A program made the position numbers and the translations under genes. The notes under the pieces were generated by a model, which saw only the letters and a program-made list of their open reading frames with translations, ran no database searches and was not told the DNA's origin. Shown here piece after piece: positions 1-64,000 of a stretch of DNA of 64,000 bases (position 1 is its first letter; every line of letters starts with the position of its first letter). Origin of the DNA: Candidatus Desulforudis audaxviator MP104C (GTDB taxonomy: Bacteria; Bacillota; Desulfotomaculia; Desulfotomaculales; Desulforudaceae); assembly GCF_000018425.1 (NCBI RefSeq), contig NC_010424.1:1178001-1242000 (forward strand). Direction: 5' to 3'.

Positions 1-39
1 AAGGCCGAGCGTGAGGCGGAGGCGGCCGAAACCGCATAG
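1..39 (+). CDS. C-terminal tail of an upstream gene (partial)
   Basis: The first 36 bases read as an open frame KAEREAEAAETA followed by TAG, a charged, alanine/glutamate-rich tail typical of a protein C-terminus. It ends 62 bases before malate dehydrogenase on the same strand, so it may be the previous gene of that operon. Nothing identifies its family. The alternative is that this is non-coding and open by chance. Confidence 0.35.
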   Translation, partial: KAEREAEAAETA

Positions 40-101
40 GGACGCTTGGCCAGACCCGCCGGGCGCGGGAGATACATCTGTTACGAGAGGGAGGCAGTTA
101 G

Positions 102-1031
<930 letters not shown>

Positions 1032-1173
1032 GCGGGTTGCCGCTATGCCAGCTAGTTGCCGAGAGTGATGGTTTTAGTATCACTTGCCGATACTGGCAGG
1101 CGGGTATTGTCACTGATAACGCGTACCGTTAAGGGCAAAGTCACCGGGCCCGGTAGACTGGCCCCCAACAACA

Positions 1174-1210
1174 GAAAAGCCACCCCTGACCATGGGCCGG
1201 GTGGCTTTTC
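1174..1210. terminator. Bidirectional intrinsic terminator between mdh and hsp20
   Basis: Perfect 12-bp inverted repeat: GAAAAGCCACCC at 1174-1185 pairs with GGGTGGCTTTTC at 1199-1210 across a 13-nt loop. The T-rich outer arm on each strand gives a U-tract in both directions, fitting the convergent genes mdh and hsp20. The rest of the 195-bp intergenic space shows no gene. Confidence 0.85.
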
Positions 1211-1226
1211 TTGTTAGCACTCCGTA

Positions 1227-1649
1227 TTACTCGATGTTGATTGTCGTTCCGGACCTGGTTGGGCCGGTCTTGGGCAACCGGATGATCAGCACGCCGTTTT
1301 CCAGTTTGGCGGCCGCCTTGTCCCGGTCCACTTCGGCCGGCAGGGTGATCGCCTCTCTCACGTATACTTCACGGCGCTCCTTGCGGTAGTAGTTCCTTTC
1401 ACTCACTTCCTCGTCCTTCTCACGCTTGGCCTCCAGGGACAGGGTGTTATCCTCCAGTTGAATGCGGATCTCTTCTTTCTTGAATCCGGGCAGATCGGCC
1501 TTGATTACGACATCGTTGCCTTCTTCATAGACGTCCACGGCGGACTTGGCAAATTCCTCGAAGGGCTCGTCCAACAGGCGGAAAAGGCTCTTCACGGGCT
1601 TTCTGATCAACAGTTCAAGCCCGTCAAAAGGGGACAATTCCTTGCGCAT
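1227..1649 (-). CDS. Small heat shock protein, Hsp20/alpha-crystallin family
   Basis: ATP-independent holdase chaperone of 140 residues. The N-terminal arm (MRKELSPFDG, then LLDEPFEEF) is followed by an alpha-crystallin domain from about residue 40 (VDVYEEGNDVVIKADLPGFKKEEI) to the conserved block LENGVLIIRLPK near residue 125. The frame stays open upstream to 2117, but the start at 1649 is set by GGGAGGTG eight bases before the ATG and by the usual family length. The extra upstream frame runs through the promoter and over the next gene on the other strand. It ends at the terminator shared with mdh. Confidence 0.93.
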   Translation of the reverse strand: MRKELSPFDGLELLIRKPVKSLFRLLDEPFEEFAKSAVDVYEEGNDVVIKADLPGFKKEEIRIQLEDNTLSLEAKREKDEEVSERNYYRKERREVYVREAITLPAEVDRDKAAAKLENGVLIIRLPKTGPTRSGTTINIE

Positions 1650-1681
1650 TGCGAACACCTCCCAATGTTCTTTTACCCATG

Positions 1682-1710
1682 ATGATAAGCTGGCGGCAAG
1701 CCAAAAGCAA
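1682..1710 (-). promoter_or_regulatory. Probable sigma-A promoter of hsp20
   Basis: On the minus strand TTGCTT (1705-1710) and TATCAT (1682-1687, 5 of 6 matches to TATAAT) are separated by 17 bp and lie about 35 bp upstream of the hsp20 start. There is no full CIRCE element here, so HrcA control is not supported. Confidence 0.5.
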
Positions 1711-1809
1711 GGGGGTCGATGGATAGATGGATATTTCAAGCTGCAGGGTCTCCGGTTGACCCCTGAACGCGGCGTTGGGTAGTATGAATGCGGGAGGATT
1801 GCCGTCGCA

Positions 1810-2841
1810 ATGAGGCAGCAGCTTGGGCGGGACGTGGCCTGCGATTCTCTGAGGGTAAGTGATAGGATAGGGGGCCGGGGATTGATCACCATCGGATTTT
1901 CGCCGCACCGGGTGGAAGTGTTGGAGCACATGGCCCGGGAGATGGAGGGACACGACTTGATCCTCCTGGAGGAACCACCGGACCCGGTATTCCAGGAGAT
2001 GTTGGCGGGGCGGATGAAGATCGAGGCGTACGTGGAGGAGATGGTGCCAGCTTTTCCGGAGTTCACCCGGCACGCCTGTCTGCTCCTGCGTGGACTGTAT
2101 GCGGCAGGGAAGCGCATCGAGCAGGTGGAGCCATACCTGGAGCGAATGGAGCGGATCTACGACCTCCTGGATAACCAGGGCGTCGATCCGGAGCAGATCC
2201 GGGAGATGCCGGAACTGGGGGAGGTATACCTGGCAGAGGCCAGGGCCACCGCCGCTCTCATGAACTTCTACCGAAAAATCGGGAGCGGGGATTTCGGGGT
2301 CGCGGTGGCGGCCTGCCGGGAGTTCGCGCACGCGGACGCGGCACGCCTGCGGCTAAGGGCGCGTTTGCGGGCGGAGGCGATCGCCGCCGGGGCGCGGTCG
2401 GGCGCCTATGCGGGAAAGGTCTACGTGGAGGCCGGATACATTCACCTGGCGTTCTTTGTCTTCCTGCGGCAGCAGTTGGCGGCGGGGAAGGAGTACTCCA
2501 ATCCCGAAACCTATGGGCGGGTGCATCCGCGCTACCTTTTGGAGGCCGCCCTGGACGAAGTCGGGGGTCCGGGAGCGCCGCGCCAGCTCTATTCTCCCGG
2601 AGACGTCCTCACACTGCGCGCCGTCTTCCGGGCGCCGACCAGCACGGAAGGGGAGGAACTGCTCGCGGCGCGGGCCATCGTATACACCGCCCTTCTGAGC
2701 AAAAAGGAGAAGCTGCCGACCGCACGGGTGCCTTACCCGCACCTGACGGAGGAACTGCGGCTCCTGGCGCACGTGCGGAGCCTCGACTACAAGGCCTGTG
2801 AGGCGGGTTTCCGCAAGTACTTGAGGAAGTATACTATGTAA
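1810..2841 (+). CDS. Uncharacterised protein, faint resemblance to the TraB/ChaN fold
   Basis: I do not recognise this 343-residue protein. It has no signal peptide or membrane segment. After about 24 residues comes a beta strand LITIGFSPHRVEVLEHM and then DLILLEEPPDP, spaced like the N-terminal strand-helix-strand with acidic residues in TraB/PrgY/ChaN proteins; this is a weak analogy, not an identification. The middle (about 60-200) is helical and rich in E and R; the end is basic (RKYLRKYTM). GGGAGG lies 11 bases before the ATG. A later start near the GLITIGF strand is possible. It is followed at 46 bp by a small exporter gene, possibly one operon. Confidence 0.75.
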   Translation: MRQQLGRDVACDSLRVSDRIGGRGLITIGFSPHRVEVLEHMAREMEGHDLILLEEPPDPVFQEMLAGRMKIEAYVEEMVPAFPEFTRHACLLLRGLYAAGKRIEQVEPYLERMERIYDLLDNQGVDPEQIREMPELGEVYLAEARATAALMNFYRKIGSGDFGVAVAACREFAHADAARLRLRARLRAEAIAAGARSGAYAGKVYVEAGYIHLAFFVFLRQQLAAGKEYSNPETYGRVHPRYLLEAALDEVGGPGAPRQLYSPGDVLTLRAVFRAPTSTEGEELLAARAIVYTALLSKKEKLPTARVPYPHLTEELRLLAHVRSLDYKACEAGFRKYLRKYTM

Positions 2842-2887
2842 CTTGAGATCGTCGCGTAGACGCGATTCTGAAAGGAGTTACCAATAC

Positions 2888-3409
2888 ATGGCACCCACCG
2901 ATACAATGACATCATACCTGCTTAAGTTGGCAGCCGTCTTCGGCCTGGGTGCCGCGCCCTGGTTCGAGATCATAGTCGCCGTGCCGGCCGGCGTGGTGAT
3001 GGGCCTGACGCCGGCGGTGGCAACGGCGGCCGCCGTTGCCGGGAATGTCGTGTCGGTCGCCGTGCTGATGGCGGTGTTACCGCGCCTGAGGAACTGGTTT
3101 TCCAGTACTTTCCTGCCACGGAAGCGGCATAAGGGAGAGGATGGCCTTTCGGCCCGGTACAGGCGCTTCCAGTACCTCTGGAACCGGTACGGCGTGGCCG
3201 GCGCCGGCCTGGGGGCGCCGGTGGTCACCGGCACGCACCTGGCGGTCGTGCTGTGCGTGATTCTGGGCGCTTCGGCCGGCCGCACGCTGGCCTGGACCAC
3301 AATCGGGATTCTTGCCTGGGGAGGCATGTTGGCGGTGGCCTGTCAACTGGGCCTGGAGAGCCTACAGTACCTGATCCCGGAATGGGCGATGGCAAGGCTT
3401 CAGCCCTGA
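2888..3409 (+). CDS. Small multidrug export protein family (Sm_multidrug_ex, COG2426)
   Basis: A 173-residue integral membrane protein with about four hydrophobic segments (roughly 8-30, 33-58, 100-130 and 135-160) and the family signature: APWFEIIVAVPAGVVMGL near the N-terminus and the NRYGVAGAGLGAPVVTG glycine-rich stretch. The family name suggests export, but no substrate has been firmly assigned. The frame is open from 2843, but AAAGGAGTTACC at 2871-2882 places the start at the ATG at 2888. It is co-oriented with the preceding unknown gene. No clear terminator follows; the 156-bp gap to 3565 holds no gene that I can see. Confidence 0.85.
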   Translation: MAPTDTMTSYLLKLAAVFGLGAAPWFEIIVAVPAGVVMGLTPAVATAAAVAGNVVSVAVLMAVLPRLRNWFSSTFLPRKRHKGEDGLSARYRRFQYLWNRYGVAGAGLGAPVVTGTHLAVVLCVILGASAGRTLAWTTIGILAWGGMLAVACQLGLESLQYLIPEWAMARLQP

Positions 3410-3565
3410 TCTGAGCCGGTTTATGTAAAATCCACGTTTTTGACTCGGGTACTACTTCCGATAATAGATATTATGTTGCCTAGAAAAGAACCAGATTCGG
3501 GCGTCGCTGACGCATGCTGCCGATCACGTTGAGTATTAGATTATCCGGATGCTGGTGGACACGTA

Positions 3566-4348
3566 CTATTCCACTCTGTTGAAGGCCTGCATGCTCAGGG
3601 TGACCATCAGAATTGAAAAGCCCGCCAGGACGAGGACATCGTAGTACAAGGGGTAGTACACTACGAAATCCTTGGCTGGCGAGTCGATGAACATGATGTT
3701 GCGGAGGGCGTCAACGCCGTAGGCCACCGGATTGAGCTTCATCACGGGCTGCATCCATTCCGGGGCGATTCCGATCGGGAAAAAGGCGCCGCTCAAGAGG
3801 AACAACGGGACGATGATGAAGTTCATGATCATGTGAAACCCCTCCATGCTCTCGGTATTGGCGGCCACCACCGTCCCGAAGGAAGTGATGGCGAAGGCCA
3901 GCAGGAACAGCAGGGGCAGAATTTGCAGGATTGCGGACGGGGACAGCGCGAGTCCGGCCAGCGGGGCCAGGAGCAGCAGGATTGCGCCCTGGAGCAGGGC
4001 GGTCGTGCTCCCGCCCAGAGCCTTGCCGACCGCGATGGCGCTACGCGGCACAGGGGCCACTAGCACCGCTTTTAAAAAGCCGAATTCGCGGTCCCAGATG
4101 ATGGACACCGAGGCGAACATGGAGGTAAAAAGGATGGTCATCGCCACGATTCCGGGGTACATAAAGCTGAGGTAATCGAACCCTTCGATGTTGAGCTGGA
4201 ACATGGCCCGCAGCCCCTGGCCCATGATCACCAGGTAGAGCAGGGGCTGGCCCACCATCGCCAGCAGGCGCGTGCGTTCCCGGAAATACTTCTTGATCTC
4301 GCGCAACCAGATCACATATACCGTAACCCCGAAGGTCTTCAATTCCAA
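3566..4348 (-). CDS. ABC-2 type exporter permease (DrrB-like)
   Basis: Membrane subunit of a two-gene ABC exporter; 260 residues with six hydrophobic segments. The conserved ABC-2 pattern is present: an N-terminal cytoplasmic REIKKYFRERTRLL, then GQGL after the first helix, a central helix ending in FGTVVAANTESMEG, and a C-terminal LNPVAYGVDALRNIMF. The start is TTG at 4348, three bases after the stop of the ATPase gene, so the two are co-translated. Family members export antibiotics or lipids; the substrate here cannot be read from sequence. Confidence 0.9.
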   Translation of the reverse strand: MELKTFGVTVYVIWLREIKKYFRERTRLLAMVGQPLLYLVIMGQGLRAMFQLNIEGFDYLSFMYPGIVAMTILFTSMFASVSIIWDREFGFLKAVLVAPVPRSAIAVGKALGGSTTALLQGAILLLLAPLAGLALSPSAILQILPLLFLLAFAITSFGTVVAANTESMEGFHMIMNFIIVPLFLLSGAFFPIGIAPEWMQPVMKLNPVAYGVDALRNIMFIDSPAKDFVVYYPLYYDVLVLAGFSILMVTLSMQAFNRVE

Positions 4349-4351
4349 CCG

Positions 4352-5332
4352 CTATCTTCCCTTTCTGGCTCTGGCCCTGCGGGTTTGGCGCATTCTTTCC
4401 AGGGAATCGGGCGCTTCCTCACGAATCGCCCGCCCGGTCAGGCTCAAGAATACATCCTCCAGGGTGGGCTTGCTGATCCCGAGTGCGGTCAGGCCCGGAA
4501 CCGCGGCCGCGAGGCGGGGTATCAGTTCCTCGCCGGCTCCGTTTGTCGCCGGCAACTGTATTACCCGGTCGCCTTGCAGCACCGCCTCCAGTCCCAGCTG
4601 TTCCTTGATCGAGCGCAGGGCGCCTTCCGGATCTCGAGTTTCAACAGTGATCAGGTCCGTCTCCACCGTGGCCTTGAGCGCTGCGGGACTGTCCAGGGCG
4701 ACGATCCGACCGTGGTCGATAATCCCGACCCGGTCACAGGCCTCCGCTTCCTCGATGTAGTGAGTGGTCAAGAAAACGGTTGCCCCTTCCGTCCGGCGGA
4801 TTCTCCCGATATACTCCCAGATGTGCCTGCGGGTCTGGGGATCCAGCCCCACGGTCGGTTCATCTAGAAAAAGGACTCCCGGCCGGTGCAGGAGGCCCCG
4901 GGCGATCTCCAGGCGGCGCTTCATTCCGCCCGAGAACCTCCGGACCAGGTCGTTCCGGCGGTCGGCCAGTCCGACCAACTCCAGAAGTTCAAGGATTCGC
5001 GGCCCGGTTTCCCGCCGGGCCACCCCGTACAGCATGGCGTGCAGCTGCAGGTTTTCCTGCGCCGTCAGGCGGTCGTCCAGGCTGGGGTCTTGAAACACCA
5101 TGCCTATCGAGCGCCGCACCGCGGCCGGCTCGCGCACGACATCATATCCGTTGACGCGCGCAGTGCCGCCGGTGGGCCGCAGCAGCGTGGCCAGGACCTT
5201 GATGGTCGTGGTCTTCCCCGCGCCGTTCGGGCCGAGGAAGCCGAAGAACTCCCCCTTCCCCACCGTGAACGAGACTTCGTCGACCGCCGTAAACTCCTTG
5301 AATCTCTTGGTTAACTTGCGGACCTCTATCAT
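4352..5332 (-). CDS. ABC exporter ATP-binding protein (DrrA-like)
   Basis: ATPase partner of the permease that follows; 326 residues. Walker A GPNGAGKTT is at about 35-43, the Q-loop is in GMVFQDPSLDDRL, the signature is FSGGMKRRLEIARGL, and Walker B is VLFLDEPTVGLDP with the switch His in TTHYIEEAE. The C-terminal extension (DLITVETRDPEGAL onward) is the regulatory tail characteristic of DrrA/CcmA-type exporters. It ends in a basic cluster (RMRQTRRARARKGR). A possible promoter lies about 70 bp upstream. Confidence 0.93.
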   Translation of the reverse strand: MIEVRKLTKRFKEFTAVDEVSFTVGKGEFFGFLGPNGAGKTTTIKVLATLLRPTGGTARVNGYDVVREPAAVRRSIGMVFQDPSLDDRLTAQENLQLHAMLYGVARRETGPRILELLELVGLADRRNDLVRRFSGGMKRRLEIARGLLHRPGVLFLDEPTVGLDPQTRRHIWEYIGRIRRTEGATVFLTTHYIEEAEACDRVGIIDHGRIVALDSPAALKATVETDLITVETRDPEGALRSIKEQLGLEAVLQGDRVIQLPATNGAGEELIPRLAAAVPGLTALGISKPTLEDVFLSLTGRAIREEAPDSLERMRQTRRARARKGR

Positions 5333-5383
5333 CAGGCGGCACCCCTATCGTATAAAGGGCTGCCTTCCGTTGAAGCAGCCTGC

Positions 5384-5461
5384 TCATATTAGCCCGTATA
5401 CATAATATAATGCACGCCGCGTCCGGCAAGAGCAAATCTTTTTGTTGCGGGGCCGGATCAT
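5384..5461 (-). CDS. Possible 25-residue basic leader peptide upstream of the DrrA gene
   Basis: A very short frame starts at an ATG preceded by AGGAGGGCGCTTCT, an excellent ribosome-binding site. It encodes a Lys/Arg/Cys/Tyr-rich peptide that begins MIRPRNKKIC and ends VYGLI. It stops 51 bases before the DrrA-type gene. It could be a translated leader or small protein, or chance. The surrounding 325-bp space (5333-5657) holds otherwise only the candidate promoter at 5402-5429 and an 8-bp-stem hairpin at 5596-5619 downstream of livF. Confidence 0.25.
   Translation of the reverse strand: MIRPRNKKICSCRTRRALYYVYGLI
5402..5429 (-). promoter_or_regulatory. Possible promoter of the DrrAB-type exporter
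   Basis: On the minus strand TTGCCG (5424-5429) and TATTAT (5402-5407) are 16 bp apart in an AT-rich island, about 70 bp before the DrrA start. The -10 matches 5 of 6 positions; the -35 is moderate. It overlaps the small peptide frame, so both cannot be used in the simplest model. Confidence 0.4.
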
Positions 5462-5595
5462 AGAAGCGCCCTCCTGGATACGCCCCCGACAGGCACGACC
5501 ATACGTCCCGGGCGGGCACAGATCACACTCCTTACGGGCACGGTACGCCCAGAACGGATGGGGAGGGTGGGGGGATGATCTTGCGCCAGTGGCGT

Positions 5596-5619
5596 TCAGG
5601 CCGGTCCTTGACGGCCTGA
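5596..5619. terminator. Hairpin downstream of livF
   Basis: TCAGGCCG (5596-5603) and CGGCCTGA (5612-5619) form an 8-bp stem with an 8-nt loop, 39 bases past the livF stop. No U-tract follows on the minus strand, so termination by this element alone is doubtful, but no better candidate lies between livF and the exporter. Confidence 0.35.
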
Positions 5620-5657
5620 CGGAACTTTGCACGAGGTTGATCTACGCACGGAAGGCT

Positions 5658-6365
5658 CTAAGCGCCCAGGTAGGCCCGGCGCACGTCCGGGTTGCCGGCC
5701 AGTTCCTCGGCCGGTCCGGTGAGGGTGATCTGTCCGGTCTCCAGCACGTAGCCGCGCCGGGCGACGGACAGGGCCATGTGGGCATTCTGCTCCACGAGGA
5801 GAATGGTGGTTCCCTGTTCGTTAAGCTCCCTGATAATGGAAAATATTTCCCGTACCAGCATCGGTGCGAGGCCCATGGAAGGCTCATCCATCAGCAAGAG
5901 CTTGGGTCTGGACATCAAAGCCCGCCCTATGGCCAACATTTGCTGTTCCCCGCCGCTCAAAGTGCCGGCCAACTGGCGGCGACGCTCCAGAAGGCGCGGG
6001 AAGCGTCCGAAAACCCGCTCCATAGCCTCACGGGTCTTCCGGCCTCCTTTCGCCACGTACGCGCCCATCTCGAGGTTCTCCTGCACCGACATGGTGGCGA
6101 ACACCCGGCGCCCCTCCGGCACGTGGCTGATTCCCAGCGCCACGATCCGGCTGGGGGACATCCGGGTGATGTCCCGGCCCGCGAACACGATCCGTCCCCT
6201 CCGGGGGCGGATCAGTCCGGAGATGGTCCAGAGGGCGGTGCTTTTCCCGGCACCGTTCGCCCCGATCAGGGCCACGATTTCTCCTTCGTTTACCGTCAGC
6301 GAGATGCCGGTCAGGGCTTCAATGGTGCCGTAGTTGACCGAGACGTTGTCCAGTTCCAGAAGCAC
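5658..6365 (-). CDS. livF: Branched-chain amino acid ABC transporter, ATPase LivF
   Basis: One of two cytoplasmic ATPases of the high-affinity Leu/Ile/Val importer; 235 residues, usual LivF length. Walker A GANGAGKST, signature LSGGEQQMLAIGRAL and Walker B LLLMDEPSMGLAP are all intact. The LivF-typical MGLAPMLV and LVEQN (VEQNAHMAL) motifs separate it from LivG. It starts at a GTG that shares one base with the livG stop, so it is translationally coupled, and it is the last gene of livKHMGF. Confidence 0.95.
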   Translation of the reverse strand: MLLELDNVSVNYGTIEALTGISLTVNEGEIVALIGANGAGKSTALWTISGLIRPRRGRIVFAGRDITRMSPSRIVALGISHVPEGRRVFATMSVQENLEMGAYVAKGGRKTREAMERVFGRFPRLLERRRQLAGTLSGGEQQMLAIGRALMSRPKLLLMDEPSMGLAPMLVREIFSIIRELNEQGTTILLVEQNAHMALSVARRGYVLETGQITLTGPAEELAGNPDVRRAYLGA

Positions 6366-7135
6366 TACCCCACCTCCTTTCCCAGGTAAGCCTCGATCAC
6401 CCGCGGGTCGGCCTGAACCTCCGCCGGGGTCCCGGTGCAGATTTCCCGGCCGTAGTCCAGTACGGTGATCTTCTGGGAGAGGGTCATGACAAATTTCATG
6501 TCGTGCTCCACCAGGAAGATGGTGATGCCCTGTTCCTGAATCCTCTTGATCAGCTGTAAGAGGCTTTGCTTTTCCTGCGGGTTCATGCCGGCGGCGGGTT
6601 CGTCGAGCAGAAGCAACGCTGGCTCGGACACCAGGCCGCGCGCGATTTCCAGACGCCGCTGCTCCCCGTAGGAGAGGTTTTTGGCCAGTTCGTCCTTCTT
6701 GCGTGAAAGCCCCACCAGTTCCAGGGCCGCGAGGGATGCCTCGGTAGTGTCCCGCTCCTCGGCCTTAAACCCCGGATGGCGGATGAGCGCACCCAGGACG
6801 TTGCTTTTTCCTCGGGAATGACGCCCGACCTTGACATTGTCCAGCACCGAGGCGTTCTTGAACAGGCGGATGTTCTGGAAGGTGCGCGCAATCCCGGCGG
6901 CGGCGATGTCGTAGGGATTCAGGCGCGTGATCTCCCGGCCGCGGAAACGGATGCTCCCGGAGGTCGGGCGGAAAATGCCGGTCACCACGTTGAAGACCGT
7001 GGTCTTCCCCGCCCCGTTGGGGCCAATGAGGGCCCTGATGGAGCCGGATTCGATATTCATGTCCAACCGGTGCACCGCGGTGAGCCCGCCGAAGTTCACC
7101 GTTACGCTTTCCAGTTCAAGCAGCACCTCTGACAT
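6365..7135 (-). CDS. livG: Branched-chain amino acid ABC transporter, ATPase LivG
   Basis: Second ATPase of the Liv importer; 256 residues. Walker A GPNGAGKTT, the LivG-typical GIARTFQNIRLF Q-loop, signature LSYGEQRRLEIARGL (the family has SYGEQ where most ABC proteins have SGGQ), Walker B LLLDEPAAGMNP and switch VEHDMKFVM are present. The C-terminal DPRVIEAYLG is the canonical LivG ending. ATG start with a GGAGG-rich leader 18 bp after the livM stop. Confidence 0.95.
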   Translation of the reverse strand: MSEVLLELESVTVNFGGLTAVHRLDMNIESGSIRALIGPNGAGKTTVFNVVTGIFRPTSGSIRFRGREITRLNPYDIAAAGIARTFQNIRLFKNASVLDNVKVGRHSRGKSNVLGALIRHPGFKAEERDTTEASLAALELVGLSRKKDELAKNLSYGEQRRLEIARGLVSEPALLLLDEPAAGMNPQEKQSLLQLIKRIQEQGITIFLVEHDMKFVMTLSQKITVLDYGREICTGTPAEVQADPRVIEAYLGKEVG

Positions 7136-7153
7136 CCGTCTCTCCCCCGCCTC

Positions 7154-8053
7154 CTACGTCCCACCGGCCGGTGTGGCGGTGTTTCTCGTTTTTGACAACA
7201 GGTGCTTGAAGCTGCGCACGAGGTCCACTCCGCCCAGTAGCCCGCTCGGGCGGAAGATCATCATGAGCACCATCAGGATCCCGTACATCATCATCCGGTA
7301 CTCGGCTGAAAACCGGAGCATTTCCGGCGCTATCGTCAGGATCGTGGTGCCGAGAACGGCTCCCGGAATGCTGCCCAGCCCGCCGAGCACCACAAAGCAC
7401 AGGATCTCGAAGGAACGGGCGAAACCGAAATCCGACGGGTTCAGGTACTGCAGGAGGTGCGCGTAGAGCCCGCCGGCCAGGCCGGCGCAAAACGAGCCGA
7501 TGGCGAACGCCCCTACCTTATACCACAGGCTCTTGATGCCCATGCACTCGGCGGCGATCTCGTCCTCCCGGATGGCAACCAGCGCCCGGCCGAACCGGGA
7601 GTTGTTCAGGCGGTACATGGCCCAGATGGTCAGAATCACCAGCACATACACCGTGACCAGGTTCGTCTCCCGCGGAATCCCGGCCAGTCCGCGGGCCCCG
7701 CCCGTGATCTCCAGGTTCATGAACACCACGCGCACAATCTCGGCGAAGCCCAGCGTGGCGATGCCCAAGTAGTCGCCGGTGAGCCGCATGCTCGGAAACC
7801 CCACGAGCACCCCGGCCAGGGCGGCCGCGCACGCTCCCGCCAAAAGGCATGCTAGAAACGGCAGGTCCAGCCTCAGGTTCAGCAGCGCGGCCGTGTAAGC
7901 GCCGATGCTCAGAAAAGCGGCGTGGCCGAACGAGAGCTGCCCGGTGACCCCGGTGATCAGGTGCAAGCCCAAAGCCGCGATCAGGAAGATCCCCAGCAGG
8001 GTCAGGACCTGGACATAGTACGGATTGATGAACTGTCTGATCAGATCGTCCAT
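7154..8053 (-). CDS. livM: Branched-chain amino acid ABC transporter, permease LivM
   Basis: Inner-membrane permease of the Liv importer; about 299 residues with eight or nine hydrophobic segments. Family motifs include HLITGVTGQLSFGHAAF near residue 32, and the cytoplasmic loop LVAIREDEIAAECMGI followed by KVGAFAIGSFCAGLAGG that contacts the ATPase. A GTG precedes the ATG at 8053; the ATG is chosen because AAAGGTG is then seven bases away. It begins 4 bp after the livH stop. Confidence 0.94.
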   Translation of the reverse strand: MDDLIRQFINPYYVQVLTLLGIFLIAALGLHLITGVTGQLSFGHAAFLSIGAYTAALLNLRLDLPFLACLLAGACAAALAGVLVGFPSMRLTGDYLGIATLGFAEIVRVVFMNLEITGGARGLAGIPRETNLVTVYVLVILTIWAMYRLNNSRFGRALVAIREDEIAAECMGIKSLWYKVGAFAIGSFCAGLAGGLYAHLLQYLNPSDFGFARSFEILCFVVLGGLGSIPGAVLGTTILTIAPEMLRFSAEYRMMMYGILMVLMMIFRPSGLLGGVDLVRSFKHLLSKTRNTATPAGGT

Positions 8054-8057
8054 CACG

Positions 8058-8939
8058 CTACACCTTTCTCTGCTGCGGCTGGCCCAAAAGGCCCGAAGGC
8101 CGGATCAGGAGGACCAAAATCAGGAGGCCGAAGGCGATGGCGTCCCGGTAGCTCCCAAAGCCGGCGGCCACCCCCAGCACCTCGGCGACGCCCAGGAAAA
8201 GCCCCCCGAGCACCGCCCCCGGCACGCTGCCGATGCCGCCCACCACGGCGGCGCAGAATGCCTTAAGCCCTGCCATGACACCCATCAGCGGGAAAATGGA
8301 ATTGAAATACATGCCGACCAGCACGCCTCCGGCCGCGGCCATCACTGCGCCCAAGGCGAAGGTGAAGGAGATCACGGCGTTGACGTTGATGCCCATCAGG
8401 CCGGCGGTGTGCAGATCCTCGGACGTGGCCCGCATGGCCTTCCCCATTTTCGTCCGCCGGATGACCAACTGGAGAATGATCATCAGGCAAGTGGCCACCA
8501 TCAGGATCACGATCTGCACGGTGGAGATATGGAGCGGCCCCACGGTGTGGATGGTGTTTTTGACCACCTGGGGGAAACCCACGGGCTGGGGGCCCTTGAT
8601 CAGGGTCATCAGTGTCTGAATGAAAATGGAAACGCCGATCGAAGAGATCAGCGGGGCCAGGCGGGTGGAGCCGCGTAGCGGCCGGTAGGCCACGCGTTCG
8701 ATGCTCACGGCTACAATGAGACAGGCCAGCATGGCCGCGCAAAGGGCGAACCAGATGTTGGCGCCGAGCACGACCGCGGTCAGCCCGACGAAGGCGCCAA
8801 TCATATACACGTCGCCGTGGGCGAAATTGATGAGTTTAATGATGCCGTACACCATGGTGTAACCCAGGGCGATGAGCGCGTATACCGATCCGAGCGTGAT
8901 TCCGTTTAACAGCTGCTGCAGGAACGTTTGCAGATCCAT
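8058..8939 (-). CDS. livH: Branched-chain amino acid ABC transporter, permease LivH
   Basis: Second permease of the Liv importer, 293 residues, normal length. Hallmarks are the N-terminal LLNGITLGSVYALIALGYTMVYGIIKLINFAHGD and the later KMGKAMRATSEDLHTAGLMGINV coupling loop, with the GGIGSVPGAVLGG segment near the C-terminus. GGAGG six bases upstream fixes the ATG. It follows livK across a 77-bp gap containing a hairpin. Confidence 0.95.
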   Translation of the reverse strand: MDLQTFLQQLLNGITLGSVYALIALGYTMVYGIIKLINFAHGDVYMIGAFVGLTAVVLGANIWFALCAAMLACLIVAVSIERVAYRPLRGSTRLAPLISSIGVSIFIQTLMTLIKGPQPVGFPQVVKNTIHTVGPLHISTVQIVILMVATCLMIILQLVIRRTKMGKAMRATSEDLHTAGLMGINVNAVISFTFALGAVMAAAGGVLVGMYFNSIFPLMGVMAGLKAFCAAVVGGIGSVPGAVLGGLFLGVAEVLGVAAGFGSYRDAIAFGLLILVLLIRPSGLLGQPQQRKV

Positions 8940-8966
8940 CTGCGGCCTCCATATTTATTTAAAGCG

Positions 8967-8995
8967 GCAGCCACTGCGCTAAAGGCAATGGCCGC
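8967..8995 (-). promoter_or_regulatory. Hairpin between livK and livH
   Basis: In RNA from the minus strand the arm covering 8985-8995 pairs with that covering 8967-8977: an 11-bp stem including two G-U wobble pairs and a 7-nt loop (8978-8984). It sits 21 bp after the livK stop and has no U-tract. Such hairpins commonly protect the 3' end of the binding-protein message or partly stop transcription, so that the binding protein exceeds the membrane parts; that role is inference here. Confidence 0.6.
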
Positions 8996-9016
8996 CTCAA
9001 ATCGGACGCCGGGGTG

Positions 9017-10186
9017 TTACATTTTCACGGGGATAACGGCTTTGACGGCCCAGTCGCCGTCCTTGACTTCCAGCAGGTAGACCGGGCTCTTGATCGGTTC
9101 CCGGTCGGCACCGAAGGTGATGGTTCCCGAAACTCCTTCCCAATCCGCCGTCAGCTTCAGGGTTTCCTTGAAGTCGGCCGGAGCCGCGCTGTTTGCCGCG
9201 GCGATGGCGTCCGCGATCAGCATCACGGCGTCGTAGCCCTGGGCGGAGAACATGTCGGGCAGTTTGCCGTATTTGGCCTGGTACTTGTTGATGAAGTCCA
9301 GCGTCTTGGGGCTCGCGCCGCCAAGGTCGACGGCGAACCCGGTGTACACCATGCTGCCTTCCACGGCGTCCTCACCAAGTTCCCAGAGAACCGACGAAAG
9401 CAGACCGTCACCGCCGACCATCACGTGGTCCATTCCCTGGCTGCGCACTTCCTTCATGAACAGGCCGCCCTCGGTGTAGTAGCCGGTAAAGATGATCCCG
9501 TCGAACGTTTTTTGCTTCAGGGCGGTAACCTGGGCGGCGAAGTTCTGGTCGCCGTCCTGGATGCTCTGCTCGGCGACGATTTCAACGCCGTTCGCCTGCA
9601 GACTGTCTTTGAAGAGCTTGCTCAAACCGACGCTGTAGTCGTTGTTGGTGGAGGTCACCAGCGCTACTTTTGTCCAGCCGAGTTCTTCGGCTAGGTACTT
9701 GGTCACCGCCGGCGCGCCGACCCGGTCGAGCAAAGTGTTGCGGTAGATGTAGTCACCGATTTCCACCACACCTTCACCCACGGCACCCGCGGAAAGCAGA
9801 ACCACACCCGCACCTTGGGCGATCTCCCCGGCGATCTTGGTGATGCCGGTGGTCGGGTCACCCACGATAGCGACGACACCCTTGGTGATCAGCTTCTGCG
9901 TGACGTTGGCGCCCTCGGTGCCGATGCTGCGGTGGTCGTCTTCCACAATCGTCACCTTCTTGCCCAGCAAACCTCCGGCCGCGTTGATGTCTTCAACGGC
10001 CATCTGCATTCCCTTGAGTGTTTCGATCCCGTAGCTGGCGTGACCACCGGTCTTGGCGCCGAGGAAACCGATCTTAATGGTATCTTCCTGCTTTTCGGGG
10101 GCGGCCCCGCCGCCGCAGCCGGCAACGACGCCAAAGACGAAGAGTAGGGTAATAATGAGCGCAGTAATCCTACTTTTTCTGTACAC
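9017..10186 (-). CDS. livK: Branched-chain amino acid binding lipoprotein LivK
   Basis: Periplasm-side (lipid-anchored) substrate receptor for the Liv importer, 389 residues. The N-terminus is a lipoprotein signal (basic MYRKSRITAL, hydrophobic run, lipobox VAGC with Cys at residue 24). The mature part is a type I periplasmic-binding fold: IKIGFLGAKTGGHASYG, then LIADAIAAANSAAP near the end. GTG start with AAGGAGG seven bases upstream. It is the first gene of livKHMGF. Family members also bind amides or aromatic acids, so the ligand is probable, not proven. Confidence 0.93.
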   Translation of the reverse strand: MYRKSRITALIITLLFVFGVVAGCGGGAAPEKQEDTIKIGFLGAKTGGHASYGIETLKGMQMAVEDINAAGGLLGKKVTIVEDDHRSIGTEGANVTQKLITKGVVAIVGDPTTGITKIAGEIAQGAGVVLLSAGAVGEGVVEIGDYIYRNTLLDRVGAPAVTKYLAEELGWTKVALVTSTNNDYSVGLSKLFKDSLQANGVEIVAEQSIQDGDQNFAAQVTALKQKTFDGIIFTGYYTEGGLFMKEVRSQGMDHVMVGGDGLLSSVLWELGEDAVEGSMVYTGFAVDLGGASPKTLDFINKYQAKYGKLPDMFSAQGYDAVMLIADAIAAANSAAPADFKETLKLTADWEGVSGTITFGADREPIKSPVYLLEVKDGDWAVKAVIPVKM

Positions 10187-10254
10187 CTGTGTGCCTCCTT
10201 AATTCTGTTTGAAGAAAGTGAATACCACCAGGGAAGGCCAGGAACTCATTCTCA

Positions 10255-10286
10255 CCCCCCCAGGCTTCCGCCCCCCAGGCTTTCGG
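10255..10286. repeat. Tandem 16-bp repeat in the livK leader
   Basis: Two adjacent copies, CCCCCCCAGGCTTCCG and CCCCCCAGGCTTTCGG, differing at a couple of positions, lie about 70-100 bp upstream of livK. On the sense strand of livK this is a G-run repeat. It may be slippage or a regulatory site. The 192-bp region otherwise shows no gene and no clear promoter. Confidence 0.6.
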
Positions 10287-10378
10287 CAAAACTGCACAAC
10301 ACAAATCTTTTCAACGGCACGTTTCGGTTTTCCTGCCGGAGTTCCCCATTTTGAACGGTCAAGGGATATAATCCGGGC

Positions 10379-11311
10379 TTAGGTCCGGCGTGCTCCGGCA
10401 GGCGCGGGAACGGTCCTCGGCCCGGCCACCGAGGTGATGAAGACGTAAAGGCCGGTGGCGATCACGGCGCCACCGGCGAGTTGCAGGAGGCCCGGCACCT
10501 CGCCGAAGATGAAATAGGCCAGGGTGGTGGCCCCAACCGGTTCGCCGAGGATGCTCACCGAGACCACCGCCGCCTTTACGTAGCGCAACGACCAGTTGAA
10601 GACCATGTGCCCAAGGATGGTCGGAACCACGGCCAGAGCCAGGAACCAGGCCCAGGTTTGCTGTGGGTAGGGATAAAGCGGGGTGCTCGTGGCCAGATTG
10701 GCGAGAAGCAGGGCTGCCGCCGCAGTCCCGAAAACTACAAAGGTGTAGGTCGCGATGGGGAGCCGGGCCCGCAGGGTCCGGCCGATCAGCACGTAACCGG
10801 CCACAAAGAGAGCCCCGGAAAAGGCCAGGAGGTCGCCGTACAGTGCCGTTCCGCCCATCTGGAAATCGTTGATGCCGATCAGGACGCTGCCGGTCAGGGC
10901 CAACCCGGCGCCGATCAAGGCCCGGGCGGTCAGCCCTTCCTTCAGGAATAGGTAAGCCCCGGTGACCACGAATAGGGGCTGCATGGTGACCAGAATGGTT
11001 GAAGAAGCCACGGTGGTGTAATTCAGGGAGGAAATCCAAACCGCAAAGTGTGCCGCCAGGAGCAGGCCGGCCAGGGCGGCCAGGGCGAGTTCGCGGCCCG
11101 TAGTCTGTTTGAGTTCCCGGCGCCCGGCCCGGTTGAGCGCAAACGGGGTGATCAGCAGTACGGTGAAGGCGAGGCGGTAGAAAGCGATCACCAGGGGCGG
11201 TGCCTCCGCCAGCTTGGTGAAGATCGCCGAGAAAGAAACGGCAACCACCCCGATGATGATAGCCAGGTAAGGATTAACGAACGGTCTTTCGGCTCCCGGT
11301 GACGCCTCCAC
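10379..11311 (-). CDS. EamA/DMT family transporter
   Basis: Ten-helix drug/metabolite transporter superfamily protein, 310 residues, built of two five-helix EamA repeats (about 13-145 and 158-295). Visible markers are VSFSAIFTKLAEAPPLVIAFYRL at the first repeat, and the second-repeat PTILGHMVFNWSLRYVKAA followed by EPVGATTLAYFIFGE. Family members export amino acids and other small metabolites; the substrate is unknown. GTG start with GGGGGG upstream. It lies downstream of a small unknown gene and another EamA gene on the same strand. Confidence 0.9.
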   Translation of the reverse strand: MEASPGAERPFVNPYLAIIIGVVAVSFSAIFTKLAEAPPLVIAFYRLAFTVLLITPFALNRAGRRELKQTTGRELALAALAGLLLAAHFAVWISSLNYTTVASSTILVTMQPLFVVTGAYLFLKEGLTARALIGAGLALTGSVLIGINDFQMGGTALYGDLLAFSGALFVAGYVLIGRTLRARLPIATYTFVVFGTAAAALLLANLATSTPLYPYPQQTWAWFLALAVVPTILGHMVFNWSLRYVKAAVVSVSILGEPVGATTLAYFIFGEVPGLLQLAGGAVIATGLYVFITSVAGPRTVPAPAGARRT

Positions 11312-11339
11312 TCTTTGCCCCCCGTAAGACCGGAATGAG

Positions 11340-11446
11340 CTTATTTATCCTAATGCTCTCCGGAATTCTTGTCTCCCGAATTCCTTTTGTTAAATTCTGC
11401 CGCTTTCTTCTGAATTCTGGATTCTAAGTTCTATACCCTAAATTCT
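11340..11446. repeat. Cluster of degenerate GAATTC-type repeats
   Basis: In about 100 bp there are three exact GAATTC sites (CGGAATTCTTG, CCGAATTCCTT, CTGAATTCTGG) and at least four decayed copies of the form AAATTCTG, GGATTCTA, AGTTCTAT and AAATTCTA. The spacing is irregular. It looks like an old, eroded array of an AATTCT unit between the EamA gene and the 118-residue gene. Confidence 0.5.
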
Positions 11447-11801
11447 AAATCAGTCCCTCTCTCTTCAGGTGCTCGGCGGCGCTCTGGATGGAGCTTACCG
11501 TTCCGGAAATGGCCTCGCCCAGGAGGCGTGACACTTCTTCCGGGCGGTTGATGTGCACCTCCCAAATGGCTTCCTTCACCTTGGTATCGGCGCCCGACAG
11601 GTTGTTGAACCCGGCGAGGGCCGACGCCGTTTTGATTTCGCCCCGGATCTGTTCCAGGAGCCCCTTGTAAAGCCTGATGGCCGGTGCCCGGTCTTTCTCT
11701 TCTATGGCGGCCAGTTCGGCCGACAGATTCCCGGCGTTGATCAGCATCGTTTTGATCATCTCGCCGAAGTGAAAACGGATCACTGCTTCTTTAAGATCCA
11801 T
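11445..11801 (-). CDS. Hypothetical protein, alpha-helical, 118 residues
   Basis: Not recognised. The start at 11801 gives MDLKEAVIRFHFGEM and is supported by AGGGGGG eight bases upstream; the open frame to 11879 lacks such a site. The protein is all-helical by composition, with no Cys, signal peptide or membrane segment: a helix to about residue 30 (MIKTMLINAGNLSAELAA), a central LYKGLLEQIRGEIKTASAL, and a C-terminal VSRLLGEAISGTVSSIQSAAEHLKREG. It sits between two EamA transporter genes on the same strand, but nothing shows that it works with them. Confidence 0.65.
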   Translation of the reverse strand: MDLKEAVIRFHFGEMIKTMLINAGNLSAELAAIEEKDRAPAIRLYKGLLEQIRGEIKTASALAGFNNLSGADTKVKEAIWEVHINRPEEVSRLLGEAISGTVSSIQSAAEHLKREGLI

Positions 11802-11879
11802 TAAGCCGGCCCCCCTTAAAATGCGTTTTTTAGGTATTATTCCATGAATCTGGAACATACTTAATTCATTTATTTTCAT

Positions 11880-12839
11880 TCATTTCTGTGACAAAACGCG
11901 TTCCAGTCTATGCTTGTCTCCCACGGCCGAAGACCCCCGGGTGACCGGCAACGGAGCAGCGCTGCAGGGGACCGTTTCGGCGGTCTTCCAGACCGTGATC
12001 AGCATGCCGAGCACAATCACCGCTCCCCCGATCCACTGGCGTATCTCCAGGGTCTCCCCGCCCCAGAGCCAGGCGGCCAACCCGGCGAAAACCGGCTCCA
12101 TGGTGAAAATCACTGCGGTGTGCGTCGGCGAGGTAAACTTCTGGGCCTTGTTCTGGATCAAAAAGGCCAGGGCCGTGGCCGGTATGGCCGTCGCCAGCAG
12201 GGCGATCTGCACCGACGGCGCGAGCGTGACCGGAAAGCTCTCCAAGACGGGAGCAATCAAGAAGCTGATAAAGGCCACGGTGCCGATTTGGATGATGGCC
12301 AGCAGGACCGGATCCAAACACGGGGCGTATCGGCCCACCAGGATGATGTGCGTGGCGAAGCAGAGCGCGCAGCAAAACACCAGGAAATCACCGTAGCCTA
12401 CCGTGAAGTCTCCCTGAACGGCCAGAAGGCCGAGGCCGATGGTGGCACAGGCTACGCCCAGAACGGCCAGCGGCGACGGCAGGGTCCGGGTGAGCCCGGC
12501 GACGAACAGCGGAACCAGGACTACCGACAGGCCGGTAATGAACCCGGCGTTTGCCGCCGTGGTGTGCTGCAGCGCCACCGTCTGGAAAGCGTAGCCCCCG
12601 AAGAGCGCCAGCCCGATGACGAATCCCGCCGTCAGGTTGGCCCGGTTCACCCTCAGGGTGGAACGCCAGCAAATCAGCGCCAAAAACAGGAAAGCGACGG
12701 TAAAACGGATGGCCAGGAAATAGTAAGGCCCGATTTCGGTCAGGGCTTCCTTGACCACTACAAAGGTAATGCCCCAAACAAAGGCGACAAAGAGAAGAGC
12801 CAGGTCGGCGGTAATCTGTTGTATTTTGGTGGGCGCCAC
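11880..12839 (-). CDS. EamA/DMT family transporter
   Basis: Second drug/metabolite transporter in the region, 319 residues, ten predicted helices in two EamA repeats. The first repeat shows LLFVAFVWGITFVVVKEAL, the second IPATALAFLIQNKAQKF and the family signature FTMEPVFAGLAAWLWGGE. It is only distantly similar to the neighbour at 10379, so a recent tandem duplication is unlikely. The C-terminal 40 residues are polar and poorly conserved. GTG start preceded by GAGGGAAC. Confidence 0.9.
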   Translation of the reverse strand: MAPTKIQQITADLALLFVAFVWGITFVVVKEALTEIGPYYFLAIRFTVAFLFLALICWRSTLRVNRANLTAGFVIGLALFGGYAFQTVALQHTTAANAGFITGLSVVLVPLFVAGLTRTLPSPLAVLGVACATIGLGLLAVQGDFTVGYGDFLVFCCALCFATHIILVGRYAPCLDPVLLAIIQIGTVAFISFLIAPVLESFPVTLAPSVQIALLATAIPATALAFLIQNKAQKFTSPTHTAVIFTMEPVFAGLAAWLWGGETLEIRQWIGGAVIVLGMLITVWKTAETVPCSAAPLPVTRGSSAVGDKHRLERVLSQK

Positions 12840-13083
12840 GTTTTGTTCCCTCGATTCGAAGTACCCTTAAATTCTGGCATTCACACCCGCCAAAGTCAAG
12901 AGAAACATCCGGGCGGTGTAAAACCGGCTCGATTTTGGGCAGGAATCTCAGCCTTTAAGGCGAACTGTGAAAGCTGGGCATTTATGTGCGGCTGGAAAGG
13001 AGGTTAACGAAGCAAGAAGCTTCCATGCGCGCCCCAGTATGACATTCTATTAGCTCGGGAGAAACGAGAGGAGGAAGAAAATC

Positions 13084-13890
13084 TTGCCCAAGATTAACAA
13101 AAAGGTTTTGGCGCTGTTCTTTCTGGTCACCTTTCTGTTCGTGGTCGTCGGTTGCGGCGGCGGCCAGACGACCCCCGCTCCCGCTCCGGAAAAACAAAAA
13201 CTGACCGTTGCGTCCGACACCGCCTACGCTCCCTTTGAGATGCAAGGCGGGCCGGGAGAGCCTACCTACATCGGTTTTGACATGGACTTGATCCGCGCGA
13301 TCGGCGAGGTGCTCGGAAAGGAAGTCGAAATCATCAGCATGGGCTTTGACGGCATCATTCCGGCGCTGCAGAGCGGCAGTGTGGACTGCGCCATCTCGGC
13401 CATGACCATCACCGAAGAGCGGGCCAAAGTGGTCAACTTCTCCGTGCCGTACTACGAGTCCGGCCTGATCACCGCGGTGCGGGCCGACAACAACGACATC
13501 AAGGGTTTTGAAGACCTCGCCGGCAAGAAGATCGCCGTCCAGATCGGCACCACCGGCGCGCTGAAGGCCCAAGAAGTGCCGGATGCCAAGATCTCCACCT
13601 TCAATACCATCGACCTGGCCTTCCTGGAACTGAAGAAGGGCGCGGTCGATGCGGTGATCAACGATGCCCCGGTCACCCTGTACTTTATCCAGCAGGGCAA
13701 CGAAGACGTCAAGGTGGTTGGCGACCTCTTGAGCGGTGAGTTCTACGGTATTGCCGTACCCAAGGGCAAGGAGGACCTCCTGAACCAGATCAATGACGCC
13801 CTGAAGACCCTGAAGGAAAACGGCACTTTCGACCGGATCTACATGGACTGGTTCGGACAGGCACCACCGGACACGATTTTGCAGTTCTAA
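13084..13890 (+). CDS. Polar/basic amino acid ABC transporter, binding lipoprotein
   Basis: Lipid-anchored receptor, 268 residues, of the ArtJ/GlnH/HisJ family (type II binding fold). The signal has Lys residues (PKINKKV), a hydrophobic stretch and lipobox VVGC (Cys near 23). The mature protein starts LTVASDTAYAPFEM, followed by GFDMDLIRAIGEVLGK, with the ligand-binding TITEERAKVVNFSVPYYESG and a C-terminal NGTFDRIYMDWFG. TTG start at 13084 with GAGGAGG nine bases before. First gene of a binding protein-permease-ATPase operon. A close ligand class (Arg/Lys/His versus Gln) cannot be fixed by eye. Confidence 0.93.
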   Translation: MPKINKKVLALFFLVTFLFVVVGCGGGQTTPAPAPEKQKLTVASDTAYAPFEMQGGPGEPTYIGFDMDLIRAIGEVLGKEVEIISMGFDGIIPALQSGSVDCAISAMTITEERAKVVNFSVPYYESGLITAVRADNNDIKGFEDLAGKKIAVQIGTTGALKAQEVPDAKISTFNTIDLAFLELKKGAVDAVINDAPVTLYFIQQGNEDVKVVGDLLSGEFYGIAVPKGKEDLLNQINDALKTLKENGTFDRIYMDWFGQAPPDTILQF

Positions 13891-13903
13891 CAGCCTAGTC
13901 CGC

Positions 13904-13941
13904 CGAATGTGCGTGACACCACCCGGTGTCGCGCGCATTCG
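13904..13941 (+). promoter_or_regulatory. Long hairpin between the binding-protein and permease genes
   Basis: Bases 13904-13920 pair with 13925-13941 to give a 17-bp RNA stem, including two G-U wobbles, around the 4-nt loop ACCC. It starts 14 bp after the binding-protein stop and ends 28 bp before the permease start. No U-tract follows. The position fits an mRNA-stabilising or attenuating hairpin setting the ratio of receptor to membrane subunits. Confidence 0.75.
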
Positions 13942-13968
13942 CGTTTGGCCGCGGTGGAGTGAAATCCT

Positions 13969-14676
13969 TTGCAGGTAATCTTCGACGCGCTACCGCTCTT
14001 GCTGGTCGGCGCGAAACTGACCTTCCAGATCACCGTTCTTTCGGTCGGTTTCGGCTGCATCATCGGGCTCTTTGCCGGGCTTTGCCGCCTGTCGCGCAGC
14101 CGGGTGTTGCGCTACCTCGCCACCGGCTACGTCGACTTTTTCCGGGGCACGCCCCTGCTGGTGCAAATTTTCATGCTCTATTTCGGCATGCCGCAAGTGG
14201 TGGAGATGCTCCAGCTATACCTGCTGAACGAGTACGGCATCCCCAAAATGGTCGACGTCAGCAACGTGTCCCGCTACTGGATCGCGGTACTCGGCTGCAG
14301 CCTGAACAGCGGCGCGTACATCGCCGAGATCTTCCGGGCCGGGGTCCAATCCATCGAGCGGGGCCAGATGGAGGCCGCCCGCTCGCTGGGTATGACCCAG
14401 AATCAGGCCATGCGCTACGTGATCCTGCCCCAGGCCTTTAAACGGGTGATCCCGCCCCTGGGCAACGAGTTCATCGCCATGTTGAAGGACACCTCGCTGC
14501 TCTCGGTGATCGGCGTCGAGGAACTGACGCGCAAGGGCCAACTGATCATCGCCGTGAACTACCAGTCGGCGGCGATCTGGTTCGCGGTGGCCATGATCTA
14601 CCTGCTCATGACCCTGACCTTCTCCCGGATCGTGGACTGGTTGGAACGGAGGCTCAAGACCGATGATCGAGGTTAG
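13969..14676 (+). CDS. Polar amino acid ABC transporter, permease
   Basis: Inner-membrane permease of the HisMQ/GlnP family, 235 residues with five or so hydrophobic segments. The family core is clear: [20 protein letters not shown] near residues 45-64, and the EAA coupling loop [33 protein letters not shown] near 140-172. TTG start at 13969 with GGAGTG upstream. The 3' end overlaps the ATPase gene by 14 bp, so the two are co-translated. Confidence 0.93.
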
Positions 14677-15385
14677 GGACCTTTACAAGGACTTCAAGTC
14701 CCTGAAGGTGCTTCAGGGCATCAACTGCCGGGTGGCGGAGGGCGAGGTGGTCTGTGTCATCGGTCCCAGCGGCTCGGGCAAGAGTACCTTCCTGCGCTGC
14801 CTGAACCTCCTGGAGGAGCCGACCAGGGGCGAGATTATTATCGACGGCGTCTCCCTCACCGACAAGAGCACCAACATCAACAAGATGCGGCAGAAGGTGG
14901 GCATGGTGTTCCAATTGTTCAACCTCTTCCCGCACAAGACGGCGCTGGAGAACATCATGCTGGCACCCCTCAAGGTGGCCCGCCTATCGCGGACGGAGGC
15001 CGAAGAACGGGCCCGGTCGCTTCTGGAGAAGGTGGGCTTGAAGGACAAGGCCGACAACTACCCCGGGCAGCTTTCGGGCGGCCAGCAGCAGCGGGTGGCC
15101 ATCGCCCGCGCCCTGGCGATGCAGCCGAAAGTGATGCTGTTCGACGAGTGCACGTCCGCCCTGGACCCGGAAATGGTCAAGGAGGTCCTGGCAGTGATGA
15201 AGGACCTGGCGCGCGAGGGAATGACCATGGTGGTGGTCACGCACGAGATGGGTTTTGCACGCGAGGTCGGTGACCGGGTACTGTTTATGGACGACGGGAA
15301 AATCGTGGAAGAAGGTCTGCCGTCGGAGATTTTCACCGCCCCCCGGGAGGAGCGCACCAAAGCGTTTCTCAGTAAGATCCTCTAG
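14663..15385 (+). CDS. Polar amino acid ABC transporter, ATPase (GlnQ/ArtP-like)
   Basis: Cytoplasmic ATPase of the importer, 240 residues. Walker [10 protein letters not shown] is at 34-42, the Q-loop is [12 protein letters not shown], signature [15 protein letters not shown], Walker [16 protein letters not shown] and switch [12 protein letters not shown]. The [10 protein letters not shown] variant (Cys in place of the usual Pro after Glu) is unusual: most family members read DEPTSALDPE; the catalytic Glu itself is kept. ATG start within the permease gene. Confidence 0.94.
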
Positions 15386-15448
15386 TTCGCACCCGTTCTC
15401 GTTCATCCCTGGTGAAGAATAGGCTGAGACCTCTCCGTCCGGGAGGAA

Positions 15449-15467
15449 AATGGGGTCTGACCCCATT
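15449..15467. repeat. Perfect 19-bp palindrome between convergent genes
   Basis: AATGGGGTC at 15449-15457, one central T, and GACCCCATT at 15459-15467. It lies between the convergent ATPase and siroheme-protein genes. As RNA it would fold into a hairpin on either strand, but there is no long U-tract. It could be a terminator-like element or a binding site. Confidence 0.65.
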
Positions 15468-15498
15468 CTTGCGCGGCTTGTCACAACCGTATTATCAA

Positions 15499-16227
15499 CT
15501 AACGCTTTGACTCTTTTTGGCTTTGCTTTTCCTTCGGCGGCTCCTCGTCCTTCTCCACCTGGTACTGCACCAGCCAGGCCGGGTCAGGCACAAACGGCTC
15601 GATTCCCACCCGGTCGATCACGTGGAGTACCCGCTCCTTCGGCTTGGCCAACGCCTGGTACTTCTCCAGCACAAACTCTAGCACCGCGAAGACCCCTTCC
15701 CGGCTGATGTTCTCCGCGATCACTGTTCCGTGCCGCGGGTTCAGCGTGGAGCCTCTGCCGCCCACGGCGACCTCGTAAGCTCCCCCCTGCCGGGCCCGGA
15801 CCCCGAAATCGGCGCAGTAGGGGTCGGTGCACCCCCGGGCGCACCCGGCCAAGGCCACCTTGAAATCCCGTGGCAGCGGGCGCCCGTAATATTTATCCTG
15901 GATCTCAATGCCCAAGTCCAGCACTTCGGTGATGTTCTTTGGGCATAGGTCTTCCCGCCCGCAACAGGCCTTGACGTTACGGAACGTGTTGCCGAAGGTG
16001 CCTACCCGCCAGCCAAGTTCTTCGGCCGCCGCACAAGCTGCCGCCACGTTTTCCGCCGGCAGGAGCAGCACCAGCGTTTGCCTGGTAGTGAACTTCAGGG
16101 CGGCCACGCCCAGTTCATCCAGCCGCTCAGCCAGACCTTTGAACTGGCCGGGCGTTACCACCCCGCAAGCTCCGACCAACACCAGGGCCTCCAGTCCAGA
16201 TTTCTGTTTGAATACGGCTTGACCCAT
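15499..16227 (-). CDS. Small siroheme [4Fe-4S] nitrite/sulfite reductase-like protein
   Basis: Single-unit member of the nitrite/sulfite reductase family, 242 residues: one ferredoxin-like half domain (about 10-75) and one siroheme/Fe-S domain. The paired cysteine motif is intact: C89-x5-C95 and C129-x3-C133, with further cysteines at 88 and 138. Large sulfite reductases have two such repeats (500 residues or more), so this resembles the low-molecular-mass assimilatory type described from sulfate reducers and methanogens. The C-terminal 25 residues are a highly charged tail. Its partner may be the flavoprotein encoded 88 bp upstream. Electron donor and true substrate are unknown. Confidence 0.85.
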   Translation of the reverse strand: MGQAVFKQKSGLEALVLVGACGVVTPGQFKGLAERLDELGVAALKFTTRQTLVLLLPAENVAAACAAAEELGWRVGTFGNTFRNVKACCGREDLCPKNITEVLDLGIEIQDKYYGRPLPRDFKVALAGCARGCTDPYCADFGVRARQGGAYEVAVGGRGSTLNPRHGTVIAENISREGVFAVLEFVLEKYQALAKPKERVLHVIDRVGIEPFVPDPAWLVQYQVEKDEEPPKEKQSQKESKR

Positions 16228-16314
16228 TCTACTACCCCCTAGAGAAACTTACCGGTCAGTTGACTAGGCTCAATCCTTTGAGAAGCCCGATATACACCGG
16301 GAACTGTTCAAAGC

Positions 16315-17196
16315 TCACTTGCTGCCTGCGGAATCCAAATACGCCACTGCATTCAGCGCGGCCACCTGCCCCTCCCCGACCGACTTGGCCAGTTGGTAAG
16401 GCTTGCCCGTACAGTCCCCGGCCGCGAAGATCCCAGGAATGTTGGTTTCCAAGGCCCGGCTCACCTTGATGTGGTTACCCTCCAACTCAAGGCCGGGCAC
16501 CAGATCTTGCGGTGGGAAGGCTTCCCGAAAAATGAACACGCCTTCCACCGCTACGATCCGTTTGTCCAGTTCCAGCGCTTTGACCGTGCCGTCTGCGCCC
16601 AGGATTCGGACCGGTTTAAGCCCTTTGAGCAGTTCGATGTTGTCCTGCTCGAATTGCGGGGGCTCGGTATGCATGCACACGTAGTAGATCCAGGAACAGA
16701 AACCGGCCATGTAAGTGGCCTCTTCGATGCCTTCCTTCGTGTAATCGATGATGGCCACCGTTTTTCCGCGGAACAGGGGACCGTCACAGGTCGCGCAGTA
16801 GCTGACGCCGCGTCCGACCAGACCCTCCTCCCCCTCCAGCATCCGGGCCACGGCCATCCCCACCGTAAGGATCACCGTGCGCGCCCGGTAAACGCGGTCT
16901 TTGATCGCCAGGCCGAACCCCTCTGCCTCCGGAAAGACGTTAATGACCCGCTTGTTAACCATGGGGATATTGAACTTCCGGACGTGCGCGACAAACTCCC
17001 GATGCAACGCCTCACCGGTAACTCCGGGCCGGCCCAGGAAATTGTCCACCCGCGGGGAACGGTTTATTTTCGAAACACAGAACTCGCCCCCGAAGAGAAC
17101 CACCTTTTTGCGGCGCACCGCCGCGTTCAGGGCCGCCGACAGTCCGGCTGGCCCGCAGCCGATCACCGCCACGTCGTACATTTCTGGCTCCGTCAT
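16315..17196 (-). CDS. Thioredoxin-reductase-like FAD/NAD(P) oxidoreductase
   Basis: Flavoprotein of 293 residues with FAD-binding GCGPAGLSAALNA at 13-25, a redox-active CATC pair at 134-137 (in SYCATCDGPLF) and the C-terminal FAD motif GIFAAGDCTGKPYQL. This is the thioredoxin-reductase layout, but the NAD(P) site between about 145 and 170 reads KTVAIIDYTKEGIEEATYMAGF, lacking the usual GGGxxA, so it may take electrons from another donor such as ferredoxin. A TTG upstream at 17208 lies inside the ribosome-binding site; the ATG at 17196 is preferred. It precedes the siroheme protein gene on the same strand and could serve it or a thioredoxin. Confidence 0.85.
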   Translation of the reverse strand: MTEPEMYDVAVIGCGPAGLSAALNAAVRRKKVVLFGGEFCVSKINRSPRVDNFLGRPGVTGEALHREFVAHVRKFNIPMVNKRVINVFPEAEGFGLAIKDRVYRARTVILTVGMAVARMLEGEEGLVGRGVSYCATCDGPLFRGKTVAIIDYTKEGIEEATYMAGFCSWIYYVCMHTEPPQFEQDNIELLKGLKPVRILGADGTVKALELDKRIVAVEGVFIFREAFPPQDLVPGLELEGNHIKVSRALETNIPGIFAAGDCTGKPYQLAKSVGEGQVAALNAVAYLDSAGSK

Positions 17197-17291
17197 ATCA
17201 CTCACCAACCTCCCGGATTAGATTGTGTCCGCCCTCATTAATGCCGAGAAAGCCACCGCTTTAGTCCGGTAGGCGACAAGCCTCTTTACGC

Positions 17292-17780
17292 CTAGTAGGA
17301 GTGCTTGTTCACCCCGTCAAATCCGGCGTTCTTGGCGCGCAGCGCAGCCGCCAGGAAATCCGCCTTGATGATCCCGTCTATTTCTTCGGGCGTCAGGGCG
17401 CTTGGCGGCTCCTCCAGCACGAACGGCACCCCCGACGGCGCAACCGGCTGACGCCCGGCGTTGGCCCTTGCCGGGGCCCTTGGTCCGGCATGGCGCAGCT
17501 GGATGAGGATGCCCGCGCCGCGGTGCTTGATCATCCCGGACAGTATCTACAGCCGCGGGCGATGCGTTTCGCTCCAGATCCCCATGGATCGTTCAAAAAG
17601 ACGTCCGAACGGGTATACCACCCCGGGCTCCACGCGGTCGTAAAACCGGAGCATTTTGTCGGTCACTTCCCCGCCCGTGCCGGCTGTTCCGGAGGAAAGC
17701 GGCGGCATCACCAGGCGATTACGAAAAGTCACTCCACCGACGTGCAGAGGGCTGAACAACCTCCTAAAGCCGGCCGACAA
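17292..17780 (-). pseudogene. Old Yellow Enzyme (NADH:flavin oxidoreductase) remnant
   Basis: Two frames carry consecutive parts of an OYE N-terminal domain. The first (17547-17780) begins MSAGFRRLFSPLHVGGVTFRNRLVMPP and reaches VTDKMLRFYDRVEPG, then runs into unrelated sequence (VVYPFGRLFERS...) and a stop. The second (17292-17534) resumes with ILIQLRHAGPRA, VAPSGVPF and LTPEEIDGIIKADFLAAALRAKNAGFDGV, then stops where the catalytic-barrel His motif should follow. The GLIIVE strand is missing, and about 80% of a normal 350-650-residue enzyme is absent. Internal deletion, frameshift and 3' truncation make it non-functional. Confidence 0.88.
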
Positions 17781-17799
17781 AACTCACCTCCCCTTTCAA

Positions 17800-18255
17800 T
17801 CACTTGAGGTCGATGATCAGGGATTCCTCATTGCAGTTCGGAAAATGGGGACAATTGATGCATTCCTTCCAGACCTTCTGGGGCATCTCCTCCTTGGGCA
17901 CCCGACGGAAACCGCACTTTTCGAAGAAACCGGGCTGGTAGGTCAGCGTGAATACCCTGGGGATGTGCAGTTCCCAGGCGTCTGCCAGGAGCATCCCCAC
18001 CAGTCCCCGGCCGATCCCCCGGCCGATCATTGTCTCTTCCACCGCCAGGGCGCGGATTTCGGCCAGGTCCTCCCAGATGATGTGCAGGCCTCCCGCCCCG
18101 ACCACCCGCCCGTCTTCCTCGGCGACGGCAAACTCTCGGATGCTTTCATAAAGGAGCGCCCGGGGCCGGGCCAACATCAGCCCCCTTGCGGCGTAATAGC
18201 TGATCAGGCCGTGGATGGCCTCCACATCGGTGATCCTGGCTTTGCGGTACTGCAC
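17800..18255 (-). CDS. GNAT N-acetyltransferase, short ArgA-like
   Basis: Cytoplasmic acetyltransferase of 151 residues. The acetyl-CoA loop is ALAVEETMIGRGIGRGLVGMLL (R-G-x-G-x-G pattern) near 69-90, followed by RVFTLTYQPGFFEKCGFRRV, as in N-acetylglutamate synthase and YhbS-like proteins. A C-terminal CINCPHFPNC segment carries three cysteines and may bind a metal; related ArgA-like proteins of Firmicutes have the same tail. It could make N-acetylglutamate for arginine synthesis, but no arg gene is nearby. GTG start, with a purine-rich GGAGGAGGGGGAGG leader that forms part of an inverted-repeat arm. Confidence 0.85.
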   Translation of the reverse strand: MQYRKARITDVEAIHGLISYYAARGLMLARPRALLYESIREFAVAEEDGRVVGAGGLHIIWEDLAEIRALAVEETMIGRGIGRGLVGMLLADAWELHIPRVFTLTYQPGFFEKCGFRRVPKEEMPQKVWKECINCPHFPNCNEESLIIDLK

Positions 18256-18264
18256 CCTCCCCCT

Positions 18265-18466
18265 CCTCCGGGGTCAAACCTTAGTTACTAAATATTGGTA
18301 CAACTCCACATTGGTCAGTTAACGGAACATGATGACAAATGAAGTTAGCGAAACCATCGAGCGAATTCGAACTACATAGACAGAATAACACTGCTGATGA
18401 TCCGGCACAAGGCTTAGCTGGCCCTGTGCGCCCGCCCTTAAGAAACTAAAGGTTTGACCCCGAAGG
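18265..18466. repeat. Inverted-repeat element, about 200 bp, between GNAT gene and rtcA
   Basis: The arm at 18265-18286 (including GGGGTCAAACCTTAGTT) is repeated inverted at 18444-18466 (AACTAAAGGTTTGACCCC, then GAAGG), with about 20 of 22 positions matching and one inserted A. The 157-bp core is more AT-rich than its surroundings and has no open frame. It lies between divergent genes. It may be a small non-autonomous mobile element (MITE-like) or paired operator sites for the two promoters. I see no certain target-site duplication. Confidence 0.6.
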
Positions 18467-18489
18467 GGCTTACGCAACCCGGCGGCCGG

Positions 18490-18498
18490 TGTTATGAT
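18490..18498 (+). promoter_or_regulatory. Extended -10 promoter of rtcA
   Basis: TG at 18490-18491, one base, then TATGAT at 18493-18498 (5 of 6 matches to TATAAT) forms an extended -10 element about 40 bp before the rtcA ATG. A -35 at usual distance is weak (CTTACG), as is common for extended -10 promoters. Confidence 0.5.
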
Positions 18499-18537
18499 GG
18501 GACAAACATCCGGAACGGCTGCAATTCACGCGGGCTG

Positions 18538-19632
18538 ATGTACTCGGGAGGGACTGCTATCAAACGGCTGCACATCAACGGCGCGGAGAGGTCCGGCAGC
18601 GGCACCATCGTCAGGTACGCGGTCGCACTCTCGGCCCTTGCCGGCCGCGAGTTGCACCTCACCAATATCCGGGCCCGGCGCCAAAAACCCGGGCTGCGGC
18701 CCCAGCACCTGAAAGCGGTGGAAGCGGTCCGTGACCTGTGCGGTGGGCAGCTCGAGGGCGCTGTGGTGGGCGCCTCCGAAATCCTGTTCCGTCCCGGAAC
18801 GGTGCTCCGCGGGGGTGATTACCGTTGGGACATCGAAACCGGCGGCTCGGCCGTGATGCTGGCCCTTACCATCCTGCCGCCGGCCATCCTCGCCGGCGCC
18901 CCGGGCACGTTCCACATCACCGGGGGTCTCTTTCAGGACTTCGCGCCCAGCGCCTACCACCTGCAGCGGGTGCTGCTTCCCCTCCTGTCCCGAATGGGGG
19001 CGGACACCCGCCTGGAGATCGTTCGCCCCGGCTACGTGCCGCAGGGCGGCGGTGAACTTCTCCTGGAAGTAAGACCGGCGGCGGGTGGCTTGAAACCGCT
19101 GGTGTTGAGCGAGCAGGGGCGTATCGAGTCCGTGTCCGGGATCGCCTTGAGTTCCCACCTGTCGGACCGCCATGTGGGTGAGCGCATGGCCGCCGCCGCG
19201 GCCGGGGTGTTCCGAGCCGCCGGTCATGAGGCGCTCATCGATGTGGTTGACGATGCCCTGTCCGTGCAGCCCGGCGCCGCCCTGGCCGCCTGGGCGGTAA
19301 CCGCCACCGGGTGCATCCTGGGGGCGGACCAGGCAGGTCAGCCGCGCCGCCCTGCCGAACATATCGGCCGCCACGTGGCCCGGACGTTGCTTGCGGACCT
19401 GGCCGCCGGGGCCACGGTAGACCGGTTCGCGGCCGACCAACTGGTGATTTTCGCCGCCTTGGCCCGGGGAGAGACAGTTTATCGCGTGCCCCTGTTCACC
19501 GAACACCTGGAAACCAACCTGTGGCTTGTGGAGAAGATCCTGGGCGCCGGAGTGCGCGTCGAAAGCAACGTGGTCCGCATTCGCGGCGTGGGTTTTGAGG
19601 CGGAGGGACGGACTTTGACTCTGGACCGCTAG
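18538..19632 (+). CDS. rtcA: RNA 3'-terminal phosphate cyclase
   Basis: Converts RNA 3'-phosphate ends to 2',3'-cyclic phosphate with ATP; cytoplasmic; about 357-364 residues, family-typical. Visible motifs: ERSGSGTIVRYAVALSAL near the N-terminus, RARRQKPGLRPQHLKAVEA, the GGGEL strand, and the C-terminal TEHLETNLWLVEKIL, whose His matches the nucleotidylated residue of the family. The usual EGGGQ is replaced by ERSGSG. The start is uncertain: ATG at 18538 has no ribosome-binding site, whereas GGGAGGG is placed ideally for ATC at 18559, exactly where the conserved protein begins (IKRLHING). No rtcB is in the window. It ends at a strong terminator. Confidence 0.9.
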   Translation: MYSGGTAIKRLHINGAERSGSGTIVRYAVALSALAGRELHLTNIRARRQKPGLRPQHLKAVEAVRDLCGGQLEGAVVGASEILFRPGTVLRGGDYRWDIETGGSAVMLALTILPPAILAGAPGTFHITGGLFQDFAPSAYHLQRVLLPLLSRMGADTRLEIVRPGYVPQGGGELLLEVRPAAGGLKPLVLSEQGRIESVSGIALSSHLSDRHVGERMAAAAAGVFRAAGHEALIDVVDDALSVQPGAALAAWAVTATGCILGADQAGQPRRPAEHIGRHVARTLLADLAAGATVDRFAADQLVIFAALARGETVYRVPLFTEHLETNLWLVEKILGAGVRVESNVVRIRGVGFEAEGRTLTLDR

Positions 19633-19714
19633 TCTTCAGGGTTTGAAGAGCCTGCAGTGCCCCCTACATTCGAAACCCGTCCGGCGAAATCGGCTTCCAC
19701 TGCCCGTTCCACGT

Positions 19715-19745
19715 AATCCGGCCCCGGTCGGGCCGGGGCCGGATT
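19715..19745. terminator. Bidirectional terminator between rtcA and the beta-propeller gene
   Basis: Perfect 13-bp stem: AATCCGGCCCCGG (19715-19727) with CCGGGGCCGGATT (19733-19745) around a 5-nt loop. Very GC-rich, with only short T-runs outside. It lies between convergent genes. Confidence 0.8.
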
Positions 19746-19771
19746 TGTGCGGGCATCCGGCTGCTTATGAT

Positions 19772-21760
19772 TTATGGCAGGGCCAGGCTCCGCTTTTCCG
19801 CCAGGGTGTTCAAGTCGTTCACCTTCACCAGTCCGTTCGAGAGCGTGTACAGATTGTCGTTGATGTGCAGGATCCGGTTGACGTCCCGGTCGCTCCCGGG
19901 CCACCAGTTGCCGGACTTCATGTAGTCGGCGTCCGTCAGGTGCGTTATCCGGCCCTTGAGCACAAAGCCGCGCTCAAGGGTCAGTTCGTACACGTAGGCC
20001 CCCTGGAAGACGAACGTGCCATATTCCCACGGCGGTGTCGCGCCGGTACGCCGCTTGATCTCGGCCACCGTGACGGGGAAAGCAAACAGGTTCTTCTCCT
20101 GGTGGAACCAAAGGGCCTTGTGGTTGTTCAGCACTTCGGAGTGGGTGCCCCGGTCGCCGATGCCGATCGCGAACTTCTCCACCGGGTTCTTGACGTCGGT
20201 GACGTCGAACAGGGCCAACTTCATTCCCTGCTCGTAAGCGAACCCCAGGGGGACCTCCCGCCCGCCCTCTTTGCCGGTGGCCTCCACGGCGTCCTTACCG
20301 AACCCGATCAGGTGGTGCTCGTCGTACGGGTGCAGGTAATTGGAGAAACCGGGGATCTTTAAAGCCCCCAGGATCGCCGGCTTTTTCGGGTCGGCCAGGT
20401 CCAGCACGAACAGCGGGTCGGTGGTCTTGAAAGTCACCATGTAGGCCCGCGGGCCCATGAAGCGCGCCGAATAGATCCGCTCGCCGGGGGCGATGTCCTC
20501 GACCCGGCCGCAGATACCGAGGTCACGGTCCAGTACGTACAGGGCGTTCCGGGAGTCTGGGCCCCAAGTGTTCAAGGTCGTGGCCACCCGGAAGTGGCCG
20601 TCGTATTCGTCCATGGAGAACTGGTTCAGTACGGTGCCGGGCACCTGTCCCTTGCCGGTGTAGGTGACGTCCCCGTCTTTCAGAGCGAACCGGTAGACCG
20701 TGGTCTGCTCCCGCGGCTCGAGCGGAGGCATAATCGCCGGAACTCTATCCGGCACGACGGCCGGGGCCGGCTCACGCAGACCCGGCACCGGCATTATGGG
20801 GCCGTACTGGCGCTCGGTGGCCGCAACGTAAAGGTTGGCCCGGGAAACGTAGATATTCTCGCCGGCACCGAGGTAGGTGCCGATTTCGACTTCCTTTTTC
20901 TCGTTCAGGTTAAACCCGGCCACCAAGAGGTAGTTCGGCTCCCGGAAACCCGGGAAGTAGCACACGTCGGTGCACTTCACGTTCTCGAACCGGTTGCCCG
21001 CCAGGCTGTCCCGGTAGGCCGGCGTCAGCCCTTCCTTGACCGGGAGTCCGAACTCCCGGAACATGTAGTAGTCCGGGTACTTGTTCGCCACCAGGTACAC
21101 GTTCTTATCAATTTTACGCGAGGATACGTAGTTGCCGTCCACTTCCACCTCCCGCACCCGGGTGATGTTGTCCTTGTCCCGCACGTCGAACACCAGGGTC
21201 TTCACGGTGCCGTAGATCGGGTACGGGTGATGCGGGTGTACCGCCCGCCCGGGCCGCGCCGACGTTCCCACCACGACCAGATGCTCGGCGTCCAGGTAAA
21301 TCTCCAGCGGATTGAACCATTCATCCGCAAACTCGATCACCTTCTTGACCGCCATCTCGCGGTGCGGGTAAGCCCGAATCATCATCACCCGCTGTTTGTT
21401 GACCTGGAAGATGTACCGGCCGTCGGTCTTTACAATGTCGGCCTCGTCTACTCCCGGCACCTGTATGTTGGTGGCGGAGTAGTCGCTCCCGGCGCCGCTG
21501 TCTTCCCCGGGAGCACGCGCCCCGGGGGCCGCGGACTCCATTGCCGCCTGGTCAGTAAGCATCGTTTTCGCGCCCATGCGCAAGGGGAAACCATAGTGGA
21601 TCTCCCTTTTCTCGTCCAGTAGCGCCGCCAGTTCCGCGTAGGACTTCACCGCCGGCAGCTTCGGCGTCTGCGGCTGTACTTGCGCCCTTCCCGGCGGTTT
21701 GCCGACCGCGAGCGTCAGGGCGAAAACCAGCACCACAACCACACCCATCACCCGGTACAT
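19772..21760 (-). CDS. Secreted beta-propeller domain protein (Beta_propel family)
   Basis: Exported protein of 662 residues. The signal peptide is the first 27 or so residues (MYRVMGVVVVLVFALTLAVG, then GRAQ). The mature part shows the family start SATNIQVPGVDEADIVKTDGRYIF near residue 105, then repeated blade-like strands ending in short turns (for example YVLDRDLGICGRVEDIAPGERIYSARFMG and LHPYDEHHLIGFGKDA). Family members are secreted or lipid-anchored proteins of archaea and Firmicutes with no established function. ATG at 21760 is chosen because GAGGAG is nine bases upstream; the GTG at 21787 lies before that site. No neighbour suggests a partner. Confidence 0.88.
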   Translation of the reverse strand: MYRVMGVVVVLVFALTLAVGKPPGRAQVQPQTPKLPAVKSYAELAALLDEKREIHYGFPLRMGAKTMLTDQAAMESAAPGARAPGEDSGAGSDYSATNIQVPGVDEADIVKTDGRYIFQVNKQRVMMIRAYPHREMAVKKVIEFADEWFNPLEIYLDAEHLVVVGTSARPGRAVHPHHPYPIYGTVKTLVFDVRDKDNITRVREVEVDGNYVSSRKIDKNVYLVANKYPDYYMFREFGLPVKEGLTPAYRDSLAGNRFENVKCTDVCYFPGFREPNYLLVAGFNLNEKKEVEIGTYLGAGENIYVSRANLYVAATERQYGPIMPVPGLREPAPAVVPDRVPAIMPPLEPREQTTVYRFALKDGDVTYTGKGQVPGTVLNQFSMDEYDGHFRVATTLNTWGPDSRNALYVLDRDLGICGRVEDIAPGERIYSARFMGPRAYMVTFKTTDPLFVLDLADPKKPAILGALKIPGFSNYLHPYDEHHLIGFGKDAVEATGKEGGREVPLGFAYEQGMKLALFDVTDVKNPVEKFAIGIGDRGTHSEVLNNHKALWFHQEKNLFAFPVTVAEIKRRTGATPPWEYGTFVFQGAYVYELTLERGFVLKGRITHLTDADYMKSGNWWPGSDRDVNRILHINDNLYTLSNGLVKVNDLNTLAEKRSLALP

Positions 21761-21787
21761 CCCATTCCACTCCTCTCGCCGGGTCAC

Positions 21788-22040
21788 CGCGCGCTGGCCC
21801 CGGAATTAAGTCTTGAATATTTGACGTTCTCCAAAGTGAAATAGATTCAGTAAGTTTTTCCAGAGCGCAAGATCAAGAGTATAGCGCCGCCACCAGTTCC
21901 CGACGGTTCAGCGGGTTCCGCTGACAGCAGCGGCTGAGCCAGCTTTAGTACGCCTCGCGAAACCAACCCACCATTTGAGAAGTACGCCTGCGGACCGCCG
22001 TCGCTTTTTCCCCCACTGGGGAGCACAAGGCCACGCGTCC
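21788..22040. other. Intergenic stretch upstream of the beta-propeller and exporter genes
   Basis: About 250 bp between the divergent starts of the beta-propeller gene and the three-gene exporter. A 66-codon frame on the minus strand (21847-22047) has no ribosome-binding site and no recognisable protein and is not called. The only clear signal is the promoter just after it at 22041. Confidence 0.5.
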
Positions 22041-22069
22041 TTGACACCCCTTTACGAAAAATATTAAAT
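22041..22069 (+). promoter_or_regulatory. Sigma-A promoter of the MacB/FtsX/HlyD exporter operon
   Basis: Perfect -35 TTGACA (22041-22046), 17-bp spacer, and TTAAAT (22064-22069, 4 of 6) in an AT-rich patch. The predicted transcript starts about 40 bases before the ATPase gene. Confidence 0.7.
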
Positions 22070-22118
22070 TGAACAAGGCGTCCAGACTGACTGCGGATGG
22101 AATTGCGGGTGTTTTTGG

Positions 22119-22829
22119 ATGGCGCCGGAAGTGCTCATGGAACTGGTCGGGGTTTGGAAAACCTACCGGATGGGCGAAGTGGAGGTCCCGGCCTTGAAAC
22201 CGACCGATCTGAAGGTTTACCGGGGCGAGATCCTGGTCATCCTCGGTCCCAGCGGCTCGGGCAAGAGCACGCTTTTAAACCTCATGGGCGGCATCGACCA
22301 GCCGAGCGGCGGCCGTTTGCTGTACGAAGGCCAAGACCTGTCCAAAGTCGGCGATAACCGGCTCACCGCCTACCGGCGGCACCACGTCGGTTTCATCTTC
22401 CAGTTCTTCGACCTGATCTCCAACCTCACCGTGACCGAGAACGTCGCGCTGGGCGCGGAGATCGCCGGGCGGCGCGGTGCTTTTGCGCCCATCCTGGAAA
22501 ACCTCGGCCTGGCCGGGAAGGAAGGCAACTTCCCTTCTCAGCTGAGCGGCGGCGAACAGCAGCGGGTGGCCATCGCCCGCGCCCTGGCCAAGGAGCCGGA
22601 CCTGATGCTCTGCGACGAGCCCACCGGGTCGCTGGACTTCCGCACCGGCCTGCTGGTTTTGCAGCTCCTCCACCGGGCCAGCCGGGAGATGGGCAAGACG
22701 GTGGTGATCATCACCCATAACACTCCCATCGGCAAGATGGGCGACCGGGTGCTCTACATGCGCGACGGGGTGATCGACCGCATCGAGACCAACGAATCCC
22801 CATTGGATCCTTTACTGATCAGTTGGTGA
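22119..22829 (+). CDS. ABC exporter ATPase, LolD/MacB type
   Basis: Cytoplasmic ATPase of 236 residues in the type VII (mechanotransmission) ABC class. Walker [10 protein letters not shown] is at 45-53, the Q-loop [18 protein letters not shown] is typical of LolD/MacB, signature [15 protein letters not shown], Walker [17 protein letters not shown] and switch [11 protein letters not shown]. An internal ATG six codons in ([10 protein letters not shown]) is an alternative start; neither has a strong ribosome-binding site. It is followed 7 bp later by its FtsX-like permease. Confidence 0.92.
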
Positions 22830-22836
22830 TTAAGTC

Positions 22837-25200
22837 ATGCTGTTGCGCAAACTGCTCCGGGACATCGCTACCTTCAAGGGACAGTTCTTCGCTATTGCGC
22901 TGTTGGTGATGCTGGGCATCGCCATGTTCTCCTCCATGTACCTGGCGCTGGTCAACCTGCGGGACTCCGCGGAAAACAGCTTCCACCGGCTGCGCTTGGC
23001 CGACTACACCGTGCACTTCACCGCCGCCCCCGCCGGCCTGACCGAGGCAGCCCGCGCCATCGAGGGTGTGCGCCTGGTCAGCGGGCGGTACGTGGACGAC
23101 GTCTCCCTGGACCTCCCGGGCGCCCCCGACAAAATGCGGGCCCGGATCATCTCCCTGCCCGGCCCCGGCGAGGACCCGGTGAACGACCTGCACTTGGTCC
23201 GCGGCCGCCTTCTGGACCCCGACGACCGTCGCGGCGTCCTCATTTCCAGCGACTTCGCCACGCATCACCAACTGGAACCGGGCGACCCGGTGCACGTCAT
23301 CGTTGGGGGCCTGCGCCAGGAACTGGTGATCCGGGGCCTAATCTTGAGCCCGGAGTACCTTTTCGCCGCCCCCGACCTGAACCAGTTCTTTTCGTCGATC
23401 CATTCGTTCGCGATTATGTTCGTGACCCGCGACACGGCGGCTGAAGTCCTGGGCAGCGGCGGCCAGATCAACGAACTTGCCGTGACCACCGATCCGGAAG
23501 CGGACGCGGACGCGGTCGAACAGGCCCTGCGTGAACTGACTTCCGGTTACGGCTACCGGACTCTGGTCGCGCGCGAAGACCAGTTCAGCTACCGTATGCT
23601 TCAGAGCGAGATGGACCAGCTTTCAACCTGGTCGGTGATGCTGCCCGTCGTGTTTCTGGGTGCCGCCGTGATGGTCATTCTGGTGCTCCTGGCGCGGATC
23701 GTCCGGCAGCAGCGCTCCCATATCGGGCTCCTCCGGGCGCTGGGATACACCCGGGCGCACATCATGGGCTACTACCTGGGATTCGCCCTGGCCGTCGGGG
23801 GCACTGGTTCGGTGGCCGGGACGCTCCTCGGCTACTGGATGTCGGTCGGCTTGACCAATCAGTACGCCTTTTACTTCAACATCCCCTACCTGGTGAGCGG
23901 GTTCCACTGGGACGTGCAACTGTTTGCCGTGACCCTGGGCGTCGGCACCTGCCTCGTCGCCTCCTTTTTCTCGGCCCGGGCGGCCGCTTCCATCCACCCG
24001 GTGGAGGCCATGCGCGCCCCCGCTCCCCCGCCGGGCCGCCGCTTCTGGGGCGAACGCTGGTTCAGTTTCATGGACCGGCTGCCAGCCCTCTGGAAGTTTC
24101 CGATTCGGAACATCACCCGCAATCCCTGGCGGTTCAACTTCTCGGCCACCGGCGTGGGCGTGGCGTTGGGCTTGCTGGTGCTATCCGGTTCCTTCTATGA
24201 CCTGTTTGACGACATGCTCAACCGCTACTTCGGCGATATGGTGGGCTATGAGGCCCGCATCAACTTCACCGGGCCGACCGGTTGGGACGCTGTGACCGAG
24301 GTGGCCCTCTGGCCCGAGGTGCGCGAGGCCCAAGCCCTGGTGGAGGGAGCGGTGCGCTACCGCAACGGGCGCCTGCAGTACGAAGGCCCCCTCACCGGCC
24401 TGCCGGAGGACGGTCGCCTTTTCCAGTTGCGGGATGAGCAGAACAACCTGGTCGCCCCGTCCCGCGGCGGGATACTCCTGTCTTCGAACTTGATGCAAAT
24501 ACTGGACCTGAAGGAAGGGGACACCGTCACCCTGGAACCAATGGTCGCCGGGCTGCCCAGCCGTGAAGTCACGGTCGCCGGCACGGTCGAGACAATGCTG
24601 GGCGTCGGCGGCTTTCTGCCGCTAGAGGAGGCCCGTTTTGTGCTAGGACCGGGCACGCCTATCTCCGCGGCGCTGGTGACCACTAATCCCGGCACCAGCC
24701 TGGAAACGCTCCGCGAACGTGCCCGGGACCGCCCGTTCGTCAGCGGAGTGCAAAGCATCGCCGATGCGCGCGAGGAGGCGTTGAAGAATCTGGACCTGAT
24801 GTACGCCTTCCTGGCCGTGGCGCTGCTTTTCAGCATGCTTCTGGCGGGCGCCATCGTGTACAGCATGTCCTCCATCACCACGTTGGAACGCACGCGTGAA
24901 CTGGTGAGTTTCCGCATGCAGGGCATGAGCCGGAAGGGTACCGGCGTGCTGATCGCCGCCGAGGGTCTGCTGCCCGCTGTCCCCGGCCTGGTCCTGGGCG
25001 TCGCCGTAGGCTACGCCTGGGCCGCCTGGTTTGCCGCCGCCTTTTCCAGCGACCTGATGACCATCCGGTTGGTTATCTACCCGGCCACGATCGTGTTTTC
25101 CGTGCTGGCCGTCGTCGCGGCGGTGGCGCTGGCCCAGTGCCCGCCGATCCGGAGCACAAACCGCATCAATCTGGCCGAAGCCTCGAAACACCGGGAATAG
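22837..25200 (+). CDS. FtsX-like ABC exporter permease, large form
   Basis: Membrane protein of 787 residues with the duplicated MacB/FtsX layout of large permeases: one N-terminal helix (about 13-34), an extracytoplasmic domain (35-255), three helices with the FtsX motif RSHIGLLRALGYTRAHIMGYYLGFALA near 290-315, a further helix and the coupling PVEAMRAPAPPP, then a second unit with helix at about 435-450, an external domain (455-660) and a last three-helix FtsX block (ERTRELVSFRMQGMSRKGTGVLIAAEGLL). It fits a tripartite exporter with the ATPase before it and the adaptor after it. The substrate is unknown. Confidence 0.9.
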   Translation: MLLRKLLRDIATFKGQFFAIALLVMLGIAMFSSMYLALVNLRDSAENSFHRLRLADYTVHFTAAPAGLTEAARAIEGVRLVSGRYVDDVSLDLPGAPDKMRARIISLPGPGEDPVNDLHLVRGRLLDPDDRRGVLISSDFATHHQLEPGDPVHVIVGGLRQELVIRGLILSPEYLFAAPDLNQFFSSIHSFAIMFVTRDTAAEVLGSGGQINELAVTTDPEADADAVEQALRELTSGYGYRTLVAREDQFSYRMLQSEMDQLSTWSVMLPVVFLGAAVMVILVLLARIVRQQRSHIGLLRALGYTRAHIMGYYLGFALAVGGTGSVAGTLLGYWMSVGLTNQYAFYFNIPYLVSGFHWDVQLFAVTLGVGTCLVASFFSARAAASIHPVEAMRAPAPPPGRRFWGERWFSFMDRLPALWKFPIRNITRNPWRFNFSATGVGVALGLLVLSGSFYDLFDDMLNRYFGDMVGYEARINFTGPTGWDAVTEVALWPEVREAQALVEGAVRYRNGRLQYEGPLTGLPEDGRLFQLRDEQNNLVAPSRGGILLSSNLMQILDLKEGDTVTLEPMVAGLPSREVTVAGTVETMLGVGGFLPLEEARFVLGPGTPISAALVTTNPGTSLETLRERARDRPFVSGVQSIADAREEALKNLDLMYAFLAVALLFSMLLAGAIVYSMSSITTLERTRELVSFRMQGMSRKGTGVLIAAEGLLPAVPGLVLGVAVGYAWAAWFAAAFSSDLMTIRLVIYPATIVFSVLAVVAAVALAQCPPIRSTNRINLAEASKHRE

Positions 25201-25214
25201 GGGGTTATCTTATA

Positions 25215-26402
25215 ATGCTGTCCAGGAAAATCAAAGTCGGACTGGGAATCGTCATTGTGGGACTGTTGGCGGGCGGCGGCTATCTGGTCTCCGCGCTCCA
25301 ACCGGTGGCGGTCCGAACGGCTGCGGCGGTCGCGACCGATCTGACGGTTACGGTCAGGGGCACCGGCGACGTGGAGGCCGCCGCTCCCGACCGCGTTTAC
25401 GCCGAGGCGGGCGGGAAGCTCGTGGCCGTGCCCGTGGCGGCGGGGGACCGGGTGGCGCCGGGCGACCTGCTGGCCGTCTTCGACACCGCCGCCCTGCAGG
25501 ACCGGTTGGCGTTGGCTGCGGCCGAAAGGCGGACTCTAGAGGCGCAGCAGGCTGAGCTGGCCGAACAGAACCGGGTGGCCCTGGAGCTTGCCGCCCTAGA
25601 ATTGGAACAGGCCGGGACCAACCTGGAGCGGGCCGAGTTCCTGCACGCCCAGCAGGTGATTCCCGACGCCGAACTGGAGGCGGCACGCCGGGCGCGGGAG
25701 GCGGCCGCGCTGAACCTGGCGCGGGCCGAAGCCGGAAAACTGGCCCTGGACACCGTGGCCGCCCGCCTGGACGCCGCCCGCACGGCCGAGCGGCAGGCGG
25801 AGCGGCAGCTACGCCAGGCCCGGGTGACTGCCGCCTCCGCGGGCGTGATACTGGAGCGGATGGTTGAGCCGGGCGCGGTGGTCGCTCCGGGAGCGCCTCT
25901 CTTCGTGGTCGGCGACCCCGAAATCCTTCGGGTCGTCGCCGAAATCGAACCGCGGGACGCCGGGCTGGTCGCGGCCGGCCAGACGGTGCGCATCAGGCAT
26001 CTGGCCGGTGGGGCCCCCGTCGCTTCCGGCAGGGTCACCCGGGTGGTCCCCTCCGGTACGGTTACGGTATCGGCGCTCGGTGTGAAAGAGTCCAAGGCCC
26101 GGGTGGAAATCGAGGTCGTTGAGGGCGCCCGGGAACTGAAACCCGGCTTCCAGGTAAACGTCGAGATCATCGTCGACGAAGCCCCCGGCGAAACCGTGGT
26201 GCCCGAAACCGCCCTCTTCCGGCAGGACGGCGCCACCTTTCTCTTCGTCGTCCGGGACGGGCGCGCCGTGAAAACCGCGGTGACTCCCGGCCGGCGCGCG
26301 GCGGAGTTGACGGAGGTCACCGGGGATCTCAAAACCGGGGAATCGGTCATCGTGCACCCGGGGGCCGAAGTGAAAGACGGGGTGCGTGTGCAAGCGCGCT
26401 AG
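25215..26402 (+). CDS. HlyD/RND-type membrane-fusion adaptor
   Basis: Adaptor of 395 residues linked to the preceding ABC exporter. An N-terminal membrane anchor (about 8-25) is followed by a lipoyl-like half (VTVRGTGDVEAAAPDRVYAEAGGKLVAVPVAAGDRVAPGDLLAVFD), a long alanine-rich coiled-coil hairpin (about 95-205), the second lipoyl half (VTAASAGVILERMVEPGAVVAPGAPLFVV) and beta-barrel/membrane-proximal domains with ETALFRQDGATFLFVVRDGRAV. The ATG at 25215 has GGGGG nine bases upstream; the earlier open frame overlaps the permease gene and is rejected. In Gram-positive bacteria such adaptors pass substrate out of the membrane without an outer-membrane partner. Confidence 0.9.
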   Translation: MLSRKIKVGLGIVIVGLLAGGGYLVSALQPVAVRTAAAVATDLTVTVRGTGDVEAAAPDRVYAEAGGKLVAVPVAAGDRVAPGDLLAVFDTAALQDRLALAAAERRTLEAQQAELAEQNRVALELAALELEQAGTNLERAEFLHAQQVIPDAELEAARRAREAAALNLARAEAGKLALDTVAARLDAARTAERQAERQLRQARVTAASAGVILERMVEPGAVVAPGAPLFVVGDPEILRVVAEIEPRDAGLVAAGQTVRIRHLAGGAPVASGRVTRVVPSGTVTVSALGVKESKARVEIEVVEGARELKPGFQVNVEIIVDEAPGETVVPETALFRQDGATFLFVVRDGRAVKTAVTPGRRAAELTEVTGDLKTGESVIVHPGAEVKDGVRVQAR

Positions 26403-26406
26403 GCAC

Positions 26407-27054
26407 TCAGCCGGGTCGCCTTACATCGGAGCAGTACATTCGCACCTTTTCGGGGGCGGTTGTTCCCGGTTTGACCGCCCGCACCACAAAGCGGTCCGCG
26501 CCGTCCACCAGGTCGAGGACGCTGTAGCCGGCATCCTGAAGCATCTGTCTCAGTTCTTCCACCGTGGGCAGCAGGTCCGCGCCTACCGGACCGCCGATGT
26601 GCCGGTGCATCCGGTTCACCGCCTCCCGGCTCTCCGTGTGGCAGATCACCAAGAGGCCTCCCGGCTTGAGCACCCGGTTCAGTTCCTGCAGTGCACCCGG
26701 CTTGTCGGGAAGGTGTGGCAACACGTTGTTGCAGAAAACCGCATCGAATGTCCCCGGTTCAAAAGGCAGGGCAGCCACGTCGGCCTCAACAAACCGGACG
26801 TTCGGCCCAAACGCCTTGGCTCCGGCGCGTTGCACCATCGCGGCGGCGAAGTCTACCCCGGTGACGGTCCCCCTCTCGCCCGCCCTCTCCAGCAGGAACG
26901 GTACCAGGAGTCCGGTGCCGCAGCCCACGTCCAGCACGTGTGCGCCTTTTCGCAGACCGGACCCGGCCACGATCTCGGCCAACTTGGAAGCGGCGCCCGG
27001 CGGAACCAGGTCATCCCACCTGTCCGCCAAGTTGTTGAAGAATTCCCTTCGCAT
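26407..27054 (-). CDS. SAM-dependent methyltransferase, class I (type 11)
   Basis: Cytoplasmic methyltransferase of 215 residues. The SAM site is motif I VLDVGCGTGLLVPFLLERAG (39-58), followed by an acidic residue in VTGVDFAAAM, then VEADVAALPFEPGTFDAVFCNNVLPHL and LKPGGLLVICHTESREAVNRMH. The acceptor cannot be inferred. It begins directly after the stop of the metal-permease gene (TAG then ATG), so it is the last gene of the importer operon, an unusual companion for a ZnuABC system. Confidence 0.88.
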   Translation of the reverse strand: MRREFFNNLADRWDDLVPPGAASKLAEIVAGSGLRKGAHVLDVGCGTGLLVPFLLERAGERGTVTGVDFAAAMVQRAGAKAFGPNVRFVEADVAALPFEPGTFDAVFCNNVLPHLPDKPGALQELNRVLKPGGLLVICHTESREAVNRMHRHIGGPVGADLLPTVEELRQMLQDAGYSVLDLVDGADRFVVRAVKPGTTAPEKVRMYCSDVRRPG

Positions 27055-27876
27055 CTATGCCCCCTCCGTTTCGGTCAACTGCTTCACGCGGCGCTTCGGT
27101 GACACTGCGCTTGCAACCAGGAAGAGCAGGGTGGAAAACACAACAATGGACGCCCCGCTCGGCAGGTTGAACAGGTAGGCCAGGGCCAGTCCCACCCAGC
27201 AGGACAGCACCCCGAAGCAGGCAGCCAAAAGGAACAGGTTTCGGAGGCTGTAGGTGAGCTGGTAGGCCGCGGCCGCCGGATTGAGGATCAGGCTGAAAAT
27301 CAACAGGCCGCCGATCGGCTGCAGGGACGCGGTAACGGTGAGACCGGTGAGGAGCAGCAGACAGTAAAAGATCCAGGTGGCCGGCAGCCCCACGGCCAGG
27401 GCGATCTCCCGGTTAAAGATCACCGCCTGCACCTCCTTGAAGAAAAGGACGACCGTCCCCAGAACCAGCAGGGCCACCACGGCCAGCACCGCCAAGTGCT
27501 CCGGCCTCACCGTCAGAATACTCCCCCACATCAGCCCCAGGGCCTGGGTTTTCGGCCCGGGCATGAGTCCGAGAAAGAGAAACGATAACCCGAGCATCAA
27601 GGAAAACACGATGCCCAGCGAAGTGTCCGGGTTGAAATCCCCACGGTCGGCCAAGGGGCCGATGGCCCCCGCCGCCAGCAAGCTGAAGAGAAACGCGCCG
27701 TGCATCGGATTCAGCCCCAGAAAAACCGCGATGATCGCCCCGGCGAAAGCGGCGTGGGAGATGCACACCCCGATGAAGGAAAGATGCATGCTCACCACCA
27801 GCACGCCCACCAAAGAGCAGGCAATGCCGCCCAGCAAACCGGCTAGCAGGGCATACTGCATGAAGTCATAGGCCAA
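27055..27876 (-). CDS. Metal ABC transporter permease, ZnuB family
   Basis: Membrane subunit of an ABC-3 importer, 273 residues, eight or so helices. Family features: LGGIACSLVGVLVVSMHLSFIGVCISHAAFAG at 14-45, the DTSLGIVFSLMLGLSFLFLG block, and TASLQPIGGLLIFSLILNPAAAAYQL in the later half. TTG start at 27876 overlaps the ATPase gene by 11 bp. The metal (Zn, Mn, Fe or other) is not fixed by the permease. Confidence 0.9.
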   Translation of the reverse strand: MAYDFMQYALLAGLLGGIACSLVGVLVVSMHLSFIGVCISHAAFAGAIIAVFLGLNPMHGAFLFSLLAAGAIGPLADRGDFNPDTSLGIVFSLMLGLSFLFLGLMPGPKTQALGLMWGSILTVRPEHLAVLAVVALLVLGTVVLFFKEVQAVIFNREIALAVGLPATWIFYCLLLLTGLTVTASLQPIGGLLIFSLILNPAAAAYQLTYSLRNLFLLAACFGVLSCWVGLALAYLFNLPSGASIVVFSTLLFLVASAVSPKRRVKQLTETEGA

Positions 27877-28684
27877 AACGGTCAGTGATGCCCACCTCCA
27901 TATGCCCGTGCCCGTGGCAGCACAGCGGGCTGATCCCGTATACCTCCCGGATGTTGTCGTCGGAGAGCGCCTCCTCCGGGGGGCCGGAGGCGAAAATGGT
28001 CCCCCGCCGGAGCAGCAGCACCCGGTCGCAACGGTGAAAGGTCTCCCGCGGATCGTGGCTGACCAGCAAGGTGGTCAGCCCGCGGCGCCGGTGCACATCG
28101 GCGACCAGGTCGAGGATTTCCTGCCGGGAACGCCAATCCAGGGAGGCGGTCGGTTCGTCCAGCAGGAGCACCCGGGGCTCCTGGGCGAGCGCGCGGGCGA
28201 TGGCGGTACGCTGCTGCTCCCCGCCCGACAGGTGTCCGAAGGGCCGGTCGGCGAGGCGCGCCATGCCCACCAGCGCCAGCAACTCCTCGACCAGCGCCCG
28301 GTCAGCCCGGCCCGGGCGGCGCCAGAAACCCAGGCGCCCGTACCGCCCGATCATCACGGCCTCGCGCACGGTCACCGGCAGGCGCGGGTCGACATTGTGC
28401 CCTTGGGCGACGTAACCGACGCCGGTGCGCATCCGCCGGGCGGCGTTGCTCAACCGGAAGTCGCGCCCGCCCCGCCCGGCGCGCATGCGGCAACCCAAAA
28501 CCACGGCCTCCCCGGACAAGAGGCGGCCCAGACCGTTCACCACGGTGAGGATGGTGGTCTTCCCGGCCCCGTTCGGCCCGACGATGCCCACCATTTCGCC
28601 CGCCCCAATGTCCACAGAAACCCCGCGCAGGGCCACGTCTTCCAGGTAGGAAACGGTGACGTTACGGAGACTGATCACCGTCAA
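27866..28684 (-). CDS. Metal ABC transporter ATPase, ZnuC family
   Basis: ATPase of the ABC-3 importer, 272 residues. Walker A GPNGAGKTT, Q-loop GYVAQGHNVDP, signature [15 protein letters not shown], Walker B VLLLDEPTASLD and switch LLVSHDPRETF are intact. The C-terminus carries SPLCCHGHGHMEVG, a Cys/His cluster that could bind the metal or sense it; similar histidine tails occur in some zinc and manganese ATPases. The start is TTG at 28684, placed by AGGAGG seven bases upstream; the longer frame to 28759 crosses into the binding-protein gene. Confidence 0.9.
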   Translation of the reverse strand: MTVISLRNVTVSYLEDVALRGVSVDIGAGEMVGIVGPNGAGKTTILTVVNGLGRLLSGEAVVLGCRMRAGRGGRDFRLSNAARRMRTGVGYVAQGHNVDPRLPVTVREAVMIGRYGRLGFWRRPGRADRALVEELLALVGMARLADRPFGHLSGGEQQRTAIARALAQEPRVLLLDEPTASLDWRSRQEILDLVADVHRRRGLTTLLVSHDPRETFHRCDRVLLLRRGTIFASGPPEEALSDDNIREVYGISPLCCHGHGHMEVGITDRFGL

Positions 28685-28739
28685 CGCTATACCTCCTGAC
28701 GGACCGCAACCCTTCCAAGTATTCCGGTGTCTACGCCCG

Positions 28740-29615
28740 TCACTCTGCAATGGCTCCAAGCAGGAGTTCCACGTTCCTCTCGATGGCCAGCGCCCAGGTG
28801 GCGGTATCCGGAAAACCGCCGGGGAAGTTCGACAGCGTTACGTGCGCGGCCCCGAGTTCCCGGGCGATACTCTTGCCGGCCTCGTGACCGCTCTGGAGAT
28901 TGTCCACCACCAGGGTTACTCCGGCCTGCCGGCCCAGTGCCAAGAGTTCCTCCAACTGCCGGGGGCTCGTGTCCTCGGGCCGTCCGAACGCGGCCACCAC
29001 ATCAAGGCCGGCCCACCGCAAAAACCCGGTCTGCATCTCGCTCACCAGCACCTTCACCCCGGTTGCCCCGGCTGCCTCTAACCGGCTTTTCATCGCGCTG
29101 CCGACCGCGGCCGTTTCCTCCTGCAGTGCGGCGGCGTTCTCCGCGTAGAAGCCCGCGTTGTCCGGGTCAACCTTGGCCAGTGCCGCGGCAATTTGTTCAA
29201 TGGCCTCGCTCCGGACGGGCGGCGTCATCCAGTTACCCTGAATCGCCAGAACCACCTTTTGGAGTTCTTCGTTGCGCGCCGAGCGGATCAGGTCGTCGGT
29301 GAAGAGCTCACCCTGCCAGGCGTGCACAAAGAAGATCCTCGCATTTGCGAGTACCTGCATGTCCGCGGGCTTCACGTCAAAATGACCCGGGCAGGACGCC
29401 GGCGGGATGATATTTGCCACCGTCACCTTGTCGGCACCCACCCCCTCTACGATGTCCGCGATCAGGCTGGTGGTGGTTACCACTTTGAGTAGTTCCGGAC
29501 CACCGCCGGCCGGTGCCCTTTCTTCCCCGCACCCCGTAAGCGTGAATACCGTCAGCAACACTGCCACAGCCAACAACAGCCAAACCCGCCGCCCCAATCT
29601 TTTGTTTTCCGCCAT
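28740..29615 (-). CDS. Metal-binding lipoprotein, TroA/ZnuA superfamily, atypical ligands
   Basis: Receptor of the ABC-3 importer, 291 residues; lipoprotein signal with lipobox LTGC (Cys 29). The fold is recognisable: LLKVVTTTSLIADIVEGVGADKVTV, then IPPASCPGHFDVKPADM in place of the usual PHxYEP (Cys 75, His 78). The later His ligands are not seen: the usual DPHxWLDP region reads GNWMTPPVRSEA (about 127-138) and the HxAFGYF region reads SEMQTGFLRWAG (192-203). No His-rich loop exists. It is therefore unlikely to be a standard zinc receptor and may take another metal or a metal complex. ATG at 29615 with GGAGGAGG upstream. Confidence 0.85.
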   Translation of the reverse strand: MAENKRLGRRVWLLLAVAVLLTVFTLTGCGEERAPAGGGPELLKVVTTTSLIADIVEGVGADKVTVANIIPPASCPGHFDVKPADMQVLANARIFFVHAWQGELFTDDLIRSARNEELQKVVLAIQGNWMTPPVRSEAIEQIAAALAKVDPDNAGFYAENAAALQEETAAVGSAMKSRLEAAGATGVKVLVSEMQTGFLRWAGLDVVAAFGRPEDTSPRQLEELLALGRQAGVTLVVDNLQSGHEAGKSIARELGAAHVTLSNFPGGFPDTATWALAIERNVELLLGAIAE

Positions 29616-29655
29616 TCCGCTGCCTCCTCCTTGAAAAATAGTGTTTGATAACAGA

Positions 29656-29700
29656 AAAACCACGGAGATGCTCCTGCAGGGTCCAAACCTCCGTGGTTTT
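29656..29700 (-). terminator. Intrinsic terminator/attenuator just upstream of the metal importer
   Basis: On the minus strand AAAACCACGGAG (29700-29689) and CTCCGTGGTTTT (29667-29656) form a 12-bp stem with a 21-nt loop and end in a run of five U. It ends only 41 bp before the metal-binding lipoprotein start, which leaves little room for a separate promoter. It either ends the DUF502 transcript or acts as a leader attenuator. Confidence 0.75.
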
Positions 29701-29843
29701 GGTCCATGTTTTTAGATTTGGTACCGGATACACCCTTGGACGGCTTCAGCCGCTCGCTGTTTAGAAGTATAACAGGTTTGCCGGGCGCTGTAAACGGTTT
29801 TTGGGGCGATGCCTCCCCGGCGGAACCGGGTGCGCACGGGCTG

Positions 29844-30476
29844 CTAGCCGTTGCGTCCCTGTACGGGCTTGTGATTGTTGTTATTGCTGTTGTGATTGGG
29901 CACCACGATCCCGGCGGACAGCACCATCTTGAAACCGTCTTCCACCGAGATCGGCAAGGGAACCGTGTCTTTGCGAGGCACAACGAGCAGATAGCCCGAG
30001 GTGGGATTGGGCACCGTCGGCATAAACAGCTTAACCGGGTCTTCCCCGACCTTGCCAAAGATATGGGGGTCGGCCTCTCCGACCACGAAGCCGACCACCC
30101 AACTCTCCCGGCGCGGGAACTCCACCAGGACCACCTCCCGAAAGACACGCTGGTCCTGGCGGCTGACCGAATTCACGATCTGCCTGACGACTTTGTAGAT
30201 CCAATTGGCCAGCGGGATCCGGAGCAGGATCGCTTCCCAGAATTCAATTAGTTTCCGGCCCACCAAGTTGGTGGCCAGCAACCCGGCCAGGAAAACAACG
30301 ACCAGGGTGATCAGGAATCCGGCTCCCGGAAGGTGCCGGCCGATTACAAACAAGATGACACTACCCACAATCCGGTCGATAAAGATAAAGATACTCCATA
30401 GCAGGTAGAGGGTCGCAGCTAACGGCAGCAAGACCATAATCCCGGTCAGCAGGTAACGGCGTATGTTCTTTAACAT
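29844..30476 (-). CDS. DUF502 family membrane protein
   Basis: A 210-residue membrane protein. Two hydrophobic segments (about 8-30 and 48-72) are followed by the conserved DUF502 block IPLANWIYKVVRQIVNSVSRQDQRVFREVVLVEFPRRESWVVGFVVGE (85-130) and KLFMPTVPNPTSGYLLVVPRKD. The C-terminal tail is a low-complexity Asn/His run (NHNSNNNNHK). Distant plant relatives are the LIKE-COV proteins; bacterial function is not established. ATG start with GAGGAG 12 bases upstream; terminator hairpin downstream. Confidence 0.9.
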   Translation of the reverse strand: MLKNIRRYLLTGIMVLLPLAATLYLLWSIFIFIDRIVGSVILFVIGRHLPGAGFLITLVVVFLAGLLATNLVGRKLIEFWEAILLRIPLANWIYKVVRQIVNSVSRQDQRVFREVVLVEFPRRESWVVGFVVGEADPHIFGKVGEDPVKLFMPTVPNPTSGYLLVVPRKDTVPLPISVEDGFKMVLSAGIVVPNHNSNNNNHKPVQGRNG

Positions 30477-30519
30477 ATCTATAAACGGCTCCTCGTCGAC
30501 GGCGGCGGTCTTTGTCTAT

Positions 30520-31104
30520 TTATTCGCAGGCCGCCAGCCGCGTTTTATGTTCTCTCAGGAACTCCTCATACTGTGTGTCGATTCGGTTTATAGTCCGCAG
30601 CCACTCCTCGCGAAACTGGGGTGAGTTCTCCGGGTTCACGCGCATTCGGACCCCCGTCTGTTCCTCGATCAAGCGCTGTGTCTCTCCCGCCCGGCGCTCA
30701 AATGCCTCGCGGAGGTTCAGCTGTGCCTGGCGCAATGCCTGCTGGTAGTAGTCAAACAGATACTCCATCTCGCTGAAAATCTGCTGCACGGTCTCCCGGT
30801 CGCGTTTCAGGAGCCCGATTCCCTCCATCGCCCGCCGGTTGGCCTCCGCCGTGGACTCGTTGACCGGCGGGTGCAGGCTCTCAATCAGGATCTGGGCGGC
30901 ACCCTCCCGGAAATACGGACGGCCGCTTTCCTTATATTCCGCCAGCGCCGCTTCCAAGTCGAAATTGCGCTCCGCGAGGAACCGGGCGGCCGCCGACTTG
31001 CCGTTGGCCCGGTGCTCCTCCCGTTCGAGTTCTTCAGTGGAGACATTGATATCGGCGATCCTTTCCATCGCTTTCTCCAACGCCGTCTTGATCCTTTCCG
31101 CCAA
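30520..31104 (-). CDS. Hypothetical coiled-coil protein
   Basis: Not recognised. About 194 residues, soluble, strongly charged and helical. The N-terminus (ERIKTALEKAMERIADINVSTEELEREEH) and the C-terminal half (from DRETVQQIFSEMEYLFDYYQQALRQAQLNLREAFERR to NRIDTQYEEFLREHK) look like long amphipathic helices. A middle part RPYFREGAAQILIESLHPPVNESTAEA may be a turn. The GTG at 31113 overlaps the ribosome-binding site; TTG at 31104 is eight bases after GAGGAG and preferred. It lies 43 bp before the DUF502 gene, possibly the same operon. Confidence 0.7.
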   Translation of the reverse strand: MAERIKTALEKAMERIADINVSTEELEREEHRANGKSAAARFLAERNFDLEAALAEYKESGRPYFREGAAQILIESLHPPVNESTAEANRRAMEGIGLLKRDRETVQQIFSEMEYLFDYYQQALRQAQLNLREAFERRAGETQRLIEEQTGVRMRVNPENSPQFREEWLRTINRIDTQYEEFLREHKTRLAACE

Positions 31105-31154
31105 GCGCCTCACTCCTCTTCGTACATTTCCTAAAACTCTATGCTATCCAAAGT

Positions 31155-32891
31155 CTAACCATTTAACAAGCGAAATTTTCCTTTACCCAGAGCGGTCCCG
31201 AGCTCTGCCCAGCCCAACGTGTTCAGTACGTCCACCGGTCCCAGCCAGGCCCGCCGGGCTACGCCCACGCCCAGTTCCAGAAATCCGATCTGTTCCACCA
31301 GGTGGGCGTCGCTGCCGAGCGCCATTTTCGCCCCCTTCCTTGCGGCTTGCCTGGCGTGGATGTCATCCAGATCCAGCCGTTTCGGATAGGCGTTGATTTC
31401 CAGGGCTGTGCTGGCCCGGGCGGCCGCCGCGATCACCCGGTCCATGTCGACCTGGTAGGGGGCGCGTTCCCCCAGCAGCCGCCCGGTCGGGTGGGCCAGC
31501 ACGTGCACTGCCGGGTGTTGCAGTGCCGCGACGATCCGGGCGGTCATCGTCTCCCGGTCCTGGCCGAAGCCGGTGTGCACTCCGACGAGCACCAGATCCA
31601 ATTCAGCAAGCACCTCGTCGGGGTAGTCGAGCCGCCCGTGCGCGTCGATCTCCACCTCCGCGCCGGCCAGCAGTTTCACCCCGGTACTCTGCTGGTTGAA
31701 GGCGCGGACGGCGGCGATCTTCTGACGGAGATCGCGGATCGAAAGCCCCCGGGCGATCTTCAGGGAGTGCGAGTGGTCGCACACCCCCACCCACTCCAGA
31801 CCGAGCCGCAGCGCTTCGGCGGCGATATCTTCCAGGGTGCCCGCGCCGTCGGAGTAGACGGAATGGACGTGAAAGTCCCCCCGGAGGTCCTTTTTCTCCA
31901 CCAGGCGGGGCAGGGTGCCCTCCAGAGCGGCCTCGATTTCACCGTGGTCCTCCCGGAGTTCCGGAGGAATAAACGGCAGTTCCAGGGCGGCGAACACGTC
32001 GTCCTCCTCGGCGCCGGCGATGCACCGGTCGTCCCGGAACACGCCGTACTCGTTAAGCTTCAGGCCTTTTTGCGCCGCCAGCTGGCGCATGCGGATGTTG
32101 TGAGCCTTGGAGCCGGTCAGATAGCACAGGGCCGCCCCGTACACCGCCGGATCGACCACCCGCAAATCGACCCGGAGCCCCTCCTCGGTGCGCGCGGCGG
32201 CGCGGGTGCTCCCTTCCTCCAGAATTTCGGTCCAAAAGCCCAGCCTGGTGAAGAACCGGATTACCGCCTCCGGCTTTCCGGAAGCGGCCACGATGTCAAC
32301 ATCTTTCACGGTGTCCTGGAACCGCCGGATGCTGCCGGCCACCGATATCCTCTCCACCGGGGCCCCTCCGGCCCGGATGGTCTCCACCAGGGCGGATGCG
32401 AACGGATACACGCGGCCCAGGGGGAGCCGCTCCCGGCCGCGACGTACCAGTTCCAGCCCGCTCAGGATCTTGTTCTGGGTCTTTTCACCCAGGCCGCGCA
32501 GCTCGGCCAGGCGCCCTGCCCGGCCGAGGCGCTCCAGTTCGTCCAGCCCGCTGATCTGCAGCTCTTCGTACAGGATTCTGGCCGTGCGCGGACCGATGCC
32601 CGGCACGGTGAGCAACTGGACAATTCCGGCGGGGATTTCCCGGATCAGCCGGTCGTAGTATGCACACGTCCCGGTGTCCAGTATCTCCGTAATTTTGCCG
32701 GCCAGATCCCGGCCCACGCCCGGGATATCCGTAAGCCGGTCCGCACGGCGGAGTTCGGCCAGGTCTACCCCCAGCGCCTCGATGCTATGGGCCGCTCTCC
32801 GGTAGGCCCGTACCCGGAAAGGGTTTTCCCCCCGGATCTCCAGGATGTCGCCGATGTTCTGCAGAATGCGTGCGACGTGCTTGTTTTTCAT
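31155..32891 (-). CDS. polX: DNA polymerase/3'-5' exonuclease PolX
   Basis: Family X repair polymerase, 578 residues, full length. Helix-hairpin-helix motifs lie at about 52-66 (LTDIPGVGRDLAGKI) and 93-108 (LLTVPGIGPRTARIL); the nucleotidyltransferase core has GSIRRF and the catalytic pair D197/D199 in KDVDIV; the C-terminal PHP phosphoesterase domain starts at about 340 with DFHVHSVYSDG and continues with CDHSHSLKIARGL. It fills gaps in base-excision repair and removes 3' mismatches. ATG start, 3 bp after the metallo-hydrolase gene. Confidence 0.95.
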   Translation of the reverse strand: MKNKHVARILQNIGDILEIRGENPFRVRAYRRAAHSIEALGVDLAELRRADRLTDIPGVGRDLAGKITEILDTGTCAYYDRLIREIPAGIVQLLTVPGIGPRTARILYEELQISGLDELERLGRAGRLAELRGLGEKTQNKILSGLELVRRGRERLPLGRVYPFASALVETIRAGGAPVERISVAGSIRRFQDTVKDVDIVAASGKPEAVIRFFTRLGFWTEILEEGSTRAAARTEEGLRVDLRVVDPAVYGAALCYLTGSKAHNIRMRQLAAQKGLKLNEYGVFRDDRCIAGAEEDDVFAALELPFIPPELREDHGEIEAALEGTLPRLVEKKDLRGDFHVHSVYSDGAGTLEDIAAEALRLGLEWVGVCDHSHSLKIARGLSIRDLRQKIAAVRAFNQQSTGVKLLAGAEVEIDAHGRLDYPDEVLAELDLVLVGVHTGFGQDRETMTARIVAALQHPAVHVLAHPTGRLLGERAPYQVDMDRVIAAAARASTALEINAYPKRLDLDDIHARQAARKGAKMALGSDAHLVEQIGFLELGVGVARRAWLGPVDVLNTLGWAELGTALGKGKFRLLNG

Positions 32892-32894
32892 GGC

Positions 32895-33716
32895 TTAAAA
32901 CTCATAGGTCAGTCCGGTGCCGCCGAAGGAAAACCGCGGGCCGAACTCGGCGGACAGGCGCGCCGCCACGGCCTGCCCGGTGCAGTGGCCGGCTGCCAGA
33001 AGCTCCAGGCCCAGGTCTTTCAGGAACCGGACTGTCTCTTCCCGCTGCTCCGGTGCCGCCGGACCCAGGTGGGTGCCGCCGATAACCGCCCGTACCCGTT
33101 CCTGTCCGGTAACGGTCCGGGCGTGCTCGACAATGTTCATGAGCCCCGCGTGCGCACAGCCGGTAAGGATGACCAGGCCGGTGTCGGTGCTCAGGTAGAG
33201 GCTCAAGTCGTCCGCCAGGGGGTCCGGCACCCGCTGTCCCTGTTCAACGACATACATGCGCGGGTCCCCGCGCTCGAAGGCGTTTGTCCGGGGTACGGCG
33301 CCGCCGGCCCAGACCCGCGGGAAGATCTCGGTCGCTCTATCCACCCAGCGGAAATCGGCCCCGCAGGCCTCAATTTCGGCACGCGCAAAGGGAACACCCA
33401 CGTAGCGCTCGGGGTCGGACACCCGGTGCGGGCTGAAAAGGTCGGGATGAGCGTATACGGGCACGGGACGCCCGATCGCCTTGAGCACCTCCCGCAGTCC
33501 GCCGGTGTGGTCGTAGTGCCCGTGGCTCAAAACCACCGCGTCGGCCTCCTTCAAGGGCACACCCAGCACCTGCGCGTTGCGGACCAGGGCCCCGGTCTGG
33601 CCGGTGTCATAAAGGAAACGGTGTCCGGGGGTCTCCACCCACAAGCCCAGACCGTGTTCCCCGACGATGTCCATTGTTCTCGCTACCGAGTTTTCAATCA
33701 GCACGGTGATCTTCAA
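32895..33716 (-). CDS. MBL-fold hydrolase, dihydropterin-phosphate synthase-like family
   Basis: Metallo-beta-lactamase-fold protein of 273 residues. The metal motif H65-G-H67-Y-D69-H70 and the later ILTGCAHAGLMNIVEHAR and GGTHLGPA blocks match the family annotated as ribofuranosylaminobenzene 5'-phosphate synthase-like, which is mostly uncharacterised in bacteria. The frame opens at 33743, but the ribosome-binding run of Gs lies inside it; TTG at 33716 is nine bases after it and begins the conserved KITVLIEN strand. Eight consecutive Gs (minus strand) in this leader make it prone to slippage. Confidence 0.85.
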   Translation of the reverse strand: MKITVLIENSVARTMDIVGEHGLGLWVETPGHRFLYDTGQTGALVRNAQVLGVPLKEADAVVLSHGHYDHTGGLREVLKAIGRPVPVYAHPDLFSPHRVSDPERYVGVPFARAEIEACGADFRWVDRATEIFPRVWAGGAVPRTNAFERGDPRMYVVEQGQRVPDPLADDLSLYLSTDTGLVILTGCAHAGLMNIVEHARTVTGQERVRAVIGGTHLGPAAPEQREETVRFLKDLGLELLAAGHCTGQAVAARLSAEFGPRFSFGGTGLTYEF

Positions 33717-33759
33717 AAACTTGTGCCCCCCCCTTTTTTCCACTCATTGCACTTCCCGC

Positions 33760-33846
33760 TCAAAGCGTGGCCAGCCAGATGACGATCTCCAGGGTGATCA
33801 GGATGACGATCGCCGACTCCAGGGTCAGGAACCGGTAGGTGGACAA
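33760..33846 (-). CDS. Short membrane peptide, possible remnant of an RMD1/DUF155-like C-terminus
   Basis: A 28-codon frame beginning at TTG reads as a few polar residues (STYRFLTLES) followed by one strongly hydrophobic helix (AIVILITLEIVIWLATL) and a stop. The layout resembles the last helix of RMD1/DUF155 proteins, whose upstream part is absent. It lies alone between the MBL-fold gene and the radical SAM gene, with a weak GGAGAG about 13 bases upstream. It may be a small membrane protein, a gene remnant, or chance. Confidence 0.3.
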   Translation of the reverse strand: MSTYRFLTLESAIVILITLEIVIWLATL

Positions 33847-33875
33847 GCGTGACAGCTAGCTCTCCGCGAAGGCAG

Positions 33876-34796
33876 CTATTCAGGGGCGGCACGGGAACCC
33901 TGCACGGTGCCCCTCCGCTCCAGTTCCTGGTCGATCCAGTCCAGAATCTTGGTCTTGTCCACGTTCCACCGCGGCGCCAGCAGGAGTTCACCGTTCAAAA
34001 CCTCGCCCACCAGCCGGTGAATGGTGATCCCGGCGTCCAGGTGCTCCAGGAAGTCGGCGGCCCAGCGCACGTACTCGGCTGGTGACAACACATCCACTCG
34101 TCCCGAGCGCCACTCGGCTTCCAGAGGGGTGCCCCGGATCACCTGGAGGTGATGAACCTTAACCCCGTCCACGCCGGCCTGCGTGAGGGCGCGCGCGGTC
34201 TCGACCGTGTCTTCGGGTGTTTCGCCGGGAAGGCCGAGGATGACGTGAGCACAGACGAAGATGCCCCGTCCCCGGGCCCGGGCGACGGCGTCCAGGAATT
34301 GCCCGGCGGTGTGCCCCCGGTTGATTCGTTCGAGGGTGCGGTTGTGAATCGACTGCAGGCCGTACTCCAGCCAGACGTGCCACCGCGCGGCGTAGGATCC
34401 AATCAAATCCAGCACCGGGTCCGGTACGCAGTCCGGCCGGGTGCCGATCGCCAGCCCCACCACGTCCGGATGGGCAACGGCGGCGCCGTAGACCGCTTTC
34501 AGCCGGTCCAGGGGTCCGTAGGTTCCCGTATAGTTCTGCAGATAAGCGAGAAAACGCAACGGCCCCGGGTGGCGACGGCGCAGGCGGGCACTTGCCGCCG
34601 TCAACTGATCCTCCAGAGGAAGGGCCTGGTCTGCGAACAGGCCGAAGCTGGGGTTGTGACAGAACGTGCACCCGTCCCGGCCGACGGTTCCGTCCCGGTT
34701 GGGACAGGTGAAACCGGCATCCAGCGGGATCTTGTATACCCGGCCCCCGAACCGCTCCTTCAAGAACCGGCTGAAGGAGTAGTACCGCTTCTGCAT
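33876..34796 (-). CDS. TIGR01212-family radical SAM protein (YtqA-like)
   Basis: Radical SAM enzyme of 306 residues. The cluster motif is the family's spaced form C31-x11-C43-x2-C46 within AGFTCPNRDG and GCTFC, followed by LAYLQNYTGTYGPLDRLKAVY, AIGTRPDCVPD, WLEYGLQSIHNRTLERINRGH and VCAHVILGLPGET. The C-terminal WNVDKTKILDWIDQELERRGT is typical. Its reaction is not established. ATG at 34796 preferred over the adjacent GTG. It is the last gene of an acylphosphatase-PIN-radical SAM run. Confidence 0.9.
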   Translation of the reverse strand: MQKRYYSFSRFLKERFGGRVYKIPLDAGFTCPNRDGTVGRDGCTFCHNPSFGLFADQALPLEDQLTAASARLRRRHPGPLRFLAYLQNYTGTYGPLDRLKAVYGAAVAHPDVVGLAIGTRPDCVPDPVLDLIGSYAARWHVWLEYGLQSIHNRTLERINRGHTAGQFLDAVARARGRGIFVCAHVILGLPGETPEDTVETARALTQAGVDGVKVHHLQVIRGTPLEAEWRSGRVDVLSPAEYVRWAADFLEHLDAGITIHRLVGEVLNGELLLAPRWNVDKTKILDWIDQELERRGTVQGSRAAPE

Positions 34797-34806
34797 CACT
34801 GCGGAT

Positions 34807-35247
34807 TCAAGACCCCTCTCCTTGCCCGTATTCGCGGATGAAATCGCCGGCTGTTAAGATCCGCACCCCCTGGAACTCGGCCAGGGTGAGGAGGTGCCGG
34901 TCCTGGGTCAGGATGCAGTCGGCTCGGCCCGCGACGGCGCACTCCAGGAACCGGTTATCGGCCGGGTCTCCGGGCACACAGTCGAGACGGATCCCGGGCT
35001 CCACGGTGCGGGCGTTGGCCAGAAGGCGCTTCAGCTTTTGTTCGCGTTCCTCAACGGCCTCGCGCCGCCCGAATCTCATCTTGGAGGCGATGTCCAGGTA
35101 CTCGCCCCGGATTTCCGGGCTGACGAGCACCTCCACCCGGTCTTCGAGCCACAGGCCCACCACCCGACCGGATGAGGACCGACGGGGGTTGATAAGGCCG
35201 CCCATCACAATATTCGTGTCGACCACAATCCGCGGGCGTGCGGTCAT
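34807..35247 (-). CDS. PIN-domain protein (putative toxin-type RNase)
   Basis: A 146-residue PIN protein of the group annotated as putative toxin-antitoxin PIN components (COG1569). Acidic metal ligands are visible: D10 in VVDTN, the Glu in SPEIRGEYLDIA, and the DNRFLECAVAGRADCILTQD block near 96-115. Such domains cleave RNA with Mg or Mn. No antitoxin gene is adjacent; the neighbours are acylphosphatase (ATGA overlap upstream) and a radical SAM gene, so a free-standing nuclease is as likely as a toxin. Confidence 0.85.
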   Translation of the reverse strand: MTARPRIVVDTNIVMGGLINPRRSSSGRVVGLWLEDRVEVLVSPEIRGEYLDIASKMRFGRREAVEEREQKLKRLLANARTVEPGIRLDCVPGDPADNRFLECAVAGRADCILTQDRHLLTLAEFQGVRILTAGDFIREYGQGEGS

Positions 35248-35528
35248 ATGGTTTCGCGGATCTCAAAGCCGGAATACTTGCCCGACGGAGTCTGCCAGTT
35301 GATCTCCACCTGTTTGACCACCGCCCCCGGCGGACCCTGGCGGCACCAGTCGAGTACCTCCTGCACCGCAAGGCGGCTCCCTTCAAGGACCCCCTCCACG
35401 GTGCCGTCGGAACGGTTTCGCACCCAGCCGGTCACCCCGCGCTTTTCCGCCTCCTCCAGCATGGCTGCCCGGAAGTACACGCCCTGCACCTTCCCGGTAA
35501 TCGCCACTTCCGCCCTGACCTGTGACAC
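35244..35528 (-). CDS. acyP: Acylphosphatase
   Basis: Small cytosolic enzyme hydrolysing acyl phosphates, 94 residues, standard length. The signature GKVQGVYFR (12-20) supplies the catalytic Arg 20, and GWVRNRSDGTVEGVLEG (34-50) supplies the catalytic Asn 38. GTG start with GAGGGG upstream. Its stop overlaps the PIN gene start (ATGA), so both are co-translated. Confidence 0.95.
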   Translation of the reverse strand: MSQVRAEVAITGKVQGVYFRAAMLEEAEKRGVTGWVRNRSDGTVEGVLEGSRLAVQEVLDWCRQGPPGAVVKQVEINWQTPSGKYSGFEIRETI

Positions 35529-35569
35529 GAAGATCCCCTCCTCTCAGATCACGCCGTATCTGCACAGAT

Positions 35570-35599
35570 TTGACCGCTTCATCCGCCCGGGGTTATAAT
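35570..35599 (+). promoter_or_regulatory. Sigma-A promoter of the TtuA-like gene
   Basis: TTGACC (35570-35575, 5 of 6) and a perfect TATAAT (35594-35599) are 18 bp apart, about 30 bp before the ATG at 35631, which has GGAGGTGATT as ribosome-binding site. The divergent acylphosphatase gene starts at 35528, so the promoter lies in the shared gap. Confidence 0.78.
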
Positions 35600-35630
35600 C
35601 AAGCGACGTACACCCTGGAGGTGATTCCGG

Positions 35631-36524
35631 ATGAAATGCAAAGTCTGTCGGGGACCGGCCCTGGCCGGTTTTCCGGCCCACAACGCCAATTTCTGTGCCG
35701 AGCACCTGGATCAGTTCTTCCTGCGCCAGGTCGAGAAAACGATACGCCGCTACCAAATGCTGCAGCCGGGTGAGCGGGTTCTGGTCGCTGTGTCCGGCGG
35801 CAAGGACTCCCTGACGGTGGCGGACGTCCTCGATCGCTTGGGCTACGCCGTCCGGGGCGTGCATGTCGACCTGGGGATCGACGACAACGGCTTTTCCAGT
35901 GAGTCTACCGCTTTATGCCGGGAGTTTTTCACGGCCCGCGGGCTGCCCCTGGAAATTTACAGCTTGAAGGAGCGCTTCGGCCGGAGCATCAAGGACGTCG
36001 GCCGGCGGTTTAACCGTTTCTGCTCCATTTGCGGGATGACCAAACGGCACGTGATGAACGCTCGAGCGGTTGAGCAGGGTCTAGATGCCCTGGCGACCGG
36101 CCACAACCTGGACGATTTGTCCGCCGCCCTGTTCGCGAACCTCATGCGCTGGGACCGGCGCTACCTGGCCAAGGGGCTGCCGTCCCTGCCTCCGGAAGGC
36201 GGTTTCTGCCGCAAGATCAAACCACTGGCCCTGCTTTCGGAGAAGGAAATCGCGACCTACGCCGCGGTGCGGGACATCCGGATGGTGACCGCCACCTGTC
36301 CGTACTCCAGAGAGGCCAAGTTCAAGCGCTACAAAGAACTCCTGGCGGCGGTGGAACACCAGTCACCCGGGACGAAGCGCTCTTTCTACGAAGGATACGT
36401 AAAGACGGCCTCCGTTTTCCAGGTCGGGGGTCAGGCCGCACCGGCGCTGGGACCCTGCGCGGTGTGCGGAATGCCGACCACGGTTGAGGTCTGCACCTTC
36501 TGCAAGCTCTGGCGATCGACCTAA
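35631..36524 (+). CDS. TtuA/NcsA-like tRNA 2-thiolation enzyme (TtcA superfamily)
   Basis: ATP-pyrophosphatase of 297 residues with the TtuA layout: N-terminal zinc finger (C3-x2-C6, C22, H25), PP-loop SGGKDS at 55-60, a central FCSICG pair (near 131-134) for the catalytic Fe-S cluster, LATGHNLDD, and a C-terminal zinc finger CAVCG with CTFC. Relatives place sulfur at tRNA U54 or at the wobble U34; which one applies is uncertain. U54 thiolation stabilises tRNA in thermophiles. It converges on the macro-domain gene with a 4-bp overlap. Confidence 0.9.
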   Translation: MKCKVCRGPALAGFPAHNANFCAEHLDQFFLRQVEKTIRRYQMLQPGERVLVAVSGGKDSLTVADVLDRLGYAVRGVHVDLGIDDNGFSSESTALCREFFTARGLPLEIYSLKERFGRSIKDVGRRFNRFCSICGMTKRHVMNARAVEQGLDALATGHNLDDLSAALFANLMRWDRRYLAKGLPSLPPEGGFCRKIKPLALLSEKEIATYAAVRDIRMVTATCPYSREAKFKRYKELLAAVEHQSPGTKRSFYEGYVKTASVFQVGGQAAPALGPCAVCGMPTTVEVCTFCKLWRST

Positions 36525-37024
36525 AACCGGGTCCGGGCCGCCCCCAGGCCATCGTTCACAAACTTGACGAATTCCCGGTCGATATCCAAAACGGTGATAT
36601 CCAGATCGTCGACCGGAGCCAACACCAAGAGATACTTCCCGGCCACCTCGATTTTCGGCACCCGTCCCACGCCCGTGCCCAGGGCGGGAATGCCGATGAA
36701 CCGCACGCCCTGCTCGCGGGCCTTGAGCAAAACGGAGTACAGGCACTGCTCCACGATTTCGGGCGAGGACCGCTCCGCCGGGTGCAGCATCGTCACCGCG
36801 TGGTAAACGAACCGCGCCGGAAGCCTGCCGGCGCCGGTCACGTACACCTGGCCGGTCTGCGGCTTCGTCTCCCGGCACACCCGGACGGCTTCCTCTTCGA
36901 TCTCCACCCCGCCGCGACGTCTGAGGGCGCCGGCCACCCCGCCGCCCATGATGCCCAGTCCGTTAGCGGCGTTGACCAGGACGTCCGCCTCAAACATGGT
37001 CAGGTCCCCGACCCGGGCCCTCAT
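36521..37024 (-). CDS. Macro-domain (ADP-ribose-binding) protein
   Basis: Stand-alone macro domain, 167 residues. VNAANGLGIMGGGVAGAL (17-34) is the conserved ADP-ribose-binding start, and IGIPALGTGVGRVPKIEVAGKYL (110-132) forms the phosphate loop. Members bind or hydrolyse ADP-ribose derivatives such as O-acetyl-ADP-ribose or ADP-ribosylated protein. It starts inside the stop of the UPF0173 hydrolase gene (ATGA), forming a two-gene unit. Confidence 0.92.
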   Translation of the reverse strand: MRARVGDLTMFEADVLVNAANGLGIMGGGVAGALRRRGGVEIEEEAVRVCRETKPQTGQVYVTGAGRLPARFVYHAVTMLHPAERSSPEIVEQCLYSVLLKAREQGVRFIGIPALGTGVGRVPKIEVAGKYLLVLAPVDDLDITVLDIDREFVKFVNDGLGAARTRF

Positions 37025-37671
37025 GCGCCGGTCTTCCCCCCGGCGAAGGCCAGCACCACCACCTGGTCTTCGCCGAGGCCGGTATCACCGGTCGCCTCAA
37101 AGAATTCGCGGTGCGCCACCTGTTTGAAATTCCCCGTAAATTCATCAACACCGGTGATGGGGAAGTTAATGTAGTCGGTCTTGTAGTGCATCGGGATGAC
37201 GACCCGCGGCCGCAGGGCCGCCACCGTTTCGGCGGCCTCCCAGGCGTCGATGGTGTAGGTGCCGCCTACCGGAATCAAAAGAACGTCCACGGGGCCGATC
37301 AGGCTCACCTGCTCGGGGCTCAAGAGGTGCCCCAGGTCGCCCAGGTGACATACGTTCAGGCCGTCCACGGCGATCACAAACACAGTGTTCGTTCCCCGCT
37401 TCCGGCCCTCTTCCTTGTCGTGGAAAGTGGACACGCCGCGCACTGAAACCCCTTCCAGCCGGTGCTCGCCGGGCCCTTCGACGACCTGGGGCCGGCCCCC
37501 GACCACCGATACGGCGCTGTGGTCGAAATGCTGGTGGCTCACCGTGATGATATCGGCCTCCACATGGGGCAGCGGGTACCCGACCTCCTCATTGAACGGG
37601 TCGGTCACGATCCGGATTCCCCCGGTGGTTGTGATCAGGAAACACGCATGTCCCAGCCATTTGATTTTCAT
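37021..37671 (-). CDS. UPF0173 metal-dependent hydrolase (MBL fold)
   Basis: Metallo-beta-lactamase-fold hydrolase of 216 residues. The family start MKIKWLGHACFLI supplies H8; the metal motif is H46-x-H48-x-D50-H51 in TVSHQHFDHS; later motifs CHLGDLGHLLSPEQ and IPVGGTYTIDAWEA and the C-terminal PMHYKT are characteristic. Substrate unknown. ATG at 37671 is placed by GGAGGT seven bases upstream; the open frame continues to 37707 without a site. Coupled to the macro-domain gene. Confidence 0.92.
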   Translation of the reverse strand: MKIKWLGHACFLITTTGGIRIVTDPFNEEVGYPLPHVEADIITVSHQHFDHSAVSVVGGRPQVVEGPGEHRLEGVSVRGVSTFHDKEEGRKRGTNTVFVIAVDGLNVCHLGDLGHLLSPEQVSLIGPVDVLLIPVGGTYTIDAWEAAETVAALRPRVVIPMHYKTDYINFPITGVDEFTGNFKQVAHREFFEATGDTGLGEDQVVVLAFAGGKTGA

Positions 37672-37883
37672 GGCCGCCACCTCCAACCGAGAAGATTCGA
37701 TAATCATTCAAGATTTTCCTGCTCCGCTCTCCGTTGGCTGAATTCCGCGAGTTTAGTATTCCATAGGCGGGACGGGCCTTATGCGGTGCGGCCCGGCGCC
37801 GGATACTCTGTCTGCGGCCTGTTCATAATAAGCCCAGGCTGAACTTACCGGATTCCCGCCGGAATTTTGAGGGAACGAACCGA

Positions 37884-39440
37884 ATGTCACAAAACTGGAG
37901 CCTCTGGCGGACCGTGCCGCTGACCACTCTTTTCGCAGAGCAGCAGAAAAAAACCGGCCTCAAAAAGAACCTCGGGCCCGTCGATTTGGTGGCATTGGGT
38001 GTCGGGGCGATCATCGGGACCGGCATTTTCGTCATGACCGGCGTGGCCGCCTCTCAGTTCGCTGGACCCGGGCTGGTGTTCTCCTTCATCCTCGCCGGTA
38101 TCGCCGCCGGGCTGGCCGCCCTGGTATACGCCGAACTGGCCTCGACCATTCCGGTGGCCGGAAGCGCGTACACGTACACCTATGCCGTCCTGGGTGAGTT
38201 TGTCGCCTGGACCGTCGGCTGGAGCCTGATCCTGGGGTACATGGTCGCCGGCGGCGCGGTGGCTATCGGGTGGGGTGCGTACGTGGTCGAGTTTTTGCGC
38301 TCGGTGGATGTGCTCTTGCCGGCCGTCCTGGTCAATCCCCCCGCGGCCGGCGGCATTCTGAACCTTCCGGCGATGGCCGTCGCCCTGCTGGTCACCGTGT
38401 TGACGGTCCGGGGGACCCACCAGACCAAAACGCTCACCAAGATCGCGGTGTTGATCAAGCTGGCGGTCATCGTGCTTTTTATCGCGGTAGGCGCACAGTT
38501 TATCGACCCGGCGAACTGGAGCCCCTTTTTGCCGTTCGGTCTCCTGGGGATCGTCCAGGGCGCGGCGATTATCTTCTTTGCGTATATCGGTTTCGATGCG
38601 GTAGCCACCGCGGCCGAGGAAAGCAGAAAACCCCAGCGCGATCTACCCCTGGGAATCATCGGCTCGCTCCTGATCGCCACTGTCCTCTATATCGCCGTGA
38701 CCGTCATTCTAACCGGACTCGTACCCTATACCCAGTTGAACACCGCCTCACCAGTGGCCACCGCCCTGATGCGCGCGGGAATACCGATGGCCGGGTCGGT
38801 GGTGGCCGTCGGCGCTCTGGCCGGTATCACCAGCGTGCTTTTGGTGACCGTTTACGCCCAGAGCCGGATCTTCTTCGCGATGTCGCGGGACGGGCTGATC
38901 CCGGAAGTGTTTTCCCGGGTTCATACCCGCTTCCGGACCCCCTACATCAGCGTGCTGACGGTGGGCGCGGTCGTGATGCTCACCGCGGGTTTGCTGCCGA
39001 TTCACGTCATCGCGCAAGTTGCCAATATCGGCACGCTGGCCGTCTTCGTCATCACCTCCGTCGGGGTACTGGTGCTCCGGCGGACCAGGCCGGACCTGCC
39101 GCGCACCTTCAAAGCACCCGGCTTTCCGTGGACCCCCCTCCTGGCGATCGCGGCTTCGGCTTACCTCATCGTGAATCTGCCGTCCTCGTCCTGGGTCCAG
39201 TTCGCGGCCTGGATGAGCGCCGGCATCCTGATCTATTTCCTGTACGGGTACCGCCGGAGTAAACTCGCCCCGGGGGGGAACCCACCGGGATGGCGAAACC
39301 TCCTCGCCGCCCCGGCGGTCAGACCCGGGTCACCCCCCCCGAGAGAAAGAAAACCGGGAATGACTCCCGGCAACCTTGGGGCCGGTCTGCCCCAACCCGG
39401 CCGTCAGTATATGATCAGGGGGGTCTGGCCTGCAACTTAA
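37884..39440 (+). CDS. APC-family cationic amino acid permease with an unusual C-terminal tail
   Basis: Amino-acid permease of the CAT/YfnA type, 518 residues by frame, twelve helices. Markers: LGVGAIIGTGIFVMTG (residues 37-52), IIFFAYIGFDAVATAAEESRKPQRDLPLGI and VYAQSRIFFAMSRDGLIPEVF. Relatives stop soon after the last helix (ILIYFLYGYRRSKL, near 465). Here the frame continues for about 50 Pro/Gly/Arg-rich residues with no helix, starting at seven Gs (39272-39278) and passing eight Cs (39333-39340). The tail also spans an inverted repeat CCGGGA-TCCCGG. It may be spurious read-through after stop loss or frameshift. Confidence 0.9.
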   Translation: MSQNWSLWRTVPLTTLFAEQQKKTGLKKNLGPVDLVALGVGAIIGTGIFVMTGVAASQFAGPGLVFSFILAGIAAGLAALVYAELASTIPVAGSAYTYTYAVLGEFVAWTVGWSLILGYMVAGGAVAIGWGAYVVEFLRSVDVLLPAVLVNPPAAGGILNLPAMAVALLVTVLTVRGTHQTKTLTKIAVLIKLAVIVLFIAVGAQFIDPANWSPFLPFGLLGIVQGAAIIFFAYIGFDAVATAAEESRKPQRDLPLGIIGSLLIATVLYIAVTVILTGLVPYTQLNTASPVATALMRAGIPMAGSVVAVGALAGITSVLLVTVYAQSRIFFAMSRDGLIPEVFSRVHTRFRTPYISVLTVGAVVMLTAGLLPIHVIAQVANIGTLAVFVITSVGVLVLRRTRPDLPRTFKAPGFPWTPLLAIAASAYLIVNLPSSSWVQFAAWMSAGILIYFLYGYRRSKLAPGGNPPGWRNLLAAPAVRPGSPPPRERKPGMTPGNLGAGLPQPGRQYMIRGVWPAT

Positions 39441-39442
39441 AG

Positions 39443-39739
39443 TTACCAATCACTTGGCGCGGCGATCGCCGTCAGGCTCCGGCCGCACTCCTCACAAGTT
39501 GCTCCGGGGCGATCCAAGCTGAACCCGCCGCAGCCGGAACAAACGCATTCCTTGCGAAACGGAAGCTTTCCGCAGCGCCCCTGGTCGGGCAGGTACCCGG
39601 TGCATGTGCCGCATACCGCAGGGGCGACCCCGTATATCCAGCTCTTCTGCTGGTAACCCAGTGGCCGGTAGTTCAGGCACAGCGAGGGCCGGGCCTTCTG
39701 CGCGCCGGGAGCCGGGAAGAGATAAATCACTTCACCCAC
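39443..39739 (-). CDS. Cysteine-rich hypothetical protein, probable zinc ribbon
   Basis: Not recognised. A 98-residue soluble protein with nine cysteines. From residue 43 they are arranged as CGTC, C, then CVCSGCG, then CEECG, which could form one or two zinc ribbons; the N-terminal 40 residues (GEVIYLFPAPGAQ, SLCLNYRPLGYQQKSWIYGV) are hydrophobic/aromatic but not a membrane helix. GTG start with a weak GGTGGT. Its 3' end is 2 bp from the convergent permease gene. AT-rich upstream DNA holds a TTGACA and a tandem repeat. Confidence 0.65.
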   Translation of the reverse strand: MGEVIYLFPAPGAQKARPSLCLNYRPLGYQQKSWIYGVAPAVCGTCTGYLPDQGRCGKLPFRKECVCSGCGGFSLDRPGATCEECGRSLTAIAAPSDW

Positions 39740-39791
39740 GACCGATCACCACCTATCGTGAACGCTCTCACGTTCACCATTCTTAAATATA

Positions 39792-39820
39792 AGCTTATTA
39801 GCTTATTGCTGATCTGTCAA
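39792..39820 (-). promoter_or_regulatory. Possible promoter/operator of the cysteine-rich protein gene
   Basis: On the minus strand a perfect TTGACA (39815-39820) is followed 17 bp later by TAAGCT (39792-39797), a poor -10; TATATT (39786-39791) is better but 23 bp away. Two perfect tandem AGCTTATT units (39792-39799, 39800-39807) fill the spacer and could bind a regulator. Confidence 0.35.
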
Positions 39821-39966
39821 GACTTGTGACGTTTTTCCTGAAATTTTTCTCGAACCCGCACAGGTATATCCTGGTTTACGATGCACGAAATACTACTTAT
39901 GTTTTGGACCTCCGTGCAAATTCTATTATGTGAAGAAGTCAAGAATTTTGCAGGAGGTTGACACAA

Positions 39967-40284
39967 ATGTACGTAGCCCAAGGCCGAAACTTTTTGGATA
40001 ATCGCGTTGACGTAATCCCCTCCCCCAGCCTGAAGGACCACCATGCGACCATCCGCTACGAGGGGTTGCTCCAGAAATGCGGTGCCGACCGGGTCTTCAT
40101 TCATTACGGCTTTGACGGTTGGCATAACAGTTCCGTCACCGAAATGCGGCGTGAACCGGATGGTTCATTTGCCTGTTCGATTCCGATGCAGGGCCAGAGA
40201 GAATGCAATTTCTGCTTCAAAGACGCCGCGGACAACTGGGACAACAACAACGGCTGGAACTGGGCCACCGACATCAGATACTGA
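39967..40284 (+). CDS. Single-domain carbohydrate-binding module protein (CBM25/53-like)
   Basis: A 105-residue protein consisting only of a starch-binding-like module: RVFIHYGFDGWHNSSVTEMRREPDGSFACSIPMQGQRECNFCFKD and then a Trp-rich end with WDNNNGWNWATDIRY, the aromatic/Asn pattern seen in CBM53 and CBM25. It has no signal peptide and no enzyme domain, so it is cytoplasmic and could bind glycogen or storage glucan. ATG at 39967 follows AGGAGG by nine bases. It stands alone, with a strong terminator downstream. Confidence 0.85.
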   Translation: MYVAQGRNFLDNRVDVIPSPSLKDHHATIRYEGLLQKCGADRVFIHYGFDGWHNSSVTEMRREPDGSFACSIPMQGQRECNFCFKDAADNWDNNNGWNWATDIRY

Positions 40285-40327
40285 AACCCCCCACCTGAAC
40301 CGCCGCGCAAAAGCGAGGTCCACCACC

Positions 40328-40357
40328 TCAAAAAAAGGGCGCGTTGTGCGTCCTTTT
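40328..40357 (+). terminator. Intrinsic terminator after the CBM protein gene
   Basis: An A-rich arm running into GGGCGC (to 40340) pairs across GTTG with TGCGTCC and six Ts (to 40357). The stem is imperfect by one mismatch; the U-tract is strong. On the other strand it would also terminate. Confidence 0.8.
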
Positions 40358-40373
40358 TTGTGCGGCCGGTCCG

Positions 40374-40382
40374 TGATATGAT
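40374..40382 (+). promoter_or_regulatory. Extended -10 promoter of the EcsC/DUF697-like gene
   Basis: TG (40374-40375), one base, then TATGAT (40377-40382), the same extended -10 form as before rtcA. Transcription would start close to the ribosome-binding GGGAG, leaving a very short leader. Confidence 0.4.
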
Positions 40383-40400
40383 ATTGCGTGGGAGTGTGTT

Positions 40401-41048
40401 TTGCCGATGATGTTTTCCGACGCCCTCCGGTACCGGTGGACCAGAGCCGCCCGGGAAAGGGTGGAAATGATGCGCCGCCTGCATCCCGAGGATGACCGGC
40501 GGCAACTGGCTCAAAAACTGATCACCGACAAGGCCGTAACCTGCGGCGCGGTCGGGGCGCTGACGGCCCTGCCGGCCATCGTCCCGGGATTTGGCACGCT
40601 GATTGCGATCCTCTCCGGGGTGATGGTTGACGTAATGGTGTTGGGCGCCCTCCTCTACCGCCTGGTACTGGAAATGTCCATTGTTTACGACCGCGACCCC
40701 AATTCGATCGAAGTGCAGAAGGAAGCCCTCTGGGTCTTCGGCATGGCGGCCGGAGTGCAGTCGGTGGGGAAAAAGGCGGCCCGGATCACCGCCCAGCACC
40801 TGTCCGCCCAGATGGCCGCCACCGGAATGCACCGGCCGTTGATCTTCATGGGTTTGCGGGCCAGCCAGCGGTCAGTCCTGGGCCGGGTCATCCCCCTTTT
40901 CGGGGTGGCTGTGGCCGGCGGCATTAGTTTTTTCTTCGCCCGCGCAGTCGGCAACCGCATCTTCAGGCACTACGAGGGCGGCGGGAACGAGCGGACCGGC
41001 TCCTGGAACGGCCGTACCATCGAAGCGGATTACCGGGTTCTCCGGTGA
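40401..41048 (+). CDS. Hypothetical membrane-associated protein, EcsC/DUF697-like
   Basis: A 215-residue protein. The N-terminal helix (SDALRYRWTRAARERVEMMRRLHPEDDRRQLAQKLITDKA) is basic and amphipathic. It is followed by two glycine-rich hydrophobic segments (GALTALPAIVPGFGTLIAILSG and MVLGALLYRLVLEMSIVYDRDP) and a last one near 175-195 (GRVIPLFGVAVAGGISFFFARAVGNR). The pattern LPAxxPGxGT plus a D/E-rich turn recalls EcsC and DUF697 proteins; function is unknown. Start TTG at 40401 or ATG at 40407. Its last 19 bases overlap the convergent rhomboid gene. Confidence 0.75.
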   Translation: MPMMFSDALRYRWTRAARERVEMMRRLHPEDDRRQLAQKLITDKAVTCGAVGALTALPAIVPGFGTLIAILSGVMVDVMVLGALLYRLVLEMSIVYDRDPNSIEVQKEALWVFGMAAGVQSVGKKAARITAQHLSAQMAATGMHRPLIFMGLRASQRSVLGRVIPLFGVAVAGGISFFFARAVGNRIFRHYEGGGNERTGSWNGRTIEADYRVLR

Positions 41049-41716
41049 AACCTATTGGCAGCCGGTATTATCTTCATCAGCAGCATCCCGGCCGCGAAGC
41101 CACCCACGTGCGCCCACCACGCGACCATGTTGGCTGGGCCGGTGATGGCCAAAAGCCCGTACAGGAGTTGGAAACCGATCCACAGAAACAGGAACAGCAC
41201 CGCCGGGACTTCCACGAAAGTGATAAAAAACAGGATCGGAACCAGGGCCAGGATCCGGGAACCCGGAAAAGTGATGAAGTACGCCCCCAGCACCCCGGCC
41301 ACCGCGCCGGATGCCCCGATAGTCGGGATCAGCGAGCCGGGAGCGCTCACGATGTGGGCCAGTCCTCCCGCGAAACCGGCCAAGAGGTAAAACAGCAGGA
41401 ACCGCCCCCGCCCCAGAACGTCCTCGATGTTGTCCCCGAACACCCACAGGTAGAGCATATTCCCCAGCACGTGCAGCCACCCGCCGTGGAGGAACATGGA
41501 TGTCGCCATCGGAATCCAGGTGTCAAGGGCCAGGGGGGCCTGCAGGAACATCTGAACCTGCAGGGCGGGTACGATGCCGAAAGCAGTTACGAACCGCTGC
41601 AGTTCCCCGGGAGAGAGCGTGATGGAGAACAGAAAGATCGCCAGGTTTACCACGATGATGGAAACGGTGACGATTGGAAAACGACGGGCCCGGATTGTGT
41701 CGCGAAGCGGTATCAA
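41030..41716 (-). CDS. Rhomboid-family intramembrane serine protease
   Basis: Membrane protease of 228 residues with six helices. Catalytic Ser 137 is in GASGAVAG and catalytic His 203 in WWAHVGGF; the first-loop motif ATSMFLHGGWLHVLGNMLYL (71-90) is complete. It would cleave membrane proteins within the bilayer. The family start MIPLRD is obtained with TTG at 41716, seven bases after AGGAGG; the ATG six bases earlier is too close to the site. Confidence 0.93.
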   Translation of the reverse strand: MIPLRDTIRARRFPIVTVSIIVVNLAIFLFSITLSPGELQRFVTAFGIVPALQVQMFLQAPLALDTWIPMATSMFLHGGWLHVLGNMLYLWVFGDNIEDVLGRGRFLLFYLLAGFAGGLAHIVSAPGSLIPTIGASGAVAGVLGAYFITFPGSRILALVPILFFITFVEVPAVLFLFLWIGFQLLYGLLAITGPANMVAWWAHVGGFAAGMLLMKIIPAANRFHRRTR

Positions 41717-41811
41717 CTGCATCCCTCCTGCCCGGTGTCCGGGCCGGCGAATTCAGGCCTTGCTCCCAGTAGGCCCGGCACCGGCCGCGGCAATCGCTCC
41801 TGTCAGCCGGC

Positions 41812-42960
41812 TTAAAGGTTACGTTCCAGAATGGCGGTCAGGTCGGCGTGGGTCGCCTTGCGCGGGTTTGCCGCCAGGGAAGCACTGCCCAGCGCCGCTT
41901 CAACCAGTTCGGGGATATCCTCCCGGGTCAGGCCAAGAGAGCCGAGCTTTTCCGGAAACTCCAGCCGGGCCGCCAGGCGCACCACGAAGTGGTGGAAGCG
42001 TCCGGCCGCTTCGGAATCCGAAGCGTCCGCCTGAGCTACGCCGATTGTCCGCGCCAGTTGGGCGTACTTGTCCTCCACCACCGCCATGTTGAATTCCACC
42101 ACGTAGGGCAAAAGCACCCCGCACACCACTCCGTGTCCCAGACCGTAACGGACGCCGACGGGATGCGCCAGGGCGTGCACCGCGCCGGCCCGCGCCGTGT
42201 TGAGCGCCATTCCGGCCAGCCCGCTGCCCAGTAGCATACTTTCCCGGGCGTCGCGGCGTCCGGGATGATGGCAGGCCGTATAGAAGTTCTGCGCGATGAG
42301 GCGCACGGCCTCCCGGCTCAGGGCGTTCGTATACGGGGTGGCCCAACGGGAGGTGTAGGCTTCAACGGCGTGGGTGAACGCGTCCATCCCGGTTTGCGCG
42401 GTCAGGCTCCGCGGCATGGACATGGTCAGAATGGGGTCGGCGACGACCGTGCGGGCCATCCAGTAGTCCGAGCGTACACTCTGCTTCCGCCCGGTTTCCG
42501 GATCGACGAGTACCGCCGTTCTGGTTAGTTCCGAGCCGCTGCCGGCCGTGGTCGGCACGGCGATAAAGGGAAGACCGGGGGCCGAAACCTCCCGGCCGTT
42601 CAGATAGTCCCGGGCCGGGCCGTCCGTGTGCGCCAGCCCGGCGATCATTTTGGCCGCGTCCAGCGCACTGCCCCCGCCCGCACCGATCACCACCGTGCAG
42701 CCTTCGTCCCGGACCCGGCGCCGTCCGGCTTCCACCACGTCCACCGCCGGCTCCGGCGGCACCTCCGCAAAGCTGATCACTTCGATCCCGGAGACCGCCA
42801 ACGGCTGGGTAACCCGTTCGATGTTCCCCGTCTTTTTCAGGCTTTCCCGCCCCGTGACCAAAAGCGCCTTCCTGCCCAGCGCGGCCGTTTCTTCGCCCAG
42901 ACGGTAGGTGCTGCCCGGACCGAACAGCACCCTGGCGGGCGTCAGAATATCAAAAAGCAC
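41812..42960 (-). CDS. Iron-containing alcohol dehydrogenase
   Basis: Cytoplasmic group III NAD(P)-dependent alcohol dehydrogenase, 382 residues. NAD-binding GAGGGSALDAAKMIAGL (about 92-108), PTTAGSGSELTRTAVL, and the iron ligands in DAFTHAVEAYTSRWATPYTN and HALAHPVGVRYGLGHGVVCGVLLP are intact. Substrate could be ethanol, butanol or 1,3-propanediol. GTG start with GGAGGAGG ten bases before. It lies 29 bp after a nitroreductase gene on the same strand. Confidence 0.94.
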   Translation of the reverse strand: MLFDILTPARVLFGPGSTYRLGEETAALGRKALLVTGRESLKKTGNIERVTQPLAVSGIEVISFAEVPPEPAVDVVEAGRRRVRDEGCTVVIGAGGGSALDAAKMIAGLAHTDGPARDYLNGREVSAPGLPFIAVPTTAGSGSELTRTAVLVDPETGRKQSVRSDYWMARTVVADPILTMSMPRSLTAQTGMDAFTHAVEAYTSRWATPYTNALSREAVRLIAQNFYTACHHPGRRDARESMLLGSGLAGMALNTARAGAVHALAHPVGVRYGLGHGVVCGVLLPYVVEFNMAVVEDKYAQLARTIGVAQADASDSEAAGRFHHFVVRLAARLEFPEKLGSLGLTREDIPELVEAALGSASLAANPRKATHADLTAILERNL

Positions 42961-42989
42961 AACCCGTTCCTCCTCCGGTCACCACCAGC

Positions 42990-43514
42990 CTAGAGAAAGG
43001 TGGCGATTTCCTTGATTTCCCGCCTTTTGGTGCGGCTCACCGGTTCCTGTTCCGGGTAACCGAGGGGCACCAGGGCCACCGGGACCATGCCCGGCGGTAG
43101 GCCCAGGCAGTCGGCCACCCGTTTCTCGTCAAAGGCGCCGACCCAACAACTGCCCAACCCGGCCGCCGCCGCCGCCAGCAGGATGTTCTGCGTCGCCGCC
43201 GCCGTGTCCTGCAGGCAGTACAGTCTACGCCCGCGTTCCCGGTAGTGTTTCGCCGAGCGTTCCGGCTCGGCGCAGACCACTATGCAGACCGGAGCCGCGG
43301 CGACGAAATCCTGGTTCAGCGCGGCCTGGGCCAGACACCGGCGCCGGTCGGCCGTGGTCACCACGTAAAAATGCCACGGCTGCAGGTTCCCGGCGCTCGG
43401 AGCCCACCGGGCCGCCTCGATGATCTGGAGCTGAAGGTCCCGGGGGATGCTCTTGGGCTGAAAACGCCGGACCGAGGAGCGGCTCCTGATATTGTGCAAA
43501 ACCACGTCAAGCAT
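42990..43514 (-). CDS. Nitroreductase-family FMN oxidoreductase
   Basis: A 174-residue flavoprotein. The FMN-binding RSRSSVRRFQPKSIP start, AARWAPSAGNLQPWHFYVVT (about 35-54), AAATQNILLAAAAAGLGSCWVGAFDE and the C-terminal ALVPLGYPEQEPVSRTKRREIKEIATFL are standard for small nitroreductases. Physiological substrate unknown. Upstream of it, 43515-43657 holds no visible gene. Confidence 0.92.
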   Translation of the reverse strand: MLDVVLHNIRSRSSVRRFQPKSIPRDLQLQIIEAARWAPSAGNLQPWHFYVVTTADRRRCLAQAALNQDFVAAAPVCIVVCAEPERSAKHYRERGRRLYCLQDTAAATQNILLAAAAAGLGSCWVGAFDEKRVADCLGLPPGMVPVALVPLGYPEQEPVSRTKRREIKEIATFL

Positions 43515-43657
43515 TGGTCACCATCCTTCTTAGCGTCAAGCACATATCCCGTAGTATTTTTCTTGGAGCGGCAATGAATTCAGACCATGCCGGCTGTTGA
43601 CCCGGTAACCCGCAAGACATTCCCTTCCCGGCCCTCGGTGTCCTGCAGGCGGTCTCC

Positions 43658-44704
43658 TCAGGATCTCTTTCTAGACCACCAAACGTCAAATCCGGCCACT
43701 TCCTCAATCTCCCGGGTGCGTCCCCGGCCCATCAGGTGTTTTACTGCTTCCGCCGGGGAAAGGCCCTCGAACAGCACCCGGTACATCTGATCGGTAATCG
43801 GCATTTCCACCCCGTGTATGCGGGACAGCAGGTGGGCCGCCCGGGTGGTGCGTACTCCTTCGACCACCATGCGCACCGCCGCCTGGGCCTCTTCCGGCGT
43901 CCGGCCCCGTCCGATCTCGATCCCGGCCCGCCGGTTGCGGCTGTGCCGGCTGGTACAGGTTACGATCAGATCACCCACCCCGGCCAGCCCGCCAAAAGTG
44001 AGCGGGTTGGCGCCAAGCCTGACTCCGAGCCGGGTGATTTCGGCCAGTCCCCGGGTCATCAGCGCCGCCTTGGCGTTGTCCCCGAACCCCAGTCCGTCGG
44101 CGATGCCTGTCCCCAGGGCGATGATATTCTTCAAAGCGCCGCCCAATTCCACACCGACCGTGTCCGGATTGGTATAGACCCGCAGGCTCGGGCTCATGAA
44201 CAACTCCTGAACGAATTCCGCGGCAGATGCGAATGGCGAAGAGGCAACCACGGCCGTGGGCAAGTTTCGGCCGACCTCCTCGGCATGGCTCGGTCCGGAG
44301 AATGTGACGTACCGGGCAAGATCCGCCGCCCCCGATTCCTGAAGATAGACCTCGGACATGCGTTGGAGAGAATCCTCCTCCAGCCCCTTGGCCACGTTGA
44401 TCACGACCGCTTCCGCAGGAAGGAGGGCCAGCGCGGCGGCCAACGTCCCGCGGAAGGCGTGGGAGGGGACGGCAAACACCACCACGGTGCTCCCCGCCAG
44501 CACTTCCTCCAGCCGAGTGCTTACCCGCACCGTCTCCGGCAATTTCACTCCCGGCAGGTACTGCACGTTCTCGCGTGCGGCCCCGATGGTTTCGGCCAGG
44601 CCGGCCCTGCGGGCCCACAGCGAGACAGCATGACCGTTACGGGCGAGGTGCACCGCCAGGGCCGTGCCCCAGCTTCCCGCCCCCAATACCGCTGCCTTTT
44701 CCAC
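43658..44704 (-). CDS. gpsA: Glycerol-3-phosphate dehydrogenase [NAD(P)+]
   Basis: Makes sn-glycerol 3-phosphate from dihydroxyacetone phosphate for phospholipid synthesis; 348 residues. Rossmann start [20 protein letters not shown], the substrate-binding [17 protein letters not shown], the catalytic Lys in [37 protein letters not shown], and [21 protein letters not shown] are all clear. GTG at 44704 has GAGGAG eight bases upstream; the longer frame to 44785 overlaps purQ and is rejected. It lies 13 bp after purQ. Confidence 0.95.
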
Positions 44705-44717
44705 CGCCACCACTCCT

Positions 44718-45491
44718 CTACATCTCTCGGGCATAGTGGACCGCGTTCCGGAAAACCAGCAGGCCGTCCGGATCACCGCCCTCACCCCGGCGCCAATTCG
44801 GGTGCTGCGTGGGCTCCACGGATCTTTCCGGGTGCGGCATCAACCCAAGGATCAGCCCGGACGGGTCGGCCAGACCGGCGACGGCGTTCACCGAACCGTT
44901 CGGGTTGTCCGGATACGCTTCGGTCAGAGCCCCGTCGGGACCCACGTAACGGAACACCACCTGGCCGCCGTCCTCCAGGCTTTTCAACACGGCTTCGGAG
45001 GTGTAGAACTTGCCCTCCCCGTGGGCGACCTGGTAGGTCACCGTGCGGCCCTCTGCACCACGGGTGAAGATCGACCGGCCCTCAATGCGCATCCGGACCC
45101 AGCGGCATTCAAACCGTCCGCTGTCGTTGGCCATCAGCGTTGCGGAGATCTCGCCCAGCCGGGCGTAAGGCAACAGCCCCGTGCGCACCAGCACCTGAAA
45201 CCCGTTGCAGATTCCGAGCACCGGTCGCCCCCGGGCCGTAAACTCGAGTAGGGCGTCCCGCAGAAAAGACGTCAGCTCGACCGCCAGGATCTTGCCGGAA
45301 TGCACGTCGTCACCGTAGGAAAAACCCCCGGGAATCACCAGGACTCCGTAATCCCCCAGTCTCCGGCTCCCGTCACGCAGCTCGTTCACGTGCACCAGCC
45401 GGGGGGCGGCGCCGCACTTCTCAAAGGCGTAGGCCGTTTCCACGTCACAGTTGGTTCCGTCGGTACGGAGAATGCACACCGGGGGTCTCAC
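44718..45491 (-). CDS. purQ: Phosphoribosylformylglycinamidine synthase, glutaminase subunit PurQ
   Basis: Glutamine amidotransferase subunit of FGAM synthase (fourth step of purine synthesis), 257 residues. Class I triad: nucleophile Cys in [18 protein letters not shown], and His/Glu in [21 protein letters not shown] is the conserved oxyanion-side loop. The GTG start overlaps the purL stop (GTGA), so the two subunits are made together. The C-terminal end differs from short PurQ in being about 30 residues longer. Confidence 0.95.
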
Positions 45492-48331
45492 GCGCCGAAC
45501 ACCTCTTTCATCGGTTTCTGCCACCGGCGCTTTAAGAATGCTACCGGTACGGCAAAAAGTTCTTCTTCATCATCATCAATTCGCGCCGCGATGGTACCGT
45601 CCGCCGTGGTTTCCCCGATCTCCAAGTAGGGCACCCCCGTAAATACCTCCCCGGGCTCCCAGCCGGTTGCCAGCTCCACTACGAAGCAGCCGGCCGTTTC
45701 GTTGAACAGGAAGTAGTCGGGGCGCACGCCGGAGGGCAGGGTTAGGCGGACACCGCACCGGCCGCCGAAGGCCATCTCGGCGACGGCGGCGGCCAGACCC
45801 CCCTCACTGATATCGTGACAGGCGGCGACCGCGCCTAGGCGGATCGCCCGGTGCACGGCCCAAAACACCGACCGGAGCGTCTCCAGGTCGATTTCCGGCA
45901 CGCTTCGGCCCAGGAAACCGTGCAGGTCGTAGTAGGTCGAGCCGCCCAACTGTTCCGGGCGGCGCCGTCCCACCAGCACCAGGGTGCTTCCGAGCCGCTT
46001 CAGGTCGGTGGACACGGTCCGCCGCACGTCCGGCACTCGGCCCATCACCGACACGCACAACACCGGCGGGATCCTGATGGTCAGCCCTTCGCCGTTGGTA
46101 TAGGTGCTGGACAGGCTGTCCTTGCCCGAAATGAACGGCATTCCCATGGCGCGCGAGAAATCCGCGCAGGCGTCCACCGCCCGGTCCAAGGCACCCAGCA
46201 TTTCTTTGTCCGGCACGGGCCAGATGAAATTATCGATCAGGGTCATCTCGCTCGGATCGGCACCGGCGGCGACCGCGTTGGAAACCGCTTCGGCGGCCGC
46301 CCAGATGCTCCCATGGTAGGGGTCGATCAGGTTCAGCACCGGGTTCAGGCCGTGCGCAATCACCAGGCCGTAAGGCCGGCCCAGCAACGGGGTGAGCACC
46401 ACGGCGTCGTTGGGGGCATCCAGGTCCGCCCCGCCCAGGGGCGGCAGCGCGTTGGTGCCCTGAACCCCATGGTCGTACATTCTGATGATCGGTTCCTTAG
46501 AACACACGTTAAGGTGCTCCATCACCCTCCCGTACAACCCGGCCCAGTCCGCAGGGGGTTCCAGCACAGGTTCCGGGTGCTCCGGGGGCTGCCAGGCGGC
46601 CTCCAGCACGCGCTGGGGCAGGCCGTCGTGCAAGAAAGACATCTCCAGGTCCAGGACCGTCTCTCCGTGGAAGGTCGCCCGAAAGCGCCGGTCTCCGGTA
46701 AACTCGCCGATCAGCGTGGCTTCGACATTCAACCGGCGGCAGACGTCCATAAACAATTCCAGATTCTCCGGGGCTACGGCCGCCACCATGCGCTCCTGGC
46801 TCTCCGACAGCAGAATCTCCCAGGGCGCCAGCCCCGAATACTTGAGCGGGGCACGATCGAGGGCGAGCAGCACCCCGGTATCCGCGCCCATTTCCCCCGC
46901 CGCCGACGCGAAACCACCCGCGCCGCAGTCGGTGATCGCCCGGATCAGGTTTTGGTCCCGCGCTTCCAGGATCGCGTCGCTCATGCGCTTTTCCTCAATT
47001 GGGTGGCCGATCTGCACCGCCTGCGCATTCACGTCCATGGTGCGCTCGGTCATCGCCGCACTGGAAAAGGTGGCGCCGTGGATGCCGTCCCTTCCGGTGC
47101 GTCCGCCGATCACCACCACCAGGTCCCCCGTTCGGGCCGTGCCCTTCCGGCAGCGGTCCTCGGGTAAAAGGCCGTAGGCGCCCACGATCACCGTGGGTTT
47201 CGCCCGGAAGTCCGGGTGAAAGTGGACCGACCCGTTGTTGGTCGGGATACCCATGCGGTTGCCGTAGTCCCGCACCCCGGCCACCACCCGCCGCAACAGG
47301 TAGTGGGGATGCAGGCAGCCGGGCGGAATTTCCTCCCACGGAGTGTCGGGCGGAGCAAAGCAGAACATATCGGTGGAAGCGATCACCCGGGCCCCCTGCC
47401 CGGTGCCCATCACGTCCCGGAAAACGCCGCCGCTCCCTGTGGCCGCGCCTCCGTACGGCTCAATCGCCGAGGGGGAATTGTGGGTCTCCACCTTGCCGCA
47501 CACGGCCCAGCCCTCGTAGAAAGCCATCACGCCGGAGTTGTCCACGTAGGCGGAACGGACGAGCGGGTGGTTGATGTCCGTGGTGGCCTCCTGCAAGCGT
47601 TTCAGAAGCGGTTTCTTCTCCCGGCCGTCCACCACGAGCCGGGCTTTGAAGGTCTTATGAACACAGTGCTCCGACCAGGTCTGGGCCAGGATCTCCACCT
47701 CACAATCCGTAGGGTCCCTTCCCGCCCGGCGGAAGTAATCCTGGATGAGGCGCATCTCCTCCAGGCTCAGAAAAAGCTTGTCCCGGCTCAACTCTACCAG
47801 TTGGTTATCGTTCATTTGGCGCAGGGGAATGATCTCCGTCGCCCGGCTGACGCCGGAGAGCCGCAGCGACTCCGGTTTGACGGCAACCACGTGCTGAATG
47901 GTGGCGTTCACCAGCAGCCTTTTCGTAATTAACTCGATTTCTTCAGGGGTGACCGGCCCGTAGAAGGCGTATTCCTGACTGGAATCGGCGGCCTCCAGGT
48001 GCGGGAGCCCCAGATCGCGGGCCGCTTTCTCCAGGGAAGCGGCCTCCGGATTCATCACTCCGGGCCGGTAAGCCACTTCCACCAGGCGGTCGGCGTCGGT
48101 GATCAGGGGTCGGTTGACGGTGTAGTCCTGAAAGGTTTCCTCCCAGAGGAGGTTTTTTGCCAAATAATCGGCTTCCGCGGGTGTGAGGCCCTCAAACCGG
48201 AAAATGCGGGCGGTGCGTACCATCCGGACACTTTTCAAGCCCAGAGCGGACCTGATCTCGGCCAGCAGCGCTTCACCGGCGGGGTCGGGCAGGTTGGTCT
48301 TGATCCTAGTGCGGACTTCTTGTACCGGCAT
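45488..48331 (-). CDS. purL: Phosphoribosylformylglycinamidine synthase PurL with two N-terminal PurS-like domains
   Basis: FGAM synthase catalytic subunit of 947 residues, about 200 longer than the usual small PurL. Residues 1-80 (from TRIKTNLPDPAGEALLAEI through ARIFRFEGL) and about 83-165 (VEVAYRPGVMNPEAASLEKAARDLGLP, then YAFYGPVTPEEIELITKRL) both read as PurS-like alpha/beta modules. The PurL core begins near 215 with LAQTWSEHCVHKTFK and contains VETHNSPSAIEPYGGAATGSGG, a second substrate site and SGKDSLSS. A separate purS gene is not seen. ATG at 48331 with GGGAGG upstream; the earlier frame over plsY is rejected. Confidence 0.95.
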   Translation of the reverse strand: MPVQEVRTRIKTNLPDPAGEALLAEIRSALGLKSVRMVRTARIFRFEGLTPAEADYLAKNLLWEETFQDYTVNRPLITDADRLVEVAYRPGVMNPEAASLEKAARDLGLPHLEAADSSQEYAFYGPVTPEEIELITKRLLVNATIQHVVAVKPESLRLSGVSRATEIIPLRQMNDNQLVELSRDKLFLSLEEMRLIQDYFRRAGRDPTDCEVEILAQTWSEHCVHKTFKARLVVDGREKKPLLKRLQEATTDINHPLVRSAYVDNSGVMAFYEGWAVCGKVETHNSPSAIEPYGGAATGSGGVFRDVMGTGQGARVIASTDMFCFAPPDTPWEEIPPGCLHPHYLLRRVVAGVRDYGNRMGIPTNNGSVHFHPDFRAKPTVIVGAYGLLPEDRCRKGTARTGDLVVVIGGRTGRDGIHGATFSSAAMTERTMDVNAQAVQIGHPIEEKRMSDAILEARDQNLIRAITDCGAGGFASAAGEMGADTGVLLALDRAPLKYSGLAPWEILLSESQERMVAAVAPENLELFMDVCRRLNVEATLIGEFTGDRRFRATFHGETVLDLEMSFLHDGLPQRVLEAAWQPPEHPEPVLEPPADWAGLYGRVMEHLNVCSKEPIIRMYDHGVQGTNALPPLGGADLDAPNDAVVLTPLLGRPYGLVIAHGLNPVLNLIDPYHGSIWAAAEAVSNAVAAGADPSEMTLIDNFIWPVPDKEMLGALDRAVDACADFSRAMGMPFISGKDSLSSTYTNGEGLTIRIPPVLCVSVMGRVPDVRRTVSTDLKRLGSTLVLVGRRRPEQLGGSTYYDLHGFLGRSVPEIDLETLRSVFWAVHRAIRLGAVAACHDISEGGLAAAVAEMAFGGRCGVRLTLPSGVRPDYFLFNETAGCFVVELATGWEPGEVFTGVPYLEIGETTADGTIAARIDDDEEELFAVPVAFLKRRWQKPMKEVFGA

Positions 48332-48378
48332 AATGACATTCCTCCCCGATGATTCTACCACGGCGGGCTGATCTCTTG

Positions 48379-48975
48379 CTACTTGCGGAAACTGAACCGG
48401 GATTCTTTCCCTTTCAGGAGCCGGTCGATGTTCGCCCGGTGCTTGTAAACGGCCACCAGAGCCAGGAAGAGACCAAACAGGACGTGGCGCCACCCGACCC
48501 CTCCCAAGGCGAAAGCCAGCGGCACCGAAGAGGCGGCGATGATCGACGCCAGGGACACGTAACGGGTCAACGCCAACACCGCGATCCAGACGGCGGCAGC
48601 CGTTGCCAGGGCCACCGGCGGCAGCATGATCAGCACCCCCAGGCTGGTGGCGATGATCTTGCCGCCCTGGAAGCGCAGGAACACCGACCACCCGTGCCCG
48701 GTGAGGGCGGCCGCCCCCGTGAGCAACTCCAAGCCCGGTACGCCCACCGCCCTCCCGAGCAGAACGGCGACAATACCCTTTGCGGTGTCACCCACCAGAG
48801 AGGCCAATCCCCAGCCCGGCCCCAGTGTGCGCCAGACGTTTGTGGCCCCGATGTTCCCGCTCCCGTGGCCGCGGATGTCGATTCCCTTCACGTGCCGGGC
48901 GATCAGATAGCCGGTGGGCACGGAGCCAACCAGATAACTAAGACCGATCACCAGAATAACCGCCAACGCGCTCAT
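48379..48975 (-). CDS. plsY: Glycerol-3-phosphate acyltransferase PlsY
   Basis: Membrane enzyme transferring acyl from acyl-phosphate to glycerol 3-phosphate; 198 residues and five helices. Conserved blocks: SVPTGYLIARHVKGIDIRGHGSGNIGATNVWRTLG (near 18-52), GHGWSVFLRFQGGKIIATSLGVL (about 92-115) and a C-terminal YKHRANIDRLLKGKESR. Its start overlaps the der stop (ATGA). It works with gpsA and plsC, both encoded in this window. Confidence 0.95.
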   Translation of the reverse strand: MSALAVILVIGLSYLVGSVPTGYLIARHVKGIDIRGHGSGNIGATNVWRTLGPGWGLASLVGDTAKGIVAVLLGRAVGVPGLELLTGAAALTGHGWSVFLRFQGGKIIATSLGVLIMLPPVALATAAAVWIAVLALTRYVSLASIIAASSVPLAFALGGVGWRHVLFGLFLALVAVYKHRANIDRLLKGKESRFSFRK

Positions 48976-50288
48976 TTTGATTCCCGCCTCCTGAACAGAA
49001 TTCGCACCGGCACGCCCTTGAAACCCAATGCCCGTCGGACTTCGTTCTCCAGGTACCGCCGGTAGCCCGGGGAAACCAGCCCGGGATCGTTTACGAACAA
49101 GAGGAAGGCGGGCGGCCCGGTCGCCACCTGGGTACAGTACATCAGTTTCAGCCGTTTCCCTTTCCGGGCCGGCGGCGGAGAAATCATGAAAGCGTCCTGC
49201 AAGATGCGGTTCAGCATGCTCGTGGGGATCTGCCGCCGGTATTCACCCATTACGCTTTCCACCGTATCGAGGATTTTCGGCACCCCGAGACCGGACACCG
49301 CCGAAACGCACAGCACCGGGGCATAACCGATGAAGATCAGCTCCCGGCGCACTTCTTCCTGATAGCGGGAGGCCGACACCCCGCTCCCTTCGGCCAGGTC
49401 CCACTTGTTCACCACGATGATGGTGCCTTTCCCGGCCTCCTCGGCCAGCCCCGCGATCCGCTGGTCCTGGTTTGTCACCCCGTCGGTGAAGTCCAGCACA
49501 ACCAGCGCCAGGTCCGAACGCTCCAGGGCCTTTTTGGCCCGGAGTACGCTGTAGTACTCGATTGATTCCCGGATCCTGGCCTTGCGGCGCATGCCCGCGG
49601 TGTCGATGAACACGTATTCCCGGCCGTCCCGGCGGAACAACGTATCGACGGCGTCCCTGGTGGTGCCGGGGACGTCGCTCACGATCACGCGTTCCTCGCC
49701 TAGGATGGCGTTCACCAGTGAAGACTTCCCGACGTTCGGCCGGCCCACCACCGCGATCCGCACCGGCTCGGACCGGGGTTCATCGGCCCCGGCCGGCATC
49801 CCGGCCACCACCAGGTCCAAAAGATCCCCGATATTAAGTCCCTGGGCGGCCGAAACCGGTACCGGCTCTCCCAGCCCCAGCCGGTAAAAGTCGGCCAGCG
49901 GCAAGGGCCGACTGAAATCGTCGACTTTGTTCACCACCACCAGCACCGGCTTGCTGGAACGGCGCAAGAGCGCGGCCACCTGGACGTCCTCTTCCAGCAA
50001 ACCGGCGTTCCCGTCCAGAACGTAGAGGATCAGTTGGGCCTCCGCCATCGCCCGTCGCACCTGATCGAAGACCCGGTTGGCCATATCCTCGCCAGCCTGG
50101 CTTTCGATCCCGCCCGTATCCACCAGGATGAAGTGTCGTCCGGCCCAGTCCACCTCCTGGTACAGCCGGTCCCGGGTGACCCCGGGTTCGGCGTCAACCA
50201 CGGCGGCCTGCCGGCCCAGTATCCGGTTAAAAAGCGTGGACTTGCCCACGTTGGGGCGGCCCACAATGGCCACCACCGGCTTGGTCAC
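48972..50288 (-). CDS. der: Ribosome-assembly GTPase Der (EngA)
   Basis: Two-GTPase-domain protein required for 50S assembly; 438 residues. Domain 1: GRPNVGKSTLFN (10-21), DTGG, NKVD; domain 2: GRPNVGKSSLVNAI (about 183-196), DTAGMRR, NKWDL; then the KH-like C-terminal domain (KGVPVRILFRRR). Its start overlaps the stop of the DUF512 protein gene (ATGA). The downstream plsY is likewise coupled. Confidence 0.97.
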   Translation of the reverse strand: MTKPVVAIVGRPNVGKSTLFNRILGRQAAVVDAEPGVTRDRLYQEVDWAGRHFILVDTGGIESQAGEDMANRVFDQVRRAMAEAQLILYVLDGNAGLLEEDVQVAALLRRSSKPVLVVVNKVDDFSRPLPLADFYRLGLGEPVPVSAAQGLNIGDLLDLVVAGMPAGADEPRSEPVRIAVVGRPNVGKSSLVNAILGEERVIVSDVPGTTRDAVDTLFRRDGREYVFIDTAGMRRKARIRESIEYYSVLRAKKALERSDLALVVLDFTDGVTNQDQRIAGLAEEAGKGTIIVVNKWDLAEGSGVSASRYQEEVRRELIFIGYAPVLCVSAVSGLGVPKILDTVESVMGEYRRQIPTSMLNRILQDAFMISPPPARKGKRLKLMYCTQVATGPPAFLLFVNDPGLVSPGYRRYLENEVRRALGFKGVPVRILFRRRESK

Positions 50289-51652
50289 AATCCGGTTCCC
50301 CCTTGAGTTTTTCTGTTGACTGACCTTCGTTCATGCCCCCGATCAAAGCTGCGATACTCCCTGATGATCAGCCTTACCAGTTCCCGCGGCCCGGAAGCAC
50401 CAACGACGGGGGCTCCGAGTTGCCGACCCAGTTCGGCCGTGGTCATGTCGTCCAGGAATGCGTGACCATCCTTGAGCGCAGAACCCGGCACTACCACCAG
50501 ATCGGCGGGGGGTCCACCCGCCAGCTGTTCTGCGATGTCGCCCCCCGAAAGCAGGCCGCTGACCGTGACCGTTTGGCCGAAGAATTCGTTGTTGATCACG
50601 GCCAGGCGCACCTCGAGCCCATCCACCCGGTTCAGCCGCTTCACCAGAGGCTCGACAAGCGCCTCGGCCAATCGCCCGCTGACTACGGTCACCCTCCGGG
50701 GAGGCACCCGGTCGGGCAGCCCTGGTTCCACCGCCGACCACTCGTCCAGGAAGAGCCTGACCATCCCGATCCCGTTCTCTAACTGCGGAAAGCCGTCGTA
50801 GGCCTCGGCTGGCGGTACGTCGCACCCTGCGAGCAGGTAGAACTCGTCGGCCGCATACACAAAGGATTTGCCGTAACGTTTCCGGTACTGCCCCTGCCAG
50901 GCGGCAACCGCCGCCACCAACGCCTGCGCTCCGGGAGCGGTGAAACCGCTAAGGGGGTAAAGCCCTTCCCGGTAGCGGGTCCGGCCCACCGGTACCACAC
51001 CCACCGACTGGACCGAAGGCCAGAGGGTCGCCAGGTCTTTCACCGTGCGCGACAGTTCATCCCCGTCATTTAAGCCCGGGCAGAGCACCACCTGGGTATG
51101 CACCTCGATGCCTGCCGCCTTGAGCAGGCGCAACTGGCCCATAATCCCCCCGGCGCGGGGGTGGCCCATCAGCCGGCGGCGCAGGGCCGGGTTCGTGGTG
51201 TGGACCGAAACATACAGTGGGCTCAAGCGCTGGCCGGCGATGCGCCTCAGGTCCCGTTCATCCACGTTGGTGAGGGTGATGAAGTTGCCTTCCAGAAATG
51301 AAAGCCGGTAGTCGTCGTCCTTGATATACAGGGATGACCGCAGTCCAGGCCGCATCTGGTCCACGAAGCAAAACAGGCACCGGTTCCGGCAGCGGTTCAT
51401 TTTCGGAAAAGGTGCGACGAAACTCAAACCCAGGTCCTCGCCGTCTTCCTTGTCAATCTCCAGGAGCCATTGCTCCCCGTCCTTCTTGGCCACCAGCACA
51501 TTGAGCCGCTCGTCGGTTGAATAGAATCGGTAGTCGATCAAATCCTCGAGGACGACGCCGTTAATGGCGATGACCCGGTCACCGGGGGCCAGCTCTAACT
51601 CTGCGGCGATGCTGCCCGGCCGTACTGCCTGTACAACCAAGCCCTCTGACAA
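50285..51652 (-). CDS. DUF512 radical SAM protein with PDZ-like N-terminus
   Basis: A 455-residue protein in three parts: PDZ-like domain (about 3-65, with RPGSIAAELELAPGDRVIAING), a radical SAM core whose Cys motif is C88-x3-C92-x2-C95 in NRCRNRCLFCFVDQM, and the C-terminal DUF512 (from about 280, FYLLAG, FPQLENGIGMVRLF). Function unknown but conserved next to der in Clostridia. TTG at 51652 is preferred: AAAGGAGG lies eight bases before it and the PDZ begins there; the ATG 30 bases upstream has a weaker site. Confidence 0.92.
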   Translation of the reverse strand: MSEGLVVQAVRPGSIAAELELAPGDRVIAINGVVLEDLIDYRFYSTDERLNVLVAKKDGEQWLLEIDKEDGEDLGLSFVAPFPKMNRCRNRCLFCFVDQMRPGLRSSLYIKDDDYRLSFLEGNFITLTNVDERDLRRIAGQRLSPLYVSVHTTNPALRRRLMGHPRAGGIMGQLRLLKAAGIEVHTQVVLCPGLNDGDELSRTVKDLATLWPSVQSVGVVPVGRTRYREGLYPLSGFTAPGAQALVAAVAAWQGQYRKRYGKSFVYAADEFYLLAGCDVPPAEAYDGFPQLENGIGMVRLFLDEWSAVEPGLPDRVPPRRVTVVSGRLAEALVEPLVKRLNRVDGLEVRLAVINNEFFGQTVTVSGLLSGGDIAEQLAGGPPADLVVVPGSALKDGHAFLDDMTTAELGRQLGAPVVGASGPRELVRLIIREYRSFDRGHERRSVNRKTQGGTGL

Positions 51653-52106
51653 TCCCGGCCCCTCCTTTACTACCAGCATTATCCCCCAGTTCGCCTGAGC
51701 CGTCAACGCTGATCGACCGGGAGGGGAACAGGCGCCTGCTTTCCAGCCGTTCCAGCAGCCACCGGCCGACCCCGTAGAACCCGATGCGGTAACAAAAAGC
51801 CGCCAGTCGGAGCTTGGAGTCCGGCGGCACGGTGATCCGGTGCACGGCGTATAGTTCTTGTCCGATGTCAAACATGTCGCAGAAAGTGCCGATCAGCCGG
51901 GGGAGCAGTCTCTGGTCCGCCCGTGCCCAGACGGCGTACACCTCCCGGTCTTCCGGGTCTCTCCCGGTGTATATGAACCGGTACTGGTGATCAAGAAAGG
52001 TCAACGAACCAGTGCGGGTTTTCCCTTCCCCACCGGTTGCGGCGGCCGCCCGGTCCAGCGCGAAAAGGCCTGCCAGCGGCGTATTGTGCACATAAAAGAC
52101 TTTCAA
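51579..52106 (-). CDS. DUF3189 family protein, first of a tandem pair, extended C-terminus
   Basis: A 175-residue protein starting MKVFYVHNTPLAGLFALDRAAAATG, with YRFIYTGRDPEDREVYAVWARADQRLLPRLIGTF matching its neighbour (HYYGQDPAGHQVYIVGRRNHGAE). DUF3189 proteins are known from spore-forming Clostridia; the function is not established. Homology to the paralogue ends near residue 135; the last 40 or so residues are Gly/Arg-rich and overlap the DUF512 start by 74 bp, as expected if an old stop was lost. The start overlaps the second gene (ATGA). Confidence 0.8.
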   Translation of the reverse strand: MKVFYVHNTPLAGLFALDRAAAATGGEGKTRTGSLTFLDHQYRFIYTGRDPEDREVYAVWARADQRLLPRLIGTFCDMFDIGQELYAVHRITVPPDSKLRLAAFCYRIGFYGVGRWLLERLESRRLFPSRSISVDGSGELGDNAGSKGGAGIVRGLGCTGSTAGQHRRRVRAGPR

Positions 52107-52561
52107 TCCTCCGGCAACTCCTTCTTGGCCTCGTCCACCAGCCCGACCACTTTCCGGTAGGCCTTGCGCGACCCCCAGGTGACCAGAAACCTCCCGATGG
52201 CCTTGAGCCCCATTCCTCGGGACAGGTATCCGCCCAACTGCATCGCCCAGTTCAGGGCAGGGGTAGAATCCACCACTTTCAGACCGGTCTGGAGGCCGAA
52301 CGCCGAGTACAGTCCGGCCAGGATCATCTCCGTTTCCGCCCCGTGATTGCGGCGTCCAACGATGTAGACCTGGTGCCCGGCCGGATCCTGCCCGTAATAG
52401 TGGATCCGGCCGTAATCATCACCGTCCTGCTTGTCGTAAAGCGGCAGGGATAAAAGCTTATCCGGGGTGGGAATCTCATCGGGCGCCAGCATCCCCGTAT
52501 GCACGGCCGCAGCCAGAACCGAGGAGTGGGTGCCTCCAAAACAGTGGTATAGGACCTTCAA
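52103..52561 (-). CDS. DUF3189 family protein, second of a tandem pair
   Basis: A 152-residue member of DUF3189: KVLYHCFGGTHSSVLAAAVHTGML at the N-terminus, then the conserved IHYYGQDPAGHQVYIVGRRNHGAETEMILAGL, and ALNWAMQLGGYLSRGMGLKAIGRFLVTWGSRKAYRKVVGLVDEAK. No signal peptide; the glycine-rich first loop resembles a P-loop only superficially (no GKS/T). TTG start eight bases after AAGGAG. It lies between spoIIP and its paralogue, consistent with a sporulation link. Confidence 0.88.
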   Translation of the reverse strand: MKVLYHCFGGTHSSVLAAAVHTGMLAPDEIPTPDKLLSLPLYDKQDGDDYGRIHYYGQDPAGHQVYIVGRRNHGAETEMILAGLYSAFGLQTGLKVVDSTPALNWAMQLGGYLSRGMGLKAIGRFLVTWGSRKAYRKVVGLVDEAKKELPED

Positions 52562-52579
52562 CGACCCGACTCCTTTGCT

Positions 52580-53773
52580 CTATTGTTCCGGCTTGTTCTT
52601 GTCGTCACGCCTTTCCTTCAGTTTCAGCGGTTTGCCCAGCAGCCTGAAATCAAACTCCCGGCTCAAGAACTGGTGCAACTTCTCCCGGGCCTGCGGCACG
52701 CCCCCGGCTGAGATCACCAGGTACGCCGCCACCGCCAGAATCACCGCAAGGGCGATGCCGAAAGCCACCCGCCATCCGGCGACACCACCCGCCTGGTCGG
52801 GTCCAGCGGCGTCCACCCCAAGGACGGCCGGAACGGCGGCAGCCAGAAGCGACACCCCGCCCTTGGCCTCCGACTTGCTGTTCGTGTAGGTGCCGGCCTC
52901 GATCAGGATGGCGGTGGAAATCAGGTCCTGGTTATAGTTGCCCCGGGCCATGAAGATCTCCTTGACCACGTTGGGGTTTGCTTCATTCGCCCGGGCCATC
53001 AGCCGCCGGGCGAAGTCGATGTTGGCGTCCCGTTTGGGGTTTTGCCGCCCCACCACCAATCGGACCTGGCTGACTGTCTGTCCCTGGATCTGTTCGCGGA
53101 AAAACTCCGGATCCGGCACCCCGTCCCGGTGGATGTCAATCAGGGCGGCCGGATTGCGCTCCAGCAACTGGACCGCAGTCCTTCGGGAGCGTTCATAGGC
53201 CTGGGCGTCGTGGGGATTGTGGTTGGTGGTGTCGTGAAATACGGACAACCCCTGCTGACGCAGGCTTTGCGCGAAGATCCGGCCAACTTCGATGATGTCC
53301 CCATGGTCCTCAAAGGCCCTTCCCGAGTCCGGCACGTAGGATTCCATGGTGTGCGAATGGTATACGGCTACGTCCAGCCCGCCCCGGCGGCCCCCCTGCG
53401 GCGCCTGCGCGGGCAAAGTCAACTCGTCGCCGTAATGGCTGAAATAGTCCAACCAAGCCAGGAGGTTACGGTCCAGACCCAAAAGGCGCGCCTCGGCGAT
53501 GTCGTTGTCGACACGCACCACCCGGTAGTGTTCCGCTTGGGCGGTGATAACCTCGTCACCAATGAATACCTGCCGGCTGGTCTTGGTGATCACCTTGCCT
53601 TGTTCGTCCACCACCGTCGTGTATTGACCTGCCTCATGATCACAAAAGTCCAGGCTGATCGTCTCCGCCTTGGTCCAAACGGTCATCCCTCTTTCCGGCC
53701 CCAGGTAACCGATCACCGCCAGGGTGACTAGAAAGCACACCAGCACCAATCTTACGACGAGTTTACTCCCCAT
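52580..53773 (-). CDS. spoIIP: Stage II sporulation protein P
   Basis: Peptidoglycan amidase/endopeptidase used with SpoIID/SpoIIM in engulfment; 397 residues. One N-terminal helix (about 5-25), an extracytoplasmic amidase domain with VAVYHSHTMESYVPDSG (near 135-152), VFHDTTNHNPHDAQAYERSR and ALIDIHRDGVPDP, and unusually a second hydrophobic segment (about 325-355) and a cytoplasmic basic tail. ATG at 53773 follows GGGAGG by eight bases. It shows that the organism belongs to an endospore-forming lineage. Confidence 0.94.
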   Translation of the reverse strand: MGSKLVVRLVLVCFLVTLAVIGYLGPERGMTVWTKAETISLDFCDHEAGQYTTVVDEQGKVITKTSRQVFIGDEVITAQAEHYRVVRVDNDIAEARLLGLDRNLLAWLDYFSHYGDELTLPAQAPQGGRRGGLDVAVYHSHTMESYVPDSGRAFEDHGDIIEVGRIFAQSLRQQGLSVFHDTTNHNPHDAQAYERSRRTAVQLLERNPAALIDIHRDGVPDPEFFREQIQGQTVSQVRLVVGRQNPKRDANIDFARRLMARANEANPNVVKEIFMARGNYNQDLISTAILIEAGTYTNSKSEAKGGVSLLAAAVPAVLGVDAAGPDQAGGVAGWRVAFGIALAVILAVAAYLVISAGGVPQAREKLHQFLSREFDFRLLGKPLKLKERRDDKNKPEQ

Positions 53774-54479
53774 CTTTCCGGCCTCCCTCATCTTCCCCGG
53801 GTGTTCTCAGGTCTACGAGCAAAGAAGGATCCCGCCCCTTAGTCCGGGGTCCGCCCTGGACGCGCTCCCTGAGTTCACCAGCGATTTCCGCCAGCAGCAC
53901 GGCCAGTACACCGGCCACTACCACCACGTCAAAAACCCCGGCACCGCCGAAATGGACCAAGCCAGTCAGCCCGCGGGTGGCCAGGAGCGCCCCGTGAAAC
54001 ACGTCGGCCAGCAGTACGCCCAGGGTGGCCGCAATCCAGGCACCGCGTCGGGACCGCCCCACGGCGTAAGCGATGACGGCGGCTACTACCGGGTAAATGT
54101 AGATGATGTCGGCGAAGGCGAAACGCCCCGCCGGTTCGGGAAGTCCCGTCATTAAGAAGGAACCGATCCCGAAGACCACCACGGCGGTGATCAGCGCGGC
54201 AACCAGCGCCCTGGCCACCTCAAACCCGGTACCCGCGCGGCTGAGGAGGTAAACAGCCAGGGCAATCGGAACCAGCGCTCCACCAACGTTAATGGCGAAC
54301 GCGATGTTTCCGATGGCGAAGGGGATGTCGATCAGGCTACCCACGATCAGGGTCCCTAGTATCACCAGGGCCGCCCTGTCGGTCAGCCGGAGGCGGTCCA
54401 GTACCCGCTGCGCCGCCCCCAGGTAAATCAGTACCGAAACCACGATCAGGATGATGATGCCTACCGGCAAGTTCTGCAT
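53763..54479 (-). CDS. DUF1614 family membrane protein
   Basis: A 238-residue membrane protein of six or seven helices. It starts QNLPVGIIILIVVSVLIYLGAAQRVLDRLRL and carries the DUF1614 motifs LIVGSLIDIPFA and NVGGALVPIALAVYLL; the C-terminal 40 residues are cytoplasmic and charged, with LLVDLRTPGEDE. Function unknown. ATG at 54479 with GGAG eight bases upstream. The 3' end overlaps spoIIP by 11 bp. Confidence 0.88.
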   Translation of the reverse strand: MQNLPVGIIILIVVSVLIYLGAAQRVLDRLRLTDRAALVILGTLIVGSLIDIPFAIGNIAFAINVGGALVPIALAVYLLSRAGTGFEVARALVAALITAVVVFGIGSFLMTGLPEPAGRFAFADIIYIYPVVAAVIAYAVGRSRRGAWIAATLGVLLADVFHGALLATRGLTGLVHFGGAGVFDVVVVAGVLAVLLAEIAGELRERVQGGPRTKGRDPSLLVDLRTPGEDEGGRKDGE

Positions 54480-54557
54480 GGCACCTGCTCCTTCCAGACG
54501 CCGATTGATGTTGAGAGTATGCTTCCCCGGCCGCACCAAAATATGCAATTGCAAACC

Positions 54558-54591
54558 GAAAAGCCCCGGCGGTTAATCGCCGGGGCTTTTC
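54558..54591 (-). terminator. Strong intrinsic terminator after ispH/S1
   Basis: Perfect 14-bp stem: GAAAAGCCCCGGCG (54558-54571) with CGCCGGGGCTTTTC (54578-54591) around a 6-nt loop, 13 bp past the stop of the IspH-S1 gene. It separates the aromatic/lipid block from the DUF1614-spoIIP block. Confidence 0.9.
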
Positions 54592-54604
54592 AGAAAAACA
54601 ATTG

Positions 54605-56638
54605 CTAATTCTTATGGAGCAGGTCCCCGAAAACGTCTCCGATGGTTACCTCGCTCCCCTGGTCGTTGTGATAATCCTTGTCCTTGACCACTTCCCGCAA
54701 GGAGAGCCGGATCCGCTTGTTCTCGTCGTCCACGCTCAGCACCTTCACATTTATCTGCTGGCCCTCCGCAATGACATCCTCCGGCTTGGCCACGTGCCAG
54801 TCGGCCAGGTGGGAGATGTGCACCAGGCCCTCAACCCCGGGTTCCAATTCAACGAAAGCCCCGAACGGCACCAGTCGGACCACCCGGGCGCTGACCACGC
54901 TCCCGACGGGGTAGTTCTCCACGACCTGCTCCCAGGGATTAGGCAGCACTTGTTTCAAGCTCAGCGACACTTTCTCATTCTCCCGGTCGATCCGCAGCAC
55001 CTGGACTTCCAGTTCGTCCCCCACCTTGAGCACTTCGGACGGGTGGTTAATGCGGTGCCAGGAAATCTCGGAAATGTGCAGCAAACCGTCTAGGCCGCCG
55101 ATGTCCACAAAGGCACCAAACTGGGTCAGCCGCCGGACAACCCCCTTCACGACATCGCCCTCCTGGGTGGTTTCCAACGTTTCCTTCCGTTTCCGTGAGT
55201 ACTCTTCCTCCAGCAGTACTTTCCGGGATAGGATCACTTTCTTACGGGCCTTGTTGAGCTCGATAATCCGGGCGGATATTTCCCGGCCCACATATTGGCT
55301 CAAGTCCTCCACGTAGCCTCTCTCCACCTGTGACGCCGGTAAGAACGAACGCACACCCAGGTCCACAAGCAGTCCGCCTTTAACCACTTCACGGACGACA
55401 CCCCTGACGGTTTCCCCGCCGTGAAAGGCCTTGTCCAACGTATCCCAGGCCTTGACCGCGTCGGCCCTGCCTTTGGAAAGGATGATCCGGCCCTCGTTGT
55501 CCTCGGCCTTGACTACCCAAACATCTATCTCGTCTCCCACCTGAACTACCTCGTCGGGGGAGCTAACATCATAGCAAGACAGCTCACGTAACGGCACAAC
55601 ACCCTCCGACTTCGCCCCGACATCCACCAGAACCTCGTCCTGACCGACCTGAACAATCACGCCCCTGACGATATCCCCGCTCCTGAGGGACCTCACCGGT
55701 GTGGTCTGCAATTCTTCCTCCGGGCTCACAACCTCTTCCTCCGGGTTCGCGACCTCTTGTTCCGGGTTCACCTCTTCCTCTGGACCGACAACCTCTTCCT
55801 TCTCCGACAATTCTTCCATTCGCCTCTTAACCTCCTCAATAATCCAATCAGGTGTTGACGCTCCCGCCGTCAGGCCGGCGACCGTGCAACCCCGGAACCA
55901 TTCCGACTGCAACTGGTCTCCGGTTTCGATGTGGTAGGTCGGAGTGCCGCTCAGGCGGCACAGACCAGTAAGCTTGCGGGTGTTGGCACTGTCGATGCCC
56001 CCGACAACCACCATCACGTCCACCTGCCGGGCCAGCGTGAGGGCGGCGTTCTGGCGCTCCACCACCGCGTTGCAGATGGTGTCGCACACCAATACCTCCC
56101 CCATCCTGGACTTCAGCTCCTCCACCACCGCCTCCAGGTTCGCGTGCGGCTGCGTAGTCTGGGCCACCACCCCGACCCGCGGATAGAAGGGCAGAGCACT
56201 CGCTTCCACCCGGTCTTCCACCACTACGGCCTGGCCGTTCGTCCAGCCCACAATCCCCCTTACCTCCGGGTGCTTCCGGTCACCAACCACGATCACCTGG
56301 TGTCCGGAGTCGTTCAAATCACAGGCCAGCCGTTGCGCACGCTTCACGAAGGGGCAGGTCGCGTCCACCACCGTGAATCCCAACTCCCGGGTCTTCTCCA
56401 ACAGCTTGGGCTCCACGCCGTGGGAACGAATAATCAATGTTCCGCGCGGCACCCGTTCAATCTCCTCGACAACCTCGATTCCTTGCTCGGCGAGATAGGC
56501 CACCACCTGGGGGTTATGAATCAAGGGTCCCAGGCTGTAGATGGGAGGGGCTGTTTCGCGGACCGTCTTCAGCGCCAGATCAATGGCCCGGTGCACCCCG
56601 AAACAAAAACCCGCCTTTGTGGCCAATCTCACTTCCAT
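54605..56638 (-). CDS. ispH: IspH fused to a four-repeat ribosomal S1-like protein
   Basis: Bifunctional-looking 677-residue protein. Residues 1-282 are HMBPP reductase (last step of the MEP isoprenoid pathway); the three Fe-S cysteines C12, C95 and C189 and the HNPQVV, SHG and TTQPH motifs are all present. An acidic Pro/Glu linker of about 30 residues with repeats of the type PEEEV joins it to four S1 RNA-binding domains (from about 320, 405, 490 and 575). Fused IspH-S1 is known in Clostridia. The RNA role of the S1 part is inferred. Terminator directly downstream. Confidence 0.95.
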   Translation of the reverse strand: MEVRLATKAGFCFGVHRAIDLALKTVRETAPPIYSLGPLIHNPQVVAYLAEQGIEVVEEIERVPRGTLIIRSHGVEPKLLEKTRELGFTVVDATCPFVKRAQRLACDLNDSGHQVIVVGDRKHPEVRGIVGWTNGQAVVVEDRVEASALPFYPRVGVVAQTTQPHANLEAVVEELKSRMGEVLVCDTICNAVVERQNAALTLARQVDVMVVVGGIDSANTRKLTGLCRLSGTPTYHIETGDQLQSEWFRGCTVAGLTAGASTPDWIIEEVKRRMEELSEKEEVVGPEEEVNPEQEVANPEEEVVSPEEELQTTPVRSLRSGDIVRGVIVQVGQDEVLVDVGAKSEGVVPLRELSCYDVSSPDEVVQVGDEIDVWVVKAEDNEGRIILSKGRADAVKAWDTLDKAFHGGETVRGVVREVVKGGLLVDLGVRSFLPASQVERGYVEDLSQYVGREISARIIELNKARKKVILSRKVLLEEEYSRKRKETLETTQEGDVVKGVVRRLTQFGAFVDIGGLDGLLHISEISWHRINHPSEVLKVGDELEVQVLRIDRENEKVSLSLKQVLPNPWEQVVENYPVGSVVSARVVRLVPFGAFVELEPGVEGLVHISHLADWHVAKPEDVIAEGQQINVKVLSVDDENKRIRLSLREVVKDKDYHNDQGSEVTIGDVFGDLLHKN

Positions 56639-56652
56639 GCTTTGAGTTCACC

Positions 56653-57234
56653 TCACGCCTTGAGCAGGGTACCGATTTCTCCCATAACCCGGTTGCTCAT
56701 CTCCTCAAGGACCTCTTTTGAGGGCTTGTTTCCGGCGTATTCCGGAAAGTGGAGCGGTTTTCCGATCCGCACCCGGACTTTGCCAAAAACGCCTTTGGTG
56801 CCGATCAGGGCAACCGGCAGTATGGGGACACCTCCCTTCAAAGCCACCAGCGCCGCCCCGTAGTGAGGCTTTTGAAGCTCACCGCTCTTGCTCCGGGTTC
56901 CCTCCGGAAACATACCCACCACCCGTCCCGCCTTGAGGTGAGCCAGTGCCGTGCGAATCGCCTCCCTGTCCACCGTCTCTCGGTGTACCGGGAATGCCCC
57001 CCAGGCCGTGATGATCGTCCTGAGCACGGGGATCCGGAAAAGCTCGGCCTTCGCCATAAAATAGATCCGCCGGTTCATCACACACCCGCACACCACCGGA
57101 TCCCAGTAACTACTATGGTTAGCGGCGAGAATCAGCCCGCCCGAAACGGGCAGGTTTTCAGCTCCTTTTACCTCCCAGCGCCGCAGTACCAGGAGCACGG
57201 TTCGGCACAGGTGCCAGCAGAACCAGTAAAACAC
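56653..57234 (-). CDS. plsC: 1-acyl-sn-glycerol-3-phosphate acyltransferase
   Basis: Second acylation in phosphatidate synthesis; membrane-associated, 193 residues. The catalytic HX4D box is H40-SSYW-D45; FPEGTRSKSG supplies the phosphate-binding motif, and VPILPVALIGT the fourth block. GTG start immediately after the cmk stop; 14 bp before ispH. It complements plsY and gpsA in the same window. Confidence 0.95.
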   Translation of the reverse strand: MFYWFCWHLCRTVLLVLRRWEVKGAENLPVSGGLILAANHSSYWDPVVCGCVMNRRIYFMAKAELFRIPVLRTIITAWGAFPVHRETVDREAIRTALAHLKAGRVVGMFPEGTRSKSGELQKPHYGAALVALKGGVPILPVALIGTKGVFGKVRVRIGKPLHFPEYAGNKPSKEVLEEMSNRVMGEIGTLLKA

Positions 57235-57933
57235 TTATGTATTGCCCACCTTCGCCACGATCATGGCCACGACCTCGTCCACGGTGAGGTCGGTGGTGTC
57301 GATCACGACGGCATCGGGTGCCACGCAAAGCGGCGCCACGGACCGGCTGCTGTCTATCCGGTCCCGTTCCTCAATCTCTCGCACCAATTGGTCCAAATCA
57401 AGCCGGTAACCCTCTTGGTTCAGCTCTTTCAGGCGCCGTTTCGCCCTTTCCAACGGGGTAGCCGTAACAAAAAACTTGTGCTCGGCGTCCGGCAGGACGG
57501 CCGTGCCGATGTCGCGGCCCTCCATAACGATACCGTCTGCCACGGCAAGCTCACGCTGCAAAAGGGTTAACACCTGCCGTACAGACGGTATACGGGCATA
57601 GTAGGAAACTTGGCGCGATACATCGGGCTCTCTGATGGCCCGGGTAACGTCTTCTCCGTTGAGGTAAACCCGCAGACCCCCGGAACCCGCCTCGAACTTG
57701 AGTTCGGCGCTCCGGACCAGTTCGGTTAACTTCTCTCCGCTGTCCGAAGGAGCTATCCCTGTACGCATACCGAGAAGGGTGATGCCCCGGTACATAGCTC
57801 CGGTATCAACATAGGCGAATCCCAAACTGTCCGCGACCCTTTTGGCTACCGTGCTTTTACCCGCTCCTGCAGGGCCATCAATAGCAATGACGCCCCTCCT
57901 GATCGCCCCGGCCCCCTTTTGCACACCTGGCAT
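57235..57933 (-). CDS. cmk: Cytidylate kinase
   Basis: Phosphorylates CMP/dCMP; 232 residues by the longest frame, about 217 if the shorter start is used. P-loop AIDGPAGAGKST, YVDTGAMYRGITLLGM, VMEGRDIGTAVLPDAEHKFFVTAT and a C-terminal VIDTTDLTVDEVVAMI are standard. The ATG at 57933 has no ribosome-binding site and adds the unconserved MPGVQKGAGAIRRG. AGGAGGGG is ideally placed for ATT at 57888, which begins the conserved IAIDG strand; use of AUU would be unusual. Confidence 0.94.
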   Translation of the reverse strand: MPGVQKGAGAIRRGVIAIDGPAGAGKSTVAKRVADSLGFAYVDTGAMYRGITLLGMRTGIAPSDSGEKLTELVRSAELKFEAGSGGLRVYLNGEDVTRAIREPDVSRQVSYYARIPSVRQVLTLLQRELAVADGIVMEGRDIGTAVLPDAEHKFFVTATPLERAKRRLKELNQEGYRLDLDQLVREIEERDRIDSSRSVAPLCVAPDAVVIDTTDLTVDEVVAMIVAKVGNT

Positions 57934-58017
57934 TGCGGTTGTACTTCGACAAACAAGCGGAATTTCCTTTTTACATTAATAAAAAGGCGAATAAACTGCC
58001 CGGGCTGCTGTTGAATA

Positions 58018-59307
58018 TTATTCTAGGCGCAGGGAATTTAATGCGTGGGCGAATCCGGGGAAAGACACGTCAATGCAGTTGGAATCGCGGATGATGGTAA
58101 CGTCCGACGCGGCCAGACCGGCAACCGCGGCCGCCATCGCAATGCGGTGGTCGCCGTGACTGTTGCAACTGCCTCCCGTGAGCCGCCGCGGTCCCCGGAT
58201 CACCAGGCCGTCAGGCGTCTCCCGGATGTCGGCCCCCAGCGTGGACAGTTCCTTACGGGTTGCGGCCAAACGGTCGGACTCTTTCACCCTCAGTTCCGCG
58301 GCGTCACGGATCACCGTTTCCCCGTCGGCGTACGCCGCGGCCACCGCCAGGACGGGAATTTCGTCAACCAGCCTTGGAATCAGTGCCCCTTCAATCACCG
58401 TGCCGCGCAGGGCGCTTGACCGGACCCGGATGTCGGCCACCGGCTCCCCGCCGCTTTCCCGGGGCCTGCTCACGGATATTCGCGCCCCCATGTTTGCCAG
58501 GGCATCAAGGATTCCGGTCCGGGTTGGATTAACGCCCACATCCTTCAGCACCAGGTCGCTCTCGGGCGTAATCAGGGCAGCGACGATGAAAAAGGCGGCC
58601 GAGGAGATGTCTCCCGGGATCCTGATCTCCCGCCCGCACAGCTCTGGGGAGGGCGCAACCGTCACCGAAGAACCCCGGCGTGCCACCAGTGCCCCGAAAG
58701 CGGCCAGCATCCGCTCGGTATGGTCCCGGGTTGCCACCGGTTCGGTAACCTCCGTCGGACTATCCGCAAACAATCCGGCCAGGAGCAAGGCCGATTTCAA
58801 CTGGGCCGAGGCCACCGGCAGCCGGTACCTGATACCCGAAAGCCGCCCCCCGGCCACGGCGATCGGGGCCAGGTTCGCGTTCCGGCGGCCCAGTATGGTG
58901 GCGCCCATCTCCTGCAGCGGTCCGGTCACCCGACCCATCGGGCGCCGGCGCAGGGAGGCGTCGCCCGTAATCACGCTGAAAAAGGGCTGCCCGGCCAAGA
59001 TACCCAGCATCAGCCGCATGGTGGTCCCGGAATTGCCGGCGTCCAGAACATCCGGGGCCTCGGTCAGGGCCTCGGGCCCGCGGCCCCGAATCCGGATGGT
59101 GTCCCCGTCTGGCCCCTCGATCTCCACGCCGAGGGCCCGAAAGCAGCGCACGGTGGCCAAGCAGTCCTCCCCGGGCAGGAAATTAGTAGCCGCCGTTTCC
59201 CCCCGCGCCAGAGAGCCGAGCATCACCACCCGGTGCGAAATGGATTTGTCCCCCGGGACCCAAGCCTCACCCCGCAGGCCACGGGCCGGCGTGATTTTCA
59301 GGGTCAA
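58018..59307 (-). CDS. aroA: 3-phosphoshikimate 1-carboxyvinyltransferase (EPSP synthase)
   Basis: Sixth step of the shikimate pathway; 429 residues, two-domain. PGDKSISHRVVMLGSLARGE near the N-terminus, LDAGNSGTTMRLMLGILAGQPF (class markers; here LDAGNSGTT), the DEIPVLAVAAAYADGET block and RVKESDRLAAT, then GDHRIAMAAAVAGLAA at the end. The substrate-binding Lys, Asp and Glu residues are intact. TTG start at 59307 with GGTGGTGAG. In the aro/tyr/his/trp run; an 84-bp AT-rich gap separates it from cmk. Confidence 0.95.
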   Translation of the reverse strand: MTLKITPARGLRGEAWVPGDKSISHRVVMLGSLARGETAATNFLPGEDCLATVRCFRALGVEIEGPDGDTIRIRGRGPEALTEAPDVLDAGNSGTTMRLMLGILAGQPFFSVITGDASLRRRPMGRVTGPLQEMGATILGRRNANLAPIAVAGGRLSGIRYRLPVASAQLKSALLLAGLFADSPTEVTEPVATRDHTERMLAAFGALVARRGSSVTVAPSPELCGREIRIPGDISSAAFFIVAALITPESDLVLKDVGVNPTRTGILDALANMGARISVSRPRESGGEPVADIRVRSSALRGTVIEGALIPRLVDEIPVLAVAAAYADGETVIRDAAELRVKESDRLAATRKELSTLGADIRETPDGLVIRGPRRLTGGSCNSHGDHRIAMAAAVAGLAASDVTIIRDSNCIDVSFPGFAHALNSLRLE

Positions 59308-59352
59308 CAGTGCTCACCACCTGTGTCTGTCACGGTTTCCGGGAGGAACGTG

Positions 59353-60447
59353 TCAGCGTTTGGTCACCGGGATCCCTTCGCGGGCCAGCAGTTCTGCGGC
59401 TCGGTCCCGGTCATGTTCAGTGCCGAAAGCCAGGCGGACGGTCCCGCCCTCGCCTTCCCGCACCCGAAGAATTTCCAGGTCGGAAATGTTTATTTCGTGC
59501 CGGCCCAGGATCGAGGCCACTGCGGCGATGGTTCCCGGGCGGTCGGAAATGGTAATGGTGACTTCGTGGAGGTCCTTGAGGTAGCCCTTCATCCGGGCTG
59601 GCAGGCCCTCCCTGCTCCGCCGCGCCGCCTCCAGCCAAGCCGTGATTCTTTCCGGCTCGCCCTCTTCCAGGGCGTCTTCAATCGTGTTCAGTTCCGAACG
59701 GAACCGGTCCAGCAGAGCCTTCAGCATCCGGCGGTTGGCAAGAAATATGTCGAGCCACATCTCGGGATTGCCGGCCGCTACCCGGGTGGTATCCCGGTAA
59801 CCGCCGGCCGCCAGCGCCAGCGCCCGTTCCGAGCCTTCCATCCCGGCCACCGTGTTCACCAGGGTGCAGGCCAGCAGATGCGGCAGGTGACTGACGGCGG
59901 CCACGGCCCGGTCGTGTTCCTGCGGCTCCATTTCGATCACCCGACACCCCAGCCCCTCGGCCATGGCCCGCACCCGGTCCAACGCCCGCCTTTCGGTATT
60001 GGGAGTGGGGGTGAGCACGTAGTATGCGCCCTCAAACAGGTAGCGGTCGGCACCGCCGATCCCTGCCTGCTCCGAGCCGGCCATGGGGTGCCCGCCTACA
60101 AAGTGCACCCCGGTGGGGGTGACCTCTTCGGCGGCGGCCACAACTGCCGCCTTGCAGCTGCCCACATCCGTCACAATGGTTCCCGGCCGTAAGTGCGGGA
60201 CCACGGAGCGCAACACCGGAATGATACTGCCCACGGGAACGGCGATGACCACCAGTTCCGCCCCGGCCAGGCCGGTTTGCGGATCGGTGGTGAAACGGTC
60301 GACCGCGCCCCGCTCAAGCGCCTCCTGGAGGCGCGATGGGTCGCGGCCGACACCGGTCACGGTGCGGGCCAGCCCCCGGGCCCGCAAACCCAGGCCGATG
60401 GAGCCCCCGATAAGGCCCACCCCGATAATGGTCACCTGATTAAACAC
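59353..60447 (-). CDS. tyrA: Prephenate dehydrogenase with C-terminal ACT domain
   Basis: Tyrosine-branch enzyme, NAD(P)-dependent; 364 residues. Rossmann start TIIGVGLIGGSIGLGL (6-21), the catalytic His in FVGGHPMAGSEQAGIGGA, and SHLPHLLACTLVNTVAG in the helical domain. From about 290 (DLHEVTITISDRPGTIAAVASILGRHEINISDLEI) it carries an ACT domain, which in relatives senses tyrosine. GTG start after AAGGAG. It lies between aroF and aroA. Confidence 0.95.
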   Translation of the reverse strand: MFNQVTIIGVGLIGGSIGLGLRARGLARTVTGVGRDPSRLQEALERGAVDRFTTDPQTGLAGAELVVIAVPVGSIIPVLRSVVPHLRPGTIVTDVGSCKAAVVAAAEEVTPTGVHFVGGHPMAGSEQAGIGGADRYLFEGAYYVLTPTPNTERRALDRVRAMAEGLGCRVIEMEPQEHDRAVAAVSHLPHLLACTLVNTVAGMEGSERALALAAGGYRDTTRVAAGNPEMWLDIFLANRRMLKALLDRFRSELNTIEDALEEGEPERITAWLEAARRSREGLPARMKGYLKDLHEVTITISDRPGTIAAVASILGRHEINISDLEILRVREGEGGTVRLAFGTEHDRDRAAELLAREGIPVTKR

Positions 60448-60478
60448 AAAACACTCTCCTTGGCCGGTGAACGTCCCG

Positions 60479-61492
60479 CTAAACTCTCCGGCCGACCGCC
60501 TGTGCGATCTGCGCCAGTTGAACCATAGTCTTCCCGAACTTCTTCGGGGTCAGGGACTGCGCCCCGTCACACAAGGCCTCCGCCGGGTTGGGGTGAACTT
60601 CGATCAAGAGGCCGTCGGCCCCGGCGGCCACCGCGGCGAGGGCCATCGGCGGCACAAACCGGTACTTACCGATGCCGTGACTGGGGTCCACCACCACCGG
60701 CAGGTGGGAGAGATACTTTACGATCGGCACAGCCGAAAGATCCAGCGTGTTCCGGGTAAAGGTTTCAAAACTGCGGATCCCGCGTTCGCACAGGATTACG
60801 TTCTGGTTCCCCTCGTTCAGGATGTACTCGGCCGCCATCAGCCATTCTTCGATGGTGGCCGACAGGCCACGTTTCAGCAGAACCGGTTTGCTGTACCGGC
60901 CGACCTCGCGCAGCAGGTAGAAGTTCTGCATGTTCCGGGTGCCGATCTGGATGATGTCCGCGTACTCGGCCACCAGCGGCAGAGTCCGGACGTCCATTAC
61001 CTCGGTCACAATCAGAAGACCATACCGCTCCCGGGTCTCGGCCAGGAGTTGCAGCCCCTTCTCGGCCAGTCCCTGGAACGAATACGGAGAAGTGCGGGGC
61101 TTGTAGGCGCCGCCCCGTAGAATCCGGGCCCCGGCAGCCCTTACTTTTTCCGCCACCTCGAACAGCTGTTCCTTGCTCTCCACCGCACATGGGCCGGCCA
61201 TCACCTGGATGGTGTCGCCCCCGATGGTCACGTCCCCGACGGTGATCACCGTGCCTTCTGCTTTCATCACCCGGCTGGCCAGCTTGTAGGGGGCCATGAT
61301 CGGAATAACCTTGTCCACCCCCGGCAGGAGTTCAATCCCGGCATCCCCGAGGAGGGTCTCATCGCCGATGGCCCCGATAATGGTCCGCTCCACCCCGCGG
61401 GACAGGTGGGCCCGGTAGCCGGCCGACTCTATTCTCTTCACGACTGCCTCAATCTCAGCTTCGCTCGCCTTATGGTGCATTACAATGACCAT
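60479..61492 (-). CDS. aroF: 3-deoxy-7-phosphoheptulonate synthase (type I beta, with FL domain)
   Basis: DAHP synthase, entry step of the shikimate pathway; 337 residues. An N-terminal ferredoxin-like regulatory domain (about 1-70, MVIVMHHKASEAEIEAVVKRIESAGYRAHLS) precedes the barrel: VMAGPCAVESKEQL, GGAYKPRTSPYSFQG, QIGTRNMQNFYLLREVG, LLKRGLSATIEEWL, and DPSHGIGKY with the metal His. The FL domain usually gives feedback control by Tyr or Phe. ATG at 61492 with GGAGG nine bases upstream. Confidence 0.96.
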   Translation of the reverse strand: MVIVMHHKASEAEIEAVVKRIESAGYRAHLSRGVERTIIGAIGDETLLGDAGIELLPGVDKVIPIMAPYKLASRVMKAEGTVITVGDVTIGGDTIQVMAGPCAVESKEQLFEVAEKVRAAGARILRGGAYKPRTSPYSFQGLAEKGLQLLAETRERYGLLIVTEVMDVRTLPLVAEYADIIQIGTRNMQNFYLLREVGRYSKPVLLKRGLSATIEEWLMAAEYILNEGNQNVILCERGIRSFETFTRNTLDLSAVPIVKYLSHLPVVVDPSHGIGKYRFVPPMALAAVAAGADGLLIEVHPNPAEALCDGAQSLTPKKFGKTMVQLAQIAQAVGRRV

Positions 61493-61496
61493 CTCC

Positions 61497-62585
61497 TTAC
61501 TCCTCCTTCAGGAACGCTTCCAGAGCTTTGATAAACTTCCGGTTCTGGTCCCGGGTACCGATGGTGACCCTCAGGCGGGTCGGGTAGCCGAACCCGCCCC
61601 GGATGATGACGCCCCGGCGCAAAAGGCTTTGAAACACAAGCTTCTCGTCCCGGCCGGCGTCAAACAGTATGAAGTTGGCTTCCGTAGGGACATACGGTAA
61701 TCCTAACCGGGTAAGTTCCCGGTAAAGGTAATCCTTTTCCTCCCGGTTCAGGTTTCGGATCGCTTCCACGTGTCTCCGGTCGGCCAGGGCGGCGACCGCC
61801 GCCTCCTGAGCCAGGCTGTTCACGTTAAACGGCTCACGCACCCGCTCCAAGCAGTCCACGATTTCCGGCCGCGCCACGGCATAGCCTATGCGCAGTCCGG
61901 CCAGCCCGTACATCTTGGAAAAGGTCCGCAGCACAACCACGTTCGGAAGGTCGGCAACGTATTTCAGGCCGTCCGGGTAGCGCGCATTGTCAACGTATTC
62001 AAAATAGGCCTCGTCCAGCACCACCAAGCACCGCCGGGGCACAAGGCCAATGAAACGGTCCAGTTCTTCGCGGCCCACGATAGTGCCGGTCGGGTTGTTC
62101 GGGTTGCAGATGTACACCAACTTGGTCCTCGGGTTCAGGCGCGCGGCCATGGCCTCCAGGTCGAGGGTGTCGTCCGCCAGCGGCACCTCAACCGGCACCG
62201 CGTTCATCATCCGGGCCAGCGGCTGGTAGCGCGGGAAACTGGGAACGGGCATCACCGCTTCGTCGCCCGGATCCAGGAAAGCCAGGGAGATTTGCTGGAC
62301 GATTTCGTTGGAGCCGTTGCCCAGGTGGATTTGCCCGGGGTCAATTCCGTAGAACTTGGCCAACGCGTGCCGTAACCGATAACCTGACCCGTCGGGATAA
62401 TAGTGTACCCCGTAAGCGGCATTCTTCAGCACCTCGATCACCTCCGGGGACGCTCCGACGGCGTTTTCGTTCGACGCCAGCTTCACGACCTCCGTGAGGC
62501 CCAGCTCTCGCTGCACTTCCTCAATGGGCTTGCCGGGCCGGTAGACGGCCAGATCCAGAATATTCCCCCGCGCCAGTTCAGACAA
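61497..62585 (-). CDS. hisC: Histidinol-phosphate aminotransferase family
   Basis: PLP-dependent class I/II aminotransferase, 362 residues. LASNENAVGASPEV at the N-terminus, HLGNGSNEIVQQISLAFL, NPNNPTGTIV, DEAYFEYVD (the PLP-contacting Asp) and the Schiff-base Lys in LRTFSKMYGLAGLRIGYAV are intact. Placement between trpA and aroF suggests that it may also transaminate aromatic keto acids, completing Phe/Tyr synthesis, as in other Firmicutes. TTG start with GGGAGGGAAG upstream. Confidence 0.93.
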   Translation of the reverse strand: MSELARGNILDLAVYRPGKPIEEVQRELGLTEVVKLASNENAVGASPEVIEVLKNAAYGVHYYPDGSGYRLRHALAKFYGIDPGQIHLGNGSNEIVQQISLAFLDPGDEAVMPVPSFPRYQPLARMMNAVPVEVPLADDTLDLEAMAARLNPRTKLVYICNPNNPTGTIVGREELDRFIGLVPRRCLVVLDEAYFEYVDNARYPDGLKYVADLPNVVVLRTFSKMYGLAGLRIGYAVARPEIVDCLERVREPFNVNSLAQEAAVAALADRRHVEAIRNLNREEKDYLYRELTRLGLPYVPTEANFILFDAGRDEKLVFQSLLRRGVIIRGGFGYPTRLRVTIGTRDQNRKFIKALEAFLKEE

Positions 62586-62692
62586 CCGACTTCCCTCCCG
62601 AGGGCGGAACCACCTTTGTCGGATAGGCCGACATCATGCGGTTCCGGATTAGTTTATAAAGAATGTTACCACCATCCCCAGAGGCACGCAAC

Positions 62693-63496
62693 CTATATTT
62701 TCTGCAGAGCCTGTTTCAGCTCAAGTACCAGGCTGCACACTCTTTTCACGCTTCCGTTTTCATCGGCGCCGTCGATCAGGTCAACAATGGCACTGCCTAC
62801 AATCAGGGCGTCGACGTGCGGGGCCAGCGCGCGTACCTGGGCATCCCGGGCGATACCAAAACCGACCGCGATCGGCAGGCCGGTATGCTCGCGCACGGTC
62901 CGGCACACCCCCACCAGCTTTTCGGAATAACCGGCCTGCGTGCCGGTAACGCCCGTCACCGAAACACAGTACACGAAGCCCCGGGCCTGCCCCGCGATCG
63001 CCGCGATCCGGCGCGGCGTAGAAGTGGGCGCGACCAAGGGGATGAGATCCAGGCCGCACTCATCCGCCCTTTCGAGTACCGGGCCGGCCTCCTCCAGCGG
63101 CAGGTCCGGAATGATCAGGCCGTCGGCGCCGGCCAGCGCGGCCGCAGACATCAGCGGCCCCGGGCCGAAACTGAAGATGGGGTTGAAGTAACTCATCAGC
63201 ACCAGGGGAACGTCGGTTTCCCGCCGCAGTTCCCGCACCAGCGCCAGGATCCCGGCCAGGCTTGTTCCCGCGCCCAGCGCGGCCTGCGAGGCCCGTTGGA
63301 TCACCGGACCATCGGCCAGCGGATCGGAGAACGGCACGCCGAGTTCAATCAGGTCGGCCCCAGACTCCGCCATCGCCAGCACCAGGCTCCTCGTCGCCTC
63401 CAGGTTTGGGTAACCGGCGGTTACAAACGGGATCAGGCCCTTTTCCCCGCGCTCGCGCAGCCGCCCGAAAGCGGCGGCGATCCGTCCGCCGCTCAT
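62693..63496 (-). CDS. trpA: Tryptophan synthase alpha chain
   Basis: Cleaves indole-3-glycerol phosphate to indole; 267 residues. [50 protein letters not shown] holds the catalytic Glu and Asp, followed by [40 protein letters not shown] and [14 protein letters not shown] at 63496 lies inside the trpB stop (ATGA) and seven bases after GGGGAGG. The 107-bp gap to hisC shows no gene and no clear terminator. Confidence 0.96.
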
Positions 63497-64000
63497 TGCC
63501 ACACCTCCCCCGCTACTGTCTCGACGTCTTTGTCTCCCCGGCCCGAGAGATTAACGACGATGGACGACGCCGGTGTCAGTGTTCGGGCCAGCTTCACCGC
63601 CTCGGCGACGGCGTGGGCGCTTTCCAACGCGGGTAGGATGCCCTCGGTCTGGCAAAGTAGGCGAAAAGCGTCCAGGGCCTCGGCATCCGTGGCGGTGGTG
63701 AAGAGGACCCGGCCCGAATCCTTCAGGTAGCTGAGTTCCGGACCCACTCCCGGGTAATCTAGGCCGGCGGAAACCGAATGCACCGGCAGCACCTGCCCGT
63801 GGTCATCCTGCAAGAGGTAACTCAAGGAACCGTGCAGTACCCCCGGCCGGCCGTAGGACAGGGTCGCCGCGTGACGGCCCGTTTCCGGGCCGAGTCCCCC
63901 GGCTTCCACTCCCACCAGGCGCACCTTCGTCTCCCCAAGGAACTCCGAGAAGATGCCCATTGCGTTCGACCCCCCGCCGACACAGGCTACCACGTAATCC
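63493..64000 (-). CDS. trpB: Tryptophan synthase beta chain (C-terminal part; runs off the window)
   Basis: The last 168 or so codons of TrpB, from [17 protein letters not shown] (PLP phosphate-binding glycine loop) through [39 protein letters not shown] and [14 protein letters not shown] to the end in [11 protein letters not shown]. The N-terminal half with the PLP lysine lies beyond 64000. It channels indole from TrpA, whose gene overlaps by ATGA. Confidence 0.96.

Follow-up and report, generated by a model that had tools for sequence, protein, structure and literature searches.

The stretch of DNA analysed here (the window, 64,000 nucleotides of Candidatus Desulforudis audaxviator MP104C, whose genome is one contig of 2,349,476 bases) carries a tight minus-strand operon, 29615-26407. 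Its four genes follow in the order receptor, ABC ATPase, ABC-3 permease and SAM-dependent methyltransferase, and are preceded by a promoter and a leader with two hairpins (Table 1). The ATPase and permease genes overlap, and the permease and methyltransferase genes abut. Genes for an FtsX/MacB-like permease and an HlyD-type adaptor (window 22837-26402, +) converge on the cassette from the opposite strand. The original prediction had described the receptor as a ZnuA-like protein lacking the usual histidine ligands, and its open reading frame, coordinates and motifs (CPGHFD, GNWMTPPV and SEMQTG) are all present in the sequence. Among the papers that we searched, none was found to describe this cassette, and a search for plasmid spread of the cassette returned no match.

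Table 1. Features of the cassette and its leader, in window positions.
Feature	Position	Strand	Basis or remark
Class I SAM-dependent methyltransferase	26407..27054	-	Near-obligate receptor partner
ABC-3 permease	27055..27876	-	Profile match; pore-residue alignment
ABC ATPase	27866..28684	-	Start codon uncertain, TTG 28684 or GTG 28678; C-terminal CCHGHGH
ZnuA/TroA-superfamily lipoprotein receptor (P0001), without His1 and His2	28740..29615	-	Profile, model, alignment
Terminator-like leader hairpin	29652..29706	-	Model R1, 43.5 bits; between promoter and receptor gene
Small upstream hairpin, same leader	29740..29753	-	Sequence, GCGGC-UGAA-GCCGU
Sigma-70-like promoter, TTTACA-16-TTATAC	29767..29794	-	Read from sequence; upstream of leader

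The receptor and its metal-ligand columns

Assignment of the receptor to the TroA superfamily was confirmed. The PF01297 profile matches P0001 across the whole domain at 117 bits (cut-off 29), the AlphaFold2 model, made with 40 aligned sequences, has a pLDDT of 91.8, and the leading Foldseek matches to that model are all TroA-type proteins (YfeA, MntC, ZnuA, FpvC), with E-values down to 5.6e-17. In fold, lipoprotein signal, ATPase and permease the cassette resembles the Cluster A-I/TroA receptors that work with ABC-3 transporters (ZnuABC, PsaABC, MntABC, YfeABCD).

We compared the ligand columns by profile alignment of 28 subfamily members with 11 canonical proteins. The His1 column holds H in 9 of the 11 canonical proteins; P0001 has Gly77 there, and the 28 relatives have G (25) or S (3), so the altered first site originally read from CPGHFD extends to the whole subfamily. 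His78 adjoins this column without lying inside it, and is Gln in Hydrogenedentota. The loop that bears His2 in canonical proteins (DPHxW) is cut down to GNW, the His2 segment being deleted. For the third ligand the canonical proteins have H in 10 cases and E in 1, of manganese type, whereas P0001 has Glu193, and E or D occupies this column in 20 of 28 relatives, the other 8 having V, N, S, L or G. The claim that the second and third histidines are missing is thus right about the second, but the third column is not empty. A hand count had placed Ser192 in this column, which the profile alignment ruled out. Because the column is so often acidic, Glu or Asp may still serve here as a ligand, in the fashion of PsaA-type receptors.

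P0001 also lacks the His-rich loop, as had been proposed. The canonical ZnuA of the same genome has one, GGHQHAECAGHAHEHDHNACP, together with PHTFEP, DPHVW, YHSAW and LDPLGG. The motifs of the receptor are conserved in its relatives, a point that the prediction had asked to be checked: C75, P76, D80, H98, P132, Q195, W201, D238, N239, L240, Q241, N263, F264, P265, G266 and W274 are invariant in 28/28, and N128 and W129 are found in 26 of 28.

It is very improbable that the cassette is an ordinary zinc or manganese importer whose ligand set has shifted. Although the fold, the partner genes, the PF01297 match and a Glu193 like that of PsaA-type receptors would suit such an importer, P0001 reaches none of the NCBIfam zinc/manganese receptor equivalogs (AztC, MntC, EfaA, AdcA; best 52 bits versus 400), and the classified matches of the leader described below include no zinc or manganese genes. 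The genome, moreover, has its canonical ZnuA and a total of two ABC-3 permeases, which provides for zinc by another route.

The receptor group is a real subfamily. Of the 113 class genomes surveyed, 18 carry a receptor match at E<1e-90, the next match lying at about 1e-18, and a tree sets the subfamily apart from canonical ZnuA with support of 100/100. Across the phylum it occurs in 17 of 399 genomes, and it reaches other phyla too, with members in Dehalococcoidales, Armatimonadetes, Hydrogenedentota and Desulfovibrio relatives. One receptor gene (G125:C1:1381792-1382436, locus L080) is interrupted by a TAG stop and is a possible pseudogene. Since the subfamily proteins match the ZnuA profile, generic annotation would name them zinc transporters.

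Transporter subunits and the methyltransferase partner

In Bacillus anthracis MntC, an Asp47-His51-Asp94 triad is essential (PMC8487065). Like MntC-type ABC-3 permeases, the cassette permease has counterparts of His51 and Asp94, and both are kept in 37/37 family permeases. The Asp47 position is V/I/A (Asp in 0/37); some canonical-looking ABC-3 permeases likewise lack this counterpart. Judged from these alignments, the kept pore His and Asp are better suited to a metal, free or complexed, than to an unrelated solute. An invariant permease Cys20 was considered as a soft-metal relay and ruled out, as it is also found in 12 of 14 canonical permeases. In two genomes the cassette has two adjacent ABC-3 permease genes (L101:5487-7197, -; L102:1836-3622, +), which suggests a heterodimeric permease.

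The CCHGHGH tail of the ATPase, which had been offered as an argument for an unusual metal, is present, but only in Desulforudis, with CC variants in three near relatives, and is absent from the other relatives. Being confined to near relatives, it does not support that argument, and as a part of the mechanism we ruled it out because the family does not conserve it.

The methyltransferase, by comparison, is a near-constant companion. Of the 35 loci with enough flank to be informative (L058 and L091, at contig edges, were left out), 34 have it linked to the receptor, and the sole locus without a linked gene, L102, lies on a contig with masked bases. Beside canonical ZnuA it was found in 0 of 18 loci. 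At the level of genomes, all 18 that are receptor-positive carry it, versus 9 of 95 others; in most of these nine it adjoins NikABCDE-type transporters, and in two a more distant ZnuA-like variant (L134, L135). Its best NCBIfam match is NF045667 (the DVU_1556 family) at 100 bits, under the 155-bit cut-off, and the closest relatives of solved structure are small-molecule methyltransferases, led by phosphoethanolamine N-methyltransferases. Among its conserved positions are F6, W13, D14, C108, P113, H114, H139, R143, N147 and H150.

Several islands outside the subfamily carry the same enzyme. In L126, L128, L130 and L131, from genomes without the ZnuA-like receptor, the methyltransferase family lies inside or beside NikABCDE-type operons. 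The more divergent ZnuA-like receptor genes (L134:8089-8943, -, with HPPEYD, QKHQ, DNF and RNFPG in its product; L135:7141-8073, +) have their own ABC-3 permease, which lacks the pore Asp94 counterpart, and a methyltransferase of this family. Genes for ArsR/SmtB-type metalloregulators adjoin methyltransferase/transporter islands (L128:8818-9171, +; L129:9162-9518, +; L134:11467-11781, +); the two that were tested exceed the NCBIfam cut-off, and some have Cys/His-rich stretches such as CCGRHH.

A near-obligate methyltransferase could also mean that metal transport has been abandoned and that the importer carries a non-metal small molecule, for instance the methyltransferase's substrate. The loss of His1 and His2, the amide-rich invariant set of the receptor, and the additional loss of the pore Asp94 equivalent from a distant relative that shares the methyltransferase would all agree with this. 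We nevertheless regard it as distinctly unlikely, given the pore His and Asp retained throughout the family permeases and a leader that is common to metal genes.

The leader RNA and its predicted regulon

Between promoter and receptor gene the leader forms a hairpin, CCACGGAGGTTT...CTCCGTGG, that leads into T residues; its exact pattern is unique in the Desulforudis genome. Promoters similar to that of the cassette are found in L003, L004, L021 and L022. Across loci the consensus is an upstream NGRA-loop hairpin and a terminator hairpin, CCAYGRAGG...CYUYCRUGG (L126, L058, L059, L188, L190, L202-L206 and others are examples). A covariance model, R1, was built from 24 leader examples. Of 31 Firmicutes cassettes, 25 have an R1 match upstream, 19 at 30 bits or more and six between 21 and 30, and the leader is absent from the non-Firmicutes cassettes. 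Above 30 bits there are 38 matches in family loci; in 18 control loci none exceeds 20 bits.

Conservation and covariation make the case for this leader, since the folding energy of the whole leader is not unusual (z -0.35). Over 97 aligned R1 matches, 97 percent of the stem cells are paired, double changes number 83 versus 27 in shuffles, and sliding the stem destroys the covariation signal; sequence conservation in the 5' arm is partly by construction, because that arm was the search seed. The NGRA-loop upstream hairpin occurs in 24 of 72 leaders versus 2.8 expected. In Rfam, no family exceeds its gathering score for the leader, the NiCo riboswitch included. We rejected a known riboswitch upstream of the cassette on this ground; the B12 riboswitches nearby belong to neighbouring cobalt/B12 genes. 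R1 is like NiCo and other Rfam metal riboswitches in being a structured leader before metal genes, and differs in having no Rfam match. On this sequence evidence it is a candidate attenuator or riboswitch.

R1 matches occur in 77 of the 113 class genomes. Of 65 matches that lie outside the training set and have an open reading frame after them, 40 precede nickel/cobalt-type genes, versus 9 of 357 random positions, a count from which ZnuA/ABC-3 genes are omitted as control centres; the gene classes were drawn from cassette neighbourhoods, so that the class set is not wholly independent. The classes are NikA/NikB-type, DUF3842, FmdE, methyltransferases, CbiM/NikM, CooC-like, CobN, FecCD/BtuF-like, DUF4198 and hydrogenase maturation proteases. 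In the Desulforudis genome R1 precedes the cassette, NikBCDE-A, CobN with a FecCD-type transporter, and DUF3842. It also precedes a hydrogenase maturation protease gene, over its cut-off, and a DUF4198 gene that has a NikL-family gene, under its cut-off, behind it. DUF4198 proteins are NikK-like. In cyanobacteria, NikKLMQO transports nickel (PMC5904137). The NikA-type receptors of this analysis fall under the nickel equivalog cut-offs. Taken from gene content, the R1 operons form a predicted nickel/cobalt-type regulon, and its 43.5-bit R1 makes the window cassette a member. The FmdE, CobN and methyltransferase genes are not specific to nickel. Cobalt fits nearly as well, several cassettes having B12 riboswitches, CbiM or cobUTS genes in their vicinity.

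Candidate substrates of the importer

The original prediction favoured something other than free zinc, either another metal or a metal complex, and the results back it: the loss of His1 and His2 runs through the subfamily, the methyltransferase is nearly constant, and the leader is shared with nickel-uptake genes, which together argue that the cassette probably imports a nickel (or cobalt) complex and not free zinc. Our best explanation, to which we give a probability of about one half, is that an ABC-3-type importer has been re-purposed for nickel, less likely for cobalt, the metal entering most probably bound to a small chelator. From sequence we infer the imported metal, the chelator, the substrate of the methyltransferase and the effector of the leader alike. 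The receptor would close around a metal-chelate, gripping it through Cys75, His98, Asp80 and an amide-rich set (N128, Q195, N239, Q241, N263), residues that alignment and conservation suggest line the cleft, and the ATPase-permease pair would take the metal in. The methyltransferase may act on the chelator, either completing its synthesis or loosening its hold on the metal once inside the cell. Transcription would stop at the leader hairpin when the metal is sufficient and read through it when the metal is scarce.

The acidic residue at position 193 and the pore His and Asp would suit a bare cation as well. The importer could then carry nickel or cobalt ions without a chelator, through a site rebuilt from Cys75, His98 and Glu/Asp193, and the methyltransferase would serve nickel use in a separate, housekeeping capacity. 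The invariance of C75 and H98, the frequency of E/D in the third column, the retained metal-pore residues, the nickel/cobalt-type regulon and the association of the methyltransferase with other importers all agree with this. However, position 193 is not acidic in 8 of 28 receptors, the change from His to Gly and the shortened loop open the cleft, and bare-cation sites do not usually have many invariant amides and aromatics. We therefore consider it unlikely, though less so than the loss of metal transport.

Set beside known systems, the cassette differs from ZnuABC, PsaABC, MntABC and YfeABCD in lacking His1, His2, the His-rich loop and the pore Asp47, and in having a methyltransferase in the operon and a different leader RNA. 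FpvC, which structurally matches the P0001 model, belongs to FpvCDEF of the Pseudomonas aeruginosa pyoverdine pathway, where the FpvDE ABC transporter works with FpvC as metal-binding receptor and FpvF as chelator-binding receptor (PMC6954188). That system differs in using two receptors, in serving iron-pyoverdine and in having no methyltransferase. NikABCDE/CntA-type nickel/metallophore importers have, in relatives, the methyltransferase family and leader RNA in common with the cassette, but their receptor family (SBP_bac_5) and transporter family are unrelated to those of the cassette.

More broadly, and as a tentative proposal that we think somewhat unlikely to hold in full, the chelate-import reading could extend to an undescribed nickel-acquisition system of anaerobes. 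It would combine a TroA-fold chelate receptor, a chelator methyltransferase and an undescribed nickel-sensing leader RNA of tandem hairpins, with an intrinsic terminator as the second. In Desulfotomaculia and their relatives this RNA would govern the cassette along with Nik, NikM/CbiM, NikL-like, CobN and hydrogenase-maturation genes.

If import of a nickel or cobalt complex is the true function, the zinc label misstates the metal supply of subsurface and sulfate-reducing bacteria that rely on nickel enzymes. A methyltransferase as the fixed partner of a metal importer would point to a new chelator or release step, and the R1 leader RNA offers a way into an uncharted nickel/cobalt-type regulon, as well as a direct means of testing for an RNA that senses metal.
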